DNA from: Pseudomonadota bacterium
GTDB lineage: Bacteria > Myxococcota_A > UBA796 > SXON01
Direction: 5' to 3'
Length of the DNA: 62,187 bases
Assembly: GCA_005778355.1 (NCBI GenBank)
Contig: SXON01000166.1
Location: 1 to 62,187 of the forward strand
Shown: positions 1-62,187 of the stretch, piece after piece
How positions within the stretch are numbered: the stretch's first letter is position 1
Layout: every line of letters starts with the position of its first letter
Made by a program: the position numbers and the translations under genes
The notes under the pieces: generated by a model
Seen by the model: the letters and a program-made list of their open reading frames with translations, nothing else
Told to the model about the DNA's origin: nothing
The model's database searches: none

Positions 1-201
1 CAGGCCAGCGACATCGAGATCCAGGCCAAGGAGATCGTGCGCATCCGCGCCGAGCTCAACCAGATCCTCACGCTACACACCGGCCAGGCCTACGACCGGA
101 TCGTGAAGGACACTGACCGCGACTACATCATGACCGCCGACGAGGCTGTCAACTACGGTATCGTCGACGAGATCATCAGCGCGAAGACCGGCGTCCCCTA
201 G
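1..201 (+). CDS. clpP: ATP-dependent Clp protease proteolytic subunit, 3' end only
   Basis: Reading frame 1 is open from the window edge to TAG at 199-201 and gives 66 residues. The start QASDIEIQAKEI followed by LNQILTLHTGQ, then KDTDRDYIMTADEA and YGIVDEII is the familiar C-terminal handle of ClpP, a cytoplasmic serine protease that forms the tetradecameric chamber used with ClpX or ClpA. The Asp of the catalytic triad lies in the KDTDRD region; the Ser and His are off the window. The conserved C-terminus runs to the expected end, so the gene looks intact apart from the window cut. A sulfatase gene begins 24 bases downstream in the same frame. Confidence 0.95.
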   Translation, partial: QASDIEIQAKEIVRIRAELNQILTLHTGQAYDRIVKDTDRDYIMTADEAVNYGIVDEIISAKTGVP

Positions 202-225
202 CCAGTCGTCGTAGAATCGCGCGTC

Positions 226-1887
226 ATGGCCTGCCCCGCCGAGGCGCCGCTCGACGTCTTCCTCTTCCTGCTCGACGACGCGCGCGTCGACCAGCTCGCG
301 TACCTGCCCGAGACGACGGCTCGCCTTGCGCCAGTGGCCGTCGAGTTCGAGCGGGCCTACGTCACCACCCCGCTGTGCTGCCCCTCCCGCGCCAGCCTGC
401 TGAGCGGTGGCTACACGCCGTCCCGCGCCGGGGTGATCACCAACCTCGCCCCAAACGGCGGTGCGACAGTCTTCGACGACGGTCACACGCTCGCCGTGCG
501 CATGGCCGAGAGCGGCTACGCCACCGCGCTCTACGGGAAGTACCTGAACGATTACGGTCTCCTCGGGCAGTACGTCCCGCCCGGTTGGACCGACTGGGCA
601 GGCGTGGTGGATGGCGTTGACTGGAACACCGGCTCGGCCCGCGCCGGACAGTCAGCCGCCGACGCGCCGGGCCACACCAGCGAGGAGCCATTCGGCGGGT
701 ACGTCACCGAGTGGCAGGTGGGGAAGGTGCAGGCCTTCATCGAGGCCCACCCCAGCGAGCCGCTGTTCGTGCACCTGAGCTTCCTCGCCCCACACTCGCC
801 GCACACGCCGCACATCAGCGACGTGGGCCGCCTGGCCGGGGAACTCTACCGGGGCGGCGCCTTCGAGGAGGCCGACCTTGCCGACAAGCCGGCGTGGGTC
901 CAGTCCCTGCCGCTGGCCACCGCCCAGGAGCTCGCCGCCTTCGACGTCGCCGTGCAGGAGCGCAACGAGTCGCTCTACGCCGTCGACCGCGCCATCGTGG
1001 CGATCATCGACGCGGTGGAGGCGGCCGGCCGCGGGGAACGTGCCGCGTTCATCCTTGCTTCCGACAACGGCATGATGTGGCGAGAGCACCGGCTCAGCGG
1101 GAAGGGCCTTCCCTACGAGGAGTCGGTTCACGTGCCCCTCTTGGTGAGCGTCCCGGGCGCGTCGCCACGCGTCGACGACCGGCTGGTGGCCGCCAACCTT
1201 GACCTGGGCGCCACCGTCCAGGAGTTGGCCGGACTCGACGTCGAGGGCGATGGCCAGAGCCTCGTTCCCGCGCTCTGCGACAGCGGGGCGCCGTCGCGGG
1301 ATCACGTCGCGATCCAGGGCTGGCCGGCCGGATCGCCGCCCTGGGCTGGCGTCGTCACGAACACACATAAATATGTCGCGACCGCCACCGGTGAGGAAGA
1401 GTTCTACGACCTCGTCACCGACCCGTCGGAGAGCTCGAGCCTCCATGCCGAGCCGGAGGAGGCGCCGCGGCTCGCCGAGCTGGCGGCCCTCTCCGAGGTT
1501 GAGCGCGGCGTGACGGTGGTGACGAGCCTCTTGCCCGATGCGACGCGCGGCGAAGACTACTCGGCCGAGCTCGTGGCCTGGGGCGGCACCGAGCCCTATC
1601 GCTGGACCGTCACGCGGGGTGAGTTGCCCGGCGGCGTTCAACTCTCGGAGACCGGTGCCGTGGTGGGCACGCCGACGGAGCTTGGCCAGCACACCTTCTG
1701 GGTGACGGTGTCCGACAGCAGCGCCTCGCCCTTCCACGGCGAGCCGCAGCACCACGAGGCGCCGGTCACCCTGGTTGTCGCGCGTGCCACCCCCACGGAA
1801 CCGGCCGAGGACTGCGGTTGCGGCGGGGTCGCGGCGCTACCGGTGCTGCTCGTGTTCGCCCGGCGTCAGAAGCGCCACTTCTTGTAG
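226..1887 (+). CDS. Secreted-type sulfatase with Ig-like domain and MYXO-CTERM-like tail
   Basis: A 553-residue sulfatase-family protein that would hydrolyse sulfate esters of glycans or similar substrates. Residues 11-18 (VFLFLLDD) carry the first metal-binding Asp pair. C51-C-P-S-R55 is the CxPSR motif whose first Cys becomes formylglycine, and DNG near residue 284 is a further metal-site element. After the catalytic domain, residues about 430-520 look like a putative Ig (He_PIG) module. The last 26 residues have CGCGG, a hydrophobic stretch and RRQKR, resembling a MYXO-CTERM sorting tail. Oddly, the N-terminus MACPAEAPLD shows no signal peptide, and no start codon lies between the clpP stop and this ATG, so export is unexplained. 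The 3' end overlaps the convergent TamB gene by 22 bases. The substrate is unknown. Confidence 0.88.
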   Translation: MACPAEAPLDVFLFLLDDARVDQLAYLPETTARLAPVAVEFERAYVTTPLCCPSRASLLSGGYTPSRAGVITNLAPNGGATVFDDGHTLAVRMAESGYATALYGKYLNDYGLLGQYVPPGWTDWAGVVDGVDWNTGSARAGQSAADAPGHTSEEPFGGYVTEWQVGKVQAFIEAHPSEPLFVHLSFLAPHSPHTPHISDVGRLAGELYRGGAFEEADLADKPAWVQSLPLATAQELAAFDVAVQERNESLYAVDRAIVAIIDAVEAAGRGERAAFILASDNGMMWREHRLSGKGLPYEESVHVPLLVSVPGASPRVDDRLVAANLDLGATVQELAGLDVEGDGQSLVPALCDSGAPSRDHVAIQGWPAGSPPWAGVVTNTHKYVATATGEEEFYDLVTDPSESSSLHAEPEEAPRLAELAALSEVERGVTVVTSLLPDATRGEDYSAELVAWGGTEPYRWTVTRGELPGGVQLSETGAVVGTPTELGQHTFWVTVSDSSASPFHGEPQHHEAPVTLVVARATPTEPAEDCGCGGVAALPVLLVFARRQKRHFL

Positions 1888-4800
1888 GCCGACACGCCGA
1901 TCTCGGCGCTGCTGTTGGTGCCCACCTCTAGGTACCAGCGGTAGGGGAGCGTCACCTCGAGCGAGACACCCAGCTTGTCCTTGGTGTTCGGGTCGGTGTC
2001 GAACTCGTAGGCGGTGGTGAGGAAGACGTTCCGTCCGAGGGCGAAGCCGACGCCGAACATGCCGTCGGTCACCTCCACCCGGTCGAGGTGAAGGGTCGAC
2101 GCCACGCCCTCTTTCACCTCGTTGCGCAGCATCGCCGACACGAGCGCAAGGGCCTGGGTGCCGTTGCCCTCGCCGGCCTCCATCTCGGCGATCGGCTTGC
2201 CGAGCACGAGGATCTCGATGGCCACCTCGTTCGACACCTCGTCGCTCGAGAAGTCGAGCGTGGGCGCCCCGGCCACGCCCCCGATGGCCACGGTGATCTC
2301 CCCATACTCGGTGGAATGCACCGCTTCGAGGTCGAGCACCGGCTGTCGGTAGTCGGCCCCGGTGAACGCGACGGTGCCCTCGGTGAGCTCGAAGGGCCGC
2401 CCGAGCACCTCGGCGCGCCCTCGCTGGGGCTCCACCTCGCCGGTGATGCGCAGCTCGTCGCCCTTGTGGTCGAGGCGCACCTCGCCGTCGAGCTCGGTCT
2501 CCACGAGCACAGTGGACAGGGAGCGCGCGAGGTCGCCGTAGGCGCCCTGGAGCGGCATCGCGACGTCGACGCGCACGTTGCCGGCGAGGTCGACGTCGAT
2601 CTTCGGGTGCAGCGCCAGGGTGAAGGCGGGCGCGCTGCCCTCGGCCACGGCGCTGGCCACGGCGCCGGGCGTGGAGAGGTGGATGTCGGGGTGCAGCGTG
2701 GTGCCCCGGCTCGACTCGAAGAACCGTTCCCGCAGGTGGATGTAGGCGTTGTCGACGCGCAAGGCACCCCGGGCGTCGAGTGCACGCCCATCGCTGGCAA
2801 CGCTGAGCTCGCCGGAGACCTGGGCCCGCCGGTCGGCGGTGGCGACGAGCCAGGCGCGGTCGAGCTTCACTGATCCCGCCATCGACTGAGGACGGAAACC
2901 ATCGAGCTTCAACTTTGCGTTCGCGTCGATGGTGCCGTGACCGAGGCCGAGCTCGCGCAGCTCTCCAGATGCGTAGGCCGGAGCGGTGCGCGCGGTCACC
3001 TGGTCGATCACCGCGATGCCGGGCTGCACACGGCCGCGCATCCGCAGCTCGTCGAGCCGGAGGCCGAGAGGGGAGAGGGTGAGCGCGCCCTCCCGCACGT
3101 AGTAGCCCACGCTAATCGCGGGTTTTGCGAGGCTGCCGGTTACCTCGCCCGCGGCGACGAGGCAGCCCATCGCATCGATGACCCCCACCCGCAGGGCCTC
3201 CAACGCCGCGACCGGTAGGCCCGCGCCACCGATCTCGAGCAGGAGCCCAGGTTTGTCGAGCGCGAAGTCGTCGCCCAGTGGCACGAAGCCGCCGACGGTG
3301 AGCTCGCCCGAGCCCTCGCCTTCCAGGCAGTCCGCGTCGGGGGGCGCCTCGGCGCGGGCGCGCGCGAAGACGCCAGTTGCTTTTGCGCGCTCGGGGGTGC
3401 CGAATCCTAGGCGCATGTCCACGCGATAACCAAAGACCGAGGGGGCAAGTTCTATCGTCGCCGGTGACACGGGGATGTCGCCGAGTCGCGCGCTCGCGAG
3501 GTTGACGCCGCCGGCGAGTCGAGGAGCCCAGGGCTTGCCCGTGAGGGCAAAGGCGCCCTGGATGCTGCCGTCGACGTCCCACGAAACCCGGCCGAGACGC
3601 CGCAGGGTTGCGATGGGGAACTGCTTGAGGATCACGCTCCCGTTGAGGTCGCCGAGGAGCGTCTCGCGGGTGGGCTGTCCGCCCCGCCCACGCAGCCAGT
3701 CCATCGCCACGCCGGTTTGCACGGGCACCGCGACGTACATCTCGGCGCGCGACTGGAAGGCCTGGTTGACCACGACGCGACCGGCGAGGAATCCCCCGGC
3801 AAGGTTGGCGTCGACCCACGTGCGCACGCTCGGTCCCTCGCCGCCGAGCGGGAGGTCGAGGCTGCTGGTGAGAGTGGCTGTCGGTTCAGCCGTCGTGCCG
3901 CCGAGGTCGAGGGCGAGGCTGGTGGTGGCCTCAGGCAAGGGCCGGTTGTCGAGCAGGGCCGACAACGTGGCGCTATCGACAGGGGGAATCGCGAGGTGTA
4001 GGCGCACGGGACCGTCTTGCATGAGCCGCACACCCCGTCGCGACACCTGCAAGGGCGCGGAGCCCGAGAAACGCACGCGCTCGGCGGTGCCGTCGGCCAC
4101 GGTGCCCTCCAGGTTGAGCGCCTCGCCGTTGCCCTCGATGCTCACCGACACCTGCGCCCCGCGCAGGGCGCCGGGCACCACGAGGTCGAGCACCGTCACC
4201 GAGCCCTCCACGCGCACGTCGTCGAGGTTGCCCACCAGCCCAAGGCCCGCGTGCACGCTGCCCTGGTAGCCAGCCGCAGTGGACCCGATCACCGGCGCGA
4301 GGTCGGAGAGGTCGAAGTCGCGCACGCTGAGCACCAGCGTGTCGCGTCGGCCCGTGCCAAAGCCACCGTCGGCGGCGACGCTGCCCGAGCGTCCCACGGC
4401 GAGGTCGACGTGCACCCCGGCCACGCCGCCCTCGCGCAGCCACTTCGCGCGCTGTGTGCCGTGACCGGTGGCGCGTACGCCGGGGCCGAGCTCGATGTCG
4501 AGGCCATCGACGGTCAGCTCGTCGCGAGCGGGATTGAATCGAGCATCGGCGACGAGCACGGTGCGATCAGGCTCGGCGAGGCGCAGCTGCGCGCGGTAGT
4601 CGTCGGCGAGGTCGATCACCACCATGCCGGTCGCCGCGCCGCGGTCGCGCCAGCGCAGGCCGTGAACACCGAGCTCGGCGTGGCCCGTGGGCTTCTTGCC
4701 GTCCCACTGCACGTCGACCGTGCCCGCGAGGAGGTCGACGGTCGCGCTCTCGGCGGCGAGGCCGCCCCCGTTGACGCTGCCGGTGGCGTGACCACTCAGC

Positions 4801-6095
4801 CCCTCGGCGAACTGCCCGGTGACGACCCCCGTGAAGCCGACCGTGCCCTCCAGTCCGATGCGCCGCAGCGCCACCTTCGAGTACGCCACCCGGGCACTGA
4901 GAGTGCGCGCCACGGCGTCGACCTCGCCGGCCAGCCGCGCGTCGGCCCAGCCGGCGCTGGCCGAGAGGCCCTCGGTCCGCACCTTGCCGTCGGCCAGGGA
5001 GGCCGTGCCGTTCGCGTGGAGCCGCTCGCCCCGGGCGTGAGCGATGGCGTCGAACTCGGCGGTGCCTTGGAGCTCGCTGGGCCACGCCATCCCCGTGCCC
5101 TTGGCGCGAACCCAGCCGCCAAGGTTCACCGTCTCCACGCCCTCAAGCACGGCGGCGAGGTCGAGGCCCGGGGTCTGCGCGTCGATCGCCCAGGCGAGGG
5201 GCTTGACCGTCGAGTCTGCCGCCAGGTTGGCGCTGAGCGGGCCTCCGGGGGTGGAGAGGTCGACGCGCACCTCGGGCGCGCCGAGGGTGCCGCCGACGCT
5301 CGCAGCACCGATGTAACGCCCCTTGAGTCGCGACTCGGCCAGCGCCGGGACGAGCGGGGCGAGCGCGAGCGGCTCCGCTTGGAAGGTGGTCAGCTCGAAG
5401 GCGAGTGACTGGTCGCGAAGGGCGCCCTCGATCGAGAGGCTCGCGGCCGTCCCCAGCCCGGCGCGTGAGGGCAAGAGCACGAGGAAGCCTGGCGTCCACC
5501 GCCCGCTCGTCGACATGCTCGCGGGGAGGTCGCGGAGAGAGGCGGAGCCTTGCAGATCGGACCACATCACCACGCGCCCGCTCACGCTGGCTGCGCCTTC
5601 GAGCGCGAGCGTGTCGACGCTCCACTCGCCCACGCGCACGCGTCCGTCCACCGTGAAGTGCCGCACGTCGAGGCCGAAGGGGAGGCCCGACCAGGGCTTC
5701 GGGTCGCCCGACGCGGGCCACATGCGGTCGAAGTCCCCCCCGTCGAGCTGCACGTCGAGACCGTGCACCACCAGGTCGTGCACCGGCAGGGTGGCGGCCA
5801 GAAGCGCCGTCGGGCTCAGCTCGGCGCGTACGGTTTCCGCCACGATCCGCCGGTTGCCGTCGGGATCCACCACGCGCACGCCGTCGAGCTCCACCCAGGA
5901 GAGCACGTCGGTGCGCAGGCGATCCACCTCGATGCGCCCGGCCACGGGCTGGAAACGCGGCAACAGCTGCGCGAGGAGCCAGTCGTTGCCGAGCTGGGTG
6001 CGCAAGAGGCCCAGGAGGCCCATCACCGCCACGCCGAGCAAGAATGCGCTCAGGACGGGGGTCCAGGCCAGGAGCCGCAGCCCGCGTTTCCGCAT
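1866..6095 (-). CDS. tamB: TamB-like translocation and assembly module protein (DUF490)
   Basis: A 1409-residue inner-membrane-anchored periplasmic protein. The start MRKRGLRLLAWTPVLSAFLL gives a basic n-region and one transmembrane helix. The rest is a long beta-rich repeat typical of the AsmA/TamB lipid-bridge superfamily, and the C-terminal part ending in KKWRF matches the DUF490 domain that contacts the Omp85 partner. I chose the ATG at 6095 over a longer reading frame because it overlaps the stop of the Omp85 gene as TGATG and directly opens a membrane anchor; the upstream extension is Arg/Pro-rich shadow sequence. The role is inferred from the family: phospholipid transport to, or protein insertion in, the outer membrane together with the upstream gene product. 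Confidence 0.88.
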   Translation of the reverse strand: MRKRGLRLLAWTPVLSAFLLGVAVMGLLGLLRTQLGNDWLLAQLLPRFQPVAGRIEVDRLRTDVLSWVELDGVRVVDPDGNRRIVAETVRAELSPTALLAATLPVHDLVVHGLDVQLDGGDFDRMWPASGDPKPWSGLPFGLDVRHFTVDGRVRVGEWSVDTLALEGAASVSGRVVMWSDLQGSASLRDLPASMSTSGRWTPGFLVLLPSRAGLGTAASLSIEGALRDQSLAFELTTFQAEPLALAPLVPALAESRLKGRYIGAASVGGTLGAPEVRVDLSTPGGPLSANLAADSTVKPLAWAIDAQTPGLDLAAVLEGVETVNLGGWVRAKGTGMAWPSELQGTAEFDAIAHARGERLHANGTASLADGKVRTEGLSASAGWADARLAGEVDAVARTLSARVAYSKVALRRIGLEGTVGFTGVVTGQFAEGLSGHATGSVNGGGLAAESATVDLLAGTVDVQWDGKKPTGHAELGVHGLRWRDRGAATGMVVIDLADDYRAQLRLAEPDRTVLVADARFNPARDELTVDGLDIELGPGVRATGHGTQRAKWLREGGVAGVHVDLAVGRSGSVAADGGFGTGRRDTLVLSVRDFDLSDLAPVIGSTAAGYQGSVHAGLGLVGNLDDVRVEGSVTVLDLVVPGALRGAQVSVSIEGNGEALNLEGTVADGTAERVRFSGSAPLQVSRRGVRLMQDGPVRLHLAIPPVDSATLSALLDNRPLPEATTSLALDLGGTTAEPTATLTSSLDLPLGGEGPSVRTWVDANLAGGFLAGRVVVNQAFQSRAEMYVAVPVQTGVAMDWLRGRGGQPTRETLLGDLNGSVILKQFPIATLRRLGRVSWDVDGSIQGAFALTGKPWAPRLAGGVNLASARLGDIPVSPATIELAPSVFGYRVDMRLGFGTPERAKATGVFARARAEAPPDADCLEGEGSGELTVGGFVPLGDDFALDKPGLLLEIGGAGLPVAALEALRVGVIDAMGCLVAAGEVTGSLAKPAISVGYYVREGALTLSPLGLRLDELRMRGRVQPGIAVIDQVTARTAPAYASGELRELGLGHGTIDANAKLKLDGFRPQSMAGSVKLDRAWLVATADRRAQVSGELSVASDGRALDARGALRVDNAYIHLRERFFESSRGTTLHPDIHLSTPGAVASAVAEGSAPAFTLALHPKIDVDLAGNVRVDVAMPLQGAYGDLARSLSTVLVETELDGEVRLDHKGDELRITGEVEPQRGRAEVLGRPFELTEGTVAFTGADYRQPVLDLEAVHSTEYGEITVAIGGVAGAPTLDFSSDEVSNEVAIEILVLGKPIAEMEAGEGNGTQALALVSAMLRNEVKEGVASTLHLDRVEVTDGMFGVGFALGRNVFLTTAYEFDTDPNTKDKLGVSLEVTLPYRWYLEVGTNSSAEIGVSAYKKWRF

Positions 6096-8125
6096 CAGAA
6101 GGCCTCGCCGAGGCCGAGGTGCACCGCCCACGTCTGGTCGGCCCAGGCCGGTTGATCGGCGTTCTTCAACGCGAAGGCCACGTCGAAGCGGATCGCGCCG
6201 ATGGCGCTGTAGTACCGGAGGCCGCCGCCGAGGCCGAGCTGGATGGGGTTGTCGAGCACCAGCTCGGCCTTGTCCCACGCGCGCCCTCCGTCGACGAAGA
6301 GCACCATGCCCGTCGACCAGAGCAGGGGTTGTCGTAGCTCGAAGCTGCCATAGGCCGAGTAAAGGCCGCCCACCGGCTCGTAGGTTTCCACGCCGTCGAC
6401 CTCCACGAGCACGTGGGGGCCGAGGCGCTTGTCGCCCCAGCCGCGCACCGTGCTGCCGCCGCCCACGTAGAGCCGCTCGTCGAGGTCGATATTGGCGCCG
6501 GTCTCGTAGGGCAACACTGCGCCGCCACCGCCGCGTACCGCGAGGATCGTGCCCGGCTCCCAGCTCCCGGCGCGCAGGTGACGATAGCCGCGCACTTCGC
6601 CCAGGACGCGGAAGAAACCGAAGTCACCGCCCAGGGGGCCTCCGGCCTCCGATGTCGCGACCATGAAGTAGTAGTTTCGCGTTGGCGCGAGGGGGTTGTC
6701 GCGCGCGTCCCAGGTGAGCGACTGCTCCAGCGAGGAGAGCAGGTACTCGCTCTTGGCCGACACGTCCAGGCGACTGTCGACGATCGCGGCGCGGTCGATG
6801 ACGTCGAAGTATCGGTGGTATTTGAGCTGGTATCCGAATGTGGCCGCGATACGACGATCCGGCGTCCAGGTGACGCTGGGGAGGGTGGTCGCCTCGAACT
6901 CGCGGTAGCCGGTCTCCACGCCGAGCAGCGCGGTGGTGCCCAGCCCCAGCGCGATGTGCCCCCCAACGAGCCCGGGGACGGTGAAACTCTGGTTGAAGCT
7001 CGCGACAGGCGCGATGGTGTCGAGTGCCTGGGTGCCCACGTCGACCTCGGCCGTGGGATCGACGGTGGCGGCCACGCCGCCCTCCACCGTGGCCTCGTAG
7101 CGCAAGAGCCGCTTGACCACGTCGTCGTCGCGGTAGCTCACGGCCGCGACGACCCGCTGCTGACCGGGCTCCACGACCAGCGACGGACCGAAGGCAAAGG
7201 TGCGCGAGGGACGGCGTTGCAGGCGGATCTCGATGGGGACTTCGCGCGCCTCGGGGGTGTCGAGCACCGGGCGCACCTCGACGAGCGCGTACACGCCGAG
7301 ACCGTAGAGGCGCTGTCGCGCGGCGACGATCTTGCTCGTGCGGTAGCCGTCGCCGGGCTCGAAGCCGAGCTCCTGCAAGAGTCTCGCCTCGGGGAGGATC
7401 TTCTCGCCGCGGACCGTGATCTCTCCAAACACACAGGCGCGGCCCGGCTCCACATCGAGACGCACGTGCACGGTGTGCAGGTCGGGACGCACATCCACAC
7501 GCCCGGTCACCTTCGCGTAGGCATAGCCTCGCTCGTGGAGACGCTCGCGCACCGCATCCAGGCTCGACTGGTAGGCGTCGAGGTTGAACGTGTCGCCGGC
7601 CCTGAGCTCGAGCAGTCGGCGCAGGCCGTCGGCGAAGGGGCCGCTCAGGCTGTCGATGCCCCCGATCTCCATGTCGGCGTCGAGCACCGACGGCTGGCCC
7701 CGTTCCACGTGGGCCACCAGGTCGATGCGTTGGGCGCCGGTGCGATCCGGTCGTCGTCGTGGCACTTCTTCCCATCTCAGGAACTTCGCGTCGAAGTAGC
7801 CGTGGTGCTGGTACCAGGTCTCCAGGCGCTTCGCGTCGTCGACGAGCACGCCCTCGTCGAAGAGGCCGGCGTCGCCCACGAGCGGTCCGGCGTCGAGTCG
7901 GTGGAGCTCGAGCGTGGTCTTCCCGAGCACGACGGGCTCGAAGTCCACTAGCCGCCGCGTGTGACGCTGCTCGATGGCGTCGAGCAAGGCCCCGGCGCTA
8001 TCGGCGGCGAAGGGGCTCGCGCTATTGCCCTCCACGCGGATGTCTTCCACGATCGTCTGGCCGGGCCCCAGCGCGGGGTGCGGGCAGCCGCCGAGGAGCG
8101 CGAGGATCGACGCGAGAGGCGGCAC
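6095..8125 (-). CDS. Omp85-family outer-membrane protein, TamA/TamL-like, predicted lipoprotein
   Basis: A 676-residue BamA/TamA-type protein. N-terminal POTRA-like domains cover roughly residues 20-300, followed by a 16-strand-type beta-barrel (Bac_surface_Ag). GGGSTVRGWG at about 555-564 holds the conserved (V/I)RG(F/Y/W) motif of the barrel lid loop. The frame opens further upstream, but that part is Arg/Pro-rich; the GTG at 8125 gives MPPLASILALLGGC, a short hydrophobic signal ending in a lipobox (L-G-G-C). A lipidated Omp85 in operon with tamB resembles TamL of Bacteroidetes. The stop overlaps tamB as TGATG. Start choice is moderate because no strong Shine-Dalgarno sequence is visible. 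The gene is divergent from the gene at 8200. Confidence 0.88.
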   Translation of the reverse strand: MPPLASILALLGGCPHPALGPGQTIVEDIRVEGNSASPFAADSAGALLDAIEQRHTRRLVDFEPVVLGKTTLELHRLDAGPLVGDAGLFDEGVLVDDAKRLETWYQHHGYFDAKFLRWEEVPRRRPDRTGAQRIDLVAHVERGQPSVLDADMEIGGIDSLSGPFADGLRRLLELRAGDTFNLDAYQSSLDAVRERLHERGYAYAKVTGRVDVRPDLHTVHVRLDVEPGRACVFGEITVRGEKILPEARLLQELGFEPGDGYRTSKIVAARQRLYGLGVYALVEVRPVLDTPEAREVPIEIRLQRRPSRTFAFGPSLVVEPGQQRVVAAVSYRDDDVVKRLLRYEATVEGGVAATVDPTAEVDVGTQALDTIAPVASFNQSFTVPGLVGGHIALGLGTTALLGVETGYREFEATTLPSVTWTPDRRIAATFGYQLKYHRYFDVIDRAAIVDSRLDVSAKSEYLLSSLEQSLTWDARDNPLAPTRNYYFMVATSEAGGPLGGDFGFFRVLGEVRGYRHLRAGSWEPGTILAVRGGGGAVLPYETGANIDLDERLYVGGGSTVRGWGDKRLGPHVLVEVDGVETYEPVGGLYSAYGSFELRQPLLWSTGMVLFVDGGRAWDKAELVLDNPIQLGLGGGLRYYSAIGAIRFDVAFALKNADQPAWADQTWAVHLGLGEAF

Positions 8126-8199
8126 GGGAGGGGGGTTTCTATCCGCGCGGGAACTTGCGCGCGGTTTTGGTGTCGGGTACAGTGCATGCGGAGGTCGCG

Positions 8200-11100
8200 A
8201 TGCTGGCTGTGCTCCTGCTGGGCTGCCCGGGGGACGAGTCGAAGGACGGTGCGCTGCCCGAGGGGGAAACCCAGCAGTACGCGGTCGTCGGGGTGGCCGA
8301 CGGGTGCGACGATAGTGGGCGGCCGGCGCCGCGTCGTTATGCACATATGTCGAGTTTCGTCACAGACGATCCGATCAGCGTGGGCGGACGCCTGCTTTCG
8401 CGCGGAATCGTGCTTTCTGGTGGTGACGACGGTGGGGGGGGGGGGTACGACGATTTATGGGTGTTTGACCTAACGAATTTAGAGTCCGAGGCGCCGGGCT
8501 GCCGATGGACGCAGATTCTGGGCACGGGTGCGACGGGTGGCGGCAACTACGGTGGCGCCTTCGGTTTCGACCCGACCACCGAGACTTTCCTGCTGGCGGG
8601 CGGACTCGAAGTTGACTCCGTCGGCCGACGCGCTCGGGACGGGATCTGGAGTGCCGATCTCGCGAACTTGTCGGCGGGGTTCACTCGTGTAGGGAGCCTC
8701 CCGCCGGTGGAGTACTGGTTCTCGCTCGTGGGCGACGCTCGGTGCGCTGGGAATCTGGAGCACCCGATGGTCGACGAATCGTGTGGCGGTACCGATGCGT
8801 GCTACTTCGACGCGTGCTCGGGCGTAGGTCTCGGCGAATGCTTCGGCGAGGAGGCCGATCACACCTTCGGTTGCGCGGAGGATCCCTTCTGCGAGCACGG
8901 GGAGAGCGAGGTGGCGTACTCGGTGTTGGCTCCGGGCGTCTGGCAGGCGGCCTCTTGGATGGATCCTGAGGCAGGTGCGCTGTACGTACTTGGCGGCACG
9001 ACCGGTTGCGAGGGCACGGATTGCGCCGACTGGGACGAACTGTTCTCTGTCGCCGGGGGCACTTCGGAGTCGGTCACGGCGGCGAACGCGCCGACCAAGC
9101 TGTCCATCACCGCCGGCGGGTCGGTGATCGCCGACGACGCCGCGATCTGGGACGAGGTCGGCACGGTCCTCGAAGACTACCCGGCCCGGGCCTCGTACGG
9201 CCTGCGTGGGAGTGGTGCGTACTTGCCCGACGCCGCGTGGGATCGGGCCACGCGTACCTGGGGCACCCCTGCCAACGGTTCTGATGTTGATGCCGTGCAC
9301 TATGGGGGGAGTTGGCAGCAGGATCTCCCATCGGAGTGGGAGTACGACGCGATGGCGACGTGCGTGGAGTACTGGACGGCAGGCTGCCCGAGTCACTGCA
9401 CGGCCTACGAGGGCGCATGGTCGAGTGTCGGGCCCTGGTTCGCCGACGTCGCGGACGGGTTCCAGGACCCAGGACAGAACTGGATGGTCTCCGAGCAGGA
9501 GTTCTGGGAGTACGAGCCCGTCGATCCGGGCAGCGCCTACCTGCCGCTCATCGACGCGGCGATGGTGCGCACGGGGGCGAGCGGGGACTGGGGGACCGCG
9601 GTGATCGTCGGCGGTCGCGACTCGTCGTCGTCGTCAGGAACGAGCGCCGCCTGGATCCCTGGTGTGGCCACGGTCCCCACGCCGAGCAGCTTCGGCGCGC
9701 GCTACGGGGCGAGCGCCGCGTACGACCCGGCGGGGCAGGCTGGCTACGTGTTCGGGGGGAACTTGAGTGATCGTGCGCTCTACCGGGTAGAGGCCCCCGA
9801 GACGGTGTCGCCGGGGGACAACGTCGTCGCGACGCTCGATTCGGCCGCGGAGAAGCTCACCTACGTCAGTGACACCGAGTGGGTGCACGAGTCGAAGCTG
9901 TACATCGACGTGGCGTGCGAGACGGGATGGGACTGCATGCTGGGCAAGCTGGCCTTCGCGATTCCGACAGTGGACTCGGCCGAAGTGGCCACCGTGGCCG
10001 TGAAGATGGAGGTGGATGGGGTTGAGGAGGTGGTGACGGGGGTGGCGAGCGCGACGACGATTCCGCTACTGGATGGTGGACGTGCGACGCGTTTCGATGT
10101 GGAGAGCCCGTTCACGGTAACGGGGGCGGAAACCGTCGTCCTCACGATCACGTGGCGCGAACTGACGGTCGGCCGAGTGGATGCTGCGGATGACGCCCTG
10201 GAGTTTGCCGTCATGACGACGTGGACACCAGGCTCGGGGAGTGCTGGCCTTCGGCATTTCGCTTTCGGGTACCTTGCGGCTTGGCTGGTGGATCCCACTG
10301 CGCCGGAGGTGACGGCGGATGACGAGGTGACGCTCAGCTCATTCGTCGTGAGTCCGCCGACCGGAACACTCGCGCTGAGTGCCGGGGATCGAACGGCGAA
10401 TGGCGATGGAAGCGTCACCTTCGGATCGGCAATCGTCACGCCGATGGTGCACGGTGTGTTGATTCTGGACGGTGGCGAGATAGTGACACAGGTCGCGACA
10501 GTTTCGGGCCATTCGATCACCGTAGCCACGGATGCGAGGTCAGGAACCGGGACGCGCCAAGCGCTGGACGACTATCTCTCGGGCGTGATTTCGCCTTCGC
10601 TCCTGCAAGATGTGGCGTGGCTGGAGACCTCCCTCGGTGCGTTCGATCGGAACGTCAACCTCGTGGCTACGGTACCATCTACGCAACGGTTGACGGCGGG
10701 GAGAACTCGAGGAGTCATGCACGTCGTGCAGCCAGGGTACCCTGATGGGACCGAAGATCGGCCGCTCTTCAACGCCCACGCTATCGTCCATGAACTGGCG
10801 CACCACTGGTTCCTCGTGCGCAGAAACACGGACTCGAGCGCGTTCTGGACGAAAGATGCGCTTTGCACACTGGCCGCGGAGTCACGGCACGCGACGGCCG
10901 CATTCGATAGCGGCTGGCTGCGACGCGGGGCACTCGCTCTGATCGAACGAGGAGTGCGCGGTGGGAGCGGGGACGTGGAGGTCATCAACCTCTCCGACCC
11001 GACCGCGCGAACCGAGCTCACCTATAAGGGAGGCAGCTACCTGATGGCTCAGCTCGAGGCGACCACCATCGCCAACGGCGGTACGTCCGCTTCGTTTTGG

Positions 11101-11844
11101 GCACAATGGGGGGGATTGTTCGGTGGTGGCGGTGCGGCCGTCACGTCGGCCGACGTGTCAGGCGCCGTGACTACCCTGTCGGGAAGTGGAACCTTCTACG
11201 CTGAGTGGATCGCGACGGGGCGGGTGGGCATCCCGCTCGTGACACTGACGGCGGTGGCACCCGGGACCGCCGTGCCGGACAGTGGCTCGCCGACGGGCGA
11301 GGCTGTCTCCGGCGTCACCAGCGTTCAAATCTCACAGGTGCAGGATGACCTGTTCGGTTTTCCCCTGTTCTCTTCTGTGCCCTATCAACTTGGCTGCGGG
11401 CCGCTTCCGCTCGGGAGCGCTGGAGGATTGCCCTTCACGGAGTGCCAGTCAAATCTGACGACTGCGGGATCGAGCTTCGACCTGCTCGCCGCTGGCGAGC
11501 AGGTTCGATCCCTGACTGAGAACGTCGCCGTAACGGGGGGGAGCGGTGGGTTTCCTATGGCTCTGGCGGTTTTCTCGGCGCACCAACTGCTGCCCGACAA
11601 CATGGATGTGATGCTTGCGGGCGCGCCCTGGCAGCAGTGGTGCGCGAACGGCTCGGCCCTCGCCGATTGCCTGGGGGACGACGACATGGACGGTGCTGCG
11701 AACCTGTCCGATTGCGATGATTCGTTGGCAACCACCCTTCCTGGCCCAAGTGAGGTCACCGGCGATGGGTTTGATCACAACTGTGACGGCTGGGCCTGCC
11801 TTCTTGAGGCCCCCTCAACATGCATTCCCGTGGAGTACCCATGA
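8200..11844 (+). CDS. Large surface lipoprotein: Kelch-like repeats, gluzincin peptidase domain, MopE-type C-terminus
   Basis: A 1214-residue protein starting MLAVLLLGC, an ultra-short lipoprotein signal. GGAGG lies five bases before the ATG and supports this start. Residues about 25-540 hold Kelch/galactose-oxidase-like motifs with RRYAHMSSF, GGDDGGG and VFGGN elements. A peptidase-like domain has H864-E-L-A-H868 followed by AFWTKDALCTLAAES, where M1-family enzymes have W-x-N-E-G; Asp seems to replace the usual Glu zinc ligand. The C-terminus has the MopE/thrombospondin-3-like pattern of DxDG, DCDD and DHNCDG. Codon use is more AT-rich than in neighbours, suggesting transfer or faster evolution. 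A run of 12 G at 8434-8445 encodes Gly near the N-terminus. The stop overlaps the next gene as ATGA. The substrate is unknown. Confidence 0.85.
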   Translation: MLAVLLLGCPGDESKDGALPEGETQQYAVVGVADGCDDSGRPAPRRYAHMSSFVTDDPISVGGRLLSRGIVLSGGDDGGGGGYDDLWVFDLTNLESEAPGCRWTQILGTGATGGGNYGGAFGFDPTTETFLLAGGLEVDSVGRRARDGIWSADLANLSAGFTRVGSLPPVEYWFSLVGDARCAGNLEHPMVDESCGGTDACYFDACSGVGLGECFGEEADHTFGCAEDPFCEHGESEVAYSVLAPGVWQAASWMDPEAGALYVLGGTTGCEGTDCADWDELFSVAGGTSESVTAANAPTKLSITAGGSVIADDAAIWDEVGTVLEDYPARASYGLRGSGAYLPDAAWDRATRTWGTPANGSDVDAVHYGGSWQQDLPSEWEYDAMATCVEYWTAGCPSHCTAYEGAWSSVGPWFADVADGFQDPGQNWMVSEQEFWEYEPVDPGSAYLPLIDAAMVRTGASGDWGTAVIVGGRDSSSSSGTSAAWIPGVATVPTPSSFGARYGASAAYDPAGQAGYVFGGNLSDRALYRVEAPETVSPGDNVVATLDSAAEKLTYVSDTEWVHESKLYIDVACETGWDCMLGKLAFAIPTVDSAEVATVAVKMEVDGVEEVVTGVASATTIPLLDGGRATRFDVESPFTVTGAETVVLTITWRELTVGRVDAADDALEFAVMTTWTPGSGSAGLRHFAFGYLAAWLVDPTAPEVTADDEVTLSSFVVSPPTGTLALSAGDRTANGDGSVTFGSAIVTPMVHGVLILDGGEIVTQVATVSGHSITVATDARSGTGTRQALDDYLSGVISPSLLQDVAWLETSLGAFDRNVNLVATVPSTQRLTAGRTRGVMHVVQPGYPDGTEDRPLFNAHAIVHELAHHWFLVRRNTDSSAFWTKDALCTLAAESRHATAAFDSGWLRRGALALIERGVRGGSGDVEVINLSDPTARTELTYKGGSYLMAQLEATTIANGGTSASFWAQWGGLFGGGGAAVTSADVSGAVTTLSGSGTFYAEWIATGRVGIPLVTLTAVAPGTAVPDSGSPTGEAVSGVTSVQISQVQDDLFGFPLFSSVPYQLGCGPLPLGSAGGLPFTECQSNLTTAGSSFDLLAAGEQVRSLTENVAVTGGSGGFPMALAVFSAHQLLPDNMDVMLAGAPWQQWCANGSALADCLGDDDMDGAANLSDCDDSLATTLPGPSEVTGDGFDHNCDGWACLLEAPSTCIPVEYP
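8434..8445 (+). repeat. Homopolymeric tract of 12 G inside the Kelch lipoprotein gene
   Basis: Twelve consecutive G follow GGT at codon 78 and encode Gly79-Gly82 in frame. Tracts of this length near the 5' end of a surface-protein gene are classical sites for slipped-strand mispairing. A gain or loss of one base would frameshift the remaining 1130 residues. It may also be a sequencing-sensitive site. Confidence 0.8.
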
Positions 11845-12602
11845 ACCCCCGCCCCGCTACGATCGCAGTCGCCCTGGTGCTGGGCCCGTTGGCCCTTGCC
11901 TACACCACGTTGTCCAGCTCACCCGCCATCGCTGAGGGGGCCGAGTCGTTCGACCGATTCAGGCAGGAGATGGGCACCTTCGAGACGCTGCGAATCTGGG
12001 TCGGTGTCGAGCCGCCCGTGCCCCAGGGTGAGACGACGACCGGTTGTTCCAAGGGCGGCAGACCCTGGTGCCCCACCGGCTGGATTGTGGCGGCTGACGC
12101 TGCCGGGCGACTCTCGGCAAACGCGGTCGTTGAGCAAACCACGTACGAGCGCACCCTGGTGCTGGGCGGGCAGGCCACGACGTACGTGCCCGGCCTCGAT
12201 GAGCAGCGGCCTCCCAATGTTGCGCTTGCGATGTTGTTGACGAGGTGTTTTGAGTTCCTCAGGCAGGATTTGCAGACGGCGCCGTTTTCGCAGGGCAGTG
12301 CCCAGCAGTTGGGCCTACCGACGGGCCTGATGGGGTCCCGCGCTGAGTTCTTCAGGGTTGTGGCGGATGTCGGGCTGGAAACACCGGTCGAAATCTCCTT
12401 TGGGTTCGATACCCTCGGTACTCTGGGTGCGGTGGCGGTCGAGGTGGGCGGCCGAATCACCAAGGTCTCCGTTGGCGGCGTCGAGTTGGACCAAGACCTC
12501 GGCGCCGACTGGTTCGTGCCCTACGCCTGGCCGCATCGCCCCCCGTACTTCCCACCGGCGGTCGAGGCGTCGCTGAGGGAGATCACCACCGGCGGGCAGT
12601 GA
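11841..12602 (+). CDS. Exported protein of unknown function, coupled to the Kelch/peptidase lipoprotein
   Basis: 253 residues. The start MNPRPATIAVALVLGPLALA gives a Sec-type signal, with a likely cleavage after the AIA of SSPAIA-EG near residue 33. The ATG overlaps the stop of the preceding gene (ATGA), so the two are probably co-translated and may act together. There is a Cys pair in GCSKGGRPWC. I do not recognise a family; the mature part looks like a small globular periplasmic or secreted protein of mixed structure. An alternative in-frame ATG 21 bases upstream is less likely because it would overlap more and disrupt the n-region. A terminator-like hairpin follows. Confidence 0.7.
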   Translation: MNPRPATIAVALVLGPLALAYTTLSSSPAIAEGAESFDRFRQEMGTFETLRIWVGVEPPVPQGETTTGCSKGGRPWCPTGWIVAADAAGRLSANAVVEQTTYERTLVLGGQATTYVPGLDEQRPPNVALAMLLTRCFEFLRQDLQTAPFSQGSAQQLGLPTGLMGSRAEFFRVVADVGLETPVEISFGFDTLGTLGAVAVEVGGRITKVSVGGVELDQDLGADWFVPYAWPHRPPYFPPAVEASLREITTGGQ

Positions 12603-12620
12603 CCCACCCGCTGACGCTTG

Positions 12621-12636
12621 CCAGCGACCCCGCTGG
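12621..12636 (+). terminator. Terminator-like hairpin
   Basis: CCAGCG-ACCC-CGCTGG is a perfect 6-bp stem with a 4-base loop, 18 bases after the stop of the 11841-12602 gene and before the RND adaptor gene. There is no T-run, so it is either a weak intrinsic terminator or a pause or structure element. Confidence 0.35.
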
Positions 12637-12655
12637 TGACTAACCCCGGCGCCCC

Positions 12656-13696
12656 ATGTGGCTCGCCTCGCGCCTCGGGCTCCTCTTCGCCGTGCTGGCC
12701 GGCGGCTGCACGGCCGAGCCCCAGGCCACCGCTCACGCCGCCATCGCCTCGCTCTCCACCGCCCCGGTGGAGGCTGCCACCTACCTCCCGGTCGCGACGC
12801 TCGACGGCTCGGTCGACCCCATCGCCAGCGTGCAGCTCGGCTTCGACGTGCCCGGCCGCATCGAGCGGCTCCTGGTGCAGCGGGGCGACGCCGTGGCCAA
12901 GGGCCAGCCCGTGGCCACCCTCGACGACCGCATGGCCCGGGCTCAGCTCGCCCAGGCCGAGGCGGCCACGGCGGGTGCCGAGGCTCAACTCGCCGCGGGC
13001 GAGGCGGCTTTCGCGCGGGCTCGGGCCCTGCACGAGGCGGGCGGGCTCAGCGAGCAGCAGTGGAAAGACGCCGAGGCGGGAGTGCTCGCCGGTCGCGCCG
13101 GGGTGGAGCAGGCTCGCGCGGCGGTGTCGCTGGCGCGTACGCACGTGGCCAACCACACCCTCGGCGCGCCGATCGCCGGTACCATCACCAATTGCCCCGA
13201 CAACGCCGGGATGATGATCGGCGCGGGCACGCCGCTGTTTTTGCTGGAAGACCTCTCCGCCCTGCAGATCAAGGGCGCCGTGGGCGAGAACGACGGCTGG
13301 GTGACGGCTGGGATGACCGCCACCGTCATCCCCGGCGCCGACAACAGCATCTCCGCCGTCGCGACGGTGTCGCGAGTGATCCCTGCGCTCGACCCGATGA
13401 CGCGCCGATTGCCGGTGGAGCTGCGGCTCGACAACCCGCCCCCTGGCCTGCGGGCGCATGCCTACGCGCGGGCCACCATCACCGCCTCGGAGCCGGTCGC
13501 CGTGTTCGCCGTGCCCCGGGCCGCCGTGGTGGCCCGTCCCGACTTCTCGGTGGTGGTGCAGCGCGGCGAGGTGCATGCCCGGGTGCCCGTGAAAGTGCTC
13601 GCCGAGGAAGCCGAACGAACGCTGGTGCGCGGCGAGTTGCAGGCGGGCGACGTCGTCGTGCTCTACCCCCCGAGCGGCCTCGGGGGCGAGGGGTGA
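12656..13696 (+). CDS. RND efflux periplasmic adaptor (membrane fusion) lipoprotein
   Basis: A 346-residue HlyD/AcrA-type adaptor linking an inner-membrane RND pump to an outer-membrane channel. MWLASRLGLLFAVLAGGC is a standard lipoprotein signal with an L-A-G-G-C lipobox. The lipoyl-like halves (GFDVPGRIERLLVQRGDAV near 61-80 and GAPIAGTITN near 165-175) flank an Ala/Glu-rich coiled-coil hairpin around 95-160. A beta-barrel and a membrane-proximal domain follow. The stop overlaps the GTG of the pump gene (GTGA), so the two are translationally coupled. No TolC-type gene is in the window. The substrate cannot be told from sequence. Confidence 0.92.
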   Translation: MWLASRLGLLFAVLAGGCTAEPQATAHAAIASLSTAPVEAATYLPVATLDGSVDPIASVQLGFDVPGRIERLLVQRGDAVAKGQPVATLDDRMARAQLAQAEAATAGAEAQLAAGEAAFARARALHEAGGLSEQQWKDAEAGVLAGRAGVEQARAAVSLARTHVANHTLGAPIAGTITNCPDNAGMMIGAGTPLFLLEDLSALQIKGAVGENDGWVTAGMTATVIPGADNSISAVATVSRVIPALDPMTRRLPVELRLDNPPPGLRAHAYARATITASEPVAVFAVPRAAVVARPDFSVVVQRGEVHARVPVKVLAEEAERTLVRGELQAGDVVVLYPPSGLGGEG

Positions 13697-16600
13697 ACGA
13701 CGGGCACGAGAGCGCGGCGCCCACCGGGCACACTGTGGGCGGCGGCCTCGGCATCTCCGACGTGGCGATCCGTCGCCCGGTTTTCACGGCGATGCTGTCG
13801 CTCGCGGTGATCGTGCTCGGCCTGCTCGGCTACCGCGGGCTGCCCACCGACCTGTATCCCCCGGTCAACTTCCCGATCCTGCTGGTGCAAACGGTCTACC
13901 CGGGCGCCTCCCCGGCCGACATCGAGCGCGACATCACCGATCCCATCGAAGACGCCGTCGCCGGCATCTCGGGCATCCAGAAGCTCACCAGCTTCACGCG
14001 CGACTCGGTGTCGCTGGTGATGATCCAGTTCGAGCTCGACGAAGACCTCGACGCCGCCACCGCCGCCGTGCGCGACCGCGTGGGTGCCATCGAGAGCAAG
14101 CTCCCCGACGCCGCCGACGACCCGCTGATTCGGCAGATTGACATCGGCGCGTTGCCGGTCTTGGTGGTGGCTGTCGCGACCGATGGCTCGGTGAACGACA
14201 CTCGCGCGCTCGCCGACGAGCGCCTGAAGCCGCTCCTGGAGCAGGTGGAGGGGGTGGGTGCCATCAACGTGCTGGGCGGACAAGAACGCGAAGTCCAGGT
14301 GAACCTCGACCTCGACAAGCTCGCCGCCATGGAGCTCGGCGCTCGCGAGGTGATGGAGCGCATCGGCTACGAGAACATCAGCGTTCCCGTGGGACAGTTC
14401 CGCGCCTCCGACTACAGCATCGGTGTGCGCGCCACTGGGCAGTTCACCTCGGTGAAAGACCTGTCGAGCGCGGTGGTGCACAACTTCGACGACGGACGCC
14501 TCTTGCGACTCGGGGAGGTGGCCGAGGTGGTGGACGGCTGGACTCGCCCCACCCGCTACGTCCGCAACAACGGCAAAGACGCGGTCACATTGGAAGTGGT
14601 GAAGAAGTCGGGGGGGAACACCATCGCCGTCGCCCACGGAGTCGTGTCGCGGCTCAACGAGATCGTGCCGAAGCTCGGCCACGGCGCCACCTTCGAGGTG
14701 ATCGCCGACCAGAGTCGCGACATCGAGGCCAACGCCCACGAGGTGTGGATCGCCATCTACTATGGCGGTGCGATGGCGGTGCTCGTCATCCTGTTTTTCC
14801 TGCTCGACTGGCGGGGAACCTTGATCTCCGCGCTGGCCTTGCCCACGTCGATCATCGGCACCTTCGCGATGATGGCGCTGTTTGGCTTCTCCATCAACAT
14901 GATGACGTTGATGGGCATGAGCCTGGCCATTGGGCTCCTGATCGACGACGCGGTGGTGGTGCGCGAGTCGATCACTCGACGCTTGGAGGCGGGCGACGAC
15001 CCTGTCACCGCCGCGTCGCGAGGTACTGCCGAGATTGCGCTGGCGGTGCTCGCCACCACGATGTCGCTGGTGGCGGTCTTCGTGCCGGTGGCCTTCATGT
15101 CGGGCATGGTGGGCCAGTTCTTCAAGCAGTTCGGCCTCACGATTGCAGTCGCGGTTCTATTGTCGCTGTTCGTGGCGTTCACACTCGATCCAATGCTGTC
15201 GTCACGCTTCTCGGTGGCCCACCACGGCAAGCGCACCGGCCTCGCGGGCCTGGTCGAGCAGTTCCTCGACGGCCTCGATCTGGTTTACCGTCGGGTGCTC
15301 GACGGCGTCTTGCGTCACCCCTTCCTCACGATGGGCATGGCGGCGGTCACGCTGGTGTGCACGGGCGCCGTGGCGGTCTTCTTGCCGGCCGAGTTCGTGC
15401 CCAAGCAAGACCGCGGCGAGGTGATCGCCGACATCCGCCTCCCGGTGGGCACGGCGCTCCAGGTGACCAACGACGTGGCGCGGGAACGCGAGGCTGCCCT
15501 GCTCGCCGTGGAGGGTGTGCGTCGCGTGTACACGCTGGTGGGCCATGAGGACCAGTCGCACCGCGTGCGCTTCCGCGTGGGGCTCACCGACAAGGAAGAA
15601 CGGCCGCTCCCCTTCAGTTTTTACGAGGAGCAAGTTCGCGCGGTGCTCGACACGGTGAAGAACGGCGAGGCCGACCTGCAACAACCGGCGATGATCGAGG
15701 GGCTTGGCGACTGGCCGCCCTTCATGATCGTCATCCAGGGGCCCGACCTCGAGGGCGTCGTGCGCGAAGGCCAGCGCGTGGAGAAGCTGGTCGCGAGCGT
15801 GGCTGGCACCAGCGACGTGCGGTTGACGGTGAACCCGGGGCGCCCGGAGCTACTCGTCAACGTCGACCGCGCGGTGTCTGCCGATCGGGGTCTGCCCGCC
15901 GGTGTCGTCGGCTTGTCGGCGCGTTCGCTGGTGGAGGGGAACATCGTCGGCGCCTTGCGCGACGGCGGACCGGAGGCCGGTATTCGTGTGCGCGCGGCGC
16001 CTCGGTTTGTCGACACTGAGACGGAGCTGCGCAACCTGCTCTTGCCCTCGCCGCGGGGCGACATCCGCCTGGGCGACGTCGCGACGGTGACCATGGGCGC
16101 GGGCGCCAGCGAGATCGTTCACCACCAGCGCATGCGCGCGGTCACCGTGTGGTCGCAGATCGCCGATGGGGCCGCGCTGGGCGGCGTGCTCGAGGAAGTG
16201 AAGCAGCGCATGGCGGAAACGCCGCTGCCGGAGGGCTACGCCTGGGAGATCGACGGGCAGGCGAAGGACATGGAGGAGACGGCGGGCGCGATGGGCCTCG
16301 CCATCGGCGTGGCCTTCATCTTCATCTTCATGGTGCTGGCCTCGCAGTTCGAGAGCCTGATCCACCCGGTCACCCTGATGGCGAGCGTGCCGCTGGCGAT
16401 GGTGGGGGCGATTCTCGGTCTGGCGGTCACTGGGTCGAGCATCTCGATGGGAAGCCAGATCGGGATCATCCTCTTGATGGGGCTTGTCACCAAGAACGCG
16501 ATCTTGCTGGTCGATGGCGCGCTGGTGCACCTGCGCGAGGGCATGTCGCCGGCGGAGGCGATGCGCGCGGCCGGTCCTCGTCGTTTGCGCCCGATCCTCA

Positions 16601-16809
16601 TGACCTCGGCGGCGATGGTGCTCGGCATGCTGCCCACGGCCATCGGCAGCGGCGTGGGCAGCGAGTTCCGCGCGCCGATGGCAGTGGCGGTGATCGGCGG
16701 GGTGATCTCCAGCACGTTGTTGACCCTGCTGGTCGTTCCGGTGGCCTTCGTGTGGATGGAGTGGATTCGCGCGGTGCCGGGAAGGGTGCTTCGGCGACTG
16801 CGGGGGTAG
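13693..16809 (+). CDS. RND-family efflux pump inner-membrane subunit (AcrB/HAE1-like)
   Basis: A 1038-residue pump, the usual length for the family. It starts with ISDVAIRRPVFTAMLSLAVI (first TM helix after the conserved RRP) and has the two large periplasmic loops and twelve expected TM segments. LLIDDAVVVRE near residues 415-425 carries the paired Asp (D418/D419) of the proton relay in TM4, and the TM11 region has LVTKNAILLVDGA. The GTG start at 13693 is chosen because it overlaps the adaptor stop by four bases; the longer frame upstream is a shadow of the adaptor gene. It should be a proton-driven exporter of drugs or lipophilic compounds; the substrate is not deducible. Confidence 0.93.
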   Translation: MNDGHESAAPTGHTVGGGLGISDVAIRRPVFTAMLSLAVIVLGLLGYRGLPTDLYPPVNFPILLVQTVYPGASPADIERDITDPIEDAVAGISGIQKLTSFTRDSVSLVMIQFELDEDLDAATAAVRDRVGAIESKLPDAADDPLIRQIDIGALPVLVVAVATDGSVNDTRALADERLKPLLEQVEGVGAINVLGGQEREVQVNLDLDKLAAMELGAREVMERIGYENISVPVGQFRASDYSIGVRATGQFTSVKDLSSAVVHNFDDGRLLRLGEVAEVVDGWTRPTRYVRNNGKDAVTLEVVKKSGGNTIAVAHGVVSRLNEIVPKLGHGATFEVIADQSRDIEANAHEVWIAIYYGGAMAVLVILFFLLDWRGTLISALALPTSIIGTFAMMALFGFSINMMTLMGMSLAIGLLIDDAVVVRESITRRLEAGDDPVTAASRGTAEIALAVLATTMSLVAVFVPVAFMSGMVGQFFKQFGLTIAVAVLLSLFVAFTLDPMLSSRFSVAHHGKRTGLAGLVEQFLDGLDLVYRRVLDGVLRHPFLTMGMAAVTLVCTGAVAVFLPAEFVPKQDRGEVIADIRLPVGTALQVTNDVAREREAALLAVEGVRRVYTLVGHEDQSHRVRFRVGLTDKEERPLPFSFYEEQVRAVLDTVKNGEADLQQPAMIEGLGDWPPFMIVIQGPDLEGVVREGQRVEKLVASVAGTSDVRLTVNPGRPELLVNVDRAVSADRGLPAGVVGLSARSLVEGNIVGALRDGGPEAGIRVRAAPRFVDTETELRNLLLPSPRGDIRLGDVATVTMGAGASEIVHHQRMRAVTVWSQIADGAALGGVLEEVKQRMAETPLPEGYAWEIDGQAKDMEETAGAMGLAIGVAFIFIFMVLASQFESLIHPVTLMASVPLAMVGAILGLAVTGSSISMGSQIGIILLMGLVTKNAILLVDGALVHLREGMSPAEAMRAAGPRRLRPILMTSAAMVLGMLPTAIGSGVGSEFRAPMAVAVIGGVISSTLLTLLVVPVAFVWMEWIRAVPGRVLRRLRG

Positions 16810-16849
16810 TGGGTGGGGACGCGGACCGCGGCGACGAGGGCGATGCCGA

Positions 16850-16876
16850 TGCCGCTGACGCTGACGCTGACGCTGC
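16850..16876 (+). repeat. Short GACGCT hexamer repeat in the 101-bp gap after the pump gene
   Basis: The gap 16810-16910 lies between the convergent pump and RAYT-like genes. It contains GATGCC twice followed by several GACGCT/GCTGAC hexamers. No stable terminator with a T-run is visible. Confidence 0.5.
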
Positions 16877-16910
16877 GCAGCGGAAAGTTGTCGCGACGTC
16901 GTCGGTGCGA

Positions 16911-17666
16911 TCAGGGCACGGCGAGGGCGAGACCTGCCCGGAGCCCCATCTGGAGCCCGATGGCGCGCACGAGATCGAGGCGCACTGGCCGTCTACGGTG
17001 TTTCCGGAGGGAGCGGCGGTGTACGCCGAGGAGCGTGGCGAGCTCGTCGTCGTACAGGTGGTCGGAGCCGAGTTCGATGGCGGCGCGACGGGCGTCCACC
17101 ACGAGCGGTGTGCGTCGCGACAGGTCGGGCGCGGCGACGGCGGCCGCAGCAGAGTCGATGAGCGTGGCGTGTTCGAAGCCCACGGCGAGCGTGTCGAGGC
17201 CGAGGATGTCCAGCAGTTGCTGTCGCGACACGCGCGGCAGTGCAGCGTATACGCGAGCGGGTAGCCACGGGGCGATCACCCGCAGGCCGAGGAGGTCAGG
17301 CAGGGTGGTGGCCTCGAAGCGCGGGTCGCCACCCACGGCGTGGTGTTGAGCCTGCTTGAGCACATAGAAGAAGGCGTTTTGTAGGTGCCACTGGTCGTGT
17401 ACCTCCGTCACCCGGGTGGGCTCGAGTCGCGCGCCGTCACCCCGGGCGGTGCGCACCCGGTACTGCGTGGCCGCAGCGAGTCGGTCCGGGCGCCTGGGTC
17501 CCTTGGCCACCGCGTGGGCGTGGGTATCGGCGGCACCGGCCACCAGGAGGCCGTGGTCCTTTCCGCCGGCGAGGATGGCGGCGATGAGCGCCCGGCGGTC
17601 GCCGTCGTTTTCGGCGAGTGGGGCACTGTCTTCCCGGCGGTAGACGAACTGGAGGGCCAGGGGCAT
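16911..17666 (-). CDS. REP-associated tyrosine transposase-like (RAYT, Y1 HUH superfamily) protein
   Basis: 251 residues. VYRREDSAPLAENDGDRRAL at 8-27 fits the first strand and helix of IS200-like/RAYT domains. ADTHAHAV gives a putative HUH metal motif at H49-A-H51. NAFFYVLKQAQHHAV places a candidate nucleophile at Y101, at a spacing like that of known RAYTs. The C-terminal part (LIDSAAAAVAAPDL, then LLGVHRRSLRKH and LVRAIGLQMGLR) looks like an added helix-turn-helix DNA-binding region. RAYTs are single-copy domesticated relatives of IS200/IS605 transposases that process REP hairpins. No IS ends are seen. Immediately upstream lie three GGTGAC decamers and then the 95-bp hairpin array. Similarity is by motif, not search, so this is a moderate call. 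Confidence 0.62.
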   Translation of the reverse strand: MPLALQFVYRREDSAPLAENDGDRRALIAAILAGGKDHGLLVAGAADTHAHAVAKGPRRPDRLAAATQYRVRTARGDGARLEPTRVTEVHDQWHLQNAFFYVLKQAQHHAVGGDPRFEATTLPDLLGLRVIAPWLPARVYAALPRVSRQQLLDILGLDTLAVGFEHATLIDSAAAAVAAPDLSRRTPLVVDARRAAIELGSDHLYDDELATLLGVHRRSLRKHRRRPVRLDLVRAIGLQMGLRAGLALAVP

Positions 17667-17710
17667 GTGGCCGCGCAGGGCAAGAGGCGTGCCGCCGCAT
17701 TCACGGCGTT

Positions 17711-17740
17711 GGCCGGTGACGGCGGGTGACGGTGGGTGAC
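17711..17740 (+). repeat. Three direct 10-bp repeats (core GGTGAC) upstream of the RAYT-like gene
   Basis: GGTGAC recurs at 17715, 17725 and 17735, exactly one helical turn apart, 49-75 bases upstream of the RAYT-like start on the minus strand. The spacing suits a protein binding site that could control the gene, but this is inference. The rest of 17667-17890 shows no recognisable gene. Confidence 0.45.
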
Positions 17741-17890
17741 GAGTGTCCGTCCGAGCACGACGGCCGTCCTGCAGGCAAGAGCGTCAAGAGGCGGGGCGTG
17801 ATCTTCCTGGCAACATCGCGCGGTGCCCGTGGGGCCCCGTGGGCGGGTGGGCCAGCCTGCGAACCGGGAGGGGTCGTGACGGCGGGGCGG

Positions 17891-18840
17891 CCCGAAGTAG
17901 CAAACTTCCCCCGAGGTTGGGGGGATCGGGCCGGTGGGGTGGTCGCTCACGACGAGGCCCATTCGTCCCGAGGCGCGGGGCGCGGCCCGAAGTGGCAAAC
18001 CTCCGGCGAGGTAGGTGGGATCGGGCCGGTCGCATGGTCGCTCACGATGGCTGGGAGGGCGCCAATCTCGCCGTCGTCGGCCCGAAGTGGCAAACCTCCC
18101 GCGAGGTTGTGGGGTTCGGGCCGGTCGGAGTGTCACTCGCGACGGCTGGGAAGGCGCGCAGCTGGCGGGGCGCGGCCCGTAGTGCCAAACCTCCGGCGAG
18201 GTAGGTGGGATCGGGCCGGTCGCGTGGCCACTCACGACGGCTGCGAGGGCGCGCAGCTCGCCGTGAGCGGCCCGAAGTGGCCAACCTCCGGCGAGTTTGG
18301 GGGGATTGGGCCGGTCGCATGGTCGCTCACGATGGCTGGGAGGGCGCCAATCTCGCCGTCGTCGGCCCGAAGTGGCAAACCTCCCGCGAGGTTGGGGGGT
18401 TCGGGCCGGTCGGAGTGTCACTCGCGACGGCTGGGAAGGCGCGCAGCTGGCGGGGCGCGGCCCGTAGTGCCAAACCTCCGGCGAGGTAGGTGGGATCGGG
18501 CCGGTCACGTGGTCGCTTACGACGGCTGGGAGGGTGTCCACCCGGTCGTGCGCGGCCCGAAGTGGCCAACCTCCGGCGAGGTTCGTGGGATCGGACCGGT
18601 CACGTGGTCGCTTACGACGGCTGGGAGGGTGTCCACCCGGTCGTGCGCGGCCCGAAGTGGCAAACCTCTGGCGAGGTTGCTGGGATCGGGCCGGTCGCAT
18701 GGCCACTCGCGACGGGGGGGAAGGCGTCCACCCCGCCGTGCGCGGCCCGAAGTGGCAAACCTCCGGCGAGGTTGCTGGGATCGGGCCGGTCGGCGGGCCG
18801 CTCACGACGGTGGGGCGTGCGTCCACCCTGCCGTCGTCTG
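17891..18840 (+). repeat. Tandem array: ten direct 95-bp units, each with a GTRG tetramer and a small hairpin
   Basis: The CCCGAAGT (or CCCGTAGT) landmark occurs at 17891, 17986, 18081, 18176, 18271, 18366, 18461, 18556, 18651 and 18746, an exact 95-bp period. A degenerate eleventh start is at 18841. Each unit has GTGG or GTAG just before a hairpin whose best form is AACCTC-CGGC-GAGGTT. Five units are perfect, one has a wobble pair, three lose one end pair and one is disrupted. Units 2-4 and 5-7 are near copies offset by 285 bp, showing internal duplication; units 8 and 9 share another variant. As 95 is not a multiple of three, the open frames crossing it (several of 90-520 codons on both strands) are not believable genes. 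With its flanks this fills the 1.2-kb gene-free stretch 17667-18878. Confidence 0.92.
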
Positions 18841-18878
18841 CCAAGTATGGGTTTGCATCCAGGGTAAGATCACCGCCC

Positions 18879-19664
18879 ATGTCGGTATGGCTCCCGCTAC
18901 TCGCCGATGCCCTGGCATGCGCGGCTTCCCCGGGCTCCGCCCCGCCGGTCGGCGTCACCGCCGAGCCTCCGCCCATGCGCGCCGAGAGCGCCGGGTCCGC
19001 GCCGAGCGTGCTGCCTCTCTCTGTCTACGACACTGAGCCTATCGGCACGTTCGTGGTGCTCTGGCACCCCGGCCTCGGCGCGGCCGAGCGAAACGGCGTG
19101 CGGGCCGCGTTGGCCGAGGACTTCAAGGGCGTCGTTGGCGCCGTGCCTCGGGAGGCACTCGAACGCCTCGGCGGAACCCGAATCGTCGTAAACCGGGAGT
19201 TCATCGACGCCGAGGGCGTGCGCAAACGTGGCCTCGCCACGCACCGCTCTGCCGCCTGGTTGACGGCCCATGGATTCGACGCCGCGCGCGAGGGCGTCGT
19301 CGAGGTGTACGACGTGGCTGACTACCTGCACGTCCGGGCGGGCCCGCAACCCATGGTGCTCCTGCACGAGCTGACGCACGTCCTCGCGCAGCACGCCGGT
19401 GAGGCCACACTCGCCGCCATCAGCGAGGCCTACGGGCACGCCGAGCGGAGTGGTCGCTACGACCACGTGGCCCATGCCGAGAACGCCCGCTCGGCCCAGG
19501 CCTACGCCATGAACAATGCCGGCGAGTACACCGCCGAGCTGTCCGAGGCGTACTTTGGGCGCAACGACTGGTTCCCCTTCGACCGTGCCGAGCTGCGGGC
19601 ATTCGACACCGCCGGTTGCGACGCCGTGGCTCGCCTGTGGATGGTGACCGAACCCGACTGCTGA
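18879..19664 (+). CDS. Secreted zinc metallopeptidase-like protein (HExxH)
   Basis: 261 residues beginning MSVWLPLLADALACAASPG, a short signal that may end in a loose lipobox (A-L-A-C). H163-E-L-T-H167 is a zinc-binding HExxH motif. NAGEYTAELSEAYFGRND near 213-230 supplies the distal Glu ligand and resembles a family of small secreted metalloproteases (anthrax-lethal-factor-like fold) with the trailing WFPFDRAELRAFD pattern. The start is inside a longer open frame that runs back into the repeat array; ATG 18879 is chosen because it opens the signal. It probably acts outside the cytoplasm. The substrate is unknown. A C11 peptidase gene follows after 62 bases. Confidence 0.72.
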   Translation: MSVWLPLLADALACAASPGSAPPVGVTAEPPPMRAESAGSAPSVLPLSVYDTEPIGTFVVLWHPGLGAAERNGVRAALAEDFKGVVGAVPREALERLGGTRIVVNREFIDAEGVRKRGLATHRSAAWLTAHGFDAAREGVVEVYDVADYLHVRAGPQPMVLLHELTHVLAQHAGEATLAAISEAYGHAERSGRYDHVAHAENARSAQAYAMNNAGEYTAELSEAYFGRNDWFPFDRAELRAFDTAGCDAVARLWMVTEPDC

Positions 19665-19726
19665 GCTGCGTCCCCGGTCGCATGCCGACCCTCCTTTCAC
19701 AACGGGTGACAATCCTCCGCGCTAGC

Positions 19727-20983
19727 GTGCGCCTGATGTCGCTCTTCCTGCTGGCCTGCACGCCCGATGTTGAAATCTCGATGAACCGTGGCACCGCAGG
19801 TCGCGACGACGACACGGGTGAACCCACGAGCGATGTCGACACCGCCGAGGATGACTCCGGCGTCCCTGGGCACGAAGGGGCCCAGTGGACCTTCCTGGTC
19901 TTCATGAACGGCGACAACGACCTCGAGAAGTGGGCACTCGCCGATGTCAACGAGATGGAGGCCGTCGGCTCCACCGACGACGTGAACATCGTCGTGCAAG
20001 TCGACCGCTCGGCGCGCCAGGACGACAGCGACGGCGACTGGAGCGGCGCCCGGCGCTTCCGCGTGGAGAAGGACCAGAACACGCGGTCGATCACCTCACC
20101 GGTGCTGGCCGATCTGGGCACCGTCGACAGCGGAACGCCGCAGACGGTCATCGACTTTGTCGAGTGGGGCATCGCGAACTACCCGGCCGAGCGCGTGGCG
20201 GTGGTGCTGTGGGACCACGGCACCGGCTGGTCCTTCCAACCCGAGGAGGGACAGAAGGGCATTTCCGACGACTTCGACGCCGGGAGCGAGCTGAGCGTGG
20301 CCGAGGGCGACGTGACCGAGGTGTACGCGGCGGCGGCGGCGGCGCTCGGGCGCCCCGTGGATCTCGTCGGCTTCGACGCCTGCATCATGATGGCCTGGGA
20401 GGTGGCGTGGTCCGTGGCCCCCCATGGCAAGGTGATGGTGGCCTCGCAGGACTACGAGGCTCTCCAGGGCTGGGACTATACGGGCGCGATGGCCGACCTC
20501 GTGGCCAACCCGGAGATGAGCGCGGCCGACCTCGGCGAGAGCATCGCCTTCCATTTCCACGAGATCCCGGACAGCACACAGTCGGTCCTCGACCTGGGAC
20601 AAGTCCCGGCCTTCACCGCGGCCATCAGCGAGGTGGCCGACGCGGTGATCGCCAGTGGCGCGGCGGCCGAAGTGCTCGCGATGGCGACCGAAGACGCCCA
20701 GGGCTTCGACGGCCCACGGTCGACCAATCACGACGCGCTCGACCTGCTCAGCCGGCTGTCCAGCGCGAGCAACGACGCCGCCGTCGACGCCGCCATCGAG
20801 GCAGCCATGGCGCTGTCAGAGCCGTTGATCATCAGTAACTACAACCAGGGCGGACGCGTGAAGAACGCCAACGGGCTCACGATCTACTCGCCCTCCACCG
20901 GCTCGGAGCCGCCGATCTACCAGAACGCCCCCTGGTCGGCCGACACCAGCTGGGACGAGATGATCGCGGCGGCGGCGGAGTAA
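19727..20983 (+). CDS. Clostripain-family (C11) cysteine peptidase lipoprotein
   Basis: 418 residues. GTG at 19727 gives MRLMSLFLLAC, a short signal with an L-L-A-C lipobox; an ATG three codons later would remove the only Arg. An Asp/Thr-rich linker (residues 24-48) tethers the catalytic domain. WTFLVFMNGDNDLEKWA opens the C11 fold. VVLWDHGTGW places the catalytic His at 164, and DLVGFDACIM places the Cys at 219, in the usual order. Enzymes of this family cleave after basic residues and often self-activate. It is likely surface- or periplasm-facing. No terminator is obvious in the 70-base gap before the next gene. Confidence 0.88.
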   Translation: MRLMSLFLLACTPDVEISMNRGTAGRDDDTGEPTSDVDTAEDDSGVPGHEGAQWTFLVFMNGDNDLEKWALADVNEMEAVGSTDDVNIVVQVDRSARQDDSDGDWSGARRFRVEKDQNTRSITSPVLADLGTVDSGTPQTVIDFVEWGIANYPAERVAVVLWDHGTGWSFQPEEGQKGISDDFDAGSELSVAEGDVTEVYAAAAAALGRPVDLVGFDACIMMAWEVAWSVAPHGKVMVASQDYEALQGWDYTGAMADLVANPEMSAADLGESIAFHFHEIPDSTQSVLDLGQVPAFTAAISEVADAVIASGAAAEVLAMATEDAQGFDGPRSTNHDALDLLSRLSSASNDAAVDAAIEAAMALSEPLIISNYNQGGRVKNANGLTIYSPSTGSEPPIYQNAPWSADTSWDEMIAAAAE

Positions 20984-21053
20984 ACGCCAGCTTCGCCGTT
21001 GCAGCTCCAGCTAGCCATAGGCTCCATCGCCCCCTCGCGATACACCGCTAGGG

Positions 21054-21911
21054 ATGTCCCGAGCTGAGCTTTTTCGCGTCCTAGGCGACTCCACACGCCT
21101 CCGCATCCTCGCCTTGCTCACCCGCGAGGAGCTGGCGGTGTCGGAGGTCCAGGAGGTGGTGGGCGTGGGGCAATCCACGGTGTCGGGGCACCTCGCGCAG
21201 CTCAAGGGCGTGGGGCTGGTCACCGCGCGTCGCGACGGGGCGCACACGCGGTACACCGCCGCCACGCCGGAGAACGAGGGCGGGGTGCTCAAGCTCGTGG
21301 CCGACGCCCCGCTCCCCGAAGGCGACGAGATCGCCCTTCGACGTGTGCTCGCCGAGCGCGAGTCGCCCACCCCCGAGGGCCTTGGCAACGACTACCTCCC
21401 CGGTCGATCATGGGAGGCGCTGGCGCACCTGCTCTTGTCGCTGGTCCCGCCGATGCGAATCGCCGACCTTGGCGTGGGGACCGGTCGTCTCACGGCCCTC
21501 TTCGCCGAGCACGCGCGCCAGGTGATCGCGGTCGATCGCGACGCCGCCGCGCTCGAACGTTTGCCGCCGGGCATCGAGCGACGCCTCGGCACGCTCGAGG
21601 ATCCTCCCCTGAAGGAGCGCGAGGTCGACCTGGTGTTGCTCTCGCAGGCGCTCCACTGCGTCGGCGACCCGGTGGCCACGCTGCGGAAGTGCCGGGAAGC
21701 GCTGGTGGGCGGCGGCAAGATCGCCGTGCTCGATCTCGCGCCACACACCCACCACTGGGTTGAGCACCGTCTCGGTCACAAACACCTCGGCTTTGCCGAC
21801 CTCGGCTCGCTCCTCACCGAGGCTGGATTCCACAACGTCACCAGTCGCGTGGTGCACGTCGATCGCAAGGCCCCTGCCTTCACCACAGTGCTCGCCATCG
21901 GCGCACGGTAG
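21054..21911 (+). CDS. ArsR-type regulator fused to a SAM-dependent methyltransferase domain (SahR-like)
   Basis: 285 residues. Residues 1-80 are a winged helix (LFRVLGDSTRLRILALLTRE, then VGQSTVSGHLAQLK as recognition helix) with no Cys metal site. Residues about 105-285 are a class I methyltransferase fold with ADLGVGTGRL at 137-146 and ALHCVGDPVATLRKCREALV. This architecture next to metH is that of SahR-type repressors, which sense S-adenosylhomocysteine and control methionine-cycle genes. It lies 33 bases upstream of metH in the same direction, with a perfect AT-rich inverted repeat in the gap. The SAH-sensing role is inferred from context. Confidence 0.85.
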   Translation: MSRAELFRVLGDSTRLRILALLTREELAVSEVQEVVGVGQSTVSGHLAQLKGVGLVTARRDGAHTRYTAATPENEGGVLKLVADAPLPEGDEIALRRVLAERESPTPEGLGNDYLPGRSWEALAHLLLSLVPPMRIADLGVGTGRLTALFAEHARQVIAVDRDAAALERLPPGIERRLGTLEDPPLKEREVDLVLLSQALHCVGDPVATLRKCREALVGGGKIAVLDLAPHTHHWVEHRLGHKHLGFADLGSLLTEAGFHNVTSRVVHVDRKAPAFTTVLAIGAR

Positions 21912-21921
21912 TGGCTATCGC

Positions 21922-21935
21922 TATATCGTGATATA
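21922..21935 (+). promoter_or_regulatory. Palindromic operator candidate TATATC-GT-GATATA before metH
   Basis: A perfect 6+2+6 inverted repeat, AT-rich in a very GC-rich region, lies 10-23 bases before the metH start codon and directly after the ArsR-type gene. Position and symmetry fit a dimeric winged-helix repressor site, most simply that of the neighbouring regulator. Confidence 0.6.
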
Positions 21936-21944
21936 CCGACAGGC

Positions 21945-24900
21945 ATGAGCACCTTCCTCTCGGCCCTCTCGGATCGGGTCCTCGTTTTCGACGGGGGCAT
22001 GGGTACGCAACTACAGGGTTTCGACCTTCCCTTGTCGGACTATCAGGGTCTGGAGAATTGCTCTGAGATCCTGAACCTCACCCGCCCCGATGTGGTGGGC
22101 ACCATCCATCGCCGGTACTTCGAGGCCGGGGCCGACATCGTGGAGACCAACAGCTTCGGTGGCGCGCCCTGGGTGCTCGCCGAGTTCGGCCTGCAAGCCG
22201 ACACCGAGCGCATCAACCGGGTGGCCGCCGAGGTGGCGCGCGAGGCGGCCCTCGCCTTCTCATCGGAGGCGCGACCCCGCTTCGTGGCCGGGAGCATCGG
22301 CCCCGGCACGCGCTTGCCCACCCTCGGCCACATCCACTGGGACGAGATGTACGCCGGATACCGGGCCCAGGTGCGGGGGCTCGTCCAGGGCGGGGCCGAC
22401 GTGCTCCTCGTGGAAACCTGCCAGGACCTCCTGCAGACCAAGTGCGCGCTCGCGGCCATCGTCGACGAACGGGCCGCGCTCCGCTCGGTCCTGGGTCGCG
22501 ACATCCCCATCATGGCGCAAGTGACGATGGAGACCACTGGCACGATGTTGCTCGGCAGCGACATCGCCGCCGCCGTTACCGTGCTCGAGCAGTACCCCAT
22601 CGACCTCATCGGGCTCAACTGCGCCACCGGCCCACAGGAGATGGCCGCGCACGTGGCGTATCTGGGTCGACACGCCCGCGCGCGCATCTCGGTCTTGCCC
22701 AACGCCGGCCTGCCGCAGCTGGTGGACGGTAAGACCTGCTACCCGCTCCGCCCGGACGAGCTCGCCGACTGGCACCTCCGCTTCATCGAGCAAGACGGCG
22801 TCAACGCCGTGGGCGGCTGCTGTGGCACCACGCCCGACCACATCCGCGCCGTGGCGGCACGAGTGCTCGGTCACAAACCGAGGCACCGCACGCCGGAGTT
22901 CGTGCCCTCGGCGTCGTCGCTCTACTCGCCGGTGTCGCTGCGGCAACAGGCGGACGTCTTCGCGATCGGAGAGCGCACCAACGCCAACGGATCGCGCCAG
23001 TTCAAGCGCCTGCTCGACGCCCAGGACTGGGACGGCATGGTGGGCATGGGTCGCGACCAGGTGAAGGGTGGAAGCCACGCCGTCGACGTGTGCGTGGCCT
23101 TCGTGGGGCGCCCTGAGGAGCGCGACATGGACGAGCTGGTCAAGCGCATGGTCCAGTCGGTGCAGGCGCCGCTGGTCATCGACAGTACGGAAACCAACGT
23201 GCTCGAAGCCGCGCTCAAGCGCATCGGGGGCAAGCCGCTGGTCAACAGCATCAACCTCGAAGACGGCGAGGGCAAGCTCGACATTATCTGCACGCTCTGC
23301 AAGCGCCACGGCGCCGGCGTCATCGCGCTGACCATCGACGAGGAGGGCATGGCCAAGACACCCGAGCGGAAGCTCGAGGTGGCGGAGCGCCTCTACGACC
23401 TCGCCGTGAACCGCCACGGCATGGCGCCGGACGACATCCTCTTTGATCCCCTCACGTTCACCATCGCCACCGGCAACGAGGACGACCGCAAGCTCGGCCT
23501 CTACACCCTAGAGGGCATCCAACTCATCAGCCAGCGCTTCCCTCGTTGTGGTGTCGTGCTTGGCCTCTCCAACATTAGCTTCGGTCTCAATCCGGCGGCG
23601 CGGCACGCGCTCAACAGCGTTTTCCTCCATCACGCACGCGAGGCCGGCATGACCGCCGCCATCGTGCACGCCGAGAAGATCACCCCGCTCTTCAAGATCG
23701 AGCCCGAGGTGCGCGAGGTCTGCGAAGACCTGATTCACGATCGGCGTCGCGAGGGCTACGACCCGCTCCAACGACTGCTCGCGATCTTCGCCGACCGCAA
23801 GCTGGAGAAGACCGAGAAAAAACGCGCCGAGACCGTGGAACAAAGGCTGAAAGACCGCATCATCGACGGCGATCGCAACGGCCTCGACGTCGACCTCGAC
23901 GAGGCCCTCGGCCAACACAGCGCGCTCGCCATCATCAACGAGATTCTGCTCGATGGCATGCGGGTTGTTGGCGAACTTTTTGGCTCGGGACAGATGCAGC
24001 TGCCCTTCGTGCTCCAGTCGGCCGAGACGATGAAGGCGGCGGTGGCCTACTTGCAGCCCCACATGGACAAGGTGGAGGGCCCGGCCAAGGGCACGATGGT
24101 GCTCGCCACCGTTCGCGGCGACGTGCACGACATCGGCACGACCCTCGTCGACATCATCCTCTCCAACAATGGCTACAAGGTCGTCAACATCGGCATCAAG
24201 CAGCCGATCGACCAGATCCTAAAGGCCGCCGAGGAACACCACGCCGACGCGATCGGCATGTCGGGCCTGCTGGTGAAGAGCACGGTGATCATGAGGGAGA
24301 ACCTCGAGGAGATGCGTCGGCAGGGGTGGACCAAGCCGGTGGTGCTCGGCGGCGCCGCGCTCACCCGCGCGTACGTCGAGAACGATTGTTCACAATCCTA
24401 CGGTCGCAAGGTGGCCTACGCGAAGGACGCGTTCTCGGGCCTGCATTTCATGGAGAAACTGTCGAGCTACGACGATGCGCTGACTCAGGTCGAAGTCGCC
24501 GGTCCCCAGCCGATCCCCGCCCGCGTCGATCGTCCCTTGCCCTACGACGCCCGCGACGCCCAGCCTGCGGCCGCCGTCCCCGCGCCGTTGCCCCCGTTCC
24601 TCGGTTCGCGCCTCGTGGAGGTACCCGTCAAGGCGCTGGCGCCGTGGATCAACGAGGACATCCTCTACAAGTTCCAGTGGGGATTCCTGCGCAAGAACCT
24701 GTCGACCGAGGAGCACGCGGAGCAGCTCCGCACCGTCGCCCGCCCCATCCTGGTCGACCTGCTCGACCGTTGCGCTCGGGAGGGCATCCTGCAGCCCCGC
24801 GCGGTGTATGGCTGGTTCAAGGCCCATCGCGATGGCGACGCGATCGTGCTGGACGACGGGACGCGCCTCGGCTTTCCCCGGCAGCGCGATGGTGGCCGCT

Positions 24901-25334
24901 GCATCGCCGACTTCGTGGGCGCCGACGATCTGGTGGGGCTGCAACTGGTGACCGTGGGCGAGCGGGCCACGGAGGTGTGCCGCGAGTGGTTCGAGGCCCA
25001 CAAGTACACCGACTACCTCTACCTGCACGGCCTATCGGTGGAGCTCACCGAGGCCCTGGCCGAGTTCGTGCACCGCCAGATGCGCGCCGAGATCGGCATC
25101 GCGGGGGATGACGCGCGCGACATCCACGACTTGTTCCACAAGCAGTACCGTGGCTGTCGCTACGCCTACGGCTACCCGGCCTGTCCCGACATGGCCGACC
25201 AGCGTCACATCTTGCGGCTGCTCGGCGCCGAGCGGTTGGGCGTCACGATGGACGCTGACGACCAGCTCCACCCCGAGCAGTCCACGGCCGCCATTGTCAT
25301 CCACCACCCGCAGGCGCGCTACTTCAAGGTCTAG
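21945..25334 (+). CDS. metH: Cobalamin-dependent methionine synthase, full length
   Basis: 1129 residues with all four modules in order. The homocysteine-binding barrel (about 1-320) has zinc ligands C226, C292 and C293 in NCATGP and VGGCCGT. The pterin/methyltetrahydrofolate barrel is about 335-620 ([16 protein letters not shown]). The cap and B12-binding domains are about 640-880, with D726-V-H728-D-I-G as the DxHxxG motif and H728 as lower cobalt ligand. The activation domain is about 900-1129, with [10 protein letters not shown] for SAM binding. It makes methionine from homocysteine in the cytoplasm. Regulation is probably by the adjacent SahR-like protein through the palindrome just upstream. 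Its TAG shares the four bases CTAG with the stop of the convergent lipoprotein gene. Confidence 0.97.
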
Positions 25335-25903
25335 TTGCCCGGCGGCCCGCCCTGCTGTCCGCCGCCCTGCCCGCCCTGCTGTCCGCCGCCCTGGCCCATG
25401 CCGCCGCCTTGTCCGCCGGGCGGTTGATTTCCCGGTCGCCCCCTGCCTGTGCCCTGGGGCTGCGACTGGCCCTGGTTGCCTCCCCGGGGGTTGTCCTTCG
25501 GGATCTCGAAGAGGCCGGTGCCCGCCTCTCCCATCTCGGTGCGCGTGGTTTCCACCTTGCCCACGCGACCCTCGAGCTCGCTGAGCGCGGCCTGGACCGA
25601 CTTTCCCGCCAACGTCGTGCGTGTGGGGTCGAAGCTCACGTGTTCGGCGTCGTACACGCCGACCGTCTCGAGCTGCTGGACCTTCAGCTCCAAGACCTGC
25701 AAGCGCAGCGCGAGGTTCTCGGCGTCGCTGCTCAGTGGCGTCCGCTCCTCATCGGGCTCTTCGCGGTCGCGACACTTCACGTAGAGCTCGTCGAGGGCCT
25801 CCTTCACGCTGTCGACGTCGGCGTCGCCCGCGGGCTTGTACGACACGTCCCAGGCGTCGGTGGCGGCACCACAGGCAAGGAGCGAGGGCAGGAGAGAAAG
25901 CAT
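25331..25903 (-). CDS. Coiled-coil lipoprotein with Gly/Gln/Pro-rich tail
   Basis: 190 residues. MLSLLPSLLAC is a short lipoprotein signal (L-L-A-C). The middle has heptad-like segments (SSDAENLALRLQVLELKVQQ, then ALSELEGRVGKVETTR), suggesting an oligomeric coiled coil. From about residue 140 the tail is a low-complexity run of GGQ, GQQGG and GPPGN units. No family is recognised; it could be a structural or wall-spanning lipoprotein. It lies 31 bases downstream of the methyltransferase gene on the same strand and is probably in one operon with it. The stop codon overlaps that of metH. Confidence 0.75.
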   Translation of the reverse strand: MLSLLPSLLACGAATDAWDVSYKPAGDADVDSVKEALDELYVKCRDREEPDEERTPLSSDAENLALRLQVLELKVQQLETVGVYDAEHVSFDPTRTTLAGKSVQAALSELEGRVGKVETTRTEMGEAGTGLFEIPKDNPRGGNQGQSQPQGTGRGRPGNQPPGGQGGGMGQGGGQQGGQGGGQQGGPPGN

Positions 25904-25934
25904 GGACCTACGCTACGGCTATGCGCCTCGTCGG

Positions 25935-26792
25935 TCAACTGGTCGAGGGCCGCTTCTGTCCCACAACCACCCAGGGCGTACCGTTCCCGCCACGCGACAC
26001 CCAGCTCAGTTGCGAGAACAGGCGCCCCAGCCAGGCGCCTGGCGAACTCGGCTCGAAGAGCCCATGCGCCCCGCCGCCCAGCGACAGGGGCGGCGAGCTG
26101 TGAACGAAGCCGAAGCCATCCTCGGCCAGCCAAGCGAGCACTTCGTCCGCCGTGTGACTGGTCCCGGGCGCGGGCTCCACCGGGGTGGCGGGTGACAGGG
26201 CTCGCGCGTATCGATTGTGCAAGCCCGCCACGAGGTAGCCACCCTCGGCCACGGCTCGCCCGGCGGCGAGGAAGGCGGCGCGACAGTCGGCGGTGTGATT
26301 GAGCACGCCCCGAGCGATCACCACGTCGGCGCTACGGGGCGCGATCGGTGGTCGGAAGAGGTTTCCCCGCGCGAAGGTGACCGTCGCGAGCCCGGCGCGG
26401 CGGCGGAAGGCCTCCGCCCGCAGGAGCGACGCCATGCTGAGGTCGAGGCCCACCACCTCGCGGCCAGCCACGCCGAGGAAGTTCGAGAGGTGTCCGGTGC
26501 CGCAGCCGAGCTCCAGCACCTTCGCGCGCGGGGGAATGGCCTCGTCGAGCGCACGGGCGATGTCGTCGGCGCGAGCGTTGCGAACCAGCTCGGCCAGGTC
26601 GTCGCCGGGACGGTAGTCGGGCGCTGGTCGCTCCTCGTAATGCGCGCGTACACGCTCGGTGAGGCGAACGTCCTCCCCGGCCTCGGGTGCCGACACATAT
26701 AGGTCGGGCACACCGCCGGTTTCCGTCCAGTCCCGGCGACACTCGCAGCGACCGTCGGCGAAGGGCTTGTGGCAGGTGGGACAGGCGAGCAC
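25935..26792 (-). CDS. SAM-dependent methyltransferase with N-terminal zinc-ribbon-like motif
   Basis: 285 residues. The first 20 residues carry C4-P-T-C7 and C15-E-C17, as in Trm112-like or zinc-ribbon starts seen on small-molecule and RNA methyltransferases. The class I fold follows: VLELGCGTGHLSNFLG (motif I) near 91-106, VVGLDLSMASL (motif II), and ADVVIARGVLNHT (motif IV). YRPGDDLAELVRNARADDI before motif I is an unusual insert. The substrate is unknown. The gene is divergent from the membrane protein gene at 26889, leaving about 96 bases for promoters. Confidence 0.8.
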   Translation of the reverse strand: MLACPTCHKPFADGRCECRRDWTETGGVPDLYVSAPEAGEDVRLTERVRAHYEERPAPDYRPGDDLAELVRNARADDIARALDEAIPPRAKVLELGCGTGHLSNFLGVAGREVVGLDLSMASLLRAEAFRRRAGLATVTFARGNLFRPPIAPRSADVVIARGVLNHTADCRAAFLAAGRAVAEGGYLVAGLHNRYARALSPATPVEPAPGTSHTADEVLAWLAEDGFGFVHSSPPLSLGGGAHGLFEPSSPGAWLGRLFSQLSWVSRGGNGTPWVVVGQKRPSTS

Positions 26793-26888
26793 GAGGTCGG
26801 GTGACTAACCGCCCCAGTGCCGGGCACCGGCCGGATCGATCCCGAGGGTCCGCTCGTCTGCCGCCGGGGCTGGGCGATAGGAGGCGCC

Positions 26889-28403
26889 GTGCCGGGAACC
26901 TCGCCGTCGCGTGAAGAGCCGAGCCGCGCGTGGCTCGGCTACGGCGCCCTTGCGCTCCTCGTGGCGCTGCGTGGGTACGGCATCACGCTCGACGCCGGCT
27001 GGACCGACACCGACATCCTCGCCGACTACACCTGCGCGGGGAAGGGCGCAGCGAGCCTCCTCCAACCGCTCACCTGCGGCATGGGGGGCGAGAACGCGAA
27101 CTTCTGGCGCCCCGTGGCGATGTTGCAGTTCTGGCTGCTCCGAGCGAGCCTCGGCGAGTGGGTTCTTGGCTGGCATCTCTGGTCCTTTCTGCTACACGTC
27201 GTCAACAGCGCGCTGCTCGGCCTCCTGGTCCGGCGACATGCCGGCATGGCCCCTGGGGCGCTGGCGACGCTCTTGTTCGCGGGTCATCCGCTCGGCGTCG
27301 AGATTGTGCCCGCGCTGGCACGCAACCTCGAGCTGAGCTTCTGCCTTGGCTTCCTCGGTGCGCTCTACACGGCCGGTCGCCCGATTGCATGGGTGTTCGC
27401 GATGCTCGCGCTTGGCAGCAAGGAAGCGGGGATCCTGCTGGTGCCCGCCCTTGCGTTCTACGCGCCGCGACGAACGCGATGGATCCCCTTGTTGCTGGGC
27501 TTCGCCGCGTACGCTCTGTCGCGACATAGCGTGATCCCGGGCCTCGGGGGCTACGGCACGGCCCCTGACCTCTCGAGCCTTGCGGTGGCGCCGGTGGAGC
27601 TGATGTTGCCTTCACTCGGGGCGGTGGCACCAGCGCTGCGAGGCGCCGGCCTGGGGTGGGTGGTGATGGCCGTGTCGGGCCTCGCGGTGACGGTCTGGGT
27701 GGCCAGCCGCACGCCCGCGCGCCCGTTGGCGCTCTCGATGGCCGCGGTCCTCGGGGGCTCATTCGCGCTCTACGCGGTCACCGGCACCTACTCGCGTCGG
27801 CTCTTGTACTTGCCCTCGGCGGCGGCCTGCGTGCTGGTCGCCATCGCCTTCGGACGCGCCTTCACGACGCGCAACAACCAGGGACTATGGCTCGGCGGCG
27901 CGTGGTTCGCGGCGTGGATCCATGGCTCGCCGGTCTTTCGTCCCTACACCGATTGGAAGCTCGCCACCGCCGCGATCGAGCCCTTCCTCCGCCCGGAAAG
28001 CTGGGCCGACATCCCCGATGGTTCCACCGTGTGGGTCGTGGACCGCCCGGCCCGGGTCGATGCGGATCTCCGCCGTTTCCGGTACTGGTCCACGCGAAAG
28101 ACGCTCAACAACACGGCCGCGCTCTACAGCATCGAGGCCTGGGTGTTCGAGCACACCGGGAAACACGTGACGTTGGAGCACATCTCGTCGATGTCGATCG
28201 GCGGACATTTTCCTGTCGCGACCATCCTCGAATCACCGCTGCGGGTGACCCGGTCCGGGGCGGAGCGCAGCCTCTCCACGCGATCGCCCTTCACGCTCGT
28301 CGAGGAGGTCGCGACCTTGCGCATCGAGGGCGAGGGCACGGTGCTCGTGTGGAACCCCGACGGCGTTGAGTCCCGAGAACTACGGGACAAACTCGGAGAG
28401 TAG
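26889..28403 (+). CDS. Polytopic membrane protein, GT-C / TMTC-like glycosyltransferase family
   Basis: 504 residues. GTG 26889 is chosen because AGGAGG sits four bases before it; an ATG 72 bases upstream has no such site. About ten hydrophobic segments span residues 15-360. The segment LLHVVNSALLGLLVRR, then LLFAGHPLGVEIVPALARN and LGSKEAGILLVPAL, parallels the DUF1736/TMTC and PMT-type mannosyltransferases, including the HPL element and the K-E pair after the loop. The C-terminal 150 residues are soluble and lack the TPRs of TMTC. It may transfer a lipid-linked sugar to exported proteins. The 3' end overlaps the convergent lipoprotein gene by 24 bases. Confidence 0.65.
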   Translation: MPGTSPSREEPSRAWLGYGALALLVALRGYGITLDAGWTDTDILADYTCAGKGAASLLQPLTCGMGGENANFWRPVAMLQFWLLRASLGEWVLGWHLWSFLLHVVNSALLGLLVRRHAGMAPGALATLLFAGHPLGVEIVPALARNLELSFCLGFLGALYTAGRPIAWVFAMLALGSKEAGILLVPALAFYAPRRTRWIPLLLGFAAYALSRHSVIPGLGGYGTAPDLSSLAVAPVELMLPSLGAVAPALRGAGLGWVVMAVSGLAVTVWVASRTPARPLALSMAAVLGGSFALYAVTGTYSRRLLYLPSAAACVLVAIAFGRAFTTRNNQGLWLGGAWFAAWIHGSPVFRPYTDWKLATAAIEPFLRPESWADIPDGSTVWVVDRPARVDADLRRFRYWSTRKTLNNTAALYSIEAWVFEHTGKHVTLEHISSMSIGGHFPVATILESPLRVTRSGAERSLSTRSPFTLVEEVATLRIEGEGTVLVWNPDGVESRELRDKLGE

Positions 28404-29111
28404 TTCCTCGCCGGTTTCCACTAGGCCGACGTACTCGGCGAGCCAACCGTCGGGACCCCGGATGTTGTCGCACGTGGCGTCGAGCTTCAGCGTGTCGAGC
28501 GTCGCGATGGGGAGCGTCCGCGTCTCCGCCGCCGTCACCGAACTGTCGCAGTGCACCGCTGCCTCGGGCTGCGGCGCGCCGTTGACCTCGCTCGTGTAGG
28601 TAAAGTCGTCGGTCCAGGTGGTGCCCACGTCCAGCGCCGCCGGGCGGATCAGCCAGCCAGGATCGAAGTCGCGCCACCCCGACTGGGTGATGACGTCGGT
28701 GCCGCTGAGGCTCGAGGAGCTCGCGTCGGAGTGGGTGAACCAGGCGCCGTACTCATCGCAACGCCAAATGTCGGTGCGGGTCCATGTGATATAGCCATTG
28801 GCGCTGTCGTAGCGACCCTCGGTCTGCAGCGTCACCTCGTCGGCGACGCTCGTCACCGTGGTGTTGTAGCTGCCGTCGAAGCCGTAGGCGGCCACGTACG
28901 CGGCGGTGGGTACAAAGGTCCAGCTCGTCCCGAGGCCCTGCACGCCGGCCCATCGGCCACAGGGCCCAGGCTCGCTGGGCGGGTCAAAGCCGCTTCCATC
29001 GCCCGTCTCGTTCGATCCGCCCGCGTCGCCCGTCTCGCGCCCGCCGCTGTCGATCAGCCCCGTGTCGACGGCCGACGGCGGCTTCGCACACGCGACGATG
29101 AGCAAGAGCAT
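28380..29111 (-). CDS. Secreted lipoprotein of unknown function
   Basis: 243 residues. MLLLIVAC is the complete signal peptide, only seven residues before the lipidated Cys, with no basic residue. An in-frame TAA lies eight codons upstream with no other start between, so the start is firmly fixed. Residues about 15-45 are a Gly/Asp/Ser linker (VDTGLIDSGGRETGD). The rest is beta-rich with W, Y and T and several Cys, and resembles no family I know. It is divergent from the M16 protease gene (36-base gap) and overlaps the 3' end of the convergent GT-C gene. Confidence 0.75.
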   Translation of the reverse strand: MLLLIVACAKPPSAVDTGLIDSGGRETGDAGGSNETGDGSGFDPPSEPGPCGRWAGVQGLGTSWTFVPTAAYVAAYGFDGSYNTTVTSVADEVTLQTEGRYDSANGYITWTRTDIWRCDEYGAWFTHSDASSSSLSGTDVITQSGWRDFDPGWLIRPAALDVGTTWTDDFTYTSEVNGAPQPEAAVHCDSSVTAAETRTLPIATLDTLKLDATCDNIRGPDGWLAEYVGLVETGEELLSEFVP

Positions 29112-29147
29112 CCCCCGACAATAGCGCGGGCGTTAGCTGCGAGCGGC

Positions 29148-30467
29148 ATGATCCTCCCCCTTGCTGCGCTGGCGCTCGCGGAATCCGCGACCCGGACCCC
29201 TTCGATCCCGTTTACGAAGTACGAGCTCCCAAACGGCCTCGACGTTACGCTGGCGCCCGACCATTCGGTGCCTTTCGCCTGCGTGAACGTGTGGTACGAC
29301 GTCGGTAGCAAAGACGAGTCGCCAGGGCGCTCGGGCTTCGCGCACCTGTTCGAGCACCTGATGTTCAACGGGTCGAAACATCATGACGACGAGTTCTTCA
29401 AACCGCTGCAGCCCCTCGGCGCGCGACTCAACGGCAGCACCAACCTCGACCGCACCAACTACTTCGAGTGCCTGCCCGCCGAGCAGCTGCCGCTCGCGAT
29501 GTTTCTCGAGGCAGACCGGATGGGCTGGTTGCTGCCCGCGCTCACCGCGGAGAAGCTCCAGAACCAGAAGGACGTGGTGCGCAACGAGCGTCGCCAGAAC
29601 TACGACAATCCTCCCTACGGCCAGGCCTGGATCGAGCTGCTCGGAAACACCTTCCCCGAGGGGCACCCCTACCACATCGCCACCATCGGCAAGCACGAAC
29701 AGATCGAGGCGGCCACGCTCGACGACGTGAAGGGCTTCTTCCAGAAGTGGTACGTGCCTAATGGCGCCTCTCTTGTGCTGAGCGGCGACTTCGAGGAGGC
29801 CACGGCCCGGGCCCTGGTCGACACCTACTTCGCGCCGATCCCCAGAGCCGAAGAGCCCGTGCACCAGGCACCCTCGGCTGCCCGCTTCGACGCGGAGAAG
29901 CGCGTGCGGGTGGCGGACGACGTGCCTTTCGACCGGGTGTGGATCACCTGGCACAGCCCCGCGCTCTTCGCGCCCGGCGACGCTGAGCTCGATCTGCTCA
30001 GCTCCGCGCTCGCCGAGGGCAAGGACAGTCGCCTCTACAAGGCGCTGGTGATCGACCAGCAGATCGCGCAGGACGTGAGCGCGCGGCAGAACTCGCTTGC
30101 CTACCAGAGCTTCTACGTGATCGAGGCCACCGCCTCGGCAGGACACAGCGCGGAAGAGCTGGTTGTCGCCATCGACAAGGTGCTCGCCGAGGTGCGCGCA
30201 GAGGGTGTGACCGCCGAGGATCTCGACGTGGGACGCACCGCCTACGAGGTGCAGTTCTTCGGGCAGATCACGACGATCCAGGGGAAGGCCGACTTGCTCA
30301 ACAACTACAACACCCGCACCGGCGACCCCGGCTACATGAGCAAGGACCTGGAGCGCTACCGTCTCGCGACGGTTGACGGGGTGAACGCGGCGCTACGCGA
30401 CTGGTTGCCACCTGATCGTCGGCTGGTGCTCGTGATCGGGCCCCCGGTGGCCGAGGGGGCCAAGTGA
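29148..30467 (+). CDS. M16-family zinc peptidase, catalytic subunit
   Basis: 439 residues with a short signal-like start MILPLAALALAESA. H66-L-F-E69-H70 is the inverted HxxEH zinc motif of the pitrilysin/insulysin family, and the downstream VVRNERRQNY segment supplies the distal Glu. The fold covers two M16 halves, as in the 400-450 residue bacterial class. The ORF upstream of this ATG is a shadow of the opposite lipoprotein gene. Its stop overlaps the next gene, which encodes the inactive partner subunit, so a heterodimer is expected. Probably periplasmic, degrading small peptides or misfolded fragments. Confidence 0.92.
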   Translation: MILPLAALALAESATRTPSIPFTKYELPNGLDVTLAPDHSVPFACVNVWYDVGSKDESPGRSGFAHLFEHLMFNGSKHHDDEFFKPLQPLGARLNGSTNLDRTNYFECLPAEQLPLAMFLEADRMGWLLPALTAEKLQNQKDVVRNERRQNYDNPPYGQAWIELLGNTFPEGHPYHIATIGKHEQIEAATLDDVKGFFQKWYVPNGASLVLSGDFEEATARALVDTYFAPIPRAEEPVHQAPSAARFDAEKRVRVADDVPFDRVWITWHSPALFAPGDAELDLLSSALAEGKDSRLYKALVIDQQIAQDVSARQNSLAYQSFYVIEATASAGHSAEELVVAIDKVLAEVRAEGVTAEDLDVGRTAYEVQFFGQITTIQGKADLLNNYNTRTGDPGYMSKDLERYRLATVDGVNAALRDWLPPDRRLVLVIGPPVAEGAK

Positions 30468-31906
30468 TGCTGCTCGCCCTGATCCTGGCGTGTGCCCCGA
30501 AGCCCGTCCCCGTCGTCGAGGCGCCGCCGCCTGCGCCCGTGGAGCACGTGCCCCCCGCGCCGACCCCGCTCCCCGCGCGTTCCTTCCTGGTGCCGAGCGT
30601 GGCCGAGGGCAAGCTGAAGAACGGCGCCCGCGTGGCCCTGGTGGAGAACCACGAGGCGCCGCTGGTGAGCGTCACCCTGAGCTTCGCCGCGGGGGGTCTG
30701 GCCGACCCGGCGGGAAAGACCGGCCTCGCCGCAGCCACCCTCGACTTGATGAACGAGGGCGCCGGAAAGCGCGACGCGGTGGGCATCAGCGCCGAGTTGC
30801 GTCGCCTGGGTGCCTCGCTGGGCACCTCCTCGGGCACCGATGGCTCCAGCCTCTCGGTGTCCTGCCTACGCGACAAGCTCGAACCGACGCTCGACCTGCT
30901 CGCTGACGTGCTTTTGCGCCCGACCTTCCCCGAGAAGGACTGGTCGCGCATCAAGCAGCTCTGGATCGATGACCTCTCGGCGGCGAGGGCCTCACCGGCG
31001 CGCATCGCCGATCGGGTGATGAACCGAGTGCTCTTTGGTGAGAGCTACCGGGGTCGCCGTTACGACGAGGCCTCGCTTGCCAAGATTGGCGTGAAGGACA
31101 TGAAGGCATGGCACAAGGCGAATCTCTCGCCTGCGCAGACCGTGGTGCTGGTGGGGGGCGACACCACGCTCGCCGAGGTGGTGCCGCTGCTCGATGCGCG
31201 CCTCGGCGCCTGGACCACGCCGCCGCCCAGACTGCCGACGCGTCCGGCCACCCCACCCCTGAGCGCGACCACCGTTCACCTCGTCGACAAGCCCGACGCG
31301 CCCCAGTCCGTGATCCGCGCCGCGGCCTACGTGGCCCGCCCGGGCGATCCCGACTGGATGGCACTCTCGGTGGCCAATACCGCCATCGGGGGGCAGTTCG
31401 CCTCGCGTATCAACCTGAACCTCCGCGAGAAGCAAGGTTTCACCTACGGCGCCCGCACCTCGCTCGGCTACGATCTGGCCGGCGGCTCGTGGGGTTTTTC
31501 CTCGAACATCCGTACCGACGCCACCGGTCCGGCTCTGGTGGAGCTGTTCAAGGAGCTGCGCGAGGCCCGAGGCGAGCGCCCCCTCGCCGACAACGAGGTG
31601 GAAGAGGGTCGCGGCGCAGCCATTAACGGCTACGCCTTGCGATTCGAGACGCCTGACTACCTGCTCGGCCAGGTCGACGCGATGTGGACCTACGAGCTGC
31701 CTGCCGACTGGGTGAGCGCCTACCTCGACCGCGCCCGCTCGGTGACGACGGCTAGGGCGCAGACGGCGTTCTCCTCGCGGGTCGACCCCGACAAGCTGGC
31801 CGTCGTCGTGGTAGGGAGCGCCGCCGCCGTGCGGCCCCAGGTGGAAGCCCTGGGCCTGCCAGTGGTGCTGCACGACGTCGATGGCAACGTGATCGGAGAG
31901 CGCTGA
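30467..31906 (+). CDS. M16-family non-catalytic partner subunit, lipoprotein
   Basis: 479 residues. MLLALILAC is an ultra-short lipoprotein signal; a GTG one codon earlier is possible. A Pro/Ala-rich linker follows. The position of HxxEH reads TGLAAATLDLMNEG, so the zinc ligands are missing, while the substrate-recognition segment LREKQGFTYGAR with its R/Y pair is kept. This is the typical division of labour in paired M16 proteases. The start overlaps the catalytic gene (TGATG) and the stop overlaps ilvE (TGATG), so the three genes form one translationally coupled unit. The lipid anchor would tether the complex to a membrane. Confidence 0.9.
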   Translation: MLLALILACAPKPVPVVEAPPPAPVEHVPPAPTPLPARSFLVPSVAEGKLKNGARVALVENHEAPLVSVTLSFAAGGLADPAGKTGLAAATLDLMNEGAGKRDAVGISAELRRLGASLGTSSGTDGSSLSVSCLRDKLEPTLDLLADVLLRPTFPEKDWSRIKQLWIDDLSAARASPARIADRVMNRVLFGESYRGRRYDEASLAKIGVKDMKAWHKANLSPAQTVVLVGGDTTLAEVVPLLDARLGAWTTPPPRLPTRPATPPLSATTVHLVDKPDAPQSVIRAAAYVARPGDPDWMALSVANTAIGGQFASRINLNLREKQGFTYGARTSLGYDLAGGSWGFSSNIRTDATGPALVELFKELREARGERPLADNEVEEGRGAAINGYALRFETPDYLLGQVDAMWTYELPADWVSAYLDRARSVTTARAQTAFSSRVDPDKLAVVVVGSAAAVRPQVEALGLPVVLHDVDGNVIGER

Positions 31907-32817
31907 TGGGCATCGAGAGCCGCTACATCTGGATGGACGGGCAAATGGTCCCGTTCAGCGACGCGAAGGTGCACGTGCTCGCGCACACGCTCCACTACGG
32001 CCTCGGCGTTTTCGAGGGCATCCGCAGCTACCAGCAGGACAATGGCGGTGGCGGCGTCTTCAAGCTCGACGAGCACGTTCGCCGGCTCACCGACAGCGCC
32101 AAGATGTGCCGGATGGAGCTGCCCTGGAGCCGGGAGCAGATCAAGGCGGCCTGCGTGGAAACGCTCGTCGCCAACGAGATGCCGGAGGCCTACATCCGCC
32201 CGATCGTCTACTTCGGCATGGGCAAGATGGGGCTGGGCGCGCGCGACAACCCCGTCCACCTGTCGATCGCGGTGTGGGACTGGGGCCGCTACCTGGGCGA
32301 GCAGGGCATCCGCGAGGGCATCCGCGTACAAACCAGCACCTTCACGCGACACCACGTCAACAGCAACTTGCAGCGCGCCAAGGTCATTGGCCACTACGTC
32401 AACAGCATCCTCGCCCGCTACGAGGCCAACGACAATGGTTACGACGAGGCGATCATGCTCGACGGCTCCGGCTACGTGGCCGAGGGCACCGGCGAGAACC
32501 TGTTTGTCGCGCGGGATGGCGTGGTGAAGACGCCGCCGGTGGTCAACATCCTCGGCGGCATCACCCGTCGCACGTCGATCGACATCCTCAAGCACGAGGG
32601 CATCCCGGTGCACGAGATGCACTTCGGTCGCGACGCGCTGTACGTGGCCGACGAGGTCTTCCTCACCGGCACCGCCGCCGAGGTCACCCCCGTGCGCGAG
32701 GTCGATCGGCGGGCCGTGGGCAAGCCGGGTCCCATCACCCAGCGGGTGCAGGACATCTACCAGCGGGGCGTGCGCGGCGAGGTGGACTGGTTGAGGCCTT
32801 ACATCACGGCGTACTAG
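31906..32817 (+). CDS. ilvE: Branched-chain amino acid aminotransferase
   Basis: 303 residues, the usual length for class IV PLP aminotransferases. MDGQMVPFSDAKVHVLAHTL and YGLGVFEGIRSY are the N-terminal signatures. The PLP Lys is K159 in QRAKVIGHYVNS. EAIMLDGSGYVAEGTGENLF is the conserved cofactor-phosphate region, and LTGTAAEVTPV follows. It interconverts leucine, isoleucine and valine with their 2-oxo acids in the cytoplasm. It is coupled to the M16 pair, suggesting co-expression of peptide breakdown and amino acid use. The 3' end overlaps the convergent NTPase-partner gene by 14 bases. Confidence 0.95.
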   Translation: MGIESRYIWMDGQMVPFSDAKVHVLAHTLHYGLGVFEGIRSYQQDNGGGGVFKLDEHVRRLTDSAKMCRMELPWSREQIKAACVETLVANEMPEAYIRPIVYFGMGKMGLGARDNPVHLSIAVWDWGRYLGEQGIREGIRVQTSTFTRHHVNSNLQRAKVIGHYVNSILARYEANDNGYDEAIMLDGSGYVAEGTGENLFVARDGVVKTPPVVNILGGITRRTSIDILKHEGIPVHEMHFGRDALYVADEVFLTGTAAEVTPVREVDRRAVGKPGPITQRVQDIYQRGVRGEVDWLRPYITAY

Positions 32818-34576
32818 GCTCAGAATCGTCGAGGTTGGGCCACGCGATGCCCGGCCGGAGGACGGCGGCCAGAGGGGCGAGCTCCAGGCGCTCGTCGTCG
32901 CTGCGTCGAAGGACGCCATCGGTCACGAGCTTACGGACGCCCTCGATGCCAAGATGCGAGATCGCGAAGGATTGCTCGAGGGGCCCGGCGGCCAGCTCGG
33001 CGGCTCGGGCCGCCAGCTCCGGATCCACGTCGTACAGGGCGCTTGCCCAGCCCACGGGTGACAGGCGTTCGCGCTCGGGCGGGACGGGCCCTGTCTCCAG
33101 CAACGCGCGTACCCAGCGGAGGTACACGCCGGGAATCCCGGTCAGCGTGGCGAGCATGTGGAGCAGTCGCGACATCACGGGGTTTTCGAGCATGAGTCGA
33201 GTGCGCGCGTCGGCGTGCGCGAGGCGGCGGGTGAGGATGGCGCGGAGGTGTTCGGCGGATGAGGTCCGGAAGGCTTCAGGCTGACCGCCCCGTGACGTCA
33301 GGAGGACGTGGCACGCGTTCGGGTACTGGTCGGCGCCGCTCCCGTGCCGGTGCTGGGTGTCCCAGACGATGACCGTTTTGGCCGTTGATGTGAATCGCGA
33401 GATGAGGAAGTCCACGGTGAGCGCCGTCAATGGCATTGGCACGGTCGCCAGCGGGGCCACGGCCAGCCGTCGGGCGAGCTCCGGCGACAGCACGGCCGCG
33501 GCGTCGAGCTCGGCGGGCACGTGCAGCCGCCCCAATGCGCGCGACACCCTCGCGGCGACACGGTTGTGCGGCTCCAAGAACCGCGCCAGTTGACGGGCGG
33601 CCTCCTCTGGCAGCGCGACATCCGGCAGCAGCCAGACGGCCGGCCCGGTCCGGGGCCTCGCCGCCCACCACGCGAGAAGGGCCCGACGGCCGCACCCCAG
33701 TTCGCCCGCCAACGGCAGGCGCCCCCCCGGGCCGAGCGCGTCGAGCCGCTCCACCAGCTCCCGCGCCCAGCTCGGCTCCACATAGTCCTCGACGCGCGAC
33801 GGCTCAACCCAGCGCCAGTCGACGCTCTGCGCCCGCGGGAGGCTCGCGGCGATCTGCGCGACGGTGGGCTCCGCAGGCAGTCGCCGCGCCAGCGCCCTCA
33901 AGAGAGTCTCCTGGCCCCCCGGGATCGCGTCGCGCGCCGCCCGGTCGAACACGCGAGTCCAGTAGTCTGGAGCGTCGCTCGTGGGGAGGTCGGTGGGCGG
34001 GAAGGCGATCTCCGCGAAGAAGGCCATCGCCGCGTGAGGGCGGGGCAGCGCGCGGTCGAGGGTGGCGGCGAGCGCGCGAGCGTTGGCGGGGGCGAGCTGG
34101 AACTTCGGCCGAGTTCGTTTGTGTCGCGACAACTCCACGCGAAGGCTCCGGATCGACCAGAAGTCGGGCGCCTCGCGGATGAATACCCCCTCCAATTCCG
34201 CGGGGAGACAAAGGATCAACGGTCGTCCAAGCACTCGATCGAGACCGTTGCGACGGGCGTTGAGACGCCGGAAGAGCTCCGCCCAGGCGGGTTCGTCGCC
34301 CACGTCGCTCGCGGTCGCGTCGATGACCACGAGGCCGGCCGCGCCGGGTTGCGCGAGCGGATCGAGCACCTCTCGCTCAAGTTGGCCGATCGTGGTGGGG
34401 CTGCTGGGCGCCAGCCGGGCCACGAGGGTGAGCTTCCCCGTGCGTCGCTGCAGCTCCCTCTGGATCCGCGCGAGCGCGGTGTCAGCCTCGGTTTGCGACG
34501 ACACCACGAGCACGAGGAACTGGAAACCGTCGCCCAGCGCGAGCGCCGTGACCAGCGGCGCAAGCGCGTCAGCCAT
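32804..34576 (-). CDS. Large partner protein of an NTPase pair, STAND/conflict-like, degenerate P-loop
   Basis: 590 residues. ATG 34576 is chosen because it overlaps the stop of the upstream ATPase gene by eight bases; the longer frame is a shadow. Residues about 15-150 form an alpha/beta domain: GLVVIDATASDVGDE, then LNARRNGLDRVLGRPLILCL and APDFWSIRS. I recognise this LN..R...L.RPL.L.LP...APDFWS.RS pattern from N-terminal domains of uncharacterised STAND-type multidomain proteins. Residues 291-299 read GELGCGRRA, a P-loop with Arg for Lys, so ATP hydrolysis is doubtful. A helical region and a winged-helix-like end (LGIEGVRKLVTDGVLRRSDDE) follow. Function unknown; signalling or biological-conflict role is inference. 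Confidence 0.6.
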   Translation of the reverse strand: MADALAPLVTALALGDGFQFLVLVVSSQTEADTALARIQRELQRRTGKLTLVARLAPSSPTTIGQLEREVLDPLAQPGAAGLVVIDATASDVGDEPAWAELFRRLNARRNGLDRVLGRPLILCLPAELEGVFIREAPDFWSIRSLRVELSRHKRTRPKFQLAPANARALAATLDRALPRPHAAMAFFAEIAFPPTDLPTSDAPDYWTRVFDRAARDAIPGGQETLLRALARRLPAEPTVAQIAASLPRAQSVDWRWVEPSRVEDYVEPSWARELVERLDALGPGGRLPLAGELGCGRRALLAWWAARPRTGPAVWLLPDVALPEEAARQLARFLEPHNRVAARVSRALGRLHVPAELDAAAVLSPELARRLAVAPLATVPMPLTALTVDFLISRFTSTAKTVIVWDTQHRHGSGADQYPNACHVLLTSRGGQPEAFRTSSAEHLRAILTRRLAHADARTRLMLENPVMSRLLHMLATLTGIPGVYLRWVRALLETGPVPPERERLSPVGWASALYDVDPELAARAAELAAGPLEQSFAISHLGIEGVRKLVTDGVLRRSDDERLELAPLAAVLRPGIAWPNLDDSEPSTP

Positions 34577-35912
34577 CGTCGGTGCGTTCGCCCGCCTGGA
34601 GAGCCGCCAACATCGCCGGAATCTCGCGGACCGCCGGGTGGAGGTCGAACCACTCCTCGCTGTTGAGGTAGCGGAGCACCACGCTGTTCGCGAGCATGCG
34701 GTCGGCGATCGGCCGTTGCCGCTCGTCGTCAACCGCGAGGCGGCGTTCCCGGGCCACGCGGGCCAGCCAGGGGTAGGCGTCGCTGGTCAGCGCGCGGTGG
34801 TAGGTGTCGCGAAGCTCAGCCAACGCCGCTTCCATCGCGTCGTCGGGCACCGGGAACTCGTCGCAGACCAGGAGCTCGCGCAGGAGGCGGATCAAGTCGC
34901 GGGGATAGCCTCCGGACAAGGCCACGAGCCGGTCGAGTCGCGACGACCACGCGCCTCCGAGCAGTTGCTCGAGGTTCTCAGTGGATACACGCCGCAGGAC
35001 GAGGTCGCGCGCGGCCGCCCAGCCTGGCGCGAAGCGGCTGCCGTCGCGGTTGGCGAGCTTGATCATCGGCATGAACTGCACTTGCTCGACGCGTCGCAAC
35101 ATCAACGATGGGGGCACGGTGTAGACCGCGTGAACCGGGAGGCGCACGTACGGCGCGCCACCGGCGAAGAGCTGCTCGGCGCTCTGCTGCACCTGGTCCC
35201 AGTTGGCCGAGGTACCGCGCAGCTTCTCTAGTGAGTCGAAGATGACCACGAGCCCCGCGCGTCCGGCGGCTCGCGCCCTGAGCTCGTGGCCTGACAGCTC
35301 AGCGCGTGCCTGCGCAAGAAAACTGGTCAGGTTGGCGGCCACCAGCTCGCGCACCCGCTGCCGGAAGGACGGCCGCGTCTTGAGTTCCAGCACCAGCTTG
35401 CCCACGTCCTGGAGAGTGAACTCCGCCTTGCCCAGGTTGACGTCGGTCGCTTGCAGCCAGTGCCAGAATCGGGTGAGATAGCCGTTGGTCAGCGCCCTGT
35501 CGGCGGCCTGTGCGGCGCTGGCTCCCTCGGCCTGCAACACCGCCAGCTCGCTGGCGTGCACGATCGCGACCATGATGTCGGGCACGTCGAGCGGCGCGCT
35601 GAGGTCGAGCGTGGCCTCGCCATCAACGGTGACCGCGAGCAGGTTTGCACCGGTTGTCTCTCCGAGGATGTCGGCGAGCCGGCGCAGCTCCGTCGTCTTT
35701 CCGGAACCGGGCAGTCCGCTGAAAAGCACGAGCTCGGGCTCCGTTGCGAGTCGAATCCGCGTTGCCAGGTCGCGCGCCCATCGGCGCCCGCGGGGCCGGG
35801 CGGACCGCTCATCGGCCGCGTCGATGTCGACGTTTCGGGGGTCGTCGGGCTCCAGTGCGCGATTCGGGTCGCACCGATTGTAGAGCACCTTCAGAACACC
35901 CAGATCCAACAT
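34569..35912 (-). CDS. AAA/STAND-type P-loop ATPase, first gene of a two-gene cassette
   Basis: 447 residues. Residues 8-32 (KVLYNRCDPNRALEPDDPR) are a conserved-looking lead-in seen in related ATPases of cyanobacteria and myxobacteria. Walker A is GLPGSGKT at 66-73, Walker B is VVIFDSLEK at 222-230, and VYTVPPSL at 263-270 looks like sensor 1. The C-terminal part (SGGYPRDLIRLLRELL, then RMLANSVVLRYLN) resembles Orc1/Cdc6 or NACHT lid and winged-helix regions. It overlaps the next gene by eight bases. A GGAG precedes the ATG. Upstream, 44 bases away, end the beta-helix lipoprotein genes on the same strand. The function is unknown. Confidence 0.68.
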   Translation of the reverse strand: MLDLGVLKVLYNRCDPNRALEPDDPRNVDIDAADERSARPRGRRWARDLATRIRLATEPELVLFSGLPGSGKTTELRRLADILGETTGANLLAVTVDGEATLDLSAPLDVPDIMVAIVHASELAVLQAEGASAAQAADRALTNGYLTRFWHWLQATDVNLGKAEFTLQDVGKLVLELKTRPSFRQRVRELVAANLTSFLAQARAELSGHELRARAAGRAGLVVIFDSLEKLRGTSANWDQVQQSAEQLFAGGAPYVRLPVHAVYTVPPSLMLRRVEQVQFMPMIKLANRDGSRFAPGWAAARDLVLRRVSTENLEQLLGGAWSSRLDRLVALSGGYPRDLIRLLRELLVCDEFPVPDDAMEAALAELRDTYHRALTSDAYPWLARVARERRLAVDDERQRPIADRMLANSVVLRYLNSEEWFDLHPAVREIPAMLAALQAGERTDDG

Positions 35913-35956
35913 CGCTCCAGCTTAACCGGGGTGCCGTCGACAGGGTCTCGGGTGCC

Positions 35957-37258
35957 CTACCAGTCCCCCCTCGGCCCCCCAAACTGCCCGATATCGTCGC
36001 GGCTACCATCGCCGTCGTTGTAGGCGGCCTCGGGGCTTCCGGCGTCGATGAGCGGCGAGCCGGGGCTTAGCGCCAGGTCGTCGGGCCAGGACGCGAACTG
36101 CGGGTCGCCAGACACCGCCGGGCGCACCGTCAAACCGCAGCCGTCGGCGGCGTTGCCCCAGAAGGCCGAGTAGCCATGGTCGAAGGCCTGGTCGCCGAGG
36201 ATGCCGCAGGCGCTGTCGGCGAAGACGCTGTTGACCGCGTAGGAGGAGCCGTTGCACGCGGTCATGGAGAGGCCAGCGTCGGCGCCGTAGAAAACAGAGT
36301 TTTCAAGCTGCAAGTTCATGTAGCGCACGTCGGCGCCGATGCTCCCGCCGCCGAAGACGCTGTTCTCGCTGATGAAGAGCTCGCTCGGGCTGTCGGGCTC
36401 CTCGGCCGTGCTCTCGTTGTCGTAGGCGTATACACCCGCGATTCCGCCGTACACCCGCGAGCGGTAGAAGGCGTCGTAACCGTGGTAGTCGTGCACGCCG
36501 TAGCCGCTGTCGCAGGTGATCTCGCTGTCGACCACGAGGAGCTGCACGTGGTGCCACACCGCCTGGTCGGCGCCGTCGCAATTGATGTACGTCCGGTCCA
36601 TGTTGAGCGTGGAGCCGTCCATGTAGACCGTGCTGCCGCCCACGGTGCCATCGTTGCCGTCGATGACCACGTCGACCATGTCGATGTTCCCGCCCCAGGA
36701 GCGGATCATGTACAGGCCGATGTTGTCCTCGAGGACCACGTCCTCCAGCTCCAGGCTCGACTCCTTCACCTCGATCGCCGCGCCGTCGCTCACGTCGTAG
36801 CCGCCGGTCACGGTCACCCCCGCCAGCCGGATGTGTCCCTGCTCGTACACCTCGACGTCGACCACGGTGCCGCCGCTGTCGCCGTCGATGGTGGTGCGCG
36901 CCGAGCCCTCGGTGCCGTAGATGTTGAGGTCTTTCCCGAGGTAATCGATGCGCTCGTGGTACACGCAGGGATCCAGCGCGATGTCGGCGGGCGACACGGC
37001 GGCGTCGATGGCTTCCTGGATGGTCTCGAAGTCACCACCACCGTTGCAGTCCACCACGAGGTCGGGCACCACCTCCGGGACGTCGGGGTCTTCGGCGGTA
37101 TCGGTGTCGGTGTCGCTGTCGGTGTCGCCATCCGCGTCGGTGTCGCCGTCGGCATCGGTATCGGCGTCGGTCTCGCTGCCGCCGGGATCCTTGATCTCGA
37201 TGGAGCTGGTGGCCTCGCAAGCGAGCAGCGGGAAGAAGCTCAGGATGAACAGGCGCAT
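35957..37258 (-). CDS. Right-handed beta-helix surface lipoprotein (paralogue 1)
   Basis: 433 residues. MRLFILSFFPLLAC is a lipoprotein signal. Residues 25-65 are an acidic DTDADGDTD-type linker. CNGGGDFETIQEAIDAA opens a parallel beta-helix of the pectate-lyase-like class, with repeated rungs such as LELEDVVLEDN, IDMVDVVIDGN and LQLENSVFYGAD. It closes with SPLIDAGSPEAAYNDGDGSRDDIGQFGG, a common end of these extracellular proteins. No catalytic residues can be assigned. Its ATG overlaps the stop of the paralogue upstream (TAATG). It may bind or cleave polysaccharides. Confidence 0.82.
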   Translation of the reverse strand: MRLFILSFFPLLACEATSSIEIKDPGGSETDADTDADGDTDADGDTDSDTDTDTAEDPDVPEVVPDLVVDCNGGGDFETIQEAIDAAVSPADIALDPCVYHERIDYLGKDLNIYGTEGSARTTIDGDSGGTVVDVEVYEQGHIRLAGVTVTGGYDVSDGAAIEVKESSLELEDVVLEDNIGLYMIRSWGGNIDMVDVVIDGNDGTVGGSTVYMDGSTLNMDRTYINCDGADQAVWHHVQLLVVDSEITCDSGYGVHDYHGYDAFYRSRVYGGIAGVYAYDNESTAEEPDSPSELFISENSVFGGGSIGADVRYMNLQLENSVFYGADAGLSMTACNGSSYAVNSVFADSACGILGDQAFDHGYSAFWGNAADGCGLTVRPAVSGDPQFASWPDDLALSPGSPLIDAGSPEAAYNDGDGSRDDIGQFGGPRGDW

Positions 37259-38451
37259 TACCAGCCTCCGTCCTGCGTGAAGGGACCACCGTAGATGCCG
37301 ATGTCGGCGTCGCTGCCATCCACGTCGGCCCCGAGCACGGCGCTGTCGCCCGCGTCGATCAGCGGCGAGCCCCGGTCGAGGTGGTAGTCGCCCGAGTTCG
37401 CGTCGACGAACTGGGGGTCGTTGCCGATGTTGCCGTTCTGACCCACCAACGCAGTGCCCTCGCAGCTCTCGGCGGTGTCCCAGAACGCGCTATTGGCCAC
37501 CGTGAGCGTGGTGAGATCTACGTTGAAGGCACAGTTGCTGTTCATGAGCACGCTGTTGTACACCTCGTTGACGCCGGGGTACTCGACGTTGTTGGTGTAG
37601 TCGACCCGCCCGCCGTCCACGATCACGTGCTTGAAGGCAAAAGAGCCGTACACGGCGCTATAGCTGCCCGTCAACACCGTGTTGTAGAGGTCGAAACTAT
37701 CTTCCGGGTGATCGTCCTCGTTCTCGCTGTAGATGTTCCCGGTGAGCACGCTCCGCATGATGTGGCCGGTCGTGTGCTCGAAGTAGCCGGCGTAGCCGCG
37801 GCCGCAGTCGACCGTGCTGTTGTCGACCATGCCGGCGCCATGCGCCCAGTAGAAAGCGATGCTGGAGCGCCCGCATTCCACGGTGCTGCCCGACATATCG
37901 ACCCCGCCGCGGGAGGTGGCGATCACCGCCGTGGTCTCGGCGTTGTTCGTGAAGACCGAGTCCTTCACTTCCAAGTCGGCGCCGTAGCCGTAGATCACGT
38001 ACTCGCCGGTGGTGTCGGTGAAGACGATGTCTTCGAGGTGGATGCTCGCCAACTCGGCATACACCGCCGCGCCGCGCGCGTTGCTGATCGTGAAGCCCAC
38101 GAGGGCGGTCTCGCTCGTCTCGCCGTTGCTGACCTGCACCGCGTAGCCACCGCTGGCGGCGTTGATCGTGGTCGAACCTGAGCCGTTGCGCGACTGGATG
38201 TAGAGCGACTTGCCGTTGTAGTTGAGCCGCTCGGTGTACTCGCAGTCCTCGACGATGATCCAGTCGCCGTCGGCCGCTGCGGTGATGGCATCGCCGATCT
38301 CGTCGAAGTCGCCACCACCATTGCAGTCCACCGTCCAGTCGGCGGAGCCGGTGGGCGCGGCGATGTCGTCGCCGTCGTCTCCATTCGCCGCTGGGTCGAA
38401 GGGCACGGCGACGCTGTCGCATCCGGCCACGAGGGTCAGAAAGGCCAACAC
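37258..38451 (-). CDS. Right-handed beta-helix surface lipoprotein (paralogue 2)
   Basis: 397 residues. GTG 38451 gives MLAFLTLVAGC with GGGAG five bases upstream; the ATG 22 codons earlier adds a Pro-rich segment that is not needed. The layout matches paralogue 1: an acidic linker, CNGGGDFDEIGDAITAA, beta-helix rungs (IHLEDIVFTD, LEVKDSVFTNN, VDMSGSTVECG), and the ending DRGSPLIDAGDSAVLGADVDGSDADIGIYGG. The Asp/Thr linker is much shorter than in paralogue 1. The pair probably arose by tandem duplication and is transcribed as one unit. Confidence 0.82.
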   Translation of the reverse strand: MLAFLTLVAGCDSVAVPFDPAANGDDGDDIAAPTGSADWTVDCNGGGDFDEIGDAITAAADGDWIIVEDCEYTERLNYNGKSLYIQSRNGSGSTTINAASGGYAVQVSNGETSETALVGFTISNARGAAVYAELASIHLEDIVFTDTTGEYVIYGYGADLEVKDSVFTNNAETTAVIATSRGGVDMSGSTVECGRSSIAFYWAHGAGMVDNSTVDCGRGYAGYFEHTTGHIMRSVLTGNIYSENEDDHPEDSFDLYNTVLTGSYSAVYGSFAFKHVIVDGGRVDYTNNVEYPGVNEVYNSVLMNSNCAFNVDLTTLTVANSAFWDTAESCEGTALVGQNGNIGNDPQFVDANSGDYHLDRGSPLIDAGDSAVLGADVDGSDADIGIYGGPFTQDGGW

Positions 38452-38472
38452 GGCTGCTCCCGGTGTGGAGGT

Positions 38473-38517
38473 ACCAGTGTACCTGGGAATGTCCACTGGT
38501 GGTAAACGGGGTGTCAA
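38473..38517 (-). promoter_or_regulatory. Promoter/operator candidate of the beta-helix operon
   Basis: On the minus strand TTGACA (38517-38512) is followed after 18 bases by GACATT (38493-38488). A 7-bp inverted repeat ACCAGTG/CACTGGT (38473-38479 and 38494-38500) overlaps the possible minus-10 region. The region is less GC-rich than its surroundings. Spacing and the weak minus-10 make this tentative. Confidence 0.3.
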
Positions 38518-38562
38518 GCGCCGGTAGAAACGACGGCGACCCGCCCCATGTGACGCGCGGGC

Positions 38563-38757
38563 CTAGCCGCCGGTGTCGCAGGTCTCGGCCTCGGAGAGCC
38601 CCGCCTCGCACTCGTCGAGGGCCGCCCCGTCGGGGTCGTCGTAGACCGCGTGGCAGTCGTCGCACTCCGACGCCGAGAAACAGTCACACACGTAGTCGCA
38701 GTATTCGGCACAAGGGTCTTCGGAGACACCGAAGCAGGCGATGAGAAGCAGCAGCAT
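38563..38757 (-). CDS. Small Cys-rich lipoprotein
   Basis: 64 residues starting MLLLLIAC, an ultra-short lipoprotein signal, followed by FGVSEDPCAEYC, YVCDCFSASECDDC, then DECEAG and ETCDTGG. About nine Cys after the lipid Cys suggest a disulfide-bonded or metal-binding knot. The frame opens much further upstream, but that part is antisense to the SDR gene and Arg/His-rich, so the short form is preferred. It is divergent from the SDR gene 18 bases away. No family is recognised. Confidence 0.6.
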   Translation of the reverse strand: MLLLLIACFGVSEDPCAEYCDYVCDCFSASECDDCHAVYDDPDGAALDECEAGLSEAETCDTGG

Positions 38758-38775
38758 CCGCGCTAGTAACGAGCG

Positions 38776-39522
38776 ATGGCAACGCGATTCAAGGGTCTGC
38801 GCGTGGTGGTTACCGGCGCCACGAGCGGCATCGGCCAGGCAACCGCCCACGCCTTCCGCCGCGAGGGGGCGCACGTGGTGGCCACCGGTCGCGACCCGGA
38901 GCGACTCGCGGCGGTGGCCCGCGACGTGGGGGAGGGGATCCGGGTCGACGTGACCGTCCCCGGCGACGTGGAGCTGCTGGCTCAGCTGGGCGAGGTCGAT
39001 GTGCTCGTCAACAACGCGGGCATGGGCCTTTTCGCGGGGGTGGACGACACGTCGGAGGCCGACCTGCGCCGGGTGATGGAGGTCAATTTCTTCGGCGCGG
39101 TGCGGGTGGCGACGGCGCTCCTGCCCGCCTTGCGACGATCTCGCGGGGTCCTGGTCCAGGTGGCGAGCGTGGCCGGTCGGCGGGGCTACCAGCGCCACAC
39201 CGCCTACTGCGCGAGCAAACACGCGCTGGTGGGCTGGTCGGAGGGCCTGCGCCAGGACCTGCGGGGCACCGGTGTGAGCGTGGTGACGCTGTGTCCACCT
39301 GCGGTGCGCACGCCCTTCTTCGAGAACGCCGGCTACATGAGCTTCGACGAGGACCACCCCGACCTCGTGCCGATGACCGCCGCGCAAGTGGCCGATGGTA
39401 TCCTCGACGCGACCGCGCGTCGTAAGCGAATGGCCATCTTGTCGCCGCGGGCGAGGGCCCTCGATGTGCTCAACTTCGTGGCCCCGAGCTTGCTCGACGG
39501 CGTGAGGCCGAGACGGGGGTAG
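38776..39522 (+). CDS. Short-chain dehydrogenase/reductase
   Basis: 248 residues of a classical SDR. GATSGIG at 14-20 is the glycine-rich nucleotide site, with an Arg after the second strand (TGRD) that favours NADP. VNNAG is near 78-82. The catalytic residues are S131, Y144 and K148 (YCASK). The C-terminal part has PPAVRTPFFENAGYM, as in the DltE/YqjQ-like subgroup that acts on lipid or acyl substrates. The substrate is not deducible. The TAG stop is the first part of the palindromic intergenic element that follows. Confidence 0.88.
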   Translation: MATRFKGLRVVVTGATSGIGQATAHAFRREGAHVVATGRDPERLAAVARDVGEGIRVDVTVPGDVELLAQLGEVDVLVNNAGMGLFAGVDDTSEADLRRVMEVNFFGAVRVATALLPALRRSRGVLVQVASVAGRRGYQRHTAYCASKHALVGWSEGLRQDLRGTGVSVVTLCPPAVRTPFFENAGYMSFDEDHPDLVPMTAAQVADGILDATARRKRMAILSPRARALDVLNFVAPSLLDGVRPRRG

Positions 39523-39652
39523 GCTTGAGGCTCTAGGCCTCAGGGAGGTCGGCGGCGCAAGGTGGCGTCGGCGCCTCCAGGGACGCCGGGGACCTCGGGG
39601 ACCGCCCGGGACGCTCAGGACCTACGGCCTAAGGCCTAAGGCCTACAGTCTC
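39519..39652. repeat. BIME-like imperfect palindromic intergenic element, copy A
   Basis: The element fills the gap between the convergent SDR and mlaF genes. The left arm starts GTAG then GGCTTGAGGCTCTAGGCC. The right arm, read on the minus strand, starts GTAG at 39646 and continues with GGCCTTA heptads. The two arms match at about 19 of 25 positions as inverted repeats. The last 13 bases GGCCTACAGTCTC run into the mlaF stop codon. Copy B at 60390-60497 has the same ends. Such paired REP hairpins with 5' GTAG are typical of BIMEs, and the element may also act as a bidirectional terminator. Confidence 0.7.
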
Positions 39653-40415
39653 ACTCCACATCCTCGTCCAGCGTTCCCCGGCCACCCGCGATGAACTCCC
39701 GCACGTAGCGGATGTCGCAGTTCTTCGTCTGCTCCGCCGTGCCGGTGAAGGCGATGTGACGCTCGTAGAGCATCGCGATGCGGTCGGACACGGTGAAGCA
39801 GCTGTCCATGTCGTGGGTCACGACGATGCTGGTGACGCCCAACTTCTTCTGGAGGGACAGGATGAGCCCGTTGATACGCCGCACGTTGACCGGGTCGAGC
39901 CCGGTGGTGGGCTCGTCGTAGAGGATCACCTCGGGCTGAATCGCGATGGCGCGGGCGAGTCCCACGCGCTTGCGCATGCCACCCGAGAGCTGGGCGGGCT
40001 TGAGCTTCTGGCTGCCGGGCATGCCCACCATGTCGAGCACCTCTTCCACCCGGGCGTCCATCTGCTTGGGCGTGCCCCAGTGGTGCTCGCGGAGCCCGTA
40101 CTTGATGTTCTGCTCGACGGTGAGCGAGTCGAAGAGCGCGCCGGACTGGAAAAGCATCGCGATGCGTTTGCGCACGCCGAGCAGGTCGCGCTCGCCCATC
40201 CTGGTGACGTCCTGGCCGAAGGCGAGGATCTGTCCCCCGTCGGCACGGAGCAGGCCGATCAGGGTCTTGATCAGCACGCTTTTCCCCGTCCCGGAGCCGC
40301 CGAGGATGGTGAGCGTTTCCCCCGGAAACACGTCGAGCGTGGCGTCGTCGAAGATCACCTTCGGTCCGAAGCGCTTCTTCACCCCGATGAAGCGGATGAT
40401 CGGCTCTGCGCTCAA
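39651..40415 (-). CDS. mlaF: Mla-type phospholipid ABC transporter ATPase
   Basis: 254 residues. Walker A is GGSGTGKSV, the signature LSGGMRKRVGLARAI, Walker B VILYDEPTTGLDP, and H-loop VTHDM; these are characteristic of MlaF/Mkl ATPases. The TTG start at 40415 overlaps the mlaE stop by four bases (TTGA); the long upstream frame is a shadow. It drives lipid movement between the inner and outer membranes with MlaE and an MCE protein. The MCE gene is not in this operon but at 49124 on the other strand. The palindromic element A follows the stop. Confidence 0.93.
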   Translation of the reverse strand: MSAEPIIRFIGVKKRFGPKVIFDDATLDVFPGETLTILGGSGTGKSVLIKTLIGLLRADGGQILAFGQDVTRMGERDLLGVRKRIAMLFQSGALFDSLTVEQNIKYGLREHHWGTPKQMDARVEEVLDMVGMPGSQKLKPAQLSGGMRKRVGLARAIAIQPEVILYDEPTTGLDPVNVRRINGLILSLQKKLGVTSIVVTHDMDSCFTVSDRIAMLYERHIAFTGTAEQTKNCDIRYVREFIAGGRGTLDEDVE

Positions 40416-41173
40416 CCGTACACCGCCACGAAGATGGTGCTGAGGATGTAGTTGCTGATGAGCAAGGTGATCGCGGTCACGACGACCGCGCGGGTGGTGC
40501 TCACGCCCACGCCCTCGGTGCCGCCGTGGGTCTGCAGGCCCACGAAGCAGCCGATGATGCCGATGAAGTAGCCGAAGAACACGCTTTTCCCGAGGCCGTG
40601 CATGAGGTCGACCACCCAGAGCGTGTCTTTCACCTGGGTGAAGAAGAACTTCGAGGTCACGCCCACCTCGCGCATCGTGATGAGCATGCCGCCAAAGACG
40701 CCGACCACGTCGGCGAGCATCGTGAGCAGCGGGAGGGCCAGCGTGCAGGCGAGCACTCGCGGCGCCACGAGCTTCTTGATGGGGTCGGCCCCGAGCGCGC
40801 GGATCGCGTCGACCTGCTCGGTCACGACCATGCTCCCGAGCTCCGCCGCGATGCCCGAGCCCACGCGTCCACCCACGAGGAGCGCGGTCAGCGTGGGGCC
40901 GAGCTCGCGCACGATGCCGAGCGCCACGAGCTTGCCGGTGTACATCGAGCCGCCGTAGGCCTCCAGGCCGGTCGCGAACTGCAAGGCCAGCACCATGCCG
41001 GTGAACAAGGCCGTGAGCGCGGTGATCGACCAGCTCTGGATGCCCGCGTGATCGAGCTGGTAGATCACCGGGAAGATCTCGATCGGCGACTTCCAGAAGG
41101 CCTTGAAGGTTTGCACGCTCAGGATCGAGACGCCGCCCACGTCGCGCAGCAGGTTGCGGAAGCCGTCCATCAT
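40412..41173 (-). CDS. mlaE: Mla-type phospholipid ABC transporter permease
   Basis: 253 residues with five to six TM segments. FTGMVLALQFATGLEAYGG, then LTALLVGGRVGSGIAAELGSM and MVVTEQVDAIRALGADP are the MlaE/YrbE landmarks. The start is ATG 41173 (ATGA overlap with the lipoprotein stop) or 41170 (TGATG). It forms the inner-membrane channel of the Mla complex and is coupled to mlaF downstream. A long frame upstream continues into the lipoprotein gene in another reading and is not used. Confidence 0.93.
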   Translation of the reverse strand: MMDGFRNLLRDVGGVSILSVQTFKAFWKSPIEIFPVIYQLDHAGIQSWSITALTALFTGMVLALQFATGLEAYGGSMYTGKLVALGIVRELGPTLTALLVGGRVGSGIAAELGSMVVTEQVDAIRALGADPIKKLVAPRVLACTLALPLLTMLADVVGVFGGMLITMREVGVTSKFFFTQVKDTLWVVDLMHGLGKSVFFGYFIGIIGCFVGLQTHGGTEGVGVSTTRAVVVTAITLLISNYILSTIFVAVYG

Positions 41174-41643
41174 CGGGTGCGAACCGAAAAACCGTCGAGC
41201 ACGGCCTGGTAGTCGGGCCAGAGCGCGTCGAGCTGCCCCACGGGCGCGATGAGCACGAAGTCGTAGGTGCACCAGTCGTGGTTGACCACCGCCACGCCGA
41301 GGCGCACCGGCACGCCGTCGAGACGCGCGGTGTGGGTGCGGACGATGCCCTCGCGAGGGCCAATCATCTGGCGAAGCTGGATGTCCTGCGTCACGCCCTG
41401 GAAGCCGGCGGTCAGCTCGGTGGCGAGGAGCGCGACGTCGCCCTCGCGGAAGCGGTTTCCACAGTTGGAATCTGTATAGATCGACGCGCCCTGCGCAGTG
41501 TTCACCCACGCCCGGTCGGCGCCGCCCGACTTGACGACGGTCCACGCGGCGCCGGGGCTGCCGGTGTCGTACTGACCCTCCAGCTTCCGTGCGAGTCGCC
41601 AGGACGCGGGCATACACGCCAGGAGGACCAGGAGCACCGTCAT
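41170..41643 (-). CDS. Small lipoprotein inserted in the Mla operon
   Basis: 157 residues. MTVLLVLLAC is an ultra-short signal with L-L-A-C. The mature part (YTDSNCGNRFREGDVALLAT, then HDWCTYDFVLIAPVGQ and LDGFSVRTR) has two Cys and resembles small lipoproteins of uncertain function that accompany Mla-like operons in related bacteria. It overlaps the ABC ATPase gene upstream and mlaE downstream by four bases each, so it is tightly co-expressed. It might assist lipid transfer at the periplasmic face; this is inference from position only. Confidence 0.75.
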   Translation of the reverse strand: MTVLLVLLACMPASWRLARKLEGQYDTGSPGAAWTVVKSGGADRAWVNTAQGASIYTDSNCGNRFREGDVALLATELTAGFQGVTQDIQLRQMIGPREGIVRTHTARLDGVPVRLGVAVVNHDWCTYDFVLIAPVGQLDALWPDYQAVLDGFSVRTR

Positions 41644-42386
41644 TCGGTGCCGCCAGAGTCAACTTCGCCCGACTCAAGCCCCCCGGTGATGCGCAGGAAG
41701 ACGTCTTCCAGCGACTCTCCGCCCTCGCACAGCTCAGCCACGGTGCCGGTGCGCGCGATGCGCCCGCGGTGGATGATGGCGATGCGGTCGCACACCTCGG
41801 CGGCCACGGCCAACGTGTGCGTTGACAAGAAGACCGTGCGTCCGAGCGCGGCGAGGCTGCGGAAGGTCGCCTTGATCTGGCGGGCGCCGCGGGGATCGAG
41901 GCCCACCATCGGCTCGTCCACGATGAGTAGCCGCGGCTCGTGCAGGAGCGCGCCGGCCAGCACCAGGCGCTGTTTCATGCCGTGGCTGAAGCTCTCGACC
42001 AGGTGGTCGGCTTGCTCGTGGAGTGACTGTCGCGACAGCTCAGTGGTGACCTTCTCGTCGAGCGTCGCGAGCGACATGCCGTAGACCTCGCCGAGGAAGC
42101 GCAGAAACTCCCTGGCGGTGAGCTTGTCGTAGAGGTAGGGTCGGTCGGGGATGAAGCCGATGCGCCGACGGGCTTCCACGGGGTGGAGCGCCAGGTCGAG
42201 GCCGTCGATCTCGATGCTGCCCGCGGTGGGCGGCAAGACCCCCGCGAGCATGCGAAAAGTGGTGGTTTTTCCCGCACCGTTGAGGCCGAGGAAGCCGAAT
42301 ACCTCCCCGCCGCGCACGTCGAGATCGAGCGGGTGAACCGCCTGGAAGTCACCGTACTTTTTCTCAACGCCTCGCGCGCGCAGCAT
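41640..42386 (-). CDS. ABC transporter ATP-binding protein (CcmA/ABC-2 type)
   Basis: 248 residues. Walker A is GLNGAGKTT, the signature region FSHGMKQRLVLAGALL (SHGM replaces SGGQ), Walker B LLIVDEPMVGLDP, and H-loop STHT. The order and C-terminus fit exporters with separate ABC-2 permeases. No permease is in this operon. The likeliest partner is the ABC-2-like membrane protein at 50236-52065 on the opposite strand, near the MCE gene, which suggests that parts of two transporters were separated. It lies 12 bases after the transglutaminase gene and overlaps the lipoprotein gene by four bases. Confidence 0.9.
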   Translation of the reverse strand: MLRARGVEKKYGDFQAVHPLDLDVRGGEVFGFLGLNGAGKTTTFRMLAGVLPPTAGSIEIDGLDLALHPVEARRRIGFIPDRPYLYDKLTAREFLRFLGEVYGMSLATLDEKVTTELSRQSLHEQADHLVESFSHGMKQRLVLAGALLHEPRLLIVDEPMVGLDPRGARQIKATFRSLAALGRTVFLSTHTLAVAAEVCDRIAIIHRGRIARTGTVAELCEGGESLEDVFLRITGGLESGEVDSGGTE

Positions 42387-42398
42387 GCCGACCGCTAC

Positions 42399-43838
42399 CT
42401 AACGGGCCGGATCGACGGCGAGACTCACCTTGCCAATGAGTCCCATGATCTCGAGCTGCCGGTCGAGGTCGCCGGTCACCACCTTCAGGTGAGTCGCGTC
42501 GGCCGGAAACTGGTCGAGCGTGGGGTCGAGGGGCACCCAGGACTCATTGGGTCCAAGGCGCACTTCTGGCCAGGCGTGGTAGTAGAACGCGTGGTCGAGG
42601 CGCTGGCTGTATACCAGCCCCGCCGCGATGCGGGAGGGGATCCCCGCCGCCCTCGCGAGAGACACGAACAAGGCGGTGTGCTCGTTGCAGTCGCCCTGGG
42701 CCGAGCGCAGGACGCCGAGCCCGTTGGCCACGCCCATCGTCGGGACCTTTTGCACGTGCTCGAACACGAAGGTGTGGATGCGTTGCGCGGCGGTGGCGCG
42801 GTCGGGCGCGTCGCCCACCACTTCGCGGGCGCGCTCGATAATCTCCGGGTGAGTGGACTGGAGGGTGACGGTGGCCTCGGTGTCGCCCTCCCCGACGACG
42901 GGAAGGACCGGCCAACTCGAGGTCGGCGGCACCGACACGCTCACCACCGTGCCCGACACCGACTGCAGCGGCGTGTCGTCGACGAAGCGCGTGGCCTCGA
43001 TCCCGCTGACGACCAGTGACAAGCTCGTGGCTTCGGCCGGAATCTTCCCGGTGATGGGCACCTTCGCCAGTGACACGAGATCGGGTGGCTCGCCGCCGTC
43101 GATCGCCATGGCCTCGGCCTGCGTCATGCGCATCGACCGCAGACCCATCGCCGACTCTTCGCGCAACACGCCCCCCTGCGGATCGACGAGACGTCGTGAG
43201 GTGAGCCCATTCGCGTCCATCGATAACCACCACGCCACCTCGCCGTTGGCGAGCATCTCCGGCGCCTCCACGGTGACGATCATCGTCGAGGGCGTCATCG
43301 TCACCGGGTCGAAGTAGGGTGTCTCGAAACGGTCGCCCGGCTTGAGCTCCTTGCCCTTGACCACCTGCGTGGCCGTCATCGACAACGACGGCGGCTCCTT
43401 CACCGGCACGTCGATCACCTGCACGTCGCCGTCCTGCTGGATCTCGACGTGCACCTCACCGGGGCGCACCTCGCCGCGGCCGACGATCAACACCGGCGAG
43501 CTGAGCAGGAAGTCAAATCTCTGCAAGCGGCCGGCGTCGTCGACGAGCGCCGTGCCCATGGTCACCACCTGCTGCGACACGCCCATGGCCGCGATGGTGA
43601 AGGCCGCGCGTTGTTCGAAGAGGCGCCCACCGCCCTGGGCCGCCGTCTCGCGGCTCATCGCGTAGCCGATGTGCTGATCAGCGAGGAAGAGGCCATTCCA
43701 GGTTTCCTCGGCCGGGCCCACGGCCAGCGCGGCTGCGTCGATGGGGGCGAGGACCTCCGTGCGAGGCAAGAGCGCGACCGTCGCGAGCGCCGCGAAGGAC
43801 ACCACAGCAGTTGCCTCGGCGACGACGAGCCAGCGCAC
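42399..43838 (-). CDS. Membrane-anchored transglutaminase-like protein
   Basis: 479 residues. GTG 43838 opens MRWLVVAEATAVVSFAALAT, a single TM anchor or signal; the longer frame reads through the opposite CotH gene and is rejected. The C-terminal domain has the papain-like triad C384 (GDCNEHTALFVSLARAAG), H421 (YYHAWPEV) and D438 (WVPLDPT). The N-terminal 300 residues are a beta-rich periplasmic region. Such proteins act as peptidases or crosslinkers on envelope proteins. It is the first gene of the operon that continues with ABC ATPase, lipoprotein, mlaE and mlaF, and is divergent from the CotH-like gene. Confidence 0.85.
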   Translation of the reverse strand: MRWLVVAEATAVVSFAALATVALLPRTEVLAPIDAAALAVGPAEETWNGLFLADQHIGYAMSRETAAQGGGRLFEQRAAFTIAAMGVSQQVVTMGTALVDDAGRLQRFDFLLSSPVLIVGRGEVRPGEVHVEIQQDGDVQVIDVPVKEPPSLSMTATQVVKGKELKPGDRFETPYFDPVTMTPSTMIVTVEAPEMLANGEVAWWLSMDANGLTSRRLVDPQGGVLREESAMGLRSMRMTQAEAMAIDGGEPPDLVSLAKVPITGKIPAEATSLSLVVSGIEATRFVDDTPLQSVSGTVVSVSVPPTSSWPVLPVVGEGDTEATVTLQSTHPEIIERAREVVGDAPDRATAAQRIHTFVFEHVQKVPTMGVANGLGVLRSAQGDCNEHTALFVSLARAAGIPSRIAAGLVYSQRLDHAFYYHAWPEVRLGPNESWVPLDPTLDQFPADATHLKVVTGDLDRQLEIMGLIGKVSLAVDPAR

Positions 43839-43881
43839 GAGGCCAGGGTATCCGGCTATGCTCCGCCCGCGGGAGTACACG

Positions 43882-45186
43882 ATGTGGGTCTTGCAGTTCG
43901 TTGCATGCAACGGCAACCAGGTGATCGGCGGCAACAACGAGTCTGGCGTGGCCGATACCGGTGACGTCGAGGACTCGACCGAACAGATCGTGGACAGCGG
44001 GGATCCCGACACAGGCGACGACGACTCCGGCGACGATCCCGACGACGTGGAGAACGCGGTCTACGCCGCCTTCTACGATGTGAATGTGATCCAGCAGATC
44101 GTGATCGAGGTTTCGAGCCTCACGATGAACGACATGGACGTGGAGGCCTACTACGCCTACACCGCCAACCCGTCGGATCCCGAGCTCAGCTACTGGGACG
44201 CCAACGTGGTCGTCAACGGGGAGCGCTACGATCACATCGGCCTGCGGCTCAAAGGCAGCTCCACCTTCCAGTACTGGGACGGCAAGCCCTCGCTCAAGGT
44301 GAAGTTCAACGAGTACGACGAGACCGGGCGCTTCGCCGGGCTCAAGCGCGTGACCTTCAACAACATGACGGGCGACCCCGCCATGACGCGCGAGGTGATC
44401 GGCTACAAGTTCTGGCGCGACGCCGGCATGGCGGTCCCTCAGGCCAACTTTTGCCAGATGTACCTCGTGATTGACGGCGAGGAGCCCGAGTACTACGGTC
44501 TCTACACCAACCTCGAGGCCATGGACTCCGAGTGGATCGAGCGCAACTACGAGGACGACGCGGGCGACCTGTGGGAGGGCAACGACTACGCCGACTTCTC
44601 ATCGGACGGCATCCCCAACTTCGAGCTGGTGGAGGGCCCGGGCGACACCGAGGCGCTCGACGAGGCCCGTCGCCAGGTGCAGAACCACGGTGACGACTTC
44701 TACGCCGACGTGAACGACGTGATCGACATGGACCAGTTCCTGGAGTTCTGGGCGCTGTCCGTCGCCATCGGCAATCGAGACGGCTACCCGTACACCCAGA
44801 ACGATTTCTTCATCTACCGCGACCCGGCCGACGCGCGCTTCAACTTCTCGCCCTGGGGCATGGACGAGTCCTGGGACGACTACACGCAGGACTACTGGTA
44901 CTACGTCAATGGCGCCGTGGCCCAGTACTGCCTCTATTACGACGCCACCTGCCCTGATCGTTACTACGCGGCGCAGGCTCAGGCCCTCGACCTCTACGAG
45001 GCCTACGACTTCCCCACGCTTGCCCAGCAGATGATGGACCTCACCGAGCAGGCGATGGCCGACGACCCCCGCAAGAACTGGGGCGGCTACGCCATGACCA
45101 CCTACGACACGAACAGCTACCGGGACAATCTCCTGTACAAGGTCGAGATGTACCCGGGGATGCTGCGCACGGCGATCGGCTTGTAG
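43882..45186 (+). CDS. CotH-family protein kinase-like lipoprotein
   Basis: 434 residues. ATG 43882 has GGGAG six bases upstream and gives MWVLQFVAC, an ultra-short lipoprotein signal; an ATG eight codons earlier adds an Arg/Glu segment. Asp/Gly-rich linker residues 20-50 precede the CotH domain: HIGLRLKGSSTFQYWDGKPS, then LKRVTFNNMTGDPAMTREVI, YYGLYTNLEAMD and FSPWGMDESW, whose Asp is the likely metal ligand. CotH proteins phosphorylate extracellular or spore-coat proteins. Export here points to a surface kinase for secreted proteins. Convergent with the lysyl-oxidase gene (18-base gap). Confidence 0.88.
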   Translation: MWVLQFVACNGNQVIGGNNESGVADTGDVEDSTEQIVDSGDPDTGDDDSGDDPDDVENAVYAAFYDVNVIQQIVIEVSSLTMNDMDVEAYYAYTANPSDPELSYWDANVVVNGERYDHIGLRLKGSSTFQYWDGKPSLKVKFNEYDETGRFAGLKRVTFNNMTGDPAMTREVIGYKFWRDAGMAVPQANFCQMYLVIDGEEPEYYGLYTNLEAMDSEWIERNYEDDAGDLWEGNDYADFSSDGIPNFELVEGPGDTEALDEARRQVQNHGDDFYADVNDVIDMDQFLEFWALSVAIGNRDGYPYTQNDFFIYRDPADARFNFSPWGMDESWDDYTQDYWYYVNGAVAQYCLYYDATCPDRYYAAQAQALDLYEAYDFPTLAQQMMDLTEQAMADDPRKNWGGYAMTTYDTNSYRDNLLYKVEMYPGMLRTAIGL

Positions 45187-45204
45187 CTCCGAACCTCGGG
45201 CGGC

Positions 45205-46218
45205 CTACCGGTTGGCCGGCTTGCCGCCACACATGTCGTCGACCATGTTCTCGGCGAAGCTGGCGCTTCCACCCTCCCACTGGGCCGAGAAGGCGGTGAT
45301 GGTCGCCTCGAGCGCGCCGACGAAGGCAAGGTCGTTGCAGGCGCCGCTCTCGTTGGCGATCTTCGCGTTGCCCTTGCTGTCGCGTTTGAGGTCGAAGCGC
45401 ATGTACGAGGTGTTGTTGCTGGTGTCCGACTCCTCGTAGAGCGGGTCGCCGGCGAGCGCGCCGCCGTTGACGCTGCTCACGAGCACGTAGCTCCCGGCGG
45501 GGATGCCGGTGATGTCGATCTCCTGGCCGTCGGTGGCCTGGTGGTACTGGTCTACCCAGCCGGGCGTGATGCCCTGCATGCCCGAGGAGCACTCGAAGAA
45601 GTTGCGGGTGTCGTCGGAGCTGGCGGTGTTGTCGGCCAGCTTGTACCAGTCGATGAGGCAGAAGGTGTACTTGACGCCGGTGGTGGGCTCGCCGCTCGAC
45701 GTGGTCGCCGGATCGCAGTTGGAGCCGTCGGCCGCGAAGTCTGCGGCGGCGCAGACCTTGAACTCGCCGATGTTGTCGACGTGCCAGTGGTTGTGCGTCT
45801 CGTGGAAGTCGAAGCTTCCTTTCTGGCAGCGGTGGCGGTAGGTGCCCTCGGGGGCGGGGATCGTGTAGCCGTCCGACAACAGGAGCCGGTCGGCGAAGTG
45901 CTCCGGACCGGTGATCACCTGCCAGGCGCCCTGGCAAGACACGGTCGACTCGGCACCGGGGAACTCGGGCTCGAGCCACCAGGGGCCCAGGCCCACGTTG
46001 GCGATGCCGTTGGAGAAGCGCAGCATCTCGTTTTGCTGCGAGTTCTGGATCTGGAGGTGCTTGGGCACCACCGTCATCAGGTCGGGGAGGAGTACGTCGT
46101 CGTCGAGCACACACTCGGGGACGGTGTCGAGGTCGGTGCCACAGGTCTCGTTGCCCGTGCCGTCATCGGCGAGGGCGGGGGCGGCGAGGGACAGGAAAAA
46201 GACGGGAGACACGATCAC
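45205..46218 (-). CDS. Bacterial lysyl oxidase-family protein, secreted
   Basis: 337 residues. GTG 46218 with GGAG five bases upstream gives MIVSPVFFLSLAAPALA, a Sec signal cleaved near residue 17. H142-N-H144-W-H146 is the copper-binding HxHWH core of lysyl oxidase (with a further His at 139). FCLIDWYK and ITPGWVDQYHQATDGQEIDI are also family landmarks. Eukaryotic enzymes oxidise peptidyl lysine to allysine and crosslink matrix; the bacterial role is unclear. The lysyl-tyrosyl quinone partner cannot be assigned. Next to CotH kinase it suggests extracellular protein modification. Confidence 0.88.
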   Translation of the reverse strand: MIVSPVFFLSLAAPALADDGTGNETCGTDLDTVPECVLDDDVLLPDLMTVVPKHLQIQNSQQNEMLRFSNGIANVGLGPWWLEPEFPGAESTVSCQGAWQVITGPEHFADRLLLSDGYTIPAPEGTYRHRCQKGSFDFHETHNHWHVDNIGEFKVCAAADFAADGSNCDPATTSSGEPTTGVKYTFCLIDWYKLADNTASSDDTRNFFECSSGMQGITPGWVDQYHQATDGQEIDITGIPAGSYVLVSSVNGGALAGDPLYEESDTSNNTSYMRFDLKRDSKGNAKIANESGACNDLAFVGALEATITAFSAQWEGGSASFAENMVDDMCGGKPANR

Positions 46219-46285
46219 GGACACTCCAGGGCAGGGGCCCGATTCTCTCACGCGGCCCCGCACCCATCGGCTGTTCGGCCGACGC

Positions 46286-46297
46286 GAATCCGGATTC
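46286..46297. promoter_or_regulatory. 12-bp perfect palindrome upstream of the lysyl oxidase gene
   Basis: GAATCCGGATTC is self-complementary and lies 68 bases upstream of the start at 46218. A second small inverted repeat (TCGGC...GCCGA, 46267-46282) is next to it. The 139-base gap between this gene and lepB has no other feature; a regulatory site is possible. Confidence 0.3.
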
Positions 46298-46357
46298 CGT
46301 AGCGGCGGTTGCCGGGGAGCGAACTCGTGTCACCCGACGCACCCCTGCCTCCGCCGC

Positions 46358-47224
46358 CTACCTCAGCGTCTCCCCGATCCGCTCCGTCCGCAGCCGCCCG
46401 AGCCCGGGCATGCCCTTGCCGCAGGGGTCGAAGCTGAGCCACACGAACATCGCCTTGCCCTTGATGTAGTGGCGTGGGACGAAGCCCCACACGCGGCTGT
46501 CGGCGCTGTTGTCGCGGTTGTCGCCCATGAAGAAGTAGTGCCCCTCGGGCACCAGGGTGGGCGGCAGGTCGCGCATACGTTGCCAGCTCTCGTTGGACTG
46601 GAGCACGGGGTGCACCACCTCGTCGAGGGTCTCCGTGTAGGCGCGCATCGTCTGCGCGTCGCAACTACGAATGTCGGTGTAGCGGTACTCGCCCGTCGGT
46701 ACGCGACCCTGCTCCTCGTTGTTGACGTACACAATGTCGTCGCGCACTTCGACGGTGTCGCCCGGCAGGCCCACCACGCGCTTGATGTAATCGATGGAGC
46801 ACGGCTCGGGGCCGGGCAGGCGGATGAGGCCGAGCCCCTCGAAGGTGACGCCGCGCGGGATGCGCTTGAGCCAGCACCAGGGGTCCTCGCTCACGCTCGG
46901 CGGGTAGATGAAGACGTCGATGTCGCCCCGCTTCGGCTCTTCCAGAGGCAGGAGCTCGATGTCGGTGAAGGGCACGCGGAGGCCGTACTCGTACTTGCTC
47001 ACCACGATGAAGTCGCCGATCGCCAGGGTCGGCACCATCGAGCCGCTCGGGATCTGGAAGGGCTCGATGATCACTGAGCGGATCGCGAAGACCGCGAAGA
47101 GCGGCGGGCCCCAGGACTTCAGGATGTCCCACGTGGAACGCCACGCGTTGACCAGCGGGTTGGGGTGCTGCTCGGGCTCCGGGTCGACGGGGCGTCGCAA
47201 GTCTAGATTGAGGCCGTCAGACAC
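46358..47224 (-). CDS. lepB: Signal peptidase I
   Basis: 288 residues. It has one or two N-terminal hydrophobic segments (SWGPPLFAVFAIRSVIIEPF). IPSGSMVPTL holds the catalytic Ser62 and DYIKRVVGLPGD holds Lys148; GDNRDNSADSR is conserved box E. It removes Sec and Tat signal peptides on the periplasmic side of the inner membrane. Insert segments about 100-140 and 165-215 make it longer than E. coli-type core enzymes outside their cap. GTG 47224 is chosen because the longer frame is antisense to the Nudix gene. It is divergent from the Nudix gene (78-base gap). Confidence 0.95.
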   Translation of the reverse strand: MSDGLNLDLRRPVDPEPEQHPNPLVNAWRSTWDILKSWGPPLFAVFAIRSVIIEPFQIPSGSMVPTLAIGDFIVVSKYEYGLRVPFTDIELLPLEEPKRGDIDVFIYPPSVSEDPWCWLKRIPRGVTFEGLGLIRLPGPEPCSIDYIKRVVGLPGDTVEVRDDIVYVNNEEQGRVPTGEYRYTDIRSCDAQTMRAYTETLDEVVHPVLQSNESWQRMRDLPPTLVPEGHYFFMGDNRDNSADSRVWGFVPRHYIKGKAMFVWLSFDPCGKGMPGLGRLRTERIGETLR

Positions 47225-47302
47225 GCGGGGCTCGGGAAGTGGGCGCGCCGTGTAGCACGCCACCCGGGATAGCGGGGGCCGGCCGACCGAAGGTGACGCG
47301 CC

Positions 47303-47863
47303 GTGTCCCGCCTCGATGCCCTCACGCTCCCGCGCGAGCACGCTCGCCTTCCCGACGACGTGCGCCGCGCCGCCGTGGCGGCCGTTTTCGGACCGGGCGA
47401 CGAGCTCCTGCTCATCCAGCGCGCCGAACGCGAGGGCGATCTCTGGTCGGGGCACCTCGCCCTCCCGGGTGGCCGCGAAGACGCAGGCGATGACGACCTC
47501 CTCGCCACCGCCACGCGCGAATGCATCGAGGAGCTGGGCCTCGATCTTCGAGGCGCCACCTTGCTTGGCGCGCTGCCACCCCAGGCTTCGCCTCGCAACG
47601 CCGGCCGCCAGCAGGTGAACGTCATCCCCTGGGTTTTCCGGCTCGACCGGTGGCCCGAGTTGCGACCGAACGACGAGGTGGCGGGCGTACACATGGAGCC
47701 GTTGTCGCGACTGGTCGCGAGGAGCGGGCGCGGCGAGTTCCCCTACCGATGGCAGGGCGTCGACTACACCCTGCCCTGCGTCGAGCTGCCCCCTGGTCGC
47801 CTCTGGGGCATGACGCTGCGGATGATCGACGACTTGCTCGAACGGATAGAGGCTGCCCCATGA
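47303..47863 (+). CDS. Nudix hydrolase, CoA-pyrophosphohydrolase-like
   Basis: 186 residues with a GTG start. SGHLALPGGREDAGDDDLLA followed by TATRECIEELGLDL is the Nudix box in the form seen in NudL/NUDT7 CoA pyrophosphatases, with Asp where the general motif has its first Glu. The upstream LLLIQRAEREGDLWSGH and downstream VIPWVFRLDRWPEL segments fit. It would cleave CoA or a related nucleoside diphosphate derivative; the substrate is inferred. The stop overlaps the next gene by four bases (ATGA). First gene of the plus-strand operon running to 53194. Confidence 0.85.
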   Translation: MSRLDALTLPREHARLPDDVRRAAVAAVFGPGDELLLIQRAEREGDLWSGHLALPGGREDAGDDDLLATATRECIEELGLDLRGATLLGALPPQASPRNAGRQQVNVIPWVFRLDRWPELRPNDEVAGVHMEPLSRLVARSGRGEFPYRWQGVDYTLPCVELPPGRLWGMTLRMIDDLLERIEAAP

Positions 47864-48573
47864 CCGAGTACCAGTCCCGCGCCCAGATGCCCGAGCGCTA
47901 CGCTCGCACCCTCGACCAGATGATGAAGTCACAGGCCTACCGCGAGCTGGCGGCGGCCCAGATGTTTGGCCACGGGCTCAAACACGTGCCGGAGCTCAAG
48001 TGGCTCAAGTTCATGACCTGGCACATCCGCGAGGAGATGGAGCACTACGAGGTCGTGGCCAAGATGTACGCCGAGTTCGCCGGTGAGTCGGTGGAGCCCT
48101 GGGTCAACGCGCGCCTCGCCGAGAAGCCCATCGAGTTCGCGGAGAGCTGGTTCGAGCTGGCGATGGCGCAATTTCTCTACGACCGCGGCGGCTTCTGGCA
48201 GCTCCAGGAGTACGAGAACGCGAGCTTTCCCCACTACCGCGAGGTGATCCGCAAGATCATTGCCGAGGAGAAGGGGCACCAGGGCCTGGGCGAGCGCATC
48301 GTGGTCGAGATGTGCCAGGACCCTGCCTACGACGCCGTGAAGCAGCCGCTCTTCGAGAAGTGGCTTCGCTACGGGCTCTTGAGCTTTGGCCGTCCCGGTG
48401 GCGAGGGCAACGCCTACGCCATCTCGGTGGGGTTGAAGAAGCGCGACAGCGGCGAGGTCATGAAGGACTTCATCGACGATATCCGCGACGCGGTGCGCCA
48501 GTCGGGCCTGCGGTGGCCTGCGCCCGGGGCGCTGGGGATGGAGCTCCCCGCCGACGTGGACTGGAGCCTCTAG
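47860..48573 (+). CDS. Ferritin-like diiron protein, PaaA/PaaC-like
   Basis: 237 residues, mostly helical. WHIREEMEHYEVVAKMYAEF gives an ExxH pair and YREVIRKIIAEEKGHQGLGE gives a second ExxxH-type pair, the four-helix diiron arrangement of phenylacetyl-CoA epoxidase subunits (PaaA/PaaC) and related oxygenases. Other paa genes are absent here, so a pathway cannot be assigned; it may be a stand-alone oxygenase acting on a CoA ester, consistent with the CoA-type Nudix gene it overlaps. It is cytoplasmic, with no signal. Confidence 0.82.
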   Translation: MTEYQSRAQMPERYARTLDQMMKSQAYRELAAAQMFGHGLKHVPELKWLKFMTWHIREEMEHYEVVAKMYAEFAGESVEPWVNARLAEKPIEFAESWFELAMAQFLYDRGGFWQLQEYENASFPHYREVIRKIIAEEKGHQGLGERIVVEMCQDPAYDAVKQPLFEKWLRYGLLSFGRPGGEGNAYAISVGLKKRDSGEVMKDFIDDIRDAVRQSGLRWPAPGALGMELPADVDWSL

Positions 48574-48586
48574 GGGGCCGCCCAGG

Positions 48587-49099
48587 ATGGGTGCGTTGAT
48601 CCTGCTGGGGTGCATCCACACGCCGGTTCTCGACGCGGTGGCCGTGTCGGTGGAGACCACCGTCTTCCGCGTGGAGTCGCCCCCCGACGACGAGGGGCGC
48701 ACGTGCACATGGGAGGAGGAGTGGCTTGTCGCGCCCGAGGCGCGGCTCGTGGGCAACGACGTGCCCGATGCTTGCGACGTGCTCGCCGACCACTGGCAGA
48801 CCGTCGATGTGCTGGGTGAGAACGGGCCCTTCATCTCGGTGGTCGTCGAGAGTGGGGGCTGTTGTCCCGAGGTGCACGCCGAGAGCTGCCAGACCTGGGA
48901 CATCGTGCGACGCGTGCCGGTCAACGTCCGCGAGTACGACCCGCGCAGCGCCGAGCGTCGCTTACGACGCGCCGCCGGCATCGCCTCGGAGCTGGGCGCC
49001 TCCCCCCTCGACCCCGCGCAATTCCTGATCCGCGGGCAACACGTCACGTTCTGCACCTGGGACGCCCAGGGTCGCCGGGTAGACGTCCCGGCCCCGTAG
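48587..49099 (+). CDS. Lipoprotein of unknown function
   Basis: 170 residues. MGALILLGC is an ultra-short lipoprotein signal (L-L-G-C), then IHTPVLDAVAVSVETTVFRV. Six further Cys (TCTWEEEW, DACDVL, GGCCPEVHAESC, TFCTW) suggest disulfides. It stands 13 bases after the diiron gene and 24 before the MCE gene, so it probably belongs to the same operon. No family is recognised. Confidence 0.72.
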   Translation: MGALILLGCIHTPVLDAVAVSVETTVFRVESPPDDEGRTCTWEEEWLVAPEARLVGNDVPDACDVLADHWQTVDVLGENGPFISVVVESGGCCPEVHAESCQTWDIVRRVPVNVREYDPRSAERRLRRAAGIASELGASPLDPAQFLIRGQHVTFCTWDAQGRRVDVPAP

Positions 49100-49123
49100 C
49101 CGGCGCGCTACACTCCCCGGCGC

Positions 49124-50239
49124 GTGGAACGGAACCTCTTCCAGGAGCTGAAGGTCGGCCTCTTCGTGATGGCCTTCGTCTTCCTGATCGCCATCGCCGC
49201 CTTCATCCTCGGGGGGGGCACCGAGGCCTTCAGCAACCGCTACAAGGTACACGCCCACTACGTGGACGTGCAGGGCCTCAAGCAGGGGGCCGTGGTGCGC
49301 CTCGCCGGCATCGACGTGGGCGAAGTCACCAAGGTGGAACTCGCCGAGAAGGAGGGCGACGCGAAGAACGTGCACGTCGAGATCACGCTGCGCGAGGAGT
49401 TTCGCCCCAAGATCACCAAAGACAGCGTGGCCGGCATCACCGGCGTGGGCGTCCTGGGCGACAACATCGTCACCATCACCGTGGGCACGCCCACCCTGCC
49501 CCCGCTCAACGACGGCGACACGATCATCACCAGCGAGCCCCTGTCCTTCCTGAACTACGCCGACCGGGCCACGGCGATCGTCGACAACGCCGCCAACATC
49601 TCCAAGAAGGTCGACCTGCTCCTCGGCACCGAAGACGAGGCTGCCCGCGGCGCGGTGGGCGAGAGCCTCACGCACGTGGAGGCCATGCTCCAGGAAGCAC
49701 GCGATGGCGGCGGCGTGCTCCACGTCTTGTTCTACGACAAGGCCGCCGGCCGGAAGGTGAAAGATGTGCTGGCCAACGCGGAGATCGTCACCGGCGACGT
49801 GGCCGACATGACCCGCGAGATTCGCGAGGGGGACGGCCTCGCCCACGCGATCATCTACGGCGACGGCGGCAACGCGCTCGCCGAGGACCTCGGCCACTTC
49901 GCCGAGGAGATGACCGGGCTCGTAGCCGACATCAAGACCAACGACTCGCTCGTCCACAGCCTGCTCTACGATCCCGACAAGGCGCGGATGGTCGACGACA
50001 TGCAGGCCACCGTGCATGCCACCCGCTCGATCGTGGAGTCGGTCGACGAGGGCGACGGCACGGCGGGGCTCCTCGTGAACGATCCGCAGCTCTACGAGGA
50101 CCTTCGGGCCTTGCTCGGCGGCGCCCAGCGCAACGCGCTCCTGCGCGCCTACGTTCGCGCCACCATGGCGCACGCCCGAGAGGAAGACGGCGGTGCCTGG
50201 ACGGGTCCACAGGCCACGCCCGAGACCGGCGGCAAGTGA
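49124..50239 (+). CDS. mlaD: MCE-family (MlaD-like) lipid-transport protein
   Basis: 371 residues with a GTG start. ELKVGLFVMAFVFLIAIAAF is a single TM anchor, followed by the MCE domain (VHAHYVDVQGLKQGAVVRLA, then GIDVGEVTKVEL, ITGVGVLGDNIVTIT). The C-terminal half is helical with repeated DDMQATVHATR/LAEDLGHFAEE segments, forming a tunnel or needle extension. It should work with MlaE and MlaF at 39651-41173 on the other strand, because no other permease/ATPase pair of this type is in the window. The stop overlaps the next frame as GTGA. Confidence 0.92.
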   Translation: MERNLFQELKVGLFVMAFVFLIAIAAFILGGGTEAFSNRYKVHAHYVDVQGLKQGAVVRLAGIDVGEVTKVELAEKEGDAKNVHVEITLREEFRPKITKDSVAGITGVGVLGDNIVTITVGTPTLPPLNDGDTIITSEPLSFLNYADRATAIVDNAANISKKVDLLLGTEDEAARGAVGESLTHVEAMLQEARDGGGVLHVLFYDKAAGRKVKDVLANAEIVTGDVADMTREIREGDGLAHAIIYGDGGNALAEDLGHFAEEMTGLVADIKTNDSLVHSLLYDPDKARMVDDMQATVHATRSIVESVDEGDGTAGLLVNDPQLYEDLRALLGGAQRNALLRAYVRATMAHAREEDGGAWTGPQATPETGGK

Positions 50240-52065
50240 GTCGCACCTTGTCATCGGGGGAGGAGGCCCACGGGCCCTCCTCCCCTACCGCCCCATCCCG
50301 TCCGCCCTCCGGCGAGCCTCCGGGCTCCCGCGTCGCCCATGCTGATAGCACGGGCGACGTGGGGCTCTCCCCTCCAAGGCCCCCCCTGCGTCGCGACGTA
50401 GACACGCTCTCGCCCGCGACGGTGCGGCTCCTGTTGCGCCCGCGGAGCCAGCAGCTCCGCAACGCCTTGCTCCGCGGGGAGCGACGCTCGCTCTACGTGG
50501 GCCTGATCGTCGGCGGTGGCCTTTTCTGGCTCGGGCTCCTGGCGCTGATGCTCTGGGGGGCCGACTACGCCTGGTCGTTCGTGGGCATCGGCCCGCTATT
50601 GATGCGCAAGCTGCTCGACATGCTGCTGTCGAGCCTCTTCGTGCTCCTCACCTTCAGCAACGTCATCGCCGCGCTCTCGGTTTTCTACCTGTCCGACGAC
50701 CTGGAGTTGGTGCTCGCCCTGCCGGTGTCGCGCCCCACCTTCCACCACGCTCGGGCCACCGACACACTCGTGCAGTCGAGCTGGATGATGTTGCTCTTCG
50801 GGGTGCCCGTTTTTCTCGCCTACGGCATCGTGGCCGGCGCGGGGCCGGGCTTCTTTTTTCTCACGCTGGTGTCGGTCGGCGCACTCCTGGTCATGGCTTC
50901 GAACGCAGGTATTACGCTTGCCACGGTGCTGGTGAACGTCTACCCGGCCCGTCGCACCCGCGAGCTCATGGTGCTGCTCGGCGCCATCATGCTGGTGTCG
51001 CTGTTCGTGCTCTTGCGCACACTTCGCCCCGAGCGCCTCGTCGACGCGCAGAACTTCGAGTCCTTGGCGGGCTACCTCGCTGAGCTGCAGCTGCCTTCCC
51101 CTGCGCTCTTCCCGCCGCGGTGGGCCAGCGAGGTGATGGGCGCGGCGCTCACGGGCTCGCCCACGGCCTGGGTGGAGCTCGGGCTGCTCGTGGCCGGCGC
51201 GTTCGCGTCGCTCGCGGTGGCGCGTTGGACGACGGCCTGGGGCTTCGATGGCGGCTGGGCCCGCGCACAGGAGGCCCGCGCGGCGCGGTTCTACCGCTCG
51301 CCGATCTTCGACCAGGTGGTTCGCGTGCTCCCGCCGACGTGGCGTCCCATCGCCGCCAAGGAGCTGCGCGTGCTCGTGCGCGACCCGGCCCAGTGGTCAC
51401 AGATCTTCCTGCTGGCGGGACTGTGCGCGATCTACCTGATCAGCGTGTGGCTCTTGCCCACGGGCAGCTTCCGGGGGCAAGTGGGGCAGATGCTGCGCGA
51501 CGGCCTGGCCTTCCTCAACCTCGGGATGGGCGGCTTCGTGATGTCGGCGATCGCCGGGCGTTTCCAGTTCACCGCCCTCTCGCGAGAGGGGAAGTCGTGG
51601 TGGGTCTTGCGCGGCGCCCCCGTGGTGCCGGAGACCGTCCTGCGCGCGAAAGCGGCGTTTGGGCTCTTGCCGATGGTGGTGGTGGGCGAGATCCTGGTGG
51701 TTGGCACCGGGATCGTGCTGCGGGCACGCTGGGAGGTGATCGTGGCCGAGTCGATCCTCACCGTGCTTCTCGCCTTCGGCATCTCGGGGATCGCCACCGG
51801 GATGGGGGCGATCTGGCCCGACTTCTCGGCGGAGAACGCGGCTCGCGCCGCCTCGAGCCCGGCGGCAGTTTTCTTCATGGTGGTGTCGCAGGTCCTGGTG
51901 ACCGTGGTCCTCGGGCTGTTCGTGATCGCGGCCTACCTGCTGGCGAAGGGGTGGACGCTGCCCGCGCTGACGGCGGCCTCGGCGGCGGTGCTATCCTGTG
52001 GCTTCTCGGGCTACTGGCCGCCGCGACGGGCGGCGAGCATCCTGTGGTCGCGAGGACTCTCGTGA
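50236..52065 (+). CDS. ABC-2-type exporter membrane protein (large permease)
   Basis: 609 residues if GTG 50236 (GTGA overlap with the MCE gene) is the start. The first 55 residues are Pro/Ser/Gly-rich over strong hairpins, so in-frame GTG 50359 or GTG 50422 (MRLLLRPRSQQLRNALL) may be the real start. About twelve TM helices follow in two halves around a central soluble region (WGFDGGWARAQEARAARFYR, then RPIAAKELRVLVRDPAQ). This matches putative ABC exporters that work with a CcmA-type ATPase, most likely the one at 41640-42386. Cargo unknown. The stop overlaps the next gene (GTGA). Confidence 0.8.
   Translation: MSRTLSSGEEAHGPSSPTAPSRPPSGEPPGSRVAHADSTGDVGLSPPRPPLRRDVDTLSPATVRLLLRPRSQQLRNALLRGERRSLYVGLIVGGGLFWLGLLALMLWGADYAWSFVGIGPLLMRKLLDMLLSSLFVLLTFSNVIAALSVFYLSDDLELVLALPVSRPTFHHARATDTLVQSSWMMLLFGVPVFLAYGIVAGAGPGFFFLTLVSVGALLVMASNAGITLATVLVNVYPARRTRELMVLLGAIMLVSLFVLLRTLRPERLVDAQNFESLAGYLAELQLPSPALFPPRWASEVMGAALTGSPTAWVELGLLVAGAFASLAVARWTTAWGFDGGWARAQEARAARFYRSPIFDQVVRVLPPTWRPIAAKELRVLVRDPAQWSQIFLLAGLCAIYLISVWLLPTGSFRGQVGQMLRDGLAFLNLGMGGFVMSAIAGRFQFTALSREGKSWWVLRGAPVVPETVLRAKAAFGLLPMVVVGEILVVGTGIVLRARWEVIVAESILTVLLAFGISGIATGMGAIWPDFSAENAARAASSPAAVFFMVVSQVLVTVVLGLFVIAAYLLAKGWTLPALTAASAAVLSCGFSGYWPPRRAASILWSRGLS
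50257..50285 (+). promoter_or_regulatory. Strong GC hairpin after the MCE gene
   Basis: GGGGAGGA (50257-50264) pairs with TCCTCCCC (50278-50285), with further GG/CC and CCC/GGG pairs inside. No T-run follows. It lies at the possible 5' end of the ABC-2 permease gene and could be an attenuator or transcript-end structure. Confidence 0.5.
50331..50359 (+). promoter_or_regulatory. Perfect 8-bp stem hairpin with nested GCT/AGC stem
   Basis: CGTCGCCC (50331-50338) pairs with GGGCGACG (50352-50359) around a 13-base loop in which GCT and AGC can also pair. Together with the hairpin at 50257 it makes 50240-50360 look like structured leader rather than protein coding. Confidence 0.5.
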
Positions 52066-52481
52066 TCGTGCTCGTGACGCTCGCCCTCGCGGTCCCTCCG
52101 CGCGCGGCCACGCAGGCGATGGTCGCGAGCTACCACCTCGCCCGCGGCGAGCTGCACGAGGCGAGGCGGGCGGCGGAAATCGTGGCCTTGCACGACCGCT
52201 TGGCCCCTCGCGATCTGCTCGACCGGATCATGGTCGCCGAGGGCGCGACCGTGGCCGAGCGGGAGCTGGCGCACGGGGGACCGCTTCCCGTGGGGGCGGT
52301 GAGTCGCCTGACGTGCAGCGAGGCGGTCGTCGACGCGCGGCGCACGCCGCTCGAGCCCCAGGTGGCGCGGGCGATGGCGAGCTGCGGCCCCGCCGAGCTG
52401 GCAGAGCTCGCACGTTGGTTGAAGTTCGACCCTCTGGCGAGCCTCGAGGCGGTGGCGCGCCTGGAGGCGGCCGTTCCATGA
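52062..52481 (+). CDS. Small exported protein, TPR-like helices
   Basis: 139 residues. GTG 52062 overlaps the permease stop. MIVLVTLALAVPPRAATQ is a short signal. MVASYHLARGELHEARRAAE and IVALHDRLAPRDLLDRIMVA look like one or two TPR-like helical hairpins; two Cys (LTCSEA, ASCGPA) may form a disulfide. The longer frame starting at 51120 is antiphase to the permease and rejected. It may be an accessory to the exporter. The stop overlaps the next gene by four bases. Confidence 0.68.
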   Translation: MIVLVTLALAVPPRAATQAMVASYHLARGELHEARRAAEIVALHDRLAPRDLLDRIMVAEGATVAERELAHGGPLPVGAVSRLTCSEAVVDARRTPLEPQVARAMASCGPAELAELARWLKFDPLASLEAVARLEAAVP

Positions 52482-53194
52482 TCTTGCTCGCGCTTCTCGC
52501 CTGCCCGCGGAGTGGCCCCAACGTGACGCTCGACGCCGATCCGGCGGCGCTCCTCGGTCGGGCCCGTGCCGAGTCCGCTCCCGCCGCGATCTACGCACCC
52601 TTCTCGGCGGTGCTCGCGATGAAGGACAACCGGGTCACCGCAGGCGGCAACGTTGTGGTCGTCGCGCCTGATCGCTTTCGCCTCGAGCTGCGCGGCCCGA
52701 TTGGCCCACCCCAGCTGGTGGTGGCTTGCGACGGCGACGTGGTGCGCGCCTACCTCGCGCCCAAGAACCTCTTCGTGGAGGCGAGCGCCGACGCGGGGCT
52801 CGCGATGGTGCTCGGGGCTGAAGGTGGAGACGGCGCCACGGTGGCGACGTCGCTCCTGCTCGGGCGCGTGCCGATTCTCCCCGGCGATCCCACGCTGGTA
52901 CTCTCGCCGCCCGGCCTGTCCTGGGCTCGCACCGACGGCGCGGCCTTCAGCGTGGTGCTCGACGCGGCCACGGCTCACCTTGCCGCTGCGCGGGCCAACG
53001 ACGCCGCCGGACGCCCCTTGCTCGACGCCACCTGGACCCCCGGGGCCTTCCCCGAGGCGCTCAACGTGACGATCCCGCCGCTCTCCGTCTCCGCCGACGT
53101 GAAGTTCGGGGAGTGGCAACCGGCGAGCCCGACCGACGCGGCCTTCGTGCTCGTCAAGCCGGAAGGGGCGGAGACGCGCGCAATCGGGGGTTGA
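52478..53194 (+). CDS. LolA/LolB-like (DUF4292-type) lipoprotein
   Basis: 238 residues. MILLALLAC is an ultra-short lipoprotein signal. The mature part (YAPFSAVLAMKDNRVTAGGN, then VVVVAPDRFRLELRGPIGPP and QLVVACDGDVVRAYLAPKNL) has the half-barrel beta pattern of LolA/LolB and DUF4292 proteins, with a C-terminal VTIPPLSVSADVKFGEW. It could bind lipid or lipoprotein acyl chains at the outer membrane. It ends the plus-strand operon that includes MCE and ABC-2 exporter genes, which fits envelope lipid traffic. Confidence 0.75.
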   Translation: MILLALLACPRSGPNVTLDADPAALLGRARAESAPAAIYAPFSAVLAMKDNRVTAGGNVVVVAPDRFRLELRGPIGPPQLVVACDGDVVRAYLAPKNLFVEASADAGLAMVLGAEGGDGATVATSLLLGRVPILPGDPTLVLSPPGLSWARTDGAAFSVVLDAATAHLAAARANDAAGRPLLDATWTPGAFPEALNVTIPPLSVSADVKFGEWQPASPTDAAFVLVKPEGAETRAIGG

Positions 53195-53213
53195 GGGCTG
53201 GGACACCCAGGCC

Positions 53214-53231
53214 TGGGACATCGATGTCCCA
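53214..53231. promoter_or_regulatory. 18-bp perfect palindrome upstream of the wall-lytic gene
   Basis: TGGGACATC/GATGTCCCA is perfectly self-complementary. It lies 20 bases after the LolA-like gene and 66 bases before the amidase start. Either an operator or the stem of a terminator (no loop, no T-run), so an operator is favoured. Confidence 0.55.
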
Positions 53232-53242
53232 CTGGGGCGCAC

Positions 53243-53264
53243 GTTCCCCATCTTGACAGGGAAC
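53243..53264. promoter_or_regulatory. GTTCCC-N10-GGGAAC inverted repeat over a TTGACA box
   Basis: GTTCCC (53243-53248) and GGGAAC (53259-53264) flank TTGACA at 53253-53258; GTTCCC recurs at 53286. The arrangement fits a dimeric regulator covering a minus-35 element of the wall-lytic gene. A matching minus-10 is not clear. Confidence 0.4.
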
Positions 53265-53296
53265 ATCAGGCATTGTCCGCCTAGAGTTCCCGTGCG

Positions 53297-54877
53297 ATGC
53301 CCGGCACGCAGACTGCTACCTCCCGCCGCATGCTGATCCTGCTGCTCGCGTGTTCCAGTCCCTTCGAAGAAGCTGGCGCCATCGGCGGTGCCTTCCTGGA
53401 GGCTGCCGACCAGACGGGCGTGCCGGTCCAGCTGCTGCTCGCGATCTCCAAGGTGGAGACGGGTGTGCAGCCGGTCCACGGTCACGAGGAGTTCGACGGC
53501 ATGGACCCCGGCTTCGGCGTGATGGGTCTGCGCGGCGACCAGCTGGAGCAAGCGGCGGAGCTGGCGGGGCTCGAGGTCGAGGTGGTGCAGGAAGACCTCG
53601 GTGCCAACGTGCTCGCCGCCGCCACGCTGCTCGCCTACTGGGGCGACGAGTGGGCGATCGACACCAACGACCTCGGCGCCTGGGGCCCGGCGGTGGCCCG
53701 CTACTCGGGCATCAAAGAGGTGGAGGCTGCGCGCGAGTACGTGTGGTTCGAGGTGTACGAGGCCCTCGCCGAGGGCGTGGACGTGGAGGGCTACAGCTCC
53801 GAGCCGGTCGTGGCCTCGCCGAACTACCCGCGCCCCGCCCGCTACGGCGCGCGCACCGGCGACTCGAGCACGGTGTGGACGGCGTCGCCCAACTACTCGT
53901 CGCGAAGCGGCTACGCGGTGGACTACATCATCGTCCACACCTGCGAGGGCAGCTACTCCGGCTGCTGGGGCTGGCTGACCAGCAGTAGCTCGGGCGTGAG
54001 CGCGCACTACGTCGTCAATGACGACGGATCCGAGGTGCGCCAGCTGGTCGACGAGGAGCAGAAGGCCTGGCACATCTCGGCGAACTACGACTGCGCCTAC
54101 AACGACAGCGTGGACTGCAGTCGCAACGGCACCTCGATGAACCTCGTCACCGTTGGCATCGAGCACGCCGGCTACGCCTCGCAGACCTCGTGGGACGCCG
54201 GGCTCATGGCGCGTAGCGCTGAGATCACCTGCGGGGTCGCGACACGACACGGCGTGCCCATCGACGACCAACACATCCTCGGTCACGGCCAGATGCAACC
54301 CTGGAACCGCGAGGATCCTGGCGCCAGCTGGCCCTGGGCGGCCTACATCGACGCTGTAGCGAAGGCCTGCGGGAGCTCCGGGTCCTCGTCGTCGGGCTCG
54401 TCGTCGTCGGGCTCGTCCTCCTCAGGCTCCACCGTGAGCGCCACGCAGGCGCAGTTCGTGATCGACAGCAACGACGCGTCGAACGACGCCAGCGCCTACG
54501 GCATCGAGGTGTCGGGCGACTGGTGGTCGTCATCCAGCACCCCCGGCTACTGGAACACCGGCTACTGGGCAGCGGCCACCGAGGAAACCAGCGACCCCGC
54601 CGTCTTCTGGTTCGAGAGCGACGCCGGCCGCTGCTACACCGTCGAGGCCTGGTGGACGGCGGGCAGTAACCGCGCCACCAACATCACCTTCATGGGCTGG
54701 ACCGAGAGCGACATCGAGGTGGGCCGCGCGACGGTGGACCAGACGAAGAACGGTTCCTCGTGGAACAAGCTCGGGAGTTGGACCTTTCCAGCCGGGCGCA
54801 ACCAGGTTCTCTTGTCTCGCTGGGCGACGGCCGGTCGCTATGCGATCGCCGACGCGGTGCGGCTGACGCCTTGCTAG
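53297..54877 (+). CDS. Peptidoglycan hydrolase lipoprotein: SLT-like domain, amidase_2 domain, golvesin-like C-terminus
   Basis: 526 residues. MPGTQTATSRRMLILLLAC is a lipoprotein signal with RR n-region; ATG 53330 (MLILLLAC) is an alternative. Residues 25-150 resemble an SLT lytic transglycosylase (LLLAISKVETG, candidate Glu54). Residues 205-355 are an N-acetylmuramoyl-L-alanine amidase: H214 in IIVHTCEG, SAHYVVNDDGSEVRQLVDE, TVGIEHAGY and H330 in ILGHGQMQP. A Ser/Gly linker (359-379) leads to a beta-sandwich like golvesin/Xly binding domains (FVIDSNDASN to AIADAVRLTPC). It would cut both glycan and peptide of the wall. Control may be through the palindromes upstream. Confidence 0.87.
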   Translation: MPGTQTATSRRMLILLLACSSPFEEAGAIGGAFLEAADQTGVPVQLLLAISKVETGVQPVHGHEEFDGMDPGFGVMGLRGDQLEQAAELAGLEVEVVQEDLGANVLAAATLLAYWGDEWAIDTNDLGAWGPAVARYSGIKEVEAAREYVWFEVYEALAEGVDVEGYSSEPVVASPNYPRPARYGARTGDSSTVWTASPNYSSRSGYAVDYIIVHTCEGSYSGCWGWLTSSSSGVSAHYVVNDDGSEVRQLVDEEQKAWHISANYDCAYNDSVDCSRNGTSMNLVTVGIEHAGYASQTSWDAGLMARSAEITCGVATRHGVPIDDQHILGHGQMQPWNREDPGASWPWAAYIDAVAKACGSSGSSSSGSSSSGSSSSGSTVSATQAQFVIDSNDASNDASAYGIEVSGDWWSSSSTPGYWNTGYWAAATEETSDPAVFWFESDAGRCYTVEAWWTAGSNRATNITFMGWTESDIEVGRATVDQTKNGSSWNKLGSWTFPAGRNQVLLSRWATAGRYAIADAVRLTPC

Positions 54878-54880
54878 CCT

Positions 54881-55891
54881 TCAGTCCGCCAAGTCCCAGA
54901 TCGCCTTGACGATCACGTTGGTGGCGGGCCAGTCCCAGGAGCCGCTCAAGACGGCGAGCTCGTCTTCGCTGCCGTCGCCGTCGCGATCGATCTTGCTGCC
55001 GGTGCCGTCGGCGAGGGCCTCGAGCTGCGTCTGGAGGCGCGGGTCTTCCATCTGGTACTCGTAGGCGTTGACCCCCAGGAACTTCGACTGGATGCCGCGG
55101 ATCGCATTGGCGGCGTCGCTCTGGCTCGCCACCCCGAGACAGGCCCCGCTGGGCATCGTGTGTCCCTCGTTGCGGTCGCGGATGATGTTCTCCGCGAAAA
55201 CCACGATCACCCGCTTGCTGTTCTCGCGCCAGCCTACGCCCGGATCCTCGCCGGTCCCGGTGGCGCCGTTGTCGTTGAGGCCGCCCACGCCGCCGCCAAA
55301 CGCGTCGCTCGACTTGGGCTTGAAGGGCTTGATGTCGTAGTATTCGTCGTACTTGCCGTCGCAGTCCTGGTCGTAGCCGAGGCCGTCGGCCGTCTGCACG
55401 ATCGCCTCGTAGCCGTCGCCCGCGTCGTCTCCGCCCCACTGGAACTCGAGGCCGGTCATCGCGTTCTTCGCGCGGCTCCGGTCGGTCGTGAGCTGGGTGG
55501 GGAGCGTGTACGGGTAGCCGCCGAAGGCCTGGAACCACTCGCCGTCGACCATGTAGTCGTCGTAGGTGGCCACGCCCACAGCCACGTCGGCGCCGCTGTC
55601 GTAGAGGGCGTCGATGAGCTGGCCGCCGTCCACCGCGAGATCGACCCGGTAGCAGTCGTACCAGTAGGCGATGTCGACGATGAGCATCACGTCGACCTTG
55701 CCGTCGGGCACATCGGTGACGGGCACGTCGGTGTCGCCGGAGTCGCCGGGGTCCATGTCGGTGTCGGCCGTGTCGAGACCGGGGTCGTGGTCGCGACCGC
55801 TGTCGCGCTGGTTGGGTTCCTTGGTGTTGCCGGCGGTCAGATCGTAGTCCGAGCACGCGACAAGCAGGACCGCGGCGAGGGCAAGGCGCAT
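54881..55891 (-). CDS. VWA-like surface lipoprotein with degenerate MIDAS
   Basis: 336 residues. MRLALAAVLLVAC is a lipoprotein signal. Residues 25-60 are an Asp/Thr/Gly linker. KVDVMLIVDIAYWYDCYRVD then DVAVGVATYDDYMVDGEWFQ has the layout of a von Willebrand factor A domain, but DIAYW stands where the metal site DxSxS should be. An EF-hand-like DQDCDGKYDEY and DRDGDGSEDE follow. Probably a surface adhesin or matrix component. It is convergent with the wall hydrolase gene (3-base gap) and divergent from the Cys-rich lipoprotein. Confidence 0.72.
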   Translation of the reverse strand: MRLALAAVLLVACSDYDLTAGNTKEPNQRDSGRDHDPGLDTADTDMDPGDSGDTDVPVTDVPDGKVDVMLIVDIAYWYDCYRVDLAVDGGQLIDALYDSGADVAVGVATYDDYMVDGEWFQAFGGYPYTLPTQLTTDRSRAKNAMTGLEFQWGGDDAGDGYEAIVQTADGLGYDQDCDGKYDEYYDIKPFKPKSSDAFGGGVGGLNDNGATGTGEDPGVGWRENSKRVIVVFAENIIRDRNEGHTMPSGACLGVASQSDAANAIRGIQSKFLGVNAYEYQMEDPRLQTQLEALADGTGSKIDRDGDGSEDELAVLSGSWDWPATNVIVKAIWDLAD

Positions 55892-55929
55892 GGGAACGCA
55901 ATAATCGACCGGGCTCCCCCTGTCTGCAA

Positions 55930-56337
55930 GTGCTTTCCCTGCTCCTCGCCTGTGCCACGCAGTCGACCGACCCGGCGGTCGTGCCCCTCGACCAGAAGTC
56001 GCACCGCGCCGCCATCGAGGCCGAGCTGCGCGAGTTGGTCGCCCTCCTGGAAAAAGAGGGCGAGTACGACTGTTGTACCGAGCACCCCTGCCTACACTGC
56101 GGCTTGCGCACCGGCGGCTGCGCGTGCGGCGAGGGCATCCGCAAGGGCGAGCCGGTGTGCGAGGAGTGCGCGCTCATGTGGGCAAAGGGGCTCGGCGCCG
56201 AGCCCACCGTCGACCCTGGGAAGGTGTGCTCCTTCCTCGAGGCCGACCGGGTGATCCGCTCGGTCCAATCGGCCGGCGCGCCCTGCCGCGAGTGTGGCGA
56301 GGCGGTGATGAAGCAGGCGGAGGCATTGCGCCCGTAG
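55930..56337 (+). CDS. Cys-rich small lipoprotein
   Basis: 135 residues. GTG 55930 gives MLSLLLAC, an ultra-short signal. A helical segment (AAIEAELRELVALLEKEG) leads to YDCCTEHPCLHCGLRTGGCA, CGEGIRKGEPVCEEC and later PCRECGEAV. The CxxC pairs suggest iron-sulfur, zinc or heme-free redox binding. I recall similar CC-x4-C-x2-C lipoproteins in other Gram-negatives but know no function. A 59-base gap leads to potA. Confidence 0.72.
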   Translation: MLSLLLACATQSTDPAVVPLDQKSHRAAIEAELRELVALLEKEGEYDCCTEHPCLHCGLRTGGCACGEGIRKGEPVCEECALMWAKGLGAEPTVDPGKVCSFLEADRVIRSVQSAGAPCRECGEAVMKQAEALRP

Positions 56338-56396
56338 CCGCTTCCCCCCGGCGGGATTCACTCTGGTATGCTCTCGCCTTTCCCGGAGACCTCCCC

Positions 56397-57509
56397 ATGT
56401 CCGGCCCGGTGGTGGCGTTCCGCAACGTGTCCAAGACCTTCAGCGGCCAGAAGGCCGTGCGGAACATCAGTTTTGAGATTCAACCTGGTGAGTTCTTCAG
56501 CATTCTCGGCCCGTCCGGGTGCGGGAAAACCACCACCCTGCGCCTGCTCGCGGGTTTCGAAACCCCCGACGACGATGGCGGCGAAGTTCGCATCCTCGAC
56601 AAGGTGGTGAACCACGCGCGCCCCTACGAGCGCAACATCTCGATGGTGTTTCAGAACTACGCGCTTTTTCCGCACCTCTCCGTGGAGCAGAACGTCGCGT
56701 TCGGCCTGGAGCGGCGCGGCGTGGCCAAGGCCGAGGTCGCGAGCCGGGTGAAGGCGGCGCTCGAGGGGGTGCGCCTCGCACCCGAGACCTTTGGCAAGCG
56801 TGCCCCCAGCGCGCTCTCCGGTGGACAGCGGCAACGAGTGGCCCTCGCGCGCGCCCTGGTCTTGCAGCCGCCGATCCTCCTGCTCGACGAGCCCCTTGGC
56901 GCGCTCGACCTCAAGCTGCGCAAGGAGATGCAGTACGAGCTCAAGCAGCTCAACCGTCGCCTCGGGATCACCTTCGTGTACGTGACGCACGATCAGGAAG
57001 AAGCGCTCACCATGAGCGACCGCATCGCGGTGATGGACAACGCGCGGGTGGCGCAGCTCGGCTCCCCGGCGGAGATCTACGAGCGCCCGCGCACCGCCTT
57101 CGTGGCGCGGTTCATCGGCGAGTCCAACTTCCTCGCGGGCACCGTGGTCGGCTTCGAGGGCGGCCACGTTCGTGTGCGACGCGACGACGGCACCGAGTTC
57201 CGGGCGGCGGCGCAGGAAGAGCGCACCGACGGGGGGAAGATCCAGGTGGCGTTGCGTCCCGAACGACTGCGCTTCGTCCACCCCGGCCAGGACGCAGGCG
57301 GCAACGCGCTCCCCGGCAAGATCAAGGCGGTGGTCTACCGGGGCGAGATGCTGCACGTCCGCGCCACGCTCGCCGACGGCACCGACATGACGGCGGCGAT
57401 GTCGAATGAAGGCCAGTTGCGACTACCCGTCCCCTGGAAAGAAGGCGATCCCTGTCTCGCCGCCTTCGCCGCTGAAGACGTCCGCATCCTCGAAGCGGAG
57501 GCGTCGTGA
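56397..57509 (+). CDS. potA: Spermidine/putrescine ABC transporter ATPase
   Basis: 370 residues. Walker A GPSGCGKTTTLRLLAGF, signature LSGGQRQRVALARAL, Walker B LLLDEPLGALD, H-loop VTHDQEEAL, and the C-terminal TOBE domain (LRPERLRFVHPG) are typical of PotA. The ATG is preceded by GGAG; the upstream frame is a shadow of the Cys-rich lipoprotein gene. TATGCT at about 56367 may be a minus-10. It energises polyamine import with potB, potC and potD downstream. The stop overlaps potB (GTGA). Confidence 0.95.
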   Translation: MSGPVVAFRNVSKTFSGQKAVRNISFEIQPGEFFSILGPSGCGKTTTLRLLAGFETPDDDGGEVRILDKVVNHARPYERNISMVFQNYALFPHLSVEQNVAFGLERRGVAKAEVASRVKAALEGVRLAPETFGKRAPSALSGGQRQRVALARALVLQPPILLLDEPLGALDLKLRKEMQYELKQLNRRLGITFVYVTHDQEEALTMSDRIAVMDNARVAQLGSPAEIYERPRTAFVARFIGESNFLAGTVVGFEGGHVRVRRDDGTEFRAAAQEERTDGGKIQVALRPERLRFVHPGQDAGGNALPGKIKAVVYRGEMLHVRATLADGTDMTAAMSNEGQLRLPVPWKEGDPCLAAFAAEDVRILEAEAS

Positions 57510-58390
57510 CCGGCTGGATGGTCCCCTGGTTCCGCTGGTCGGCGCGCAAACCCGGGGCGCGCGCGTGGTCGCTCATGGGGCCGGGGCTCTTGTTCCTGGT
57601 GATCTTCTTCCTCGGGCCGCTGGCCTTCATGCTCGGCTACAGCTTCATGCCGCGAGGGATCTACGGCGGTGTGAAGCCGGGATTCACCTTCGAGGCCTAC
57701 AAGACCTTCTTCCAGCCGCTGTACCTCGGCGTGTTGTGGCGCACGGTGGTGTACTCGGTGGTGTGCACGGTGGCCTGCCTCGGCCTCGGCTACCCGGTGG
57801 CCTACGTGATCTCGCGCGCGGGGCAGTGGAAGAACATGCTGATGTTCCTCGTGATCTTGCCCTTCTGGACGAGCTTTCTCGTCCGCACCTTCGCGATGAT
57901 GTTTCTCATGCGCGACACCGGCCTCATCAACACCGCGCTCATCAGCCTCGGCGTCATCTCCGAGCCCATCGCGATGTACCCTACCAGCTTCGCGGTGATG
58001 CTCGGCCTCATCTACGGCTTCTTGCCGTTCATGATCCTGCCGATTTACACTTCCCTCGAGAAGCTCGACCACAGCCTCCTCGAAGCGGCGGAGGTGCTCG
58101 GCGCCAAGCCCTGGGAGCGATTCACCCGGGTGGTGTTGCCGCTCTCGATGCCCGGCGTCGTGGCCGGGAGTTTGCTCGTTTTCATCCCCGCGCTCGGCAG
58201 CTACCTGACCTCCGATCTGCTCGGTGGCAGCAAGTACGACATGATCGGCAACATCATCGCACGCCAGTTCGGTGCCGGGAACAACTGGCCCTTCGGCTCC
58301 GCCGCTTCGTTCGCGATGATGGGCCTCGTGCTCCTGGCGGTGGTGGCCTACCTGCGCACGCGTGACGACGCGGCGATGGGGAACGCCTGA
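57506..58390 (+). CDS. potB: Spermidine/putrescine ABC transporter permease PotB
   Basis: 294 residues, GTG start. Six TM segments with the inner-membrane transporter loop EAAEVLGAKPWERFTRVVLP near 192-211 (the EAA motif that contacts the ATPase). Overlaps potA and potC by a few bases. The N-terminal helix and the YSFMPRGIYGGVKPGF segment fit polyamine permeases. It imports polyamines through the inner membrane. Confidence 0.95.
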   Translation: MTGWMVPWFRWSARKPGARAWSLMGPGLLFLVIFFLGPLAFMLGYSFMPRGIYGGVKPGFTFEAYKTFFQPLYLGVLWRTVVYSVVCTVACLGLGYPVAYVISRAGQWKNMLMFLVILPFWTSFLVRTFAMMFLMRDTGLINTALISLGVISEPIAMYPTSFAVMLGLIYGFLPFMILPIYTSLEKLDHSLLEAAEVLGAKPWERFTRVVLPLSMPGVVAGSLLVFIPALGSYLTSDLLGGSKYDMIGNIIARQFGAGNNWPFGSAASFAMMGLVLLAVVAYLRTRDDAAMGNA

Positions 58391-59181
58391 TGGCCGGCCG
58401 CACCCCCCGCTGGTTGCTCGCGATTGCCGCCAGCGTGTACGTTTTCCTCCACGCGCCCCTGCTCGTGCTCGTGGCTTTCTCCTTCAACAGTTCGAAGTAC
58501 GGGGCGAGCTGGGAGGGCTTCACGCTCGAGTGGTACGGGCGCTTGCTCGAGCGCAGCGACATCATCTCGGCCCTGAAGGTGAGCCTCATCGTCGGCCTCG
58601 GCAGCACCGCGATCAGCACGCTGATGGGCACAATGCTGGCGCTGGGCCTCGCGCGGCACCGCTTCTCCGGCCGCACCTTCGTGGAAAGCCTGCTCTACGT
58701 GCCGATCGTCACGCCGGAGATCGTGTGTGGCATCTCCTTGCTGATCCTGTTTGCATGGATGAAGCTCCAACTTGGCATTTCCACGATCATCATCGCCCAC
58801 GTGGCCTTCAACATCTCCTACGTGACGATCGTGGTGCGCGCGCGTCTCGAGGGCATGGACAAGAACCTCGAAGAAGCAGCCATGATCCTGGGTGCGAACG
58901 AGTTCGTGGCTTTCTGGAAGGTGACCGTCCCACAGCTATGGCCGGGCATCATCTCGGGTGCGCTGCTGGCCTTCACCATGTCCTTCGACGACTTCGTGAT
59001 CACCTCGCTCGTGAGCGGCCCAGGCTCCTCCACCTTGCCCATCGTGGTCTACACCATGGTGCGCAAGAACATCGAGCCCAGCATCAACGCGATCTCCACC
59101 ATCATCCTGGTGGTCACCTCGGTGATGATCTACGCGGCTGATCGCCTCGAACGCCGCGACGCCCCGCAGGGCGCTCGTTAA
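58390..59181 (+). CDS. potC: Spermidine/putrescine ABC transporter permease PotC
   Basis: 263 residues, six TM segments. NSSKYGASWEGFTLEWYGRL is the usual PotC N-terminal region, EEAAMILGANEFVAFWKVTV is its EAA loop, and SFDDFVITSLVSGPGSSTLP is conserved in PotC. The ATG overlaps the potB stop (TGATG). It forms the membrane channel with PotB. Confidence 0.95.
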   Translation: MAGRTPRWLLAIAASVYVFLHAPLLVLVAFSFNSSKYGASWEGFTLEWYGRLLERSDIISALKVSLIVGLGSTAISTLMGTMLALGLARHRFSGRTFVESLLYVPIVTPEIVCGISLLILFAWMKLQLGISTIIIAHVAFNISYVTIVVRARLEGMDKNLEEAAMILGANEFVAFWKVTVPQLWPGIISGALLAFTMSFDDFVITSLVSGPGSSTLPIVVYTMVRKNIEPSINAISTIILVVTSVMIYAADRLERRDAPQGAR

Positions 59182-59204
59182 CTTTCCGCCCCCCTCCCCG
59201 GAGA

Positions 59205-60383
59205 ATGCTCTTGTCCCAAGAAAAGGCCGCCCTGGCCCTCGTCGATGCCGTCGTGTCTGGTCGCAAGTCGCGACGTGATTTTGTGCGCGAGGCTCTCGGC
59301 CTCGGCCTCTCCGTCAGTACCATCGGCGTGGTGCTGCAGGCTTGCTCCGCCGAGGAAACGAAGAAGCCCGACGCGCCGCCCCCCGAGGCCCAGAAGCCGC
59401 CGGGTCCGGCGCCCGAGCCCGACCTCGGCCCCATCGAGGGCACGCTCGCGATCTACAACTGGTCCGACTACATCGCGGAAGACACGATCGCGAAGTTCGA
59501 GGAAGAGTTCAAGTGCAAGGTCACGTACGACACCTTCGAGTCGAACGAGGAGATGATCGCGAAGGTCCAGGTGGGCGGCGGTGGCTACGACCTGGTGTGC
59601 CCGTCCGGCTACGCGGTCACGGTGATGAAGAACCTCGATCTCGTCACCAAGCTAAACAAGAAGTACCTGCCGAATTTCGGGAACCTCGCGCCGATGTTCG
59701 CCAAGACCACGTTCGACGCCGACGGCTCGGTCACGATGCCCTGGCAGTGGGGCATCACCGGCCTCGCCTACCGCAAGGACAAGGTGGCGGCGCCGCCCGA
59801 CTCCTGGGCCGTCTTCCATGACGCCGCGCTCAAGGGCAAGTGCACGCAGATGGACGACATGCGCGACGCCATCGGGGCCTGGCTCAAGTTCCGCGGCAAG
59901 TCGCTCAACAGCGTGGTGGCGGAAGACCTCGCGCAGGCCAAGGCCGACGCTTTGCTCGCGAAGGCCAACCTCAAGGCCTACATCTCGGCGCCGGTCAAGG
60001 CCCAGCTCATCGCGGGCGACGTCTTCGTGGCCCAGCTCTGGAACGGCGACACGATGCAGGCGAAAGTCGAGAACGCCGAGATCGAGTTCGCGATTCCCAA
60101 GGAAGGGGCCGCGATCTGGTGCGACTCGATGCTCATCCCCAAGGGGGCGAAGAACGTCCGCGCCGCGCACGAGTTCCTCAACTTCGTGCTTCGTCCCGAG
60201 GTGGGCGCCGCGATTTCGGACTTCACCGGCTACGGCTCGCCCAACGCGGCCGCCACGGCGAAGATGGCGAACCCGGTGGCCTACCCGTCCGACGAGCAGA
60301 TGAAGAACCTCGAGTACCAGCAAGACCTCGCCGAGGGCACGTCCGCCTGGGACACGCTCTGGACCGAGATCAAGTCGGGATGA
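59205..60383 (+). CDS. potD: Polyamine-binding protein, Tat-type lipoprotein
   Basis: 392 residues. KSRRDFVREALGLGLSVSTI is a twin-arginine signal, and VVLQAC a lipobox, so the protein may be folded before export and then lipidated. A Pro/Ala/Glu linker leads to the type 2 periplasmic binding fold (LAIYNWSDYIAEDTIAKFEE, then GGYDLVCPSGYAVTVM and YLPNFGNLAPMF). PotD binds spermidine or putrescine for PotABC. The start is ATG 59205 next to GGAGA; the Arg pair makes nearby alternatives unlikely. A palindromic element follows the stop. Confidence 0.94.
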   Translation: MLLSQEKAALALVDAVVSGRKSRRDFVREALGLGLSVSTIGVVLQACSAEETKKPDAPPPEAQKPPGPAPEPDLGPIEGTLAIYNWSDYIAEDTIAKFEEEFKCKVTYDTFESNEEMIAKVQVGGGGYDLVCPSGYAVTVMKNLDLVTKLNKKYLPNFGNLAPMFAKTTFDADGSVTMPWQWGITGLAYRKDKVAAPPDSWAVFHDAALKGKCTQMDDMRDAIGAWLKFRGKSLNSVVAEDLAQAKADALLAKANLKAYISAPVKAQLIAGDVFVAQLWNGDTMQAKVENAEIEFAIPKEGAAIWCDSMLIPKGAKNVRAAHEFLNFVLRPEVGAAISDFTGYGSPNAAATAKMANPVAYPSDEQMKNLEYQQDLAEGTSAWDTLWTEIKSG

Positions 60384-60389
60384 GTCGAA

Positions 60390-60497
60390 GGCTTCAGGCT
60401 TTAGGCTGCAGGCCTTAGGTCCAGAGGTGCAGCAGCGGGTCCTCCGCTCTGCCGCCCTTCAGGGCCCTACAGCCTAACGCCAACGGCCTACAGTCTC
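60390..60497. repeat. BIME-like imperfect palindromic intergenic element, copy B
   Basis: The element lies between the convergent potD and PHP genes. It starts GGCTTCAGGCTTTAGGC, 15 of 17 bases as in copy A (39522-39538), and ends with the same 13 bases GGCCTACAGTCTC, again touching the stop of the minus-strand gene. Read on the minus strand it begins GACTGTAGGCC, so a GTAG is present at that end. Arms form an imperfect inverted repeat. Confidence 0.68.
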
Positions 60498-62187
60498 TCA
60501 GGGCCTCGGTCGGCGCACGCGGATCCGCACCGCGTCGGCCCCGGAACAGTCCTCGTCGATCCCGTTGCCGACGATGTCCGTCGCGGCGGGGTTGACGGCG
60601 CCGGTGTTGTCGTTGCAGTCGGGACCGAAGGCCCAGCCGTCGTGGTCCTGGTCGTTGTCGTTGCCGTCGCAGTCCTGGTCGATGCCGTCGTACCAGAGCT
60701 CAGCGGCCAATGGCGAGATGGTGGGGTCGAACTCGTTGCAGTCGTTCCACCAGTCGGAGCCGTCGCGGTCGCGGTCGGTGTCGTTGCCGTCGCAGTCCTG
60801 GTCGATGCCGTCGTACCAGGTCTCGCTGAGCAAGGGCGACACCAGGGGATCGGTGTCGTCGCAGTCGATCACGTAGGGCGCGGCGTCGCCATCGTAGTCG
60901 TCGTCATTGCCGTCGCAGTCCTGGTCGATGCCGTCGTACCAGGTCTCCGTGTTCCCGAAGTAGATGGTGGCGTCGCCGTCGTCGCAATCGCCGTCGAGGT
61001 AGGTCACGCCGTCGCCGTCGAGGTCGTCGGGGCCCTCGCTCACGTAGCTGGGGCTGGTCCACGCGAACTCGGTGCCGTCGTCGCCGCCGTCGTCGCAGCT
61101 CGTGCCGTAGTAGCTGTCGCCATCGAGCTGCACCTGGACGTAGAGCCACGAGGGCATGTCGCCGGCCGACACGCTGAGCGAGTAGGTGTCGCCACCCTCG
61201 TCGGTGAGCTCGGTGCTGCCCGACGGCGTGACGATCTCGACCACATCCACGTAGGCCGCCCAGTCGCCACCCACGCTCACCAGGATGTCGAGCTCCTGAC
61301 CGGTGGGCACGGGGATGTCGTCGCCGAGGTCGCCGAGCGTGGCGCCCCCGCTCGAGTAGCTGACCACTACCGGCACCATGGGCCCGGTGGTGGCGATGGT
61401 GTTTCGGGACACGATCGCGTCGTAGATAGCGGAGCGGTCGAAGGTGTCGCCCTCGTCGAGCACCACCAGGGTGTGCCCGCCGCCGAAGGGGTGGTTGGTG
61501 TGCTCGGAGTCGGACTGGCACACGTTGCCGGGGCGCGTGTCGTGGCTGTCGGAGCCGGCGAGAAAGCCAAGCTGCAGCGCGTAGCTGTCCGGGTCGATCG
61601 CCTCGTGCACCGTGCCGCTCTCCTCGGCGCCGGACCACATCTCGTCGTACGCCCAGTCTGCGCTGAGGCTCTGGCCGTGGCCCGAGTAGATCTCCACCGC
61701 CGGCTGGTAGCCCTGGTCGTGACACGACCAGTCGGTGGGCATCGGTAGGCTCGCCGCGGGGTGATGCGGGATGAGCAACATGTCGCCGTAGGCGGACGAG
61801 AGGCCGTCGGCCCAGTCCCAGATGGCGTCGCAACTGTCCACGACGGTGTCGGTGGCCGACACCGCCTGGAACTCCTCCAGGGTGAGGTTGGCGAGCGTGG
61901 CGTCGTCGCCGAAGAACATCATCGTCTTGTGGCCGAGGCGCGCGTCGATCGACAACGCCACCCACACCTCGCCGCCCGGGATCGTGACGAAGTTGCCGTC
62001 GTCGTTGGCGGCCAGCGCCATCGCGAGCAGCTCGGTCCACTCGTCACTGGCCATCTCCACCTGGTTGCCGTTGACGTGGTCGTTCACCGAGATCCAGTCG
62101 AGGCCTGCCGCCCTCGCGTCGTCGAACACCGTGTAGAAGTCGCCGCACACGCCGTCGCAGGTGCCCGAGAGGTCGTCGGAGCCGCCA
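60498..62187 (-). CDS. PHP/DUF3604-like exported protein with MopE-type repeats, 5' end off the window
   Basis: At least 562 residues; the frame is open to the edge (GGSDDLSGTCDGVCGDFY), so the start is missing. WISVNDHVNG, LIPHHPAASL and GFLAGSDSHDTRPGN carry the His/Asp sets of a PHP-type metallophosphoesterase domain. A beta-sandwich region follows. The last 190 residues hold four Asp/Cys-rich units ending in WYDGIDQDCDGND (three nearly identical, one diverged), the MopE/thrombospondin-3-like pattern that binds calcium or copper. Export is inferred from the repeat class. A basic RVRRPRP end is present. Confidence 0.78.
   Translation of the reverse strand, partial: GGSDDLSGTCDGVCGDFYTVFDDARAAGLDWISVNDHVNGNQVEMASDEWTELLAMALAANDDGNFVTIPGGEVWVALSIDARLGHKTMMFFGDDATLANLTLEEFQAVSATDTVVDSCDAIWDWADGLSSAYGDMLLIPHHPAASLPMPTDWSCHDQGYQPAVEIYSGHGQSLSADWAYDEMWSGAEESGTVHEAIDPDSYALQLGFLAGSDSHDTRPGNVCQSDSEHTNHPFGGGHTLVVLDEGDTFDRSAIYDAIVSRNTIATTGPMVPVVVSYSSGGATLGDLGDDIPVPTGQELDILVSVGGDWAAYVDVVEIVTPSGSTELTDEGGDTYSLSVSAGDMPSWLYVQVQLDGDSYYGTSCDDGGDDGTEFAWTSPSYVSEGPDDLDGDGVTYLDGDCDDGDATIYFGNTETWYDGIDQDCDGNDDDYDGDAAPYVIDCDDTDPLVSPLLSETWYDGIDQDCDGNDTDRDRDGSDWWNDCNEFDPTISPLAAELWYDGIDQDCDGNDNDQDHDGWAFGPDCNDNTGAVNPAATDIVGNGIDEDCSGADAVRIRVRRPRP
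60661..60941 (-). repeat. 123-bp coding repeats of MopE-type units
   Basis: An almost identical 35-base block recurs at 60661, 60784 and 60907, exactly 123 bp (41 codons) apart. It encodes the WYDGIDQDCDGN core of consecutive units. The identity over this length suggests recent duplication or gene conversion. Confidence 0.85.

Follow-up and report, generated by a model that had tools for sequence, protein, structure and literature searches.

The window that we analysed, a stretch of 62,187 nucleotides of bacterial DNA (contig SXON01000166.1), holds a gene for a predicted RAYT-like protein of the Y1/HUH kind beside ten palindromic repeats arranged head to tail. A tandem array next to the gene is a recurring trait of the protein's family, not a one-off, and the periods of these arrays cluster at whole turns of the DNA helix. 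On balance, we think it probable that gene and array form a chromosomal two-part element, in which a RAYT-like single-strand-DNA nuclease with a helix-turn-helix (HTH) is coupled to a block of cognate, helically phased palindromic sites.

A divergent Y1/HUH-like protein

The gene occupies positions 16,911 to 17,666 on the reverse strand. We regard its product as a Y1/HUH protein that has diverged and that carries an HTH at its C-terminus, judging from the open reading frame (ORF), the family alignment, an AF2 model, Foldseek and hhalign. A sequence-only reading of this DNA had described a 251-residue protein with H49-A-H51 and Tyr101, and the ORF confirms each of these. The codons of H49-A50-H51, the candidate HUH motif, lie at 17,514 to 17,522, and that of Tyr101, the candidate nucleophile, at 17,364 to 17,366, both on the reverse strand. 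Of the 100 full-length family members, 96 keep H49, 98 keep H51 and 96 keep the tyrosine, and 95 have all three putative catalytic residues together. The middle residue of the motif is Ala in the window protein and Gly or Ala in 23/100 members, in place of a large hydrophobic one. Across 24 aligned relatives (alignment A1), D47, H49, H51, H94, Y101 and H109 are invariant. At position 105, four residues after Tyr101, 76 of the 100 full-length members have Q and 20 have N, and 49 have both H108 and H109.

The proposed comparison with Y1_Tnp/RAYT profiles came out on both sides: a profile of E. coli RAYT and ten Y1_Tnp proteins was matched by hhalign (E = 2.5e-6, probability 88.8), whereas the Pfam Y1_Tnp model found no match in the window protein. 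Its cut-off was not reached by the 24 relatives either, among which there was a single match (E = 0.084). NCBIfam likewise gave no match for the window protein, and pairwise BLAST detected no similarity between it and E. coli RAYT/Y1 proteins. In the hhalign register, H49, H51 and Y101 are paired with both histidines and the tyrosine of E. coli RAYT. The AF2 model has a mean pLDDT of 94, and its first-ranked Foldseek match in the PDB is 4er8, a RAYT bound to a REP hairpin (E = 3.1e-3, probability 1.00, TM-score 0.40 for the query and 0.56), nothing in that search having E ≤ 0.001; ranks 2 to 15 are tRNA-His guanylyltransferases (Thg1), and structures of IS200-family TnpA appear from rank 16. 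The structural match that had been asked of the protein was thus with a RAYT, and the proposal of a RAYT-type Y1/HUH relative is upheld by the hhalign register, the AF2 model and this top match. Both the order of HxH and Tyr and the predicted HUH fold are those of the Y1 HUH superfamily.

The predicted HTH spans residues 187 to 224 (16,995 to 17,108, reverse strand), where AF2 helices coincide with HTH_23/Xre-like Pfam matches that are weak and below the curated cut-offs; HTH_23 is matched in 13 of the 24 relatives. Two marks of E. coli-type RAYTs were sought in the family. The Y---NP motif, as N then P, occurs in 0/100 full-length members (Q then P in 20/100). At the column equivalent to E. 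coli W94, which is E82 in the window protein by hhalign, none of the 24 rows of A1 has W; any W within residues 78 to 86 is found in 9/100 full-length members.

The tandem array in the window

The array lies on the forward strand at 17,887 to 18,836. Tandem Repeats Finder (TRF) gives it a period of 95, 10.0 copies and a score of 991, and all nine unit-to-unit spacings are exactly 95 bp, in full agreement with the ten direct 95-bp repeats over 950 bp described from the sequence. The array does adjoin the gene as had been noted, but the distance from the start codon (ending at 17,666) to the first palindrome, which begins at 17,889, is 222 bp and not 225 bp.

GTGG and GTAG had been reported close to a small stem-loop. 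The words are present in the units (AAGTGG in seven of ten, AAGTAG in one, and GTAGTGCC in two, with GTAG in a shifted register), but the symmetrical part is larger: an imperfect palindrome of 44 bp with an outer stem GGCCCG/CGGGCC, 8-nt internal loops, and an inner stem of approximately AACCTC/GAGGTT closed by a loop of 4 nt; one side of the internal loops carries a conserved AAGTG. On the forward strand, the palindromes of units 1 to 5 lie at 17,889 to 17,932, 17,984 to 18,027, 18,079 to 18,122, 18,174 to 18,217 and 18,269 to 18,312, and those of units 6 to 10 at 18,364 to 18,407, 18,459 to 18,502 (unit 7, identical to unit 4), 18,554 to 18,597, 18,649 to 18,692 and 18,744 to 18,787. The spacers following units 2 and 3 reappear following units 5 and 6, and those following units 7 and 8 are identical; the array has therefore been enlarged by ordinary duplication.

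Fold energy is modest (z = -2.6 for the 44-mer and -1.6 for the whole unit, on a hand-entered consensus unit), and for this reason the hairpin claim is based on comparison between relatives. A search of Rfam over 16,700 to 19,700 gave no match at E ≤ 0.1. A CRISPR reading was set aside, as the spacers are repeated and not unique.

Arrays beside family genes

The array had been regarded as an unusual architecture. The association is real, but it is not confined to this locus: of the 100 full-length genes, 55 have an array detected by TRF (period ≥45) no further than 1 kb away, as do 64 of all 127 distinct genes and fragments of the census (fragments in G019:C130, G003:C32, G022:C4, G009:C1, G069:C132, G376:C47 and G296:C38 stand outside it). 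Among genes with 600 bp or more of known flank on each side, 42 of 69 have one. The other 45 of the 100 full-length genes have no TRF array; for 31 of the 100, less than 600 bp is known on at least one side. Up to 1 kb from the genes we counted 74 arrays in 223 kb (3.31 per 10 kb), compared with five in 287 kb beyond 1 kb (0.17 per 10 kb) and 13 in 800 kb of other stretches from carrier genomes, stretches in which there is no HUH gene (0.16 per 10 kb), an enrichment beside family genes of about 20 times the background density.

Arrays occur upstream of 31, downstream of 32 and on both sides of eight of the 100 full-length genes; orientation was scored within arrays, where it is nearly always direct. 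Canonical Y1_Tnp genes were found in 12 of 67 genomes of the same class, the window's genome not being among the 12. Three of 18 canonical loci (1.5-kb flanks; a small sample) have an array of period ≥45, with periods of 52 and 83 (L180), 45 and 58.

Palindromic units across the family

Unit sequences differ between paralogs, and many units are two-step palindromes of 44 to 48 bp. We compared the outer 8-bp arms, at a total length of 38 to 52 bp, with 30 shuffled sets. The arms are fully paired in 28 of 72 units (shuffles: mean 2.5, maximum 6), and these 28 units, 22 of which are 44 to 48 bp long, carry 27 different arm sequences. Pairing at seven or more of the eight positions is seen in 63 of 72 (shuffles: mean 27.6, maximum 35); by these counts some units lack strong arms. 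As to hairpin conservation, which had been named as a test of the repeats, the arms thus pair between paralogs above shuffles, whereas in the window's own repeat group, whose stems hardly vary, covariation is no higher than in shuffles. The units are nearly always in direct orientation: with a core of 26 bases at 77% identity, no copy on the reverse strand is found in 61 of 64 rows.

The GTRG tetranucleotide did not hold up as what defines the units. The family units show no enrichment for it (33/60 against a shuffle mean of 34.7), which rules out GTRG plus a small hairpin as a family signature. The words that are enriched over shuffles are AAGTSG (19/60 against 3.5) and AASTCG (18/60 against 3.8).

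Helical spacing of the units

Most array periods are 51-53, 62-65, 72-74, 83, 135, 156-157 and 177 bp; 45, 50, 56, 95 and 98 also occur. For 72 arrays the Rayleigh R at 10.5 bp is 0.81, and for the 34 arrays with a period above 53 bp it is 0.77; in both cases none of 20,000 sets with periods jittered by up to 10 bp reached as high. Periods no more than 1.6 bp away from a multiple of 10.4 number 66 of 72, where 22.2 are expected, the value of 10.4 having been picked after viewing the period scan. With the same value applied to them, 4 of 14 control arrays fall within that distance (Fisher 1.7e-6), and their ladder is weak or absent (R = 0.10 to 0.18, n = 14). The window's own period of 95 bp is 1.4 bp off nine turns of 10.4.

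These figures come from a second census with a threshold period of ≥45, which excludes six arrays of period 36 to 41 of the first census. With the six short arrays included, the first census (n = 66) gave R(10.5) = 0.76, again with 0/20,000, the best period in a scan from 8 to 14 being 11.65 (R = 0.77). Spacings of adjacent copies agree (R = 0.79 over 87 gene-distinct values). A cruder de novo palindrome finder did not recover the ladder in genes with arrays (R = 0.26 at 10.5); array-based spacings were used instead, because that finder picks palindromes both within and between units.

Side observations on the control arrays were made as well. Three of the four that fall on the ladder (L248 twice, L249) resemble family units by eye. 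Periods divisible by 3 make up 12 of the 14, as expected of coding repeats, and 35 of the 72 near-gene arrays.

Spacing also changes by whole turns within and between loci. In some single arrays, spacings that differ by one or two turns occur together, namely 51 and 62 (L135), 62 and 83 (L072), 135 and 146 (L059), and 156/157 and 177 (L069); some arrays also have off-ladder spacings (70, 116, 142 and others). Over 22 values, spacing differences within genes have a mean cosine of 0.44 (null SD 0.15). A quick tree of 55 proteins requires no fewer than 19 changes of turn class, and 13 tip-disjoint pairs of differing turn class, which may share branches of that quick tree, show near-whole-turn differences beyond chance (mean cosine 0.62; 32/50,000). 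The whole-turn spacing of the arrays suggests an assembly of the protein along a single face of the DNA. The ladder may not be confined to the RAYT-like family, since the canonical locus L180 has periods of 52 and 83. Helical phasing of RAYT-linked arrays is described in none of the titles and abstract openings among the matches listed, a scope that mostly leaves aside the subscription literature and does not imply absence from print.

History of the locus and dispersed copies

The HUH gene, the array and an ORF at 18,879 to 19,661 lie together in a 2.88-kb block (16,810 to 19,692) that is absent at the same place in the relative G008. There, a pump gene 93% identical over 372 residues to that of the window is found, and DNA homology stops at the end of the pump gene and restarts 97 bp further on, in the start region of a clostripain-family gene; the breakpoints (2619 and 2717 of L201) correspond to 16,809 and 19,693 of the window. 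In G001 the order is pump, C11 peptidase, ArsR-methyltransferase, with no HUH gene or array there. The simpler reading of these alignments is that the block was gained in the window's lineage, from which a loss in G008 cannot be told apart with certainty. Synteny was also sought by way of the ORF at 18,879 to 19,661, and in the two loci found neither the pump nor the C11 gene stands alongside.

Palindrome copies without the gene are present at other places in the genome. With a covariance model built on the palindrome, by which the best 150 of 7438 candidates were scored, at least 35 sites were found at 10 loci in the window's genome; nine of these loci, with at least 25 of the sites, lie outside the window. 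None of these nine has an HUH ORF in the 4 to 6.5 kb read around each, two of the loci being near a contig end. Three are arrays: C31 has three units at 95 bp, C124 units at 84, 106 and 84, and C142 units at 84. Five others (C45, C86, C249, C36 and C208) have two palindromes each, 147 bp apart. By eye, the inner stretch between the paired palindromes is similar in C45, C86 and C249. Such dispersed palindromes are as in RAYT/TnpA_REP systems, but they are few for a REP family; REP families usually have more than 100 copies per genome (PMC2817692).

Distribution of the family

Besides the window protein, its genome encodes two intact-looking paralogs (44% and 38% identical to it) and a broken one. 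Near-identical copies, as in IS200/IS605 elements, are not seen among these paralogs (38 to 44%); one tandem pair in G028 is 90% identical. The family is present in at least 24 of 63 genomes of the order, with up to at least 16 matches per genome, in at least 27 of 71 genomes of the class, and in at least 32 of 377 genomes of the phylum sample. One named relative is a Deltaproteobacteria metagenome-assembled genome, and we take the lineage to be probably myxobacterial. The protein had no tblastn match on plasmids or phages, and PADLOC found no defence system match among 24 family members.

Relation to known systems

REPtrons, TIRYTs, alternating BIMEs, tandem reiteration of REPs and a REP-less subclass 2.1 have all been described (PMC6006769, PMC3733652, PMC2817692 and PMC8266576). 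One of the closest in kind is the E. coli RAYT/TnpA_REP REPtron (subclass 2.2 in PMC6006769), with which the window family has in common the Y1/HUH fold (here predicted) and active-site motifs. In both, palindromes flank the gene and are also found elsewhere in the genome. The window family differs in its two-step palindromes, many of 44 to 48 bp, which share no GTRG foot, in its direct head-to-tail arrays on a helical ladder, in its C-terminal HTH, and in having no W94 equivalent in A1. In the E. coli rayT locus, REP cores are found on either strand and the array unit measures 101 bp. We file the system as a RAYT-like variant of the known REP/RAYT kind that lies outside class 2 proper, because neither Y---NP nor the W motif was found and GTRG is not a shared mark of the units.

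TIRYT/TnpA-Y1 proteins of subclass 2.1 are similar in being longer, in having a C-terminal HTH of the HTH_23 kind and in having flanking repeats unlike GTAG REPs (PMC3733652, PMC6006769). Subclass 2.1 is reported to have Y---NP, with REP-like sequences not found nearby, and TIRYTs to have terminal inverted repeats, the majority with GGGGWSAS. In contrast, the window family has N and P together in 0/100 members, and its palindromes are direct and in tandem. The Y---Q--HH of subclass 1.2 (Table 1 of PMC6006769) matches Y101, Q105, H108 and H109 of the window protein. However, by the same source, proteins of subclass 1.2 and IS200 TnpA (subclass 1.1) are about 150 aa long, 1.2 being without REP and 1.1 a true IS, whereas those of the window family are about 250 aa and have arrays.

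Plasmid iterons are alike in being direct repeats, spaced by whole turns, that adjoin a gene whose product binds DNA. They measure about 20 bp and are no long palindromes, and the proteins that they serve are replication initiators with different folds. In the window, by contrast, the units are long palindromes and the protein has no plasmid match.

Interpretation

The protein most likely recognises the array units as its cognate sites. In the two-part element that we favour, the HUH domain would take the palindrome of a unit as a folded hairpin and the HTH would take a duplex half-site, with neighbouring protomers lined up on the same face of the duplex; this arrangement would account for spacings of whole turns. 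The HUH/Tyr site suggests that hairpins are cut and rejoined in single strands, and nicking and strand transfer through Tyr101 may copy units locally and seed gene-less satellites, ordinary duplication enlarging the array later, as the recurring spacers of the window suggest. Assembly on the duplex and cutting and rejoining in single strands would together explain both the local multiplication and the satellites. That these proteins form a separate HUH class, whose partner is a helically registered platform of direct palindromes with protomers along one face, and in which this geometry controls array growth and satellites, is a possibility to which we give less than even credence.

Whole-turn direct repeats are also what cooperative binding to duplex DNA would favour. 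With a C-terminal HTH, and with arrays upstream of 31/100 full-length genes, the array could be an iteron-like control region at which the protein, bound cooperatively through its HTH, represses its own gene or ties loci together, while the HUH site serves another task and the repeats are not moved by the protein. We consider this unlikely: downstream arrays are equally frequent (32/100), which makes them ill-suited to be an operator, and both the gene-less arrays and paired palindromes elsewhere and the joint conservation of the three catalytic residues in 95/100 members argue against it.

The RAYT relationship, the dispersed copies, the duplicated blocks in the window array, and the tandem reiteration of REPs known in Pseudomonas (PMC3733652) would all suit a different account, in which the units are ordinary REP-like, non-autonomous RAYT repeats brought into tandem by slippage or unequal exchange, the whole-turn spacing reflecting the way in which a second copy first inserted, with the two copies kept on the same face, and having no present function. 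We find this distinctly improbable, as the turn class has changed at least 19 times, the 13 pairs differ by nearly whole turns, and single arrays mix spacings; repeated changes of this kind suggest a repeated constraint and not one founding event. That the arrays are passive satellites, formed by slippage in GC-rich intergenic DNA and near the gene by chance, accords with the visible enlargement by duplication in the window array but can hardly be right given the approximately 20-fold enrichment beside the family, palindromy above shuffles, and the weak or absent ladder of the control arrays.

The two-part element would bear on how REP-like sequences multiply, and on whether a RAYT works alone on single-stranded DNA or in assemblies on the duplex. 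The many changes of spacing, mostly by whole turns, amount to a natural experiment, which implies a joint reading of adjacent sites as duplex DNA. The family also illustrates that a RAYT-like system can elude standard annotation: the window protein is without a Pfam Y1 match, in a lineage where such proteins reach at least 16 matches in a genome.

Arrays with and without a neighboring HUH gene

One canonical Y1_Tnp locus used for comparison (L180, genome G064) also has an array near its gene, at 1924-2108, and its periods of 52 and 83 fall on the same ladder of near-whole helical turns as those of the HUH-family arrays. Among the control stretches, palindrome-like arrays were detected in L248 (13161-13360, period 51; 19278-19424, period 63) and in L249 (7014-7153, period 51); no HUH gene lies in the 20 kb that hold them, and they may be satellites that resemble the HUH-linked arrays but lack the gene.

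Several HUH genes, for example those of loci L057, L060, L061, L070, and L077, have a contig end within about 270 bp of the gene end, as if the arrays had broken the assemblies; if so, array counts are lower bounds.

Possible duplication and composites resembling mobile elements

Two tandem HUH genes lie on the minus strand of G028 contig C368 (L058, 2979-4959); their proteins are 90% identical, and duplication of the whole element is possible. In the window, the block absent from the relative G008 includes a 261-aa ORF (18879-19661, plus strand) with a HELTH metalloprotease-like motif, which had no match in a Pfam search and has relatives in 2 of the 21 other genomes of the family. A 123-bp tandem repeat (60629-61028) perhaps encodes an Asp-rich repeat protein.

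The window's own genome carries three composite elements, on contigs C45 (L051, 2511-2810), C86 (L052, 2495-2720), and C249 (L054, 2402-2640), in which two near-perfect 44-bp palindromes are spaced 147 bp apart; no HUH gene was found near any of them. Their inner stretches appear alike by eye, and the composites resemble a small non-autonomous mobile element.
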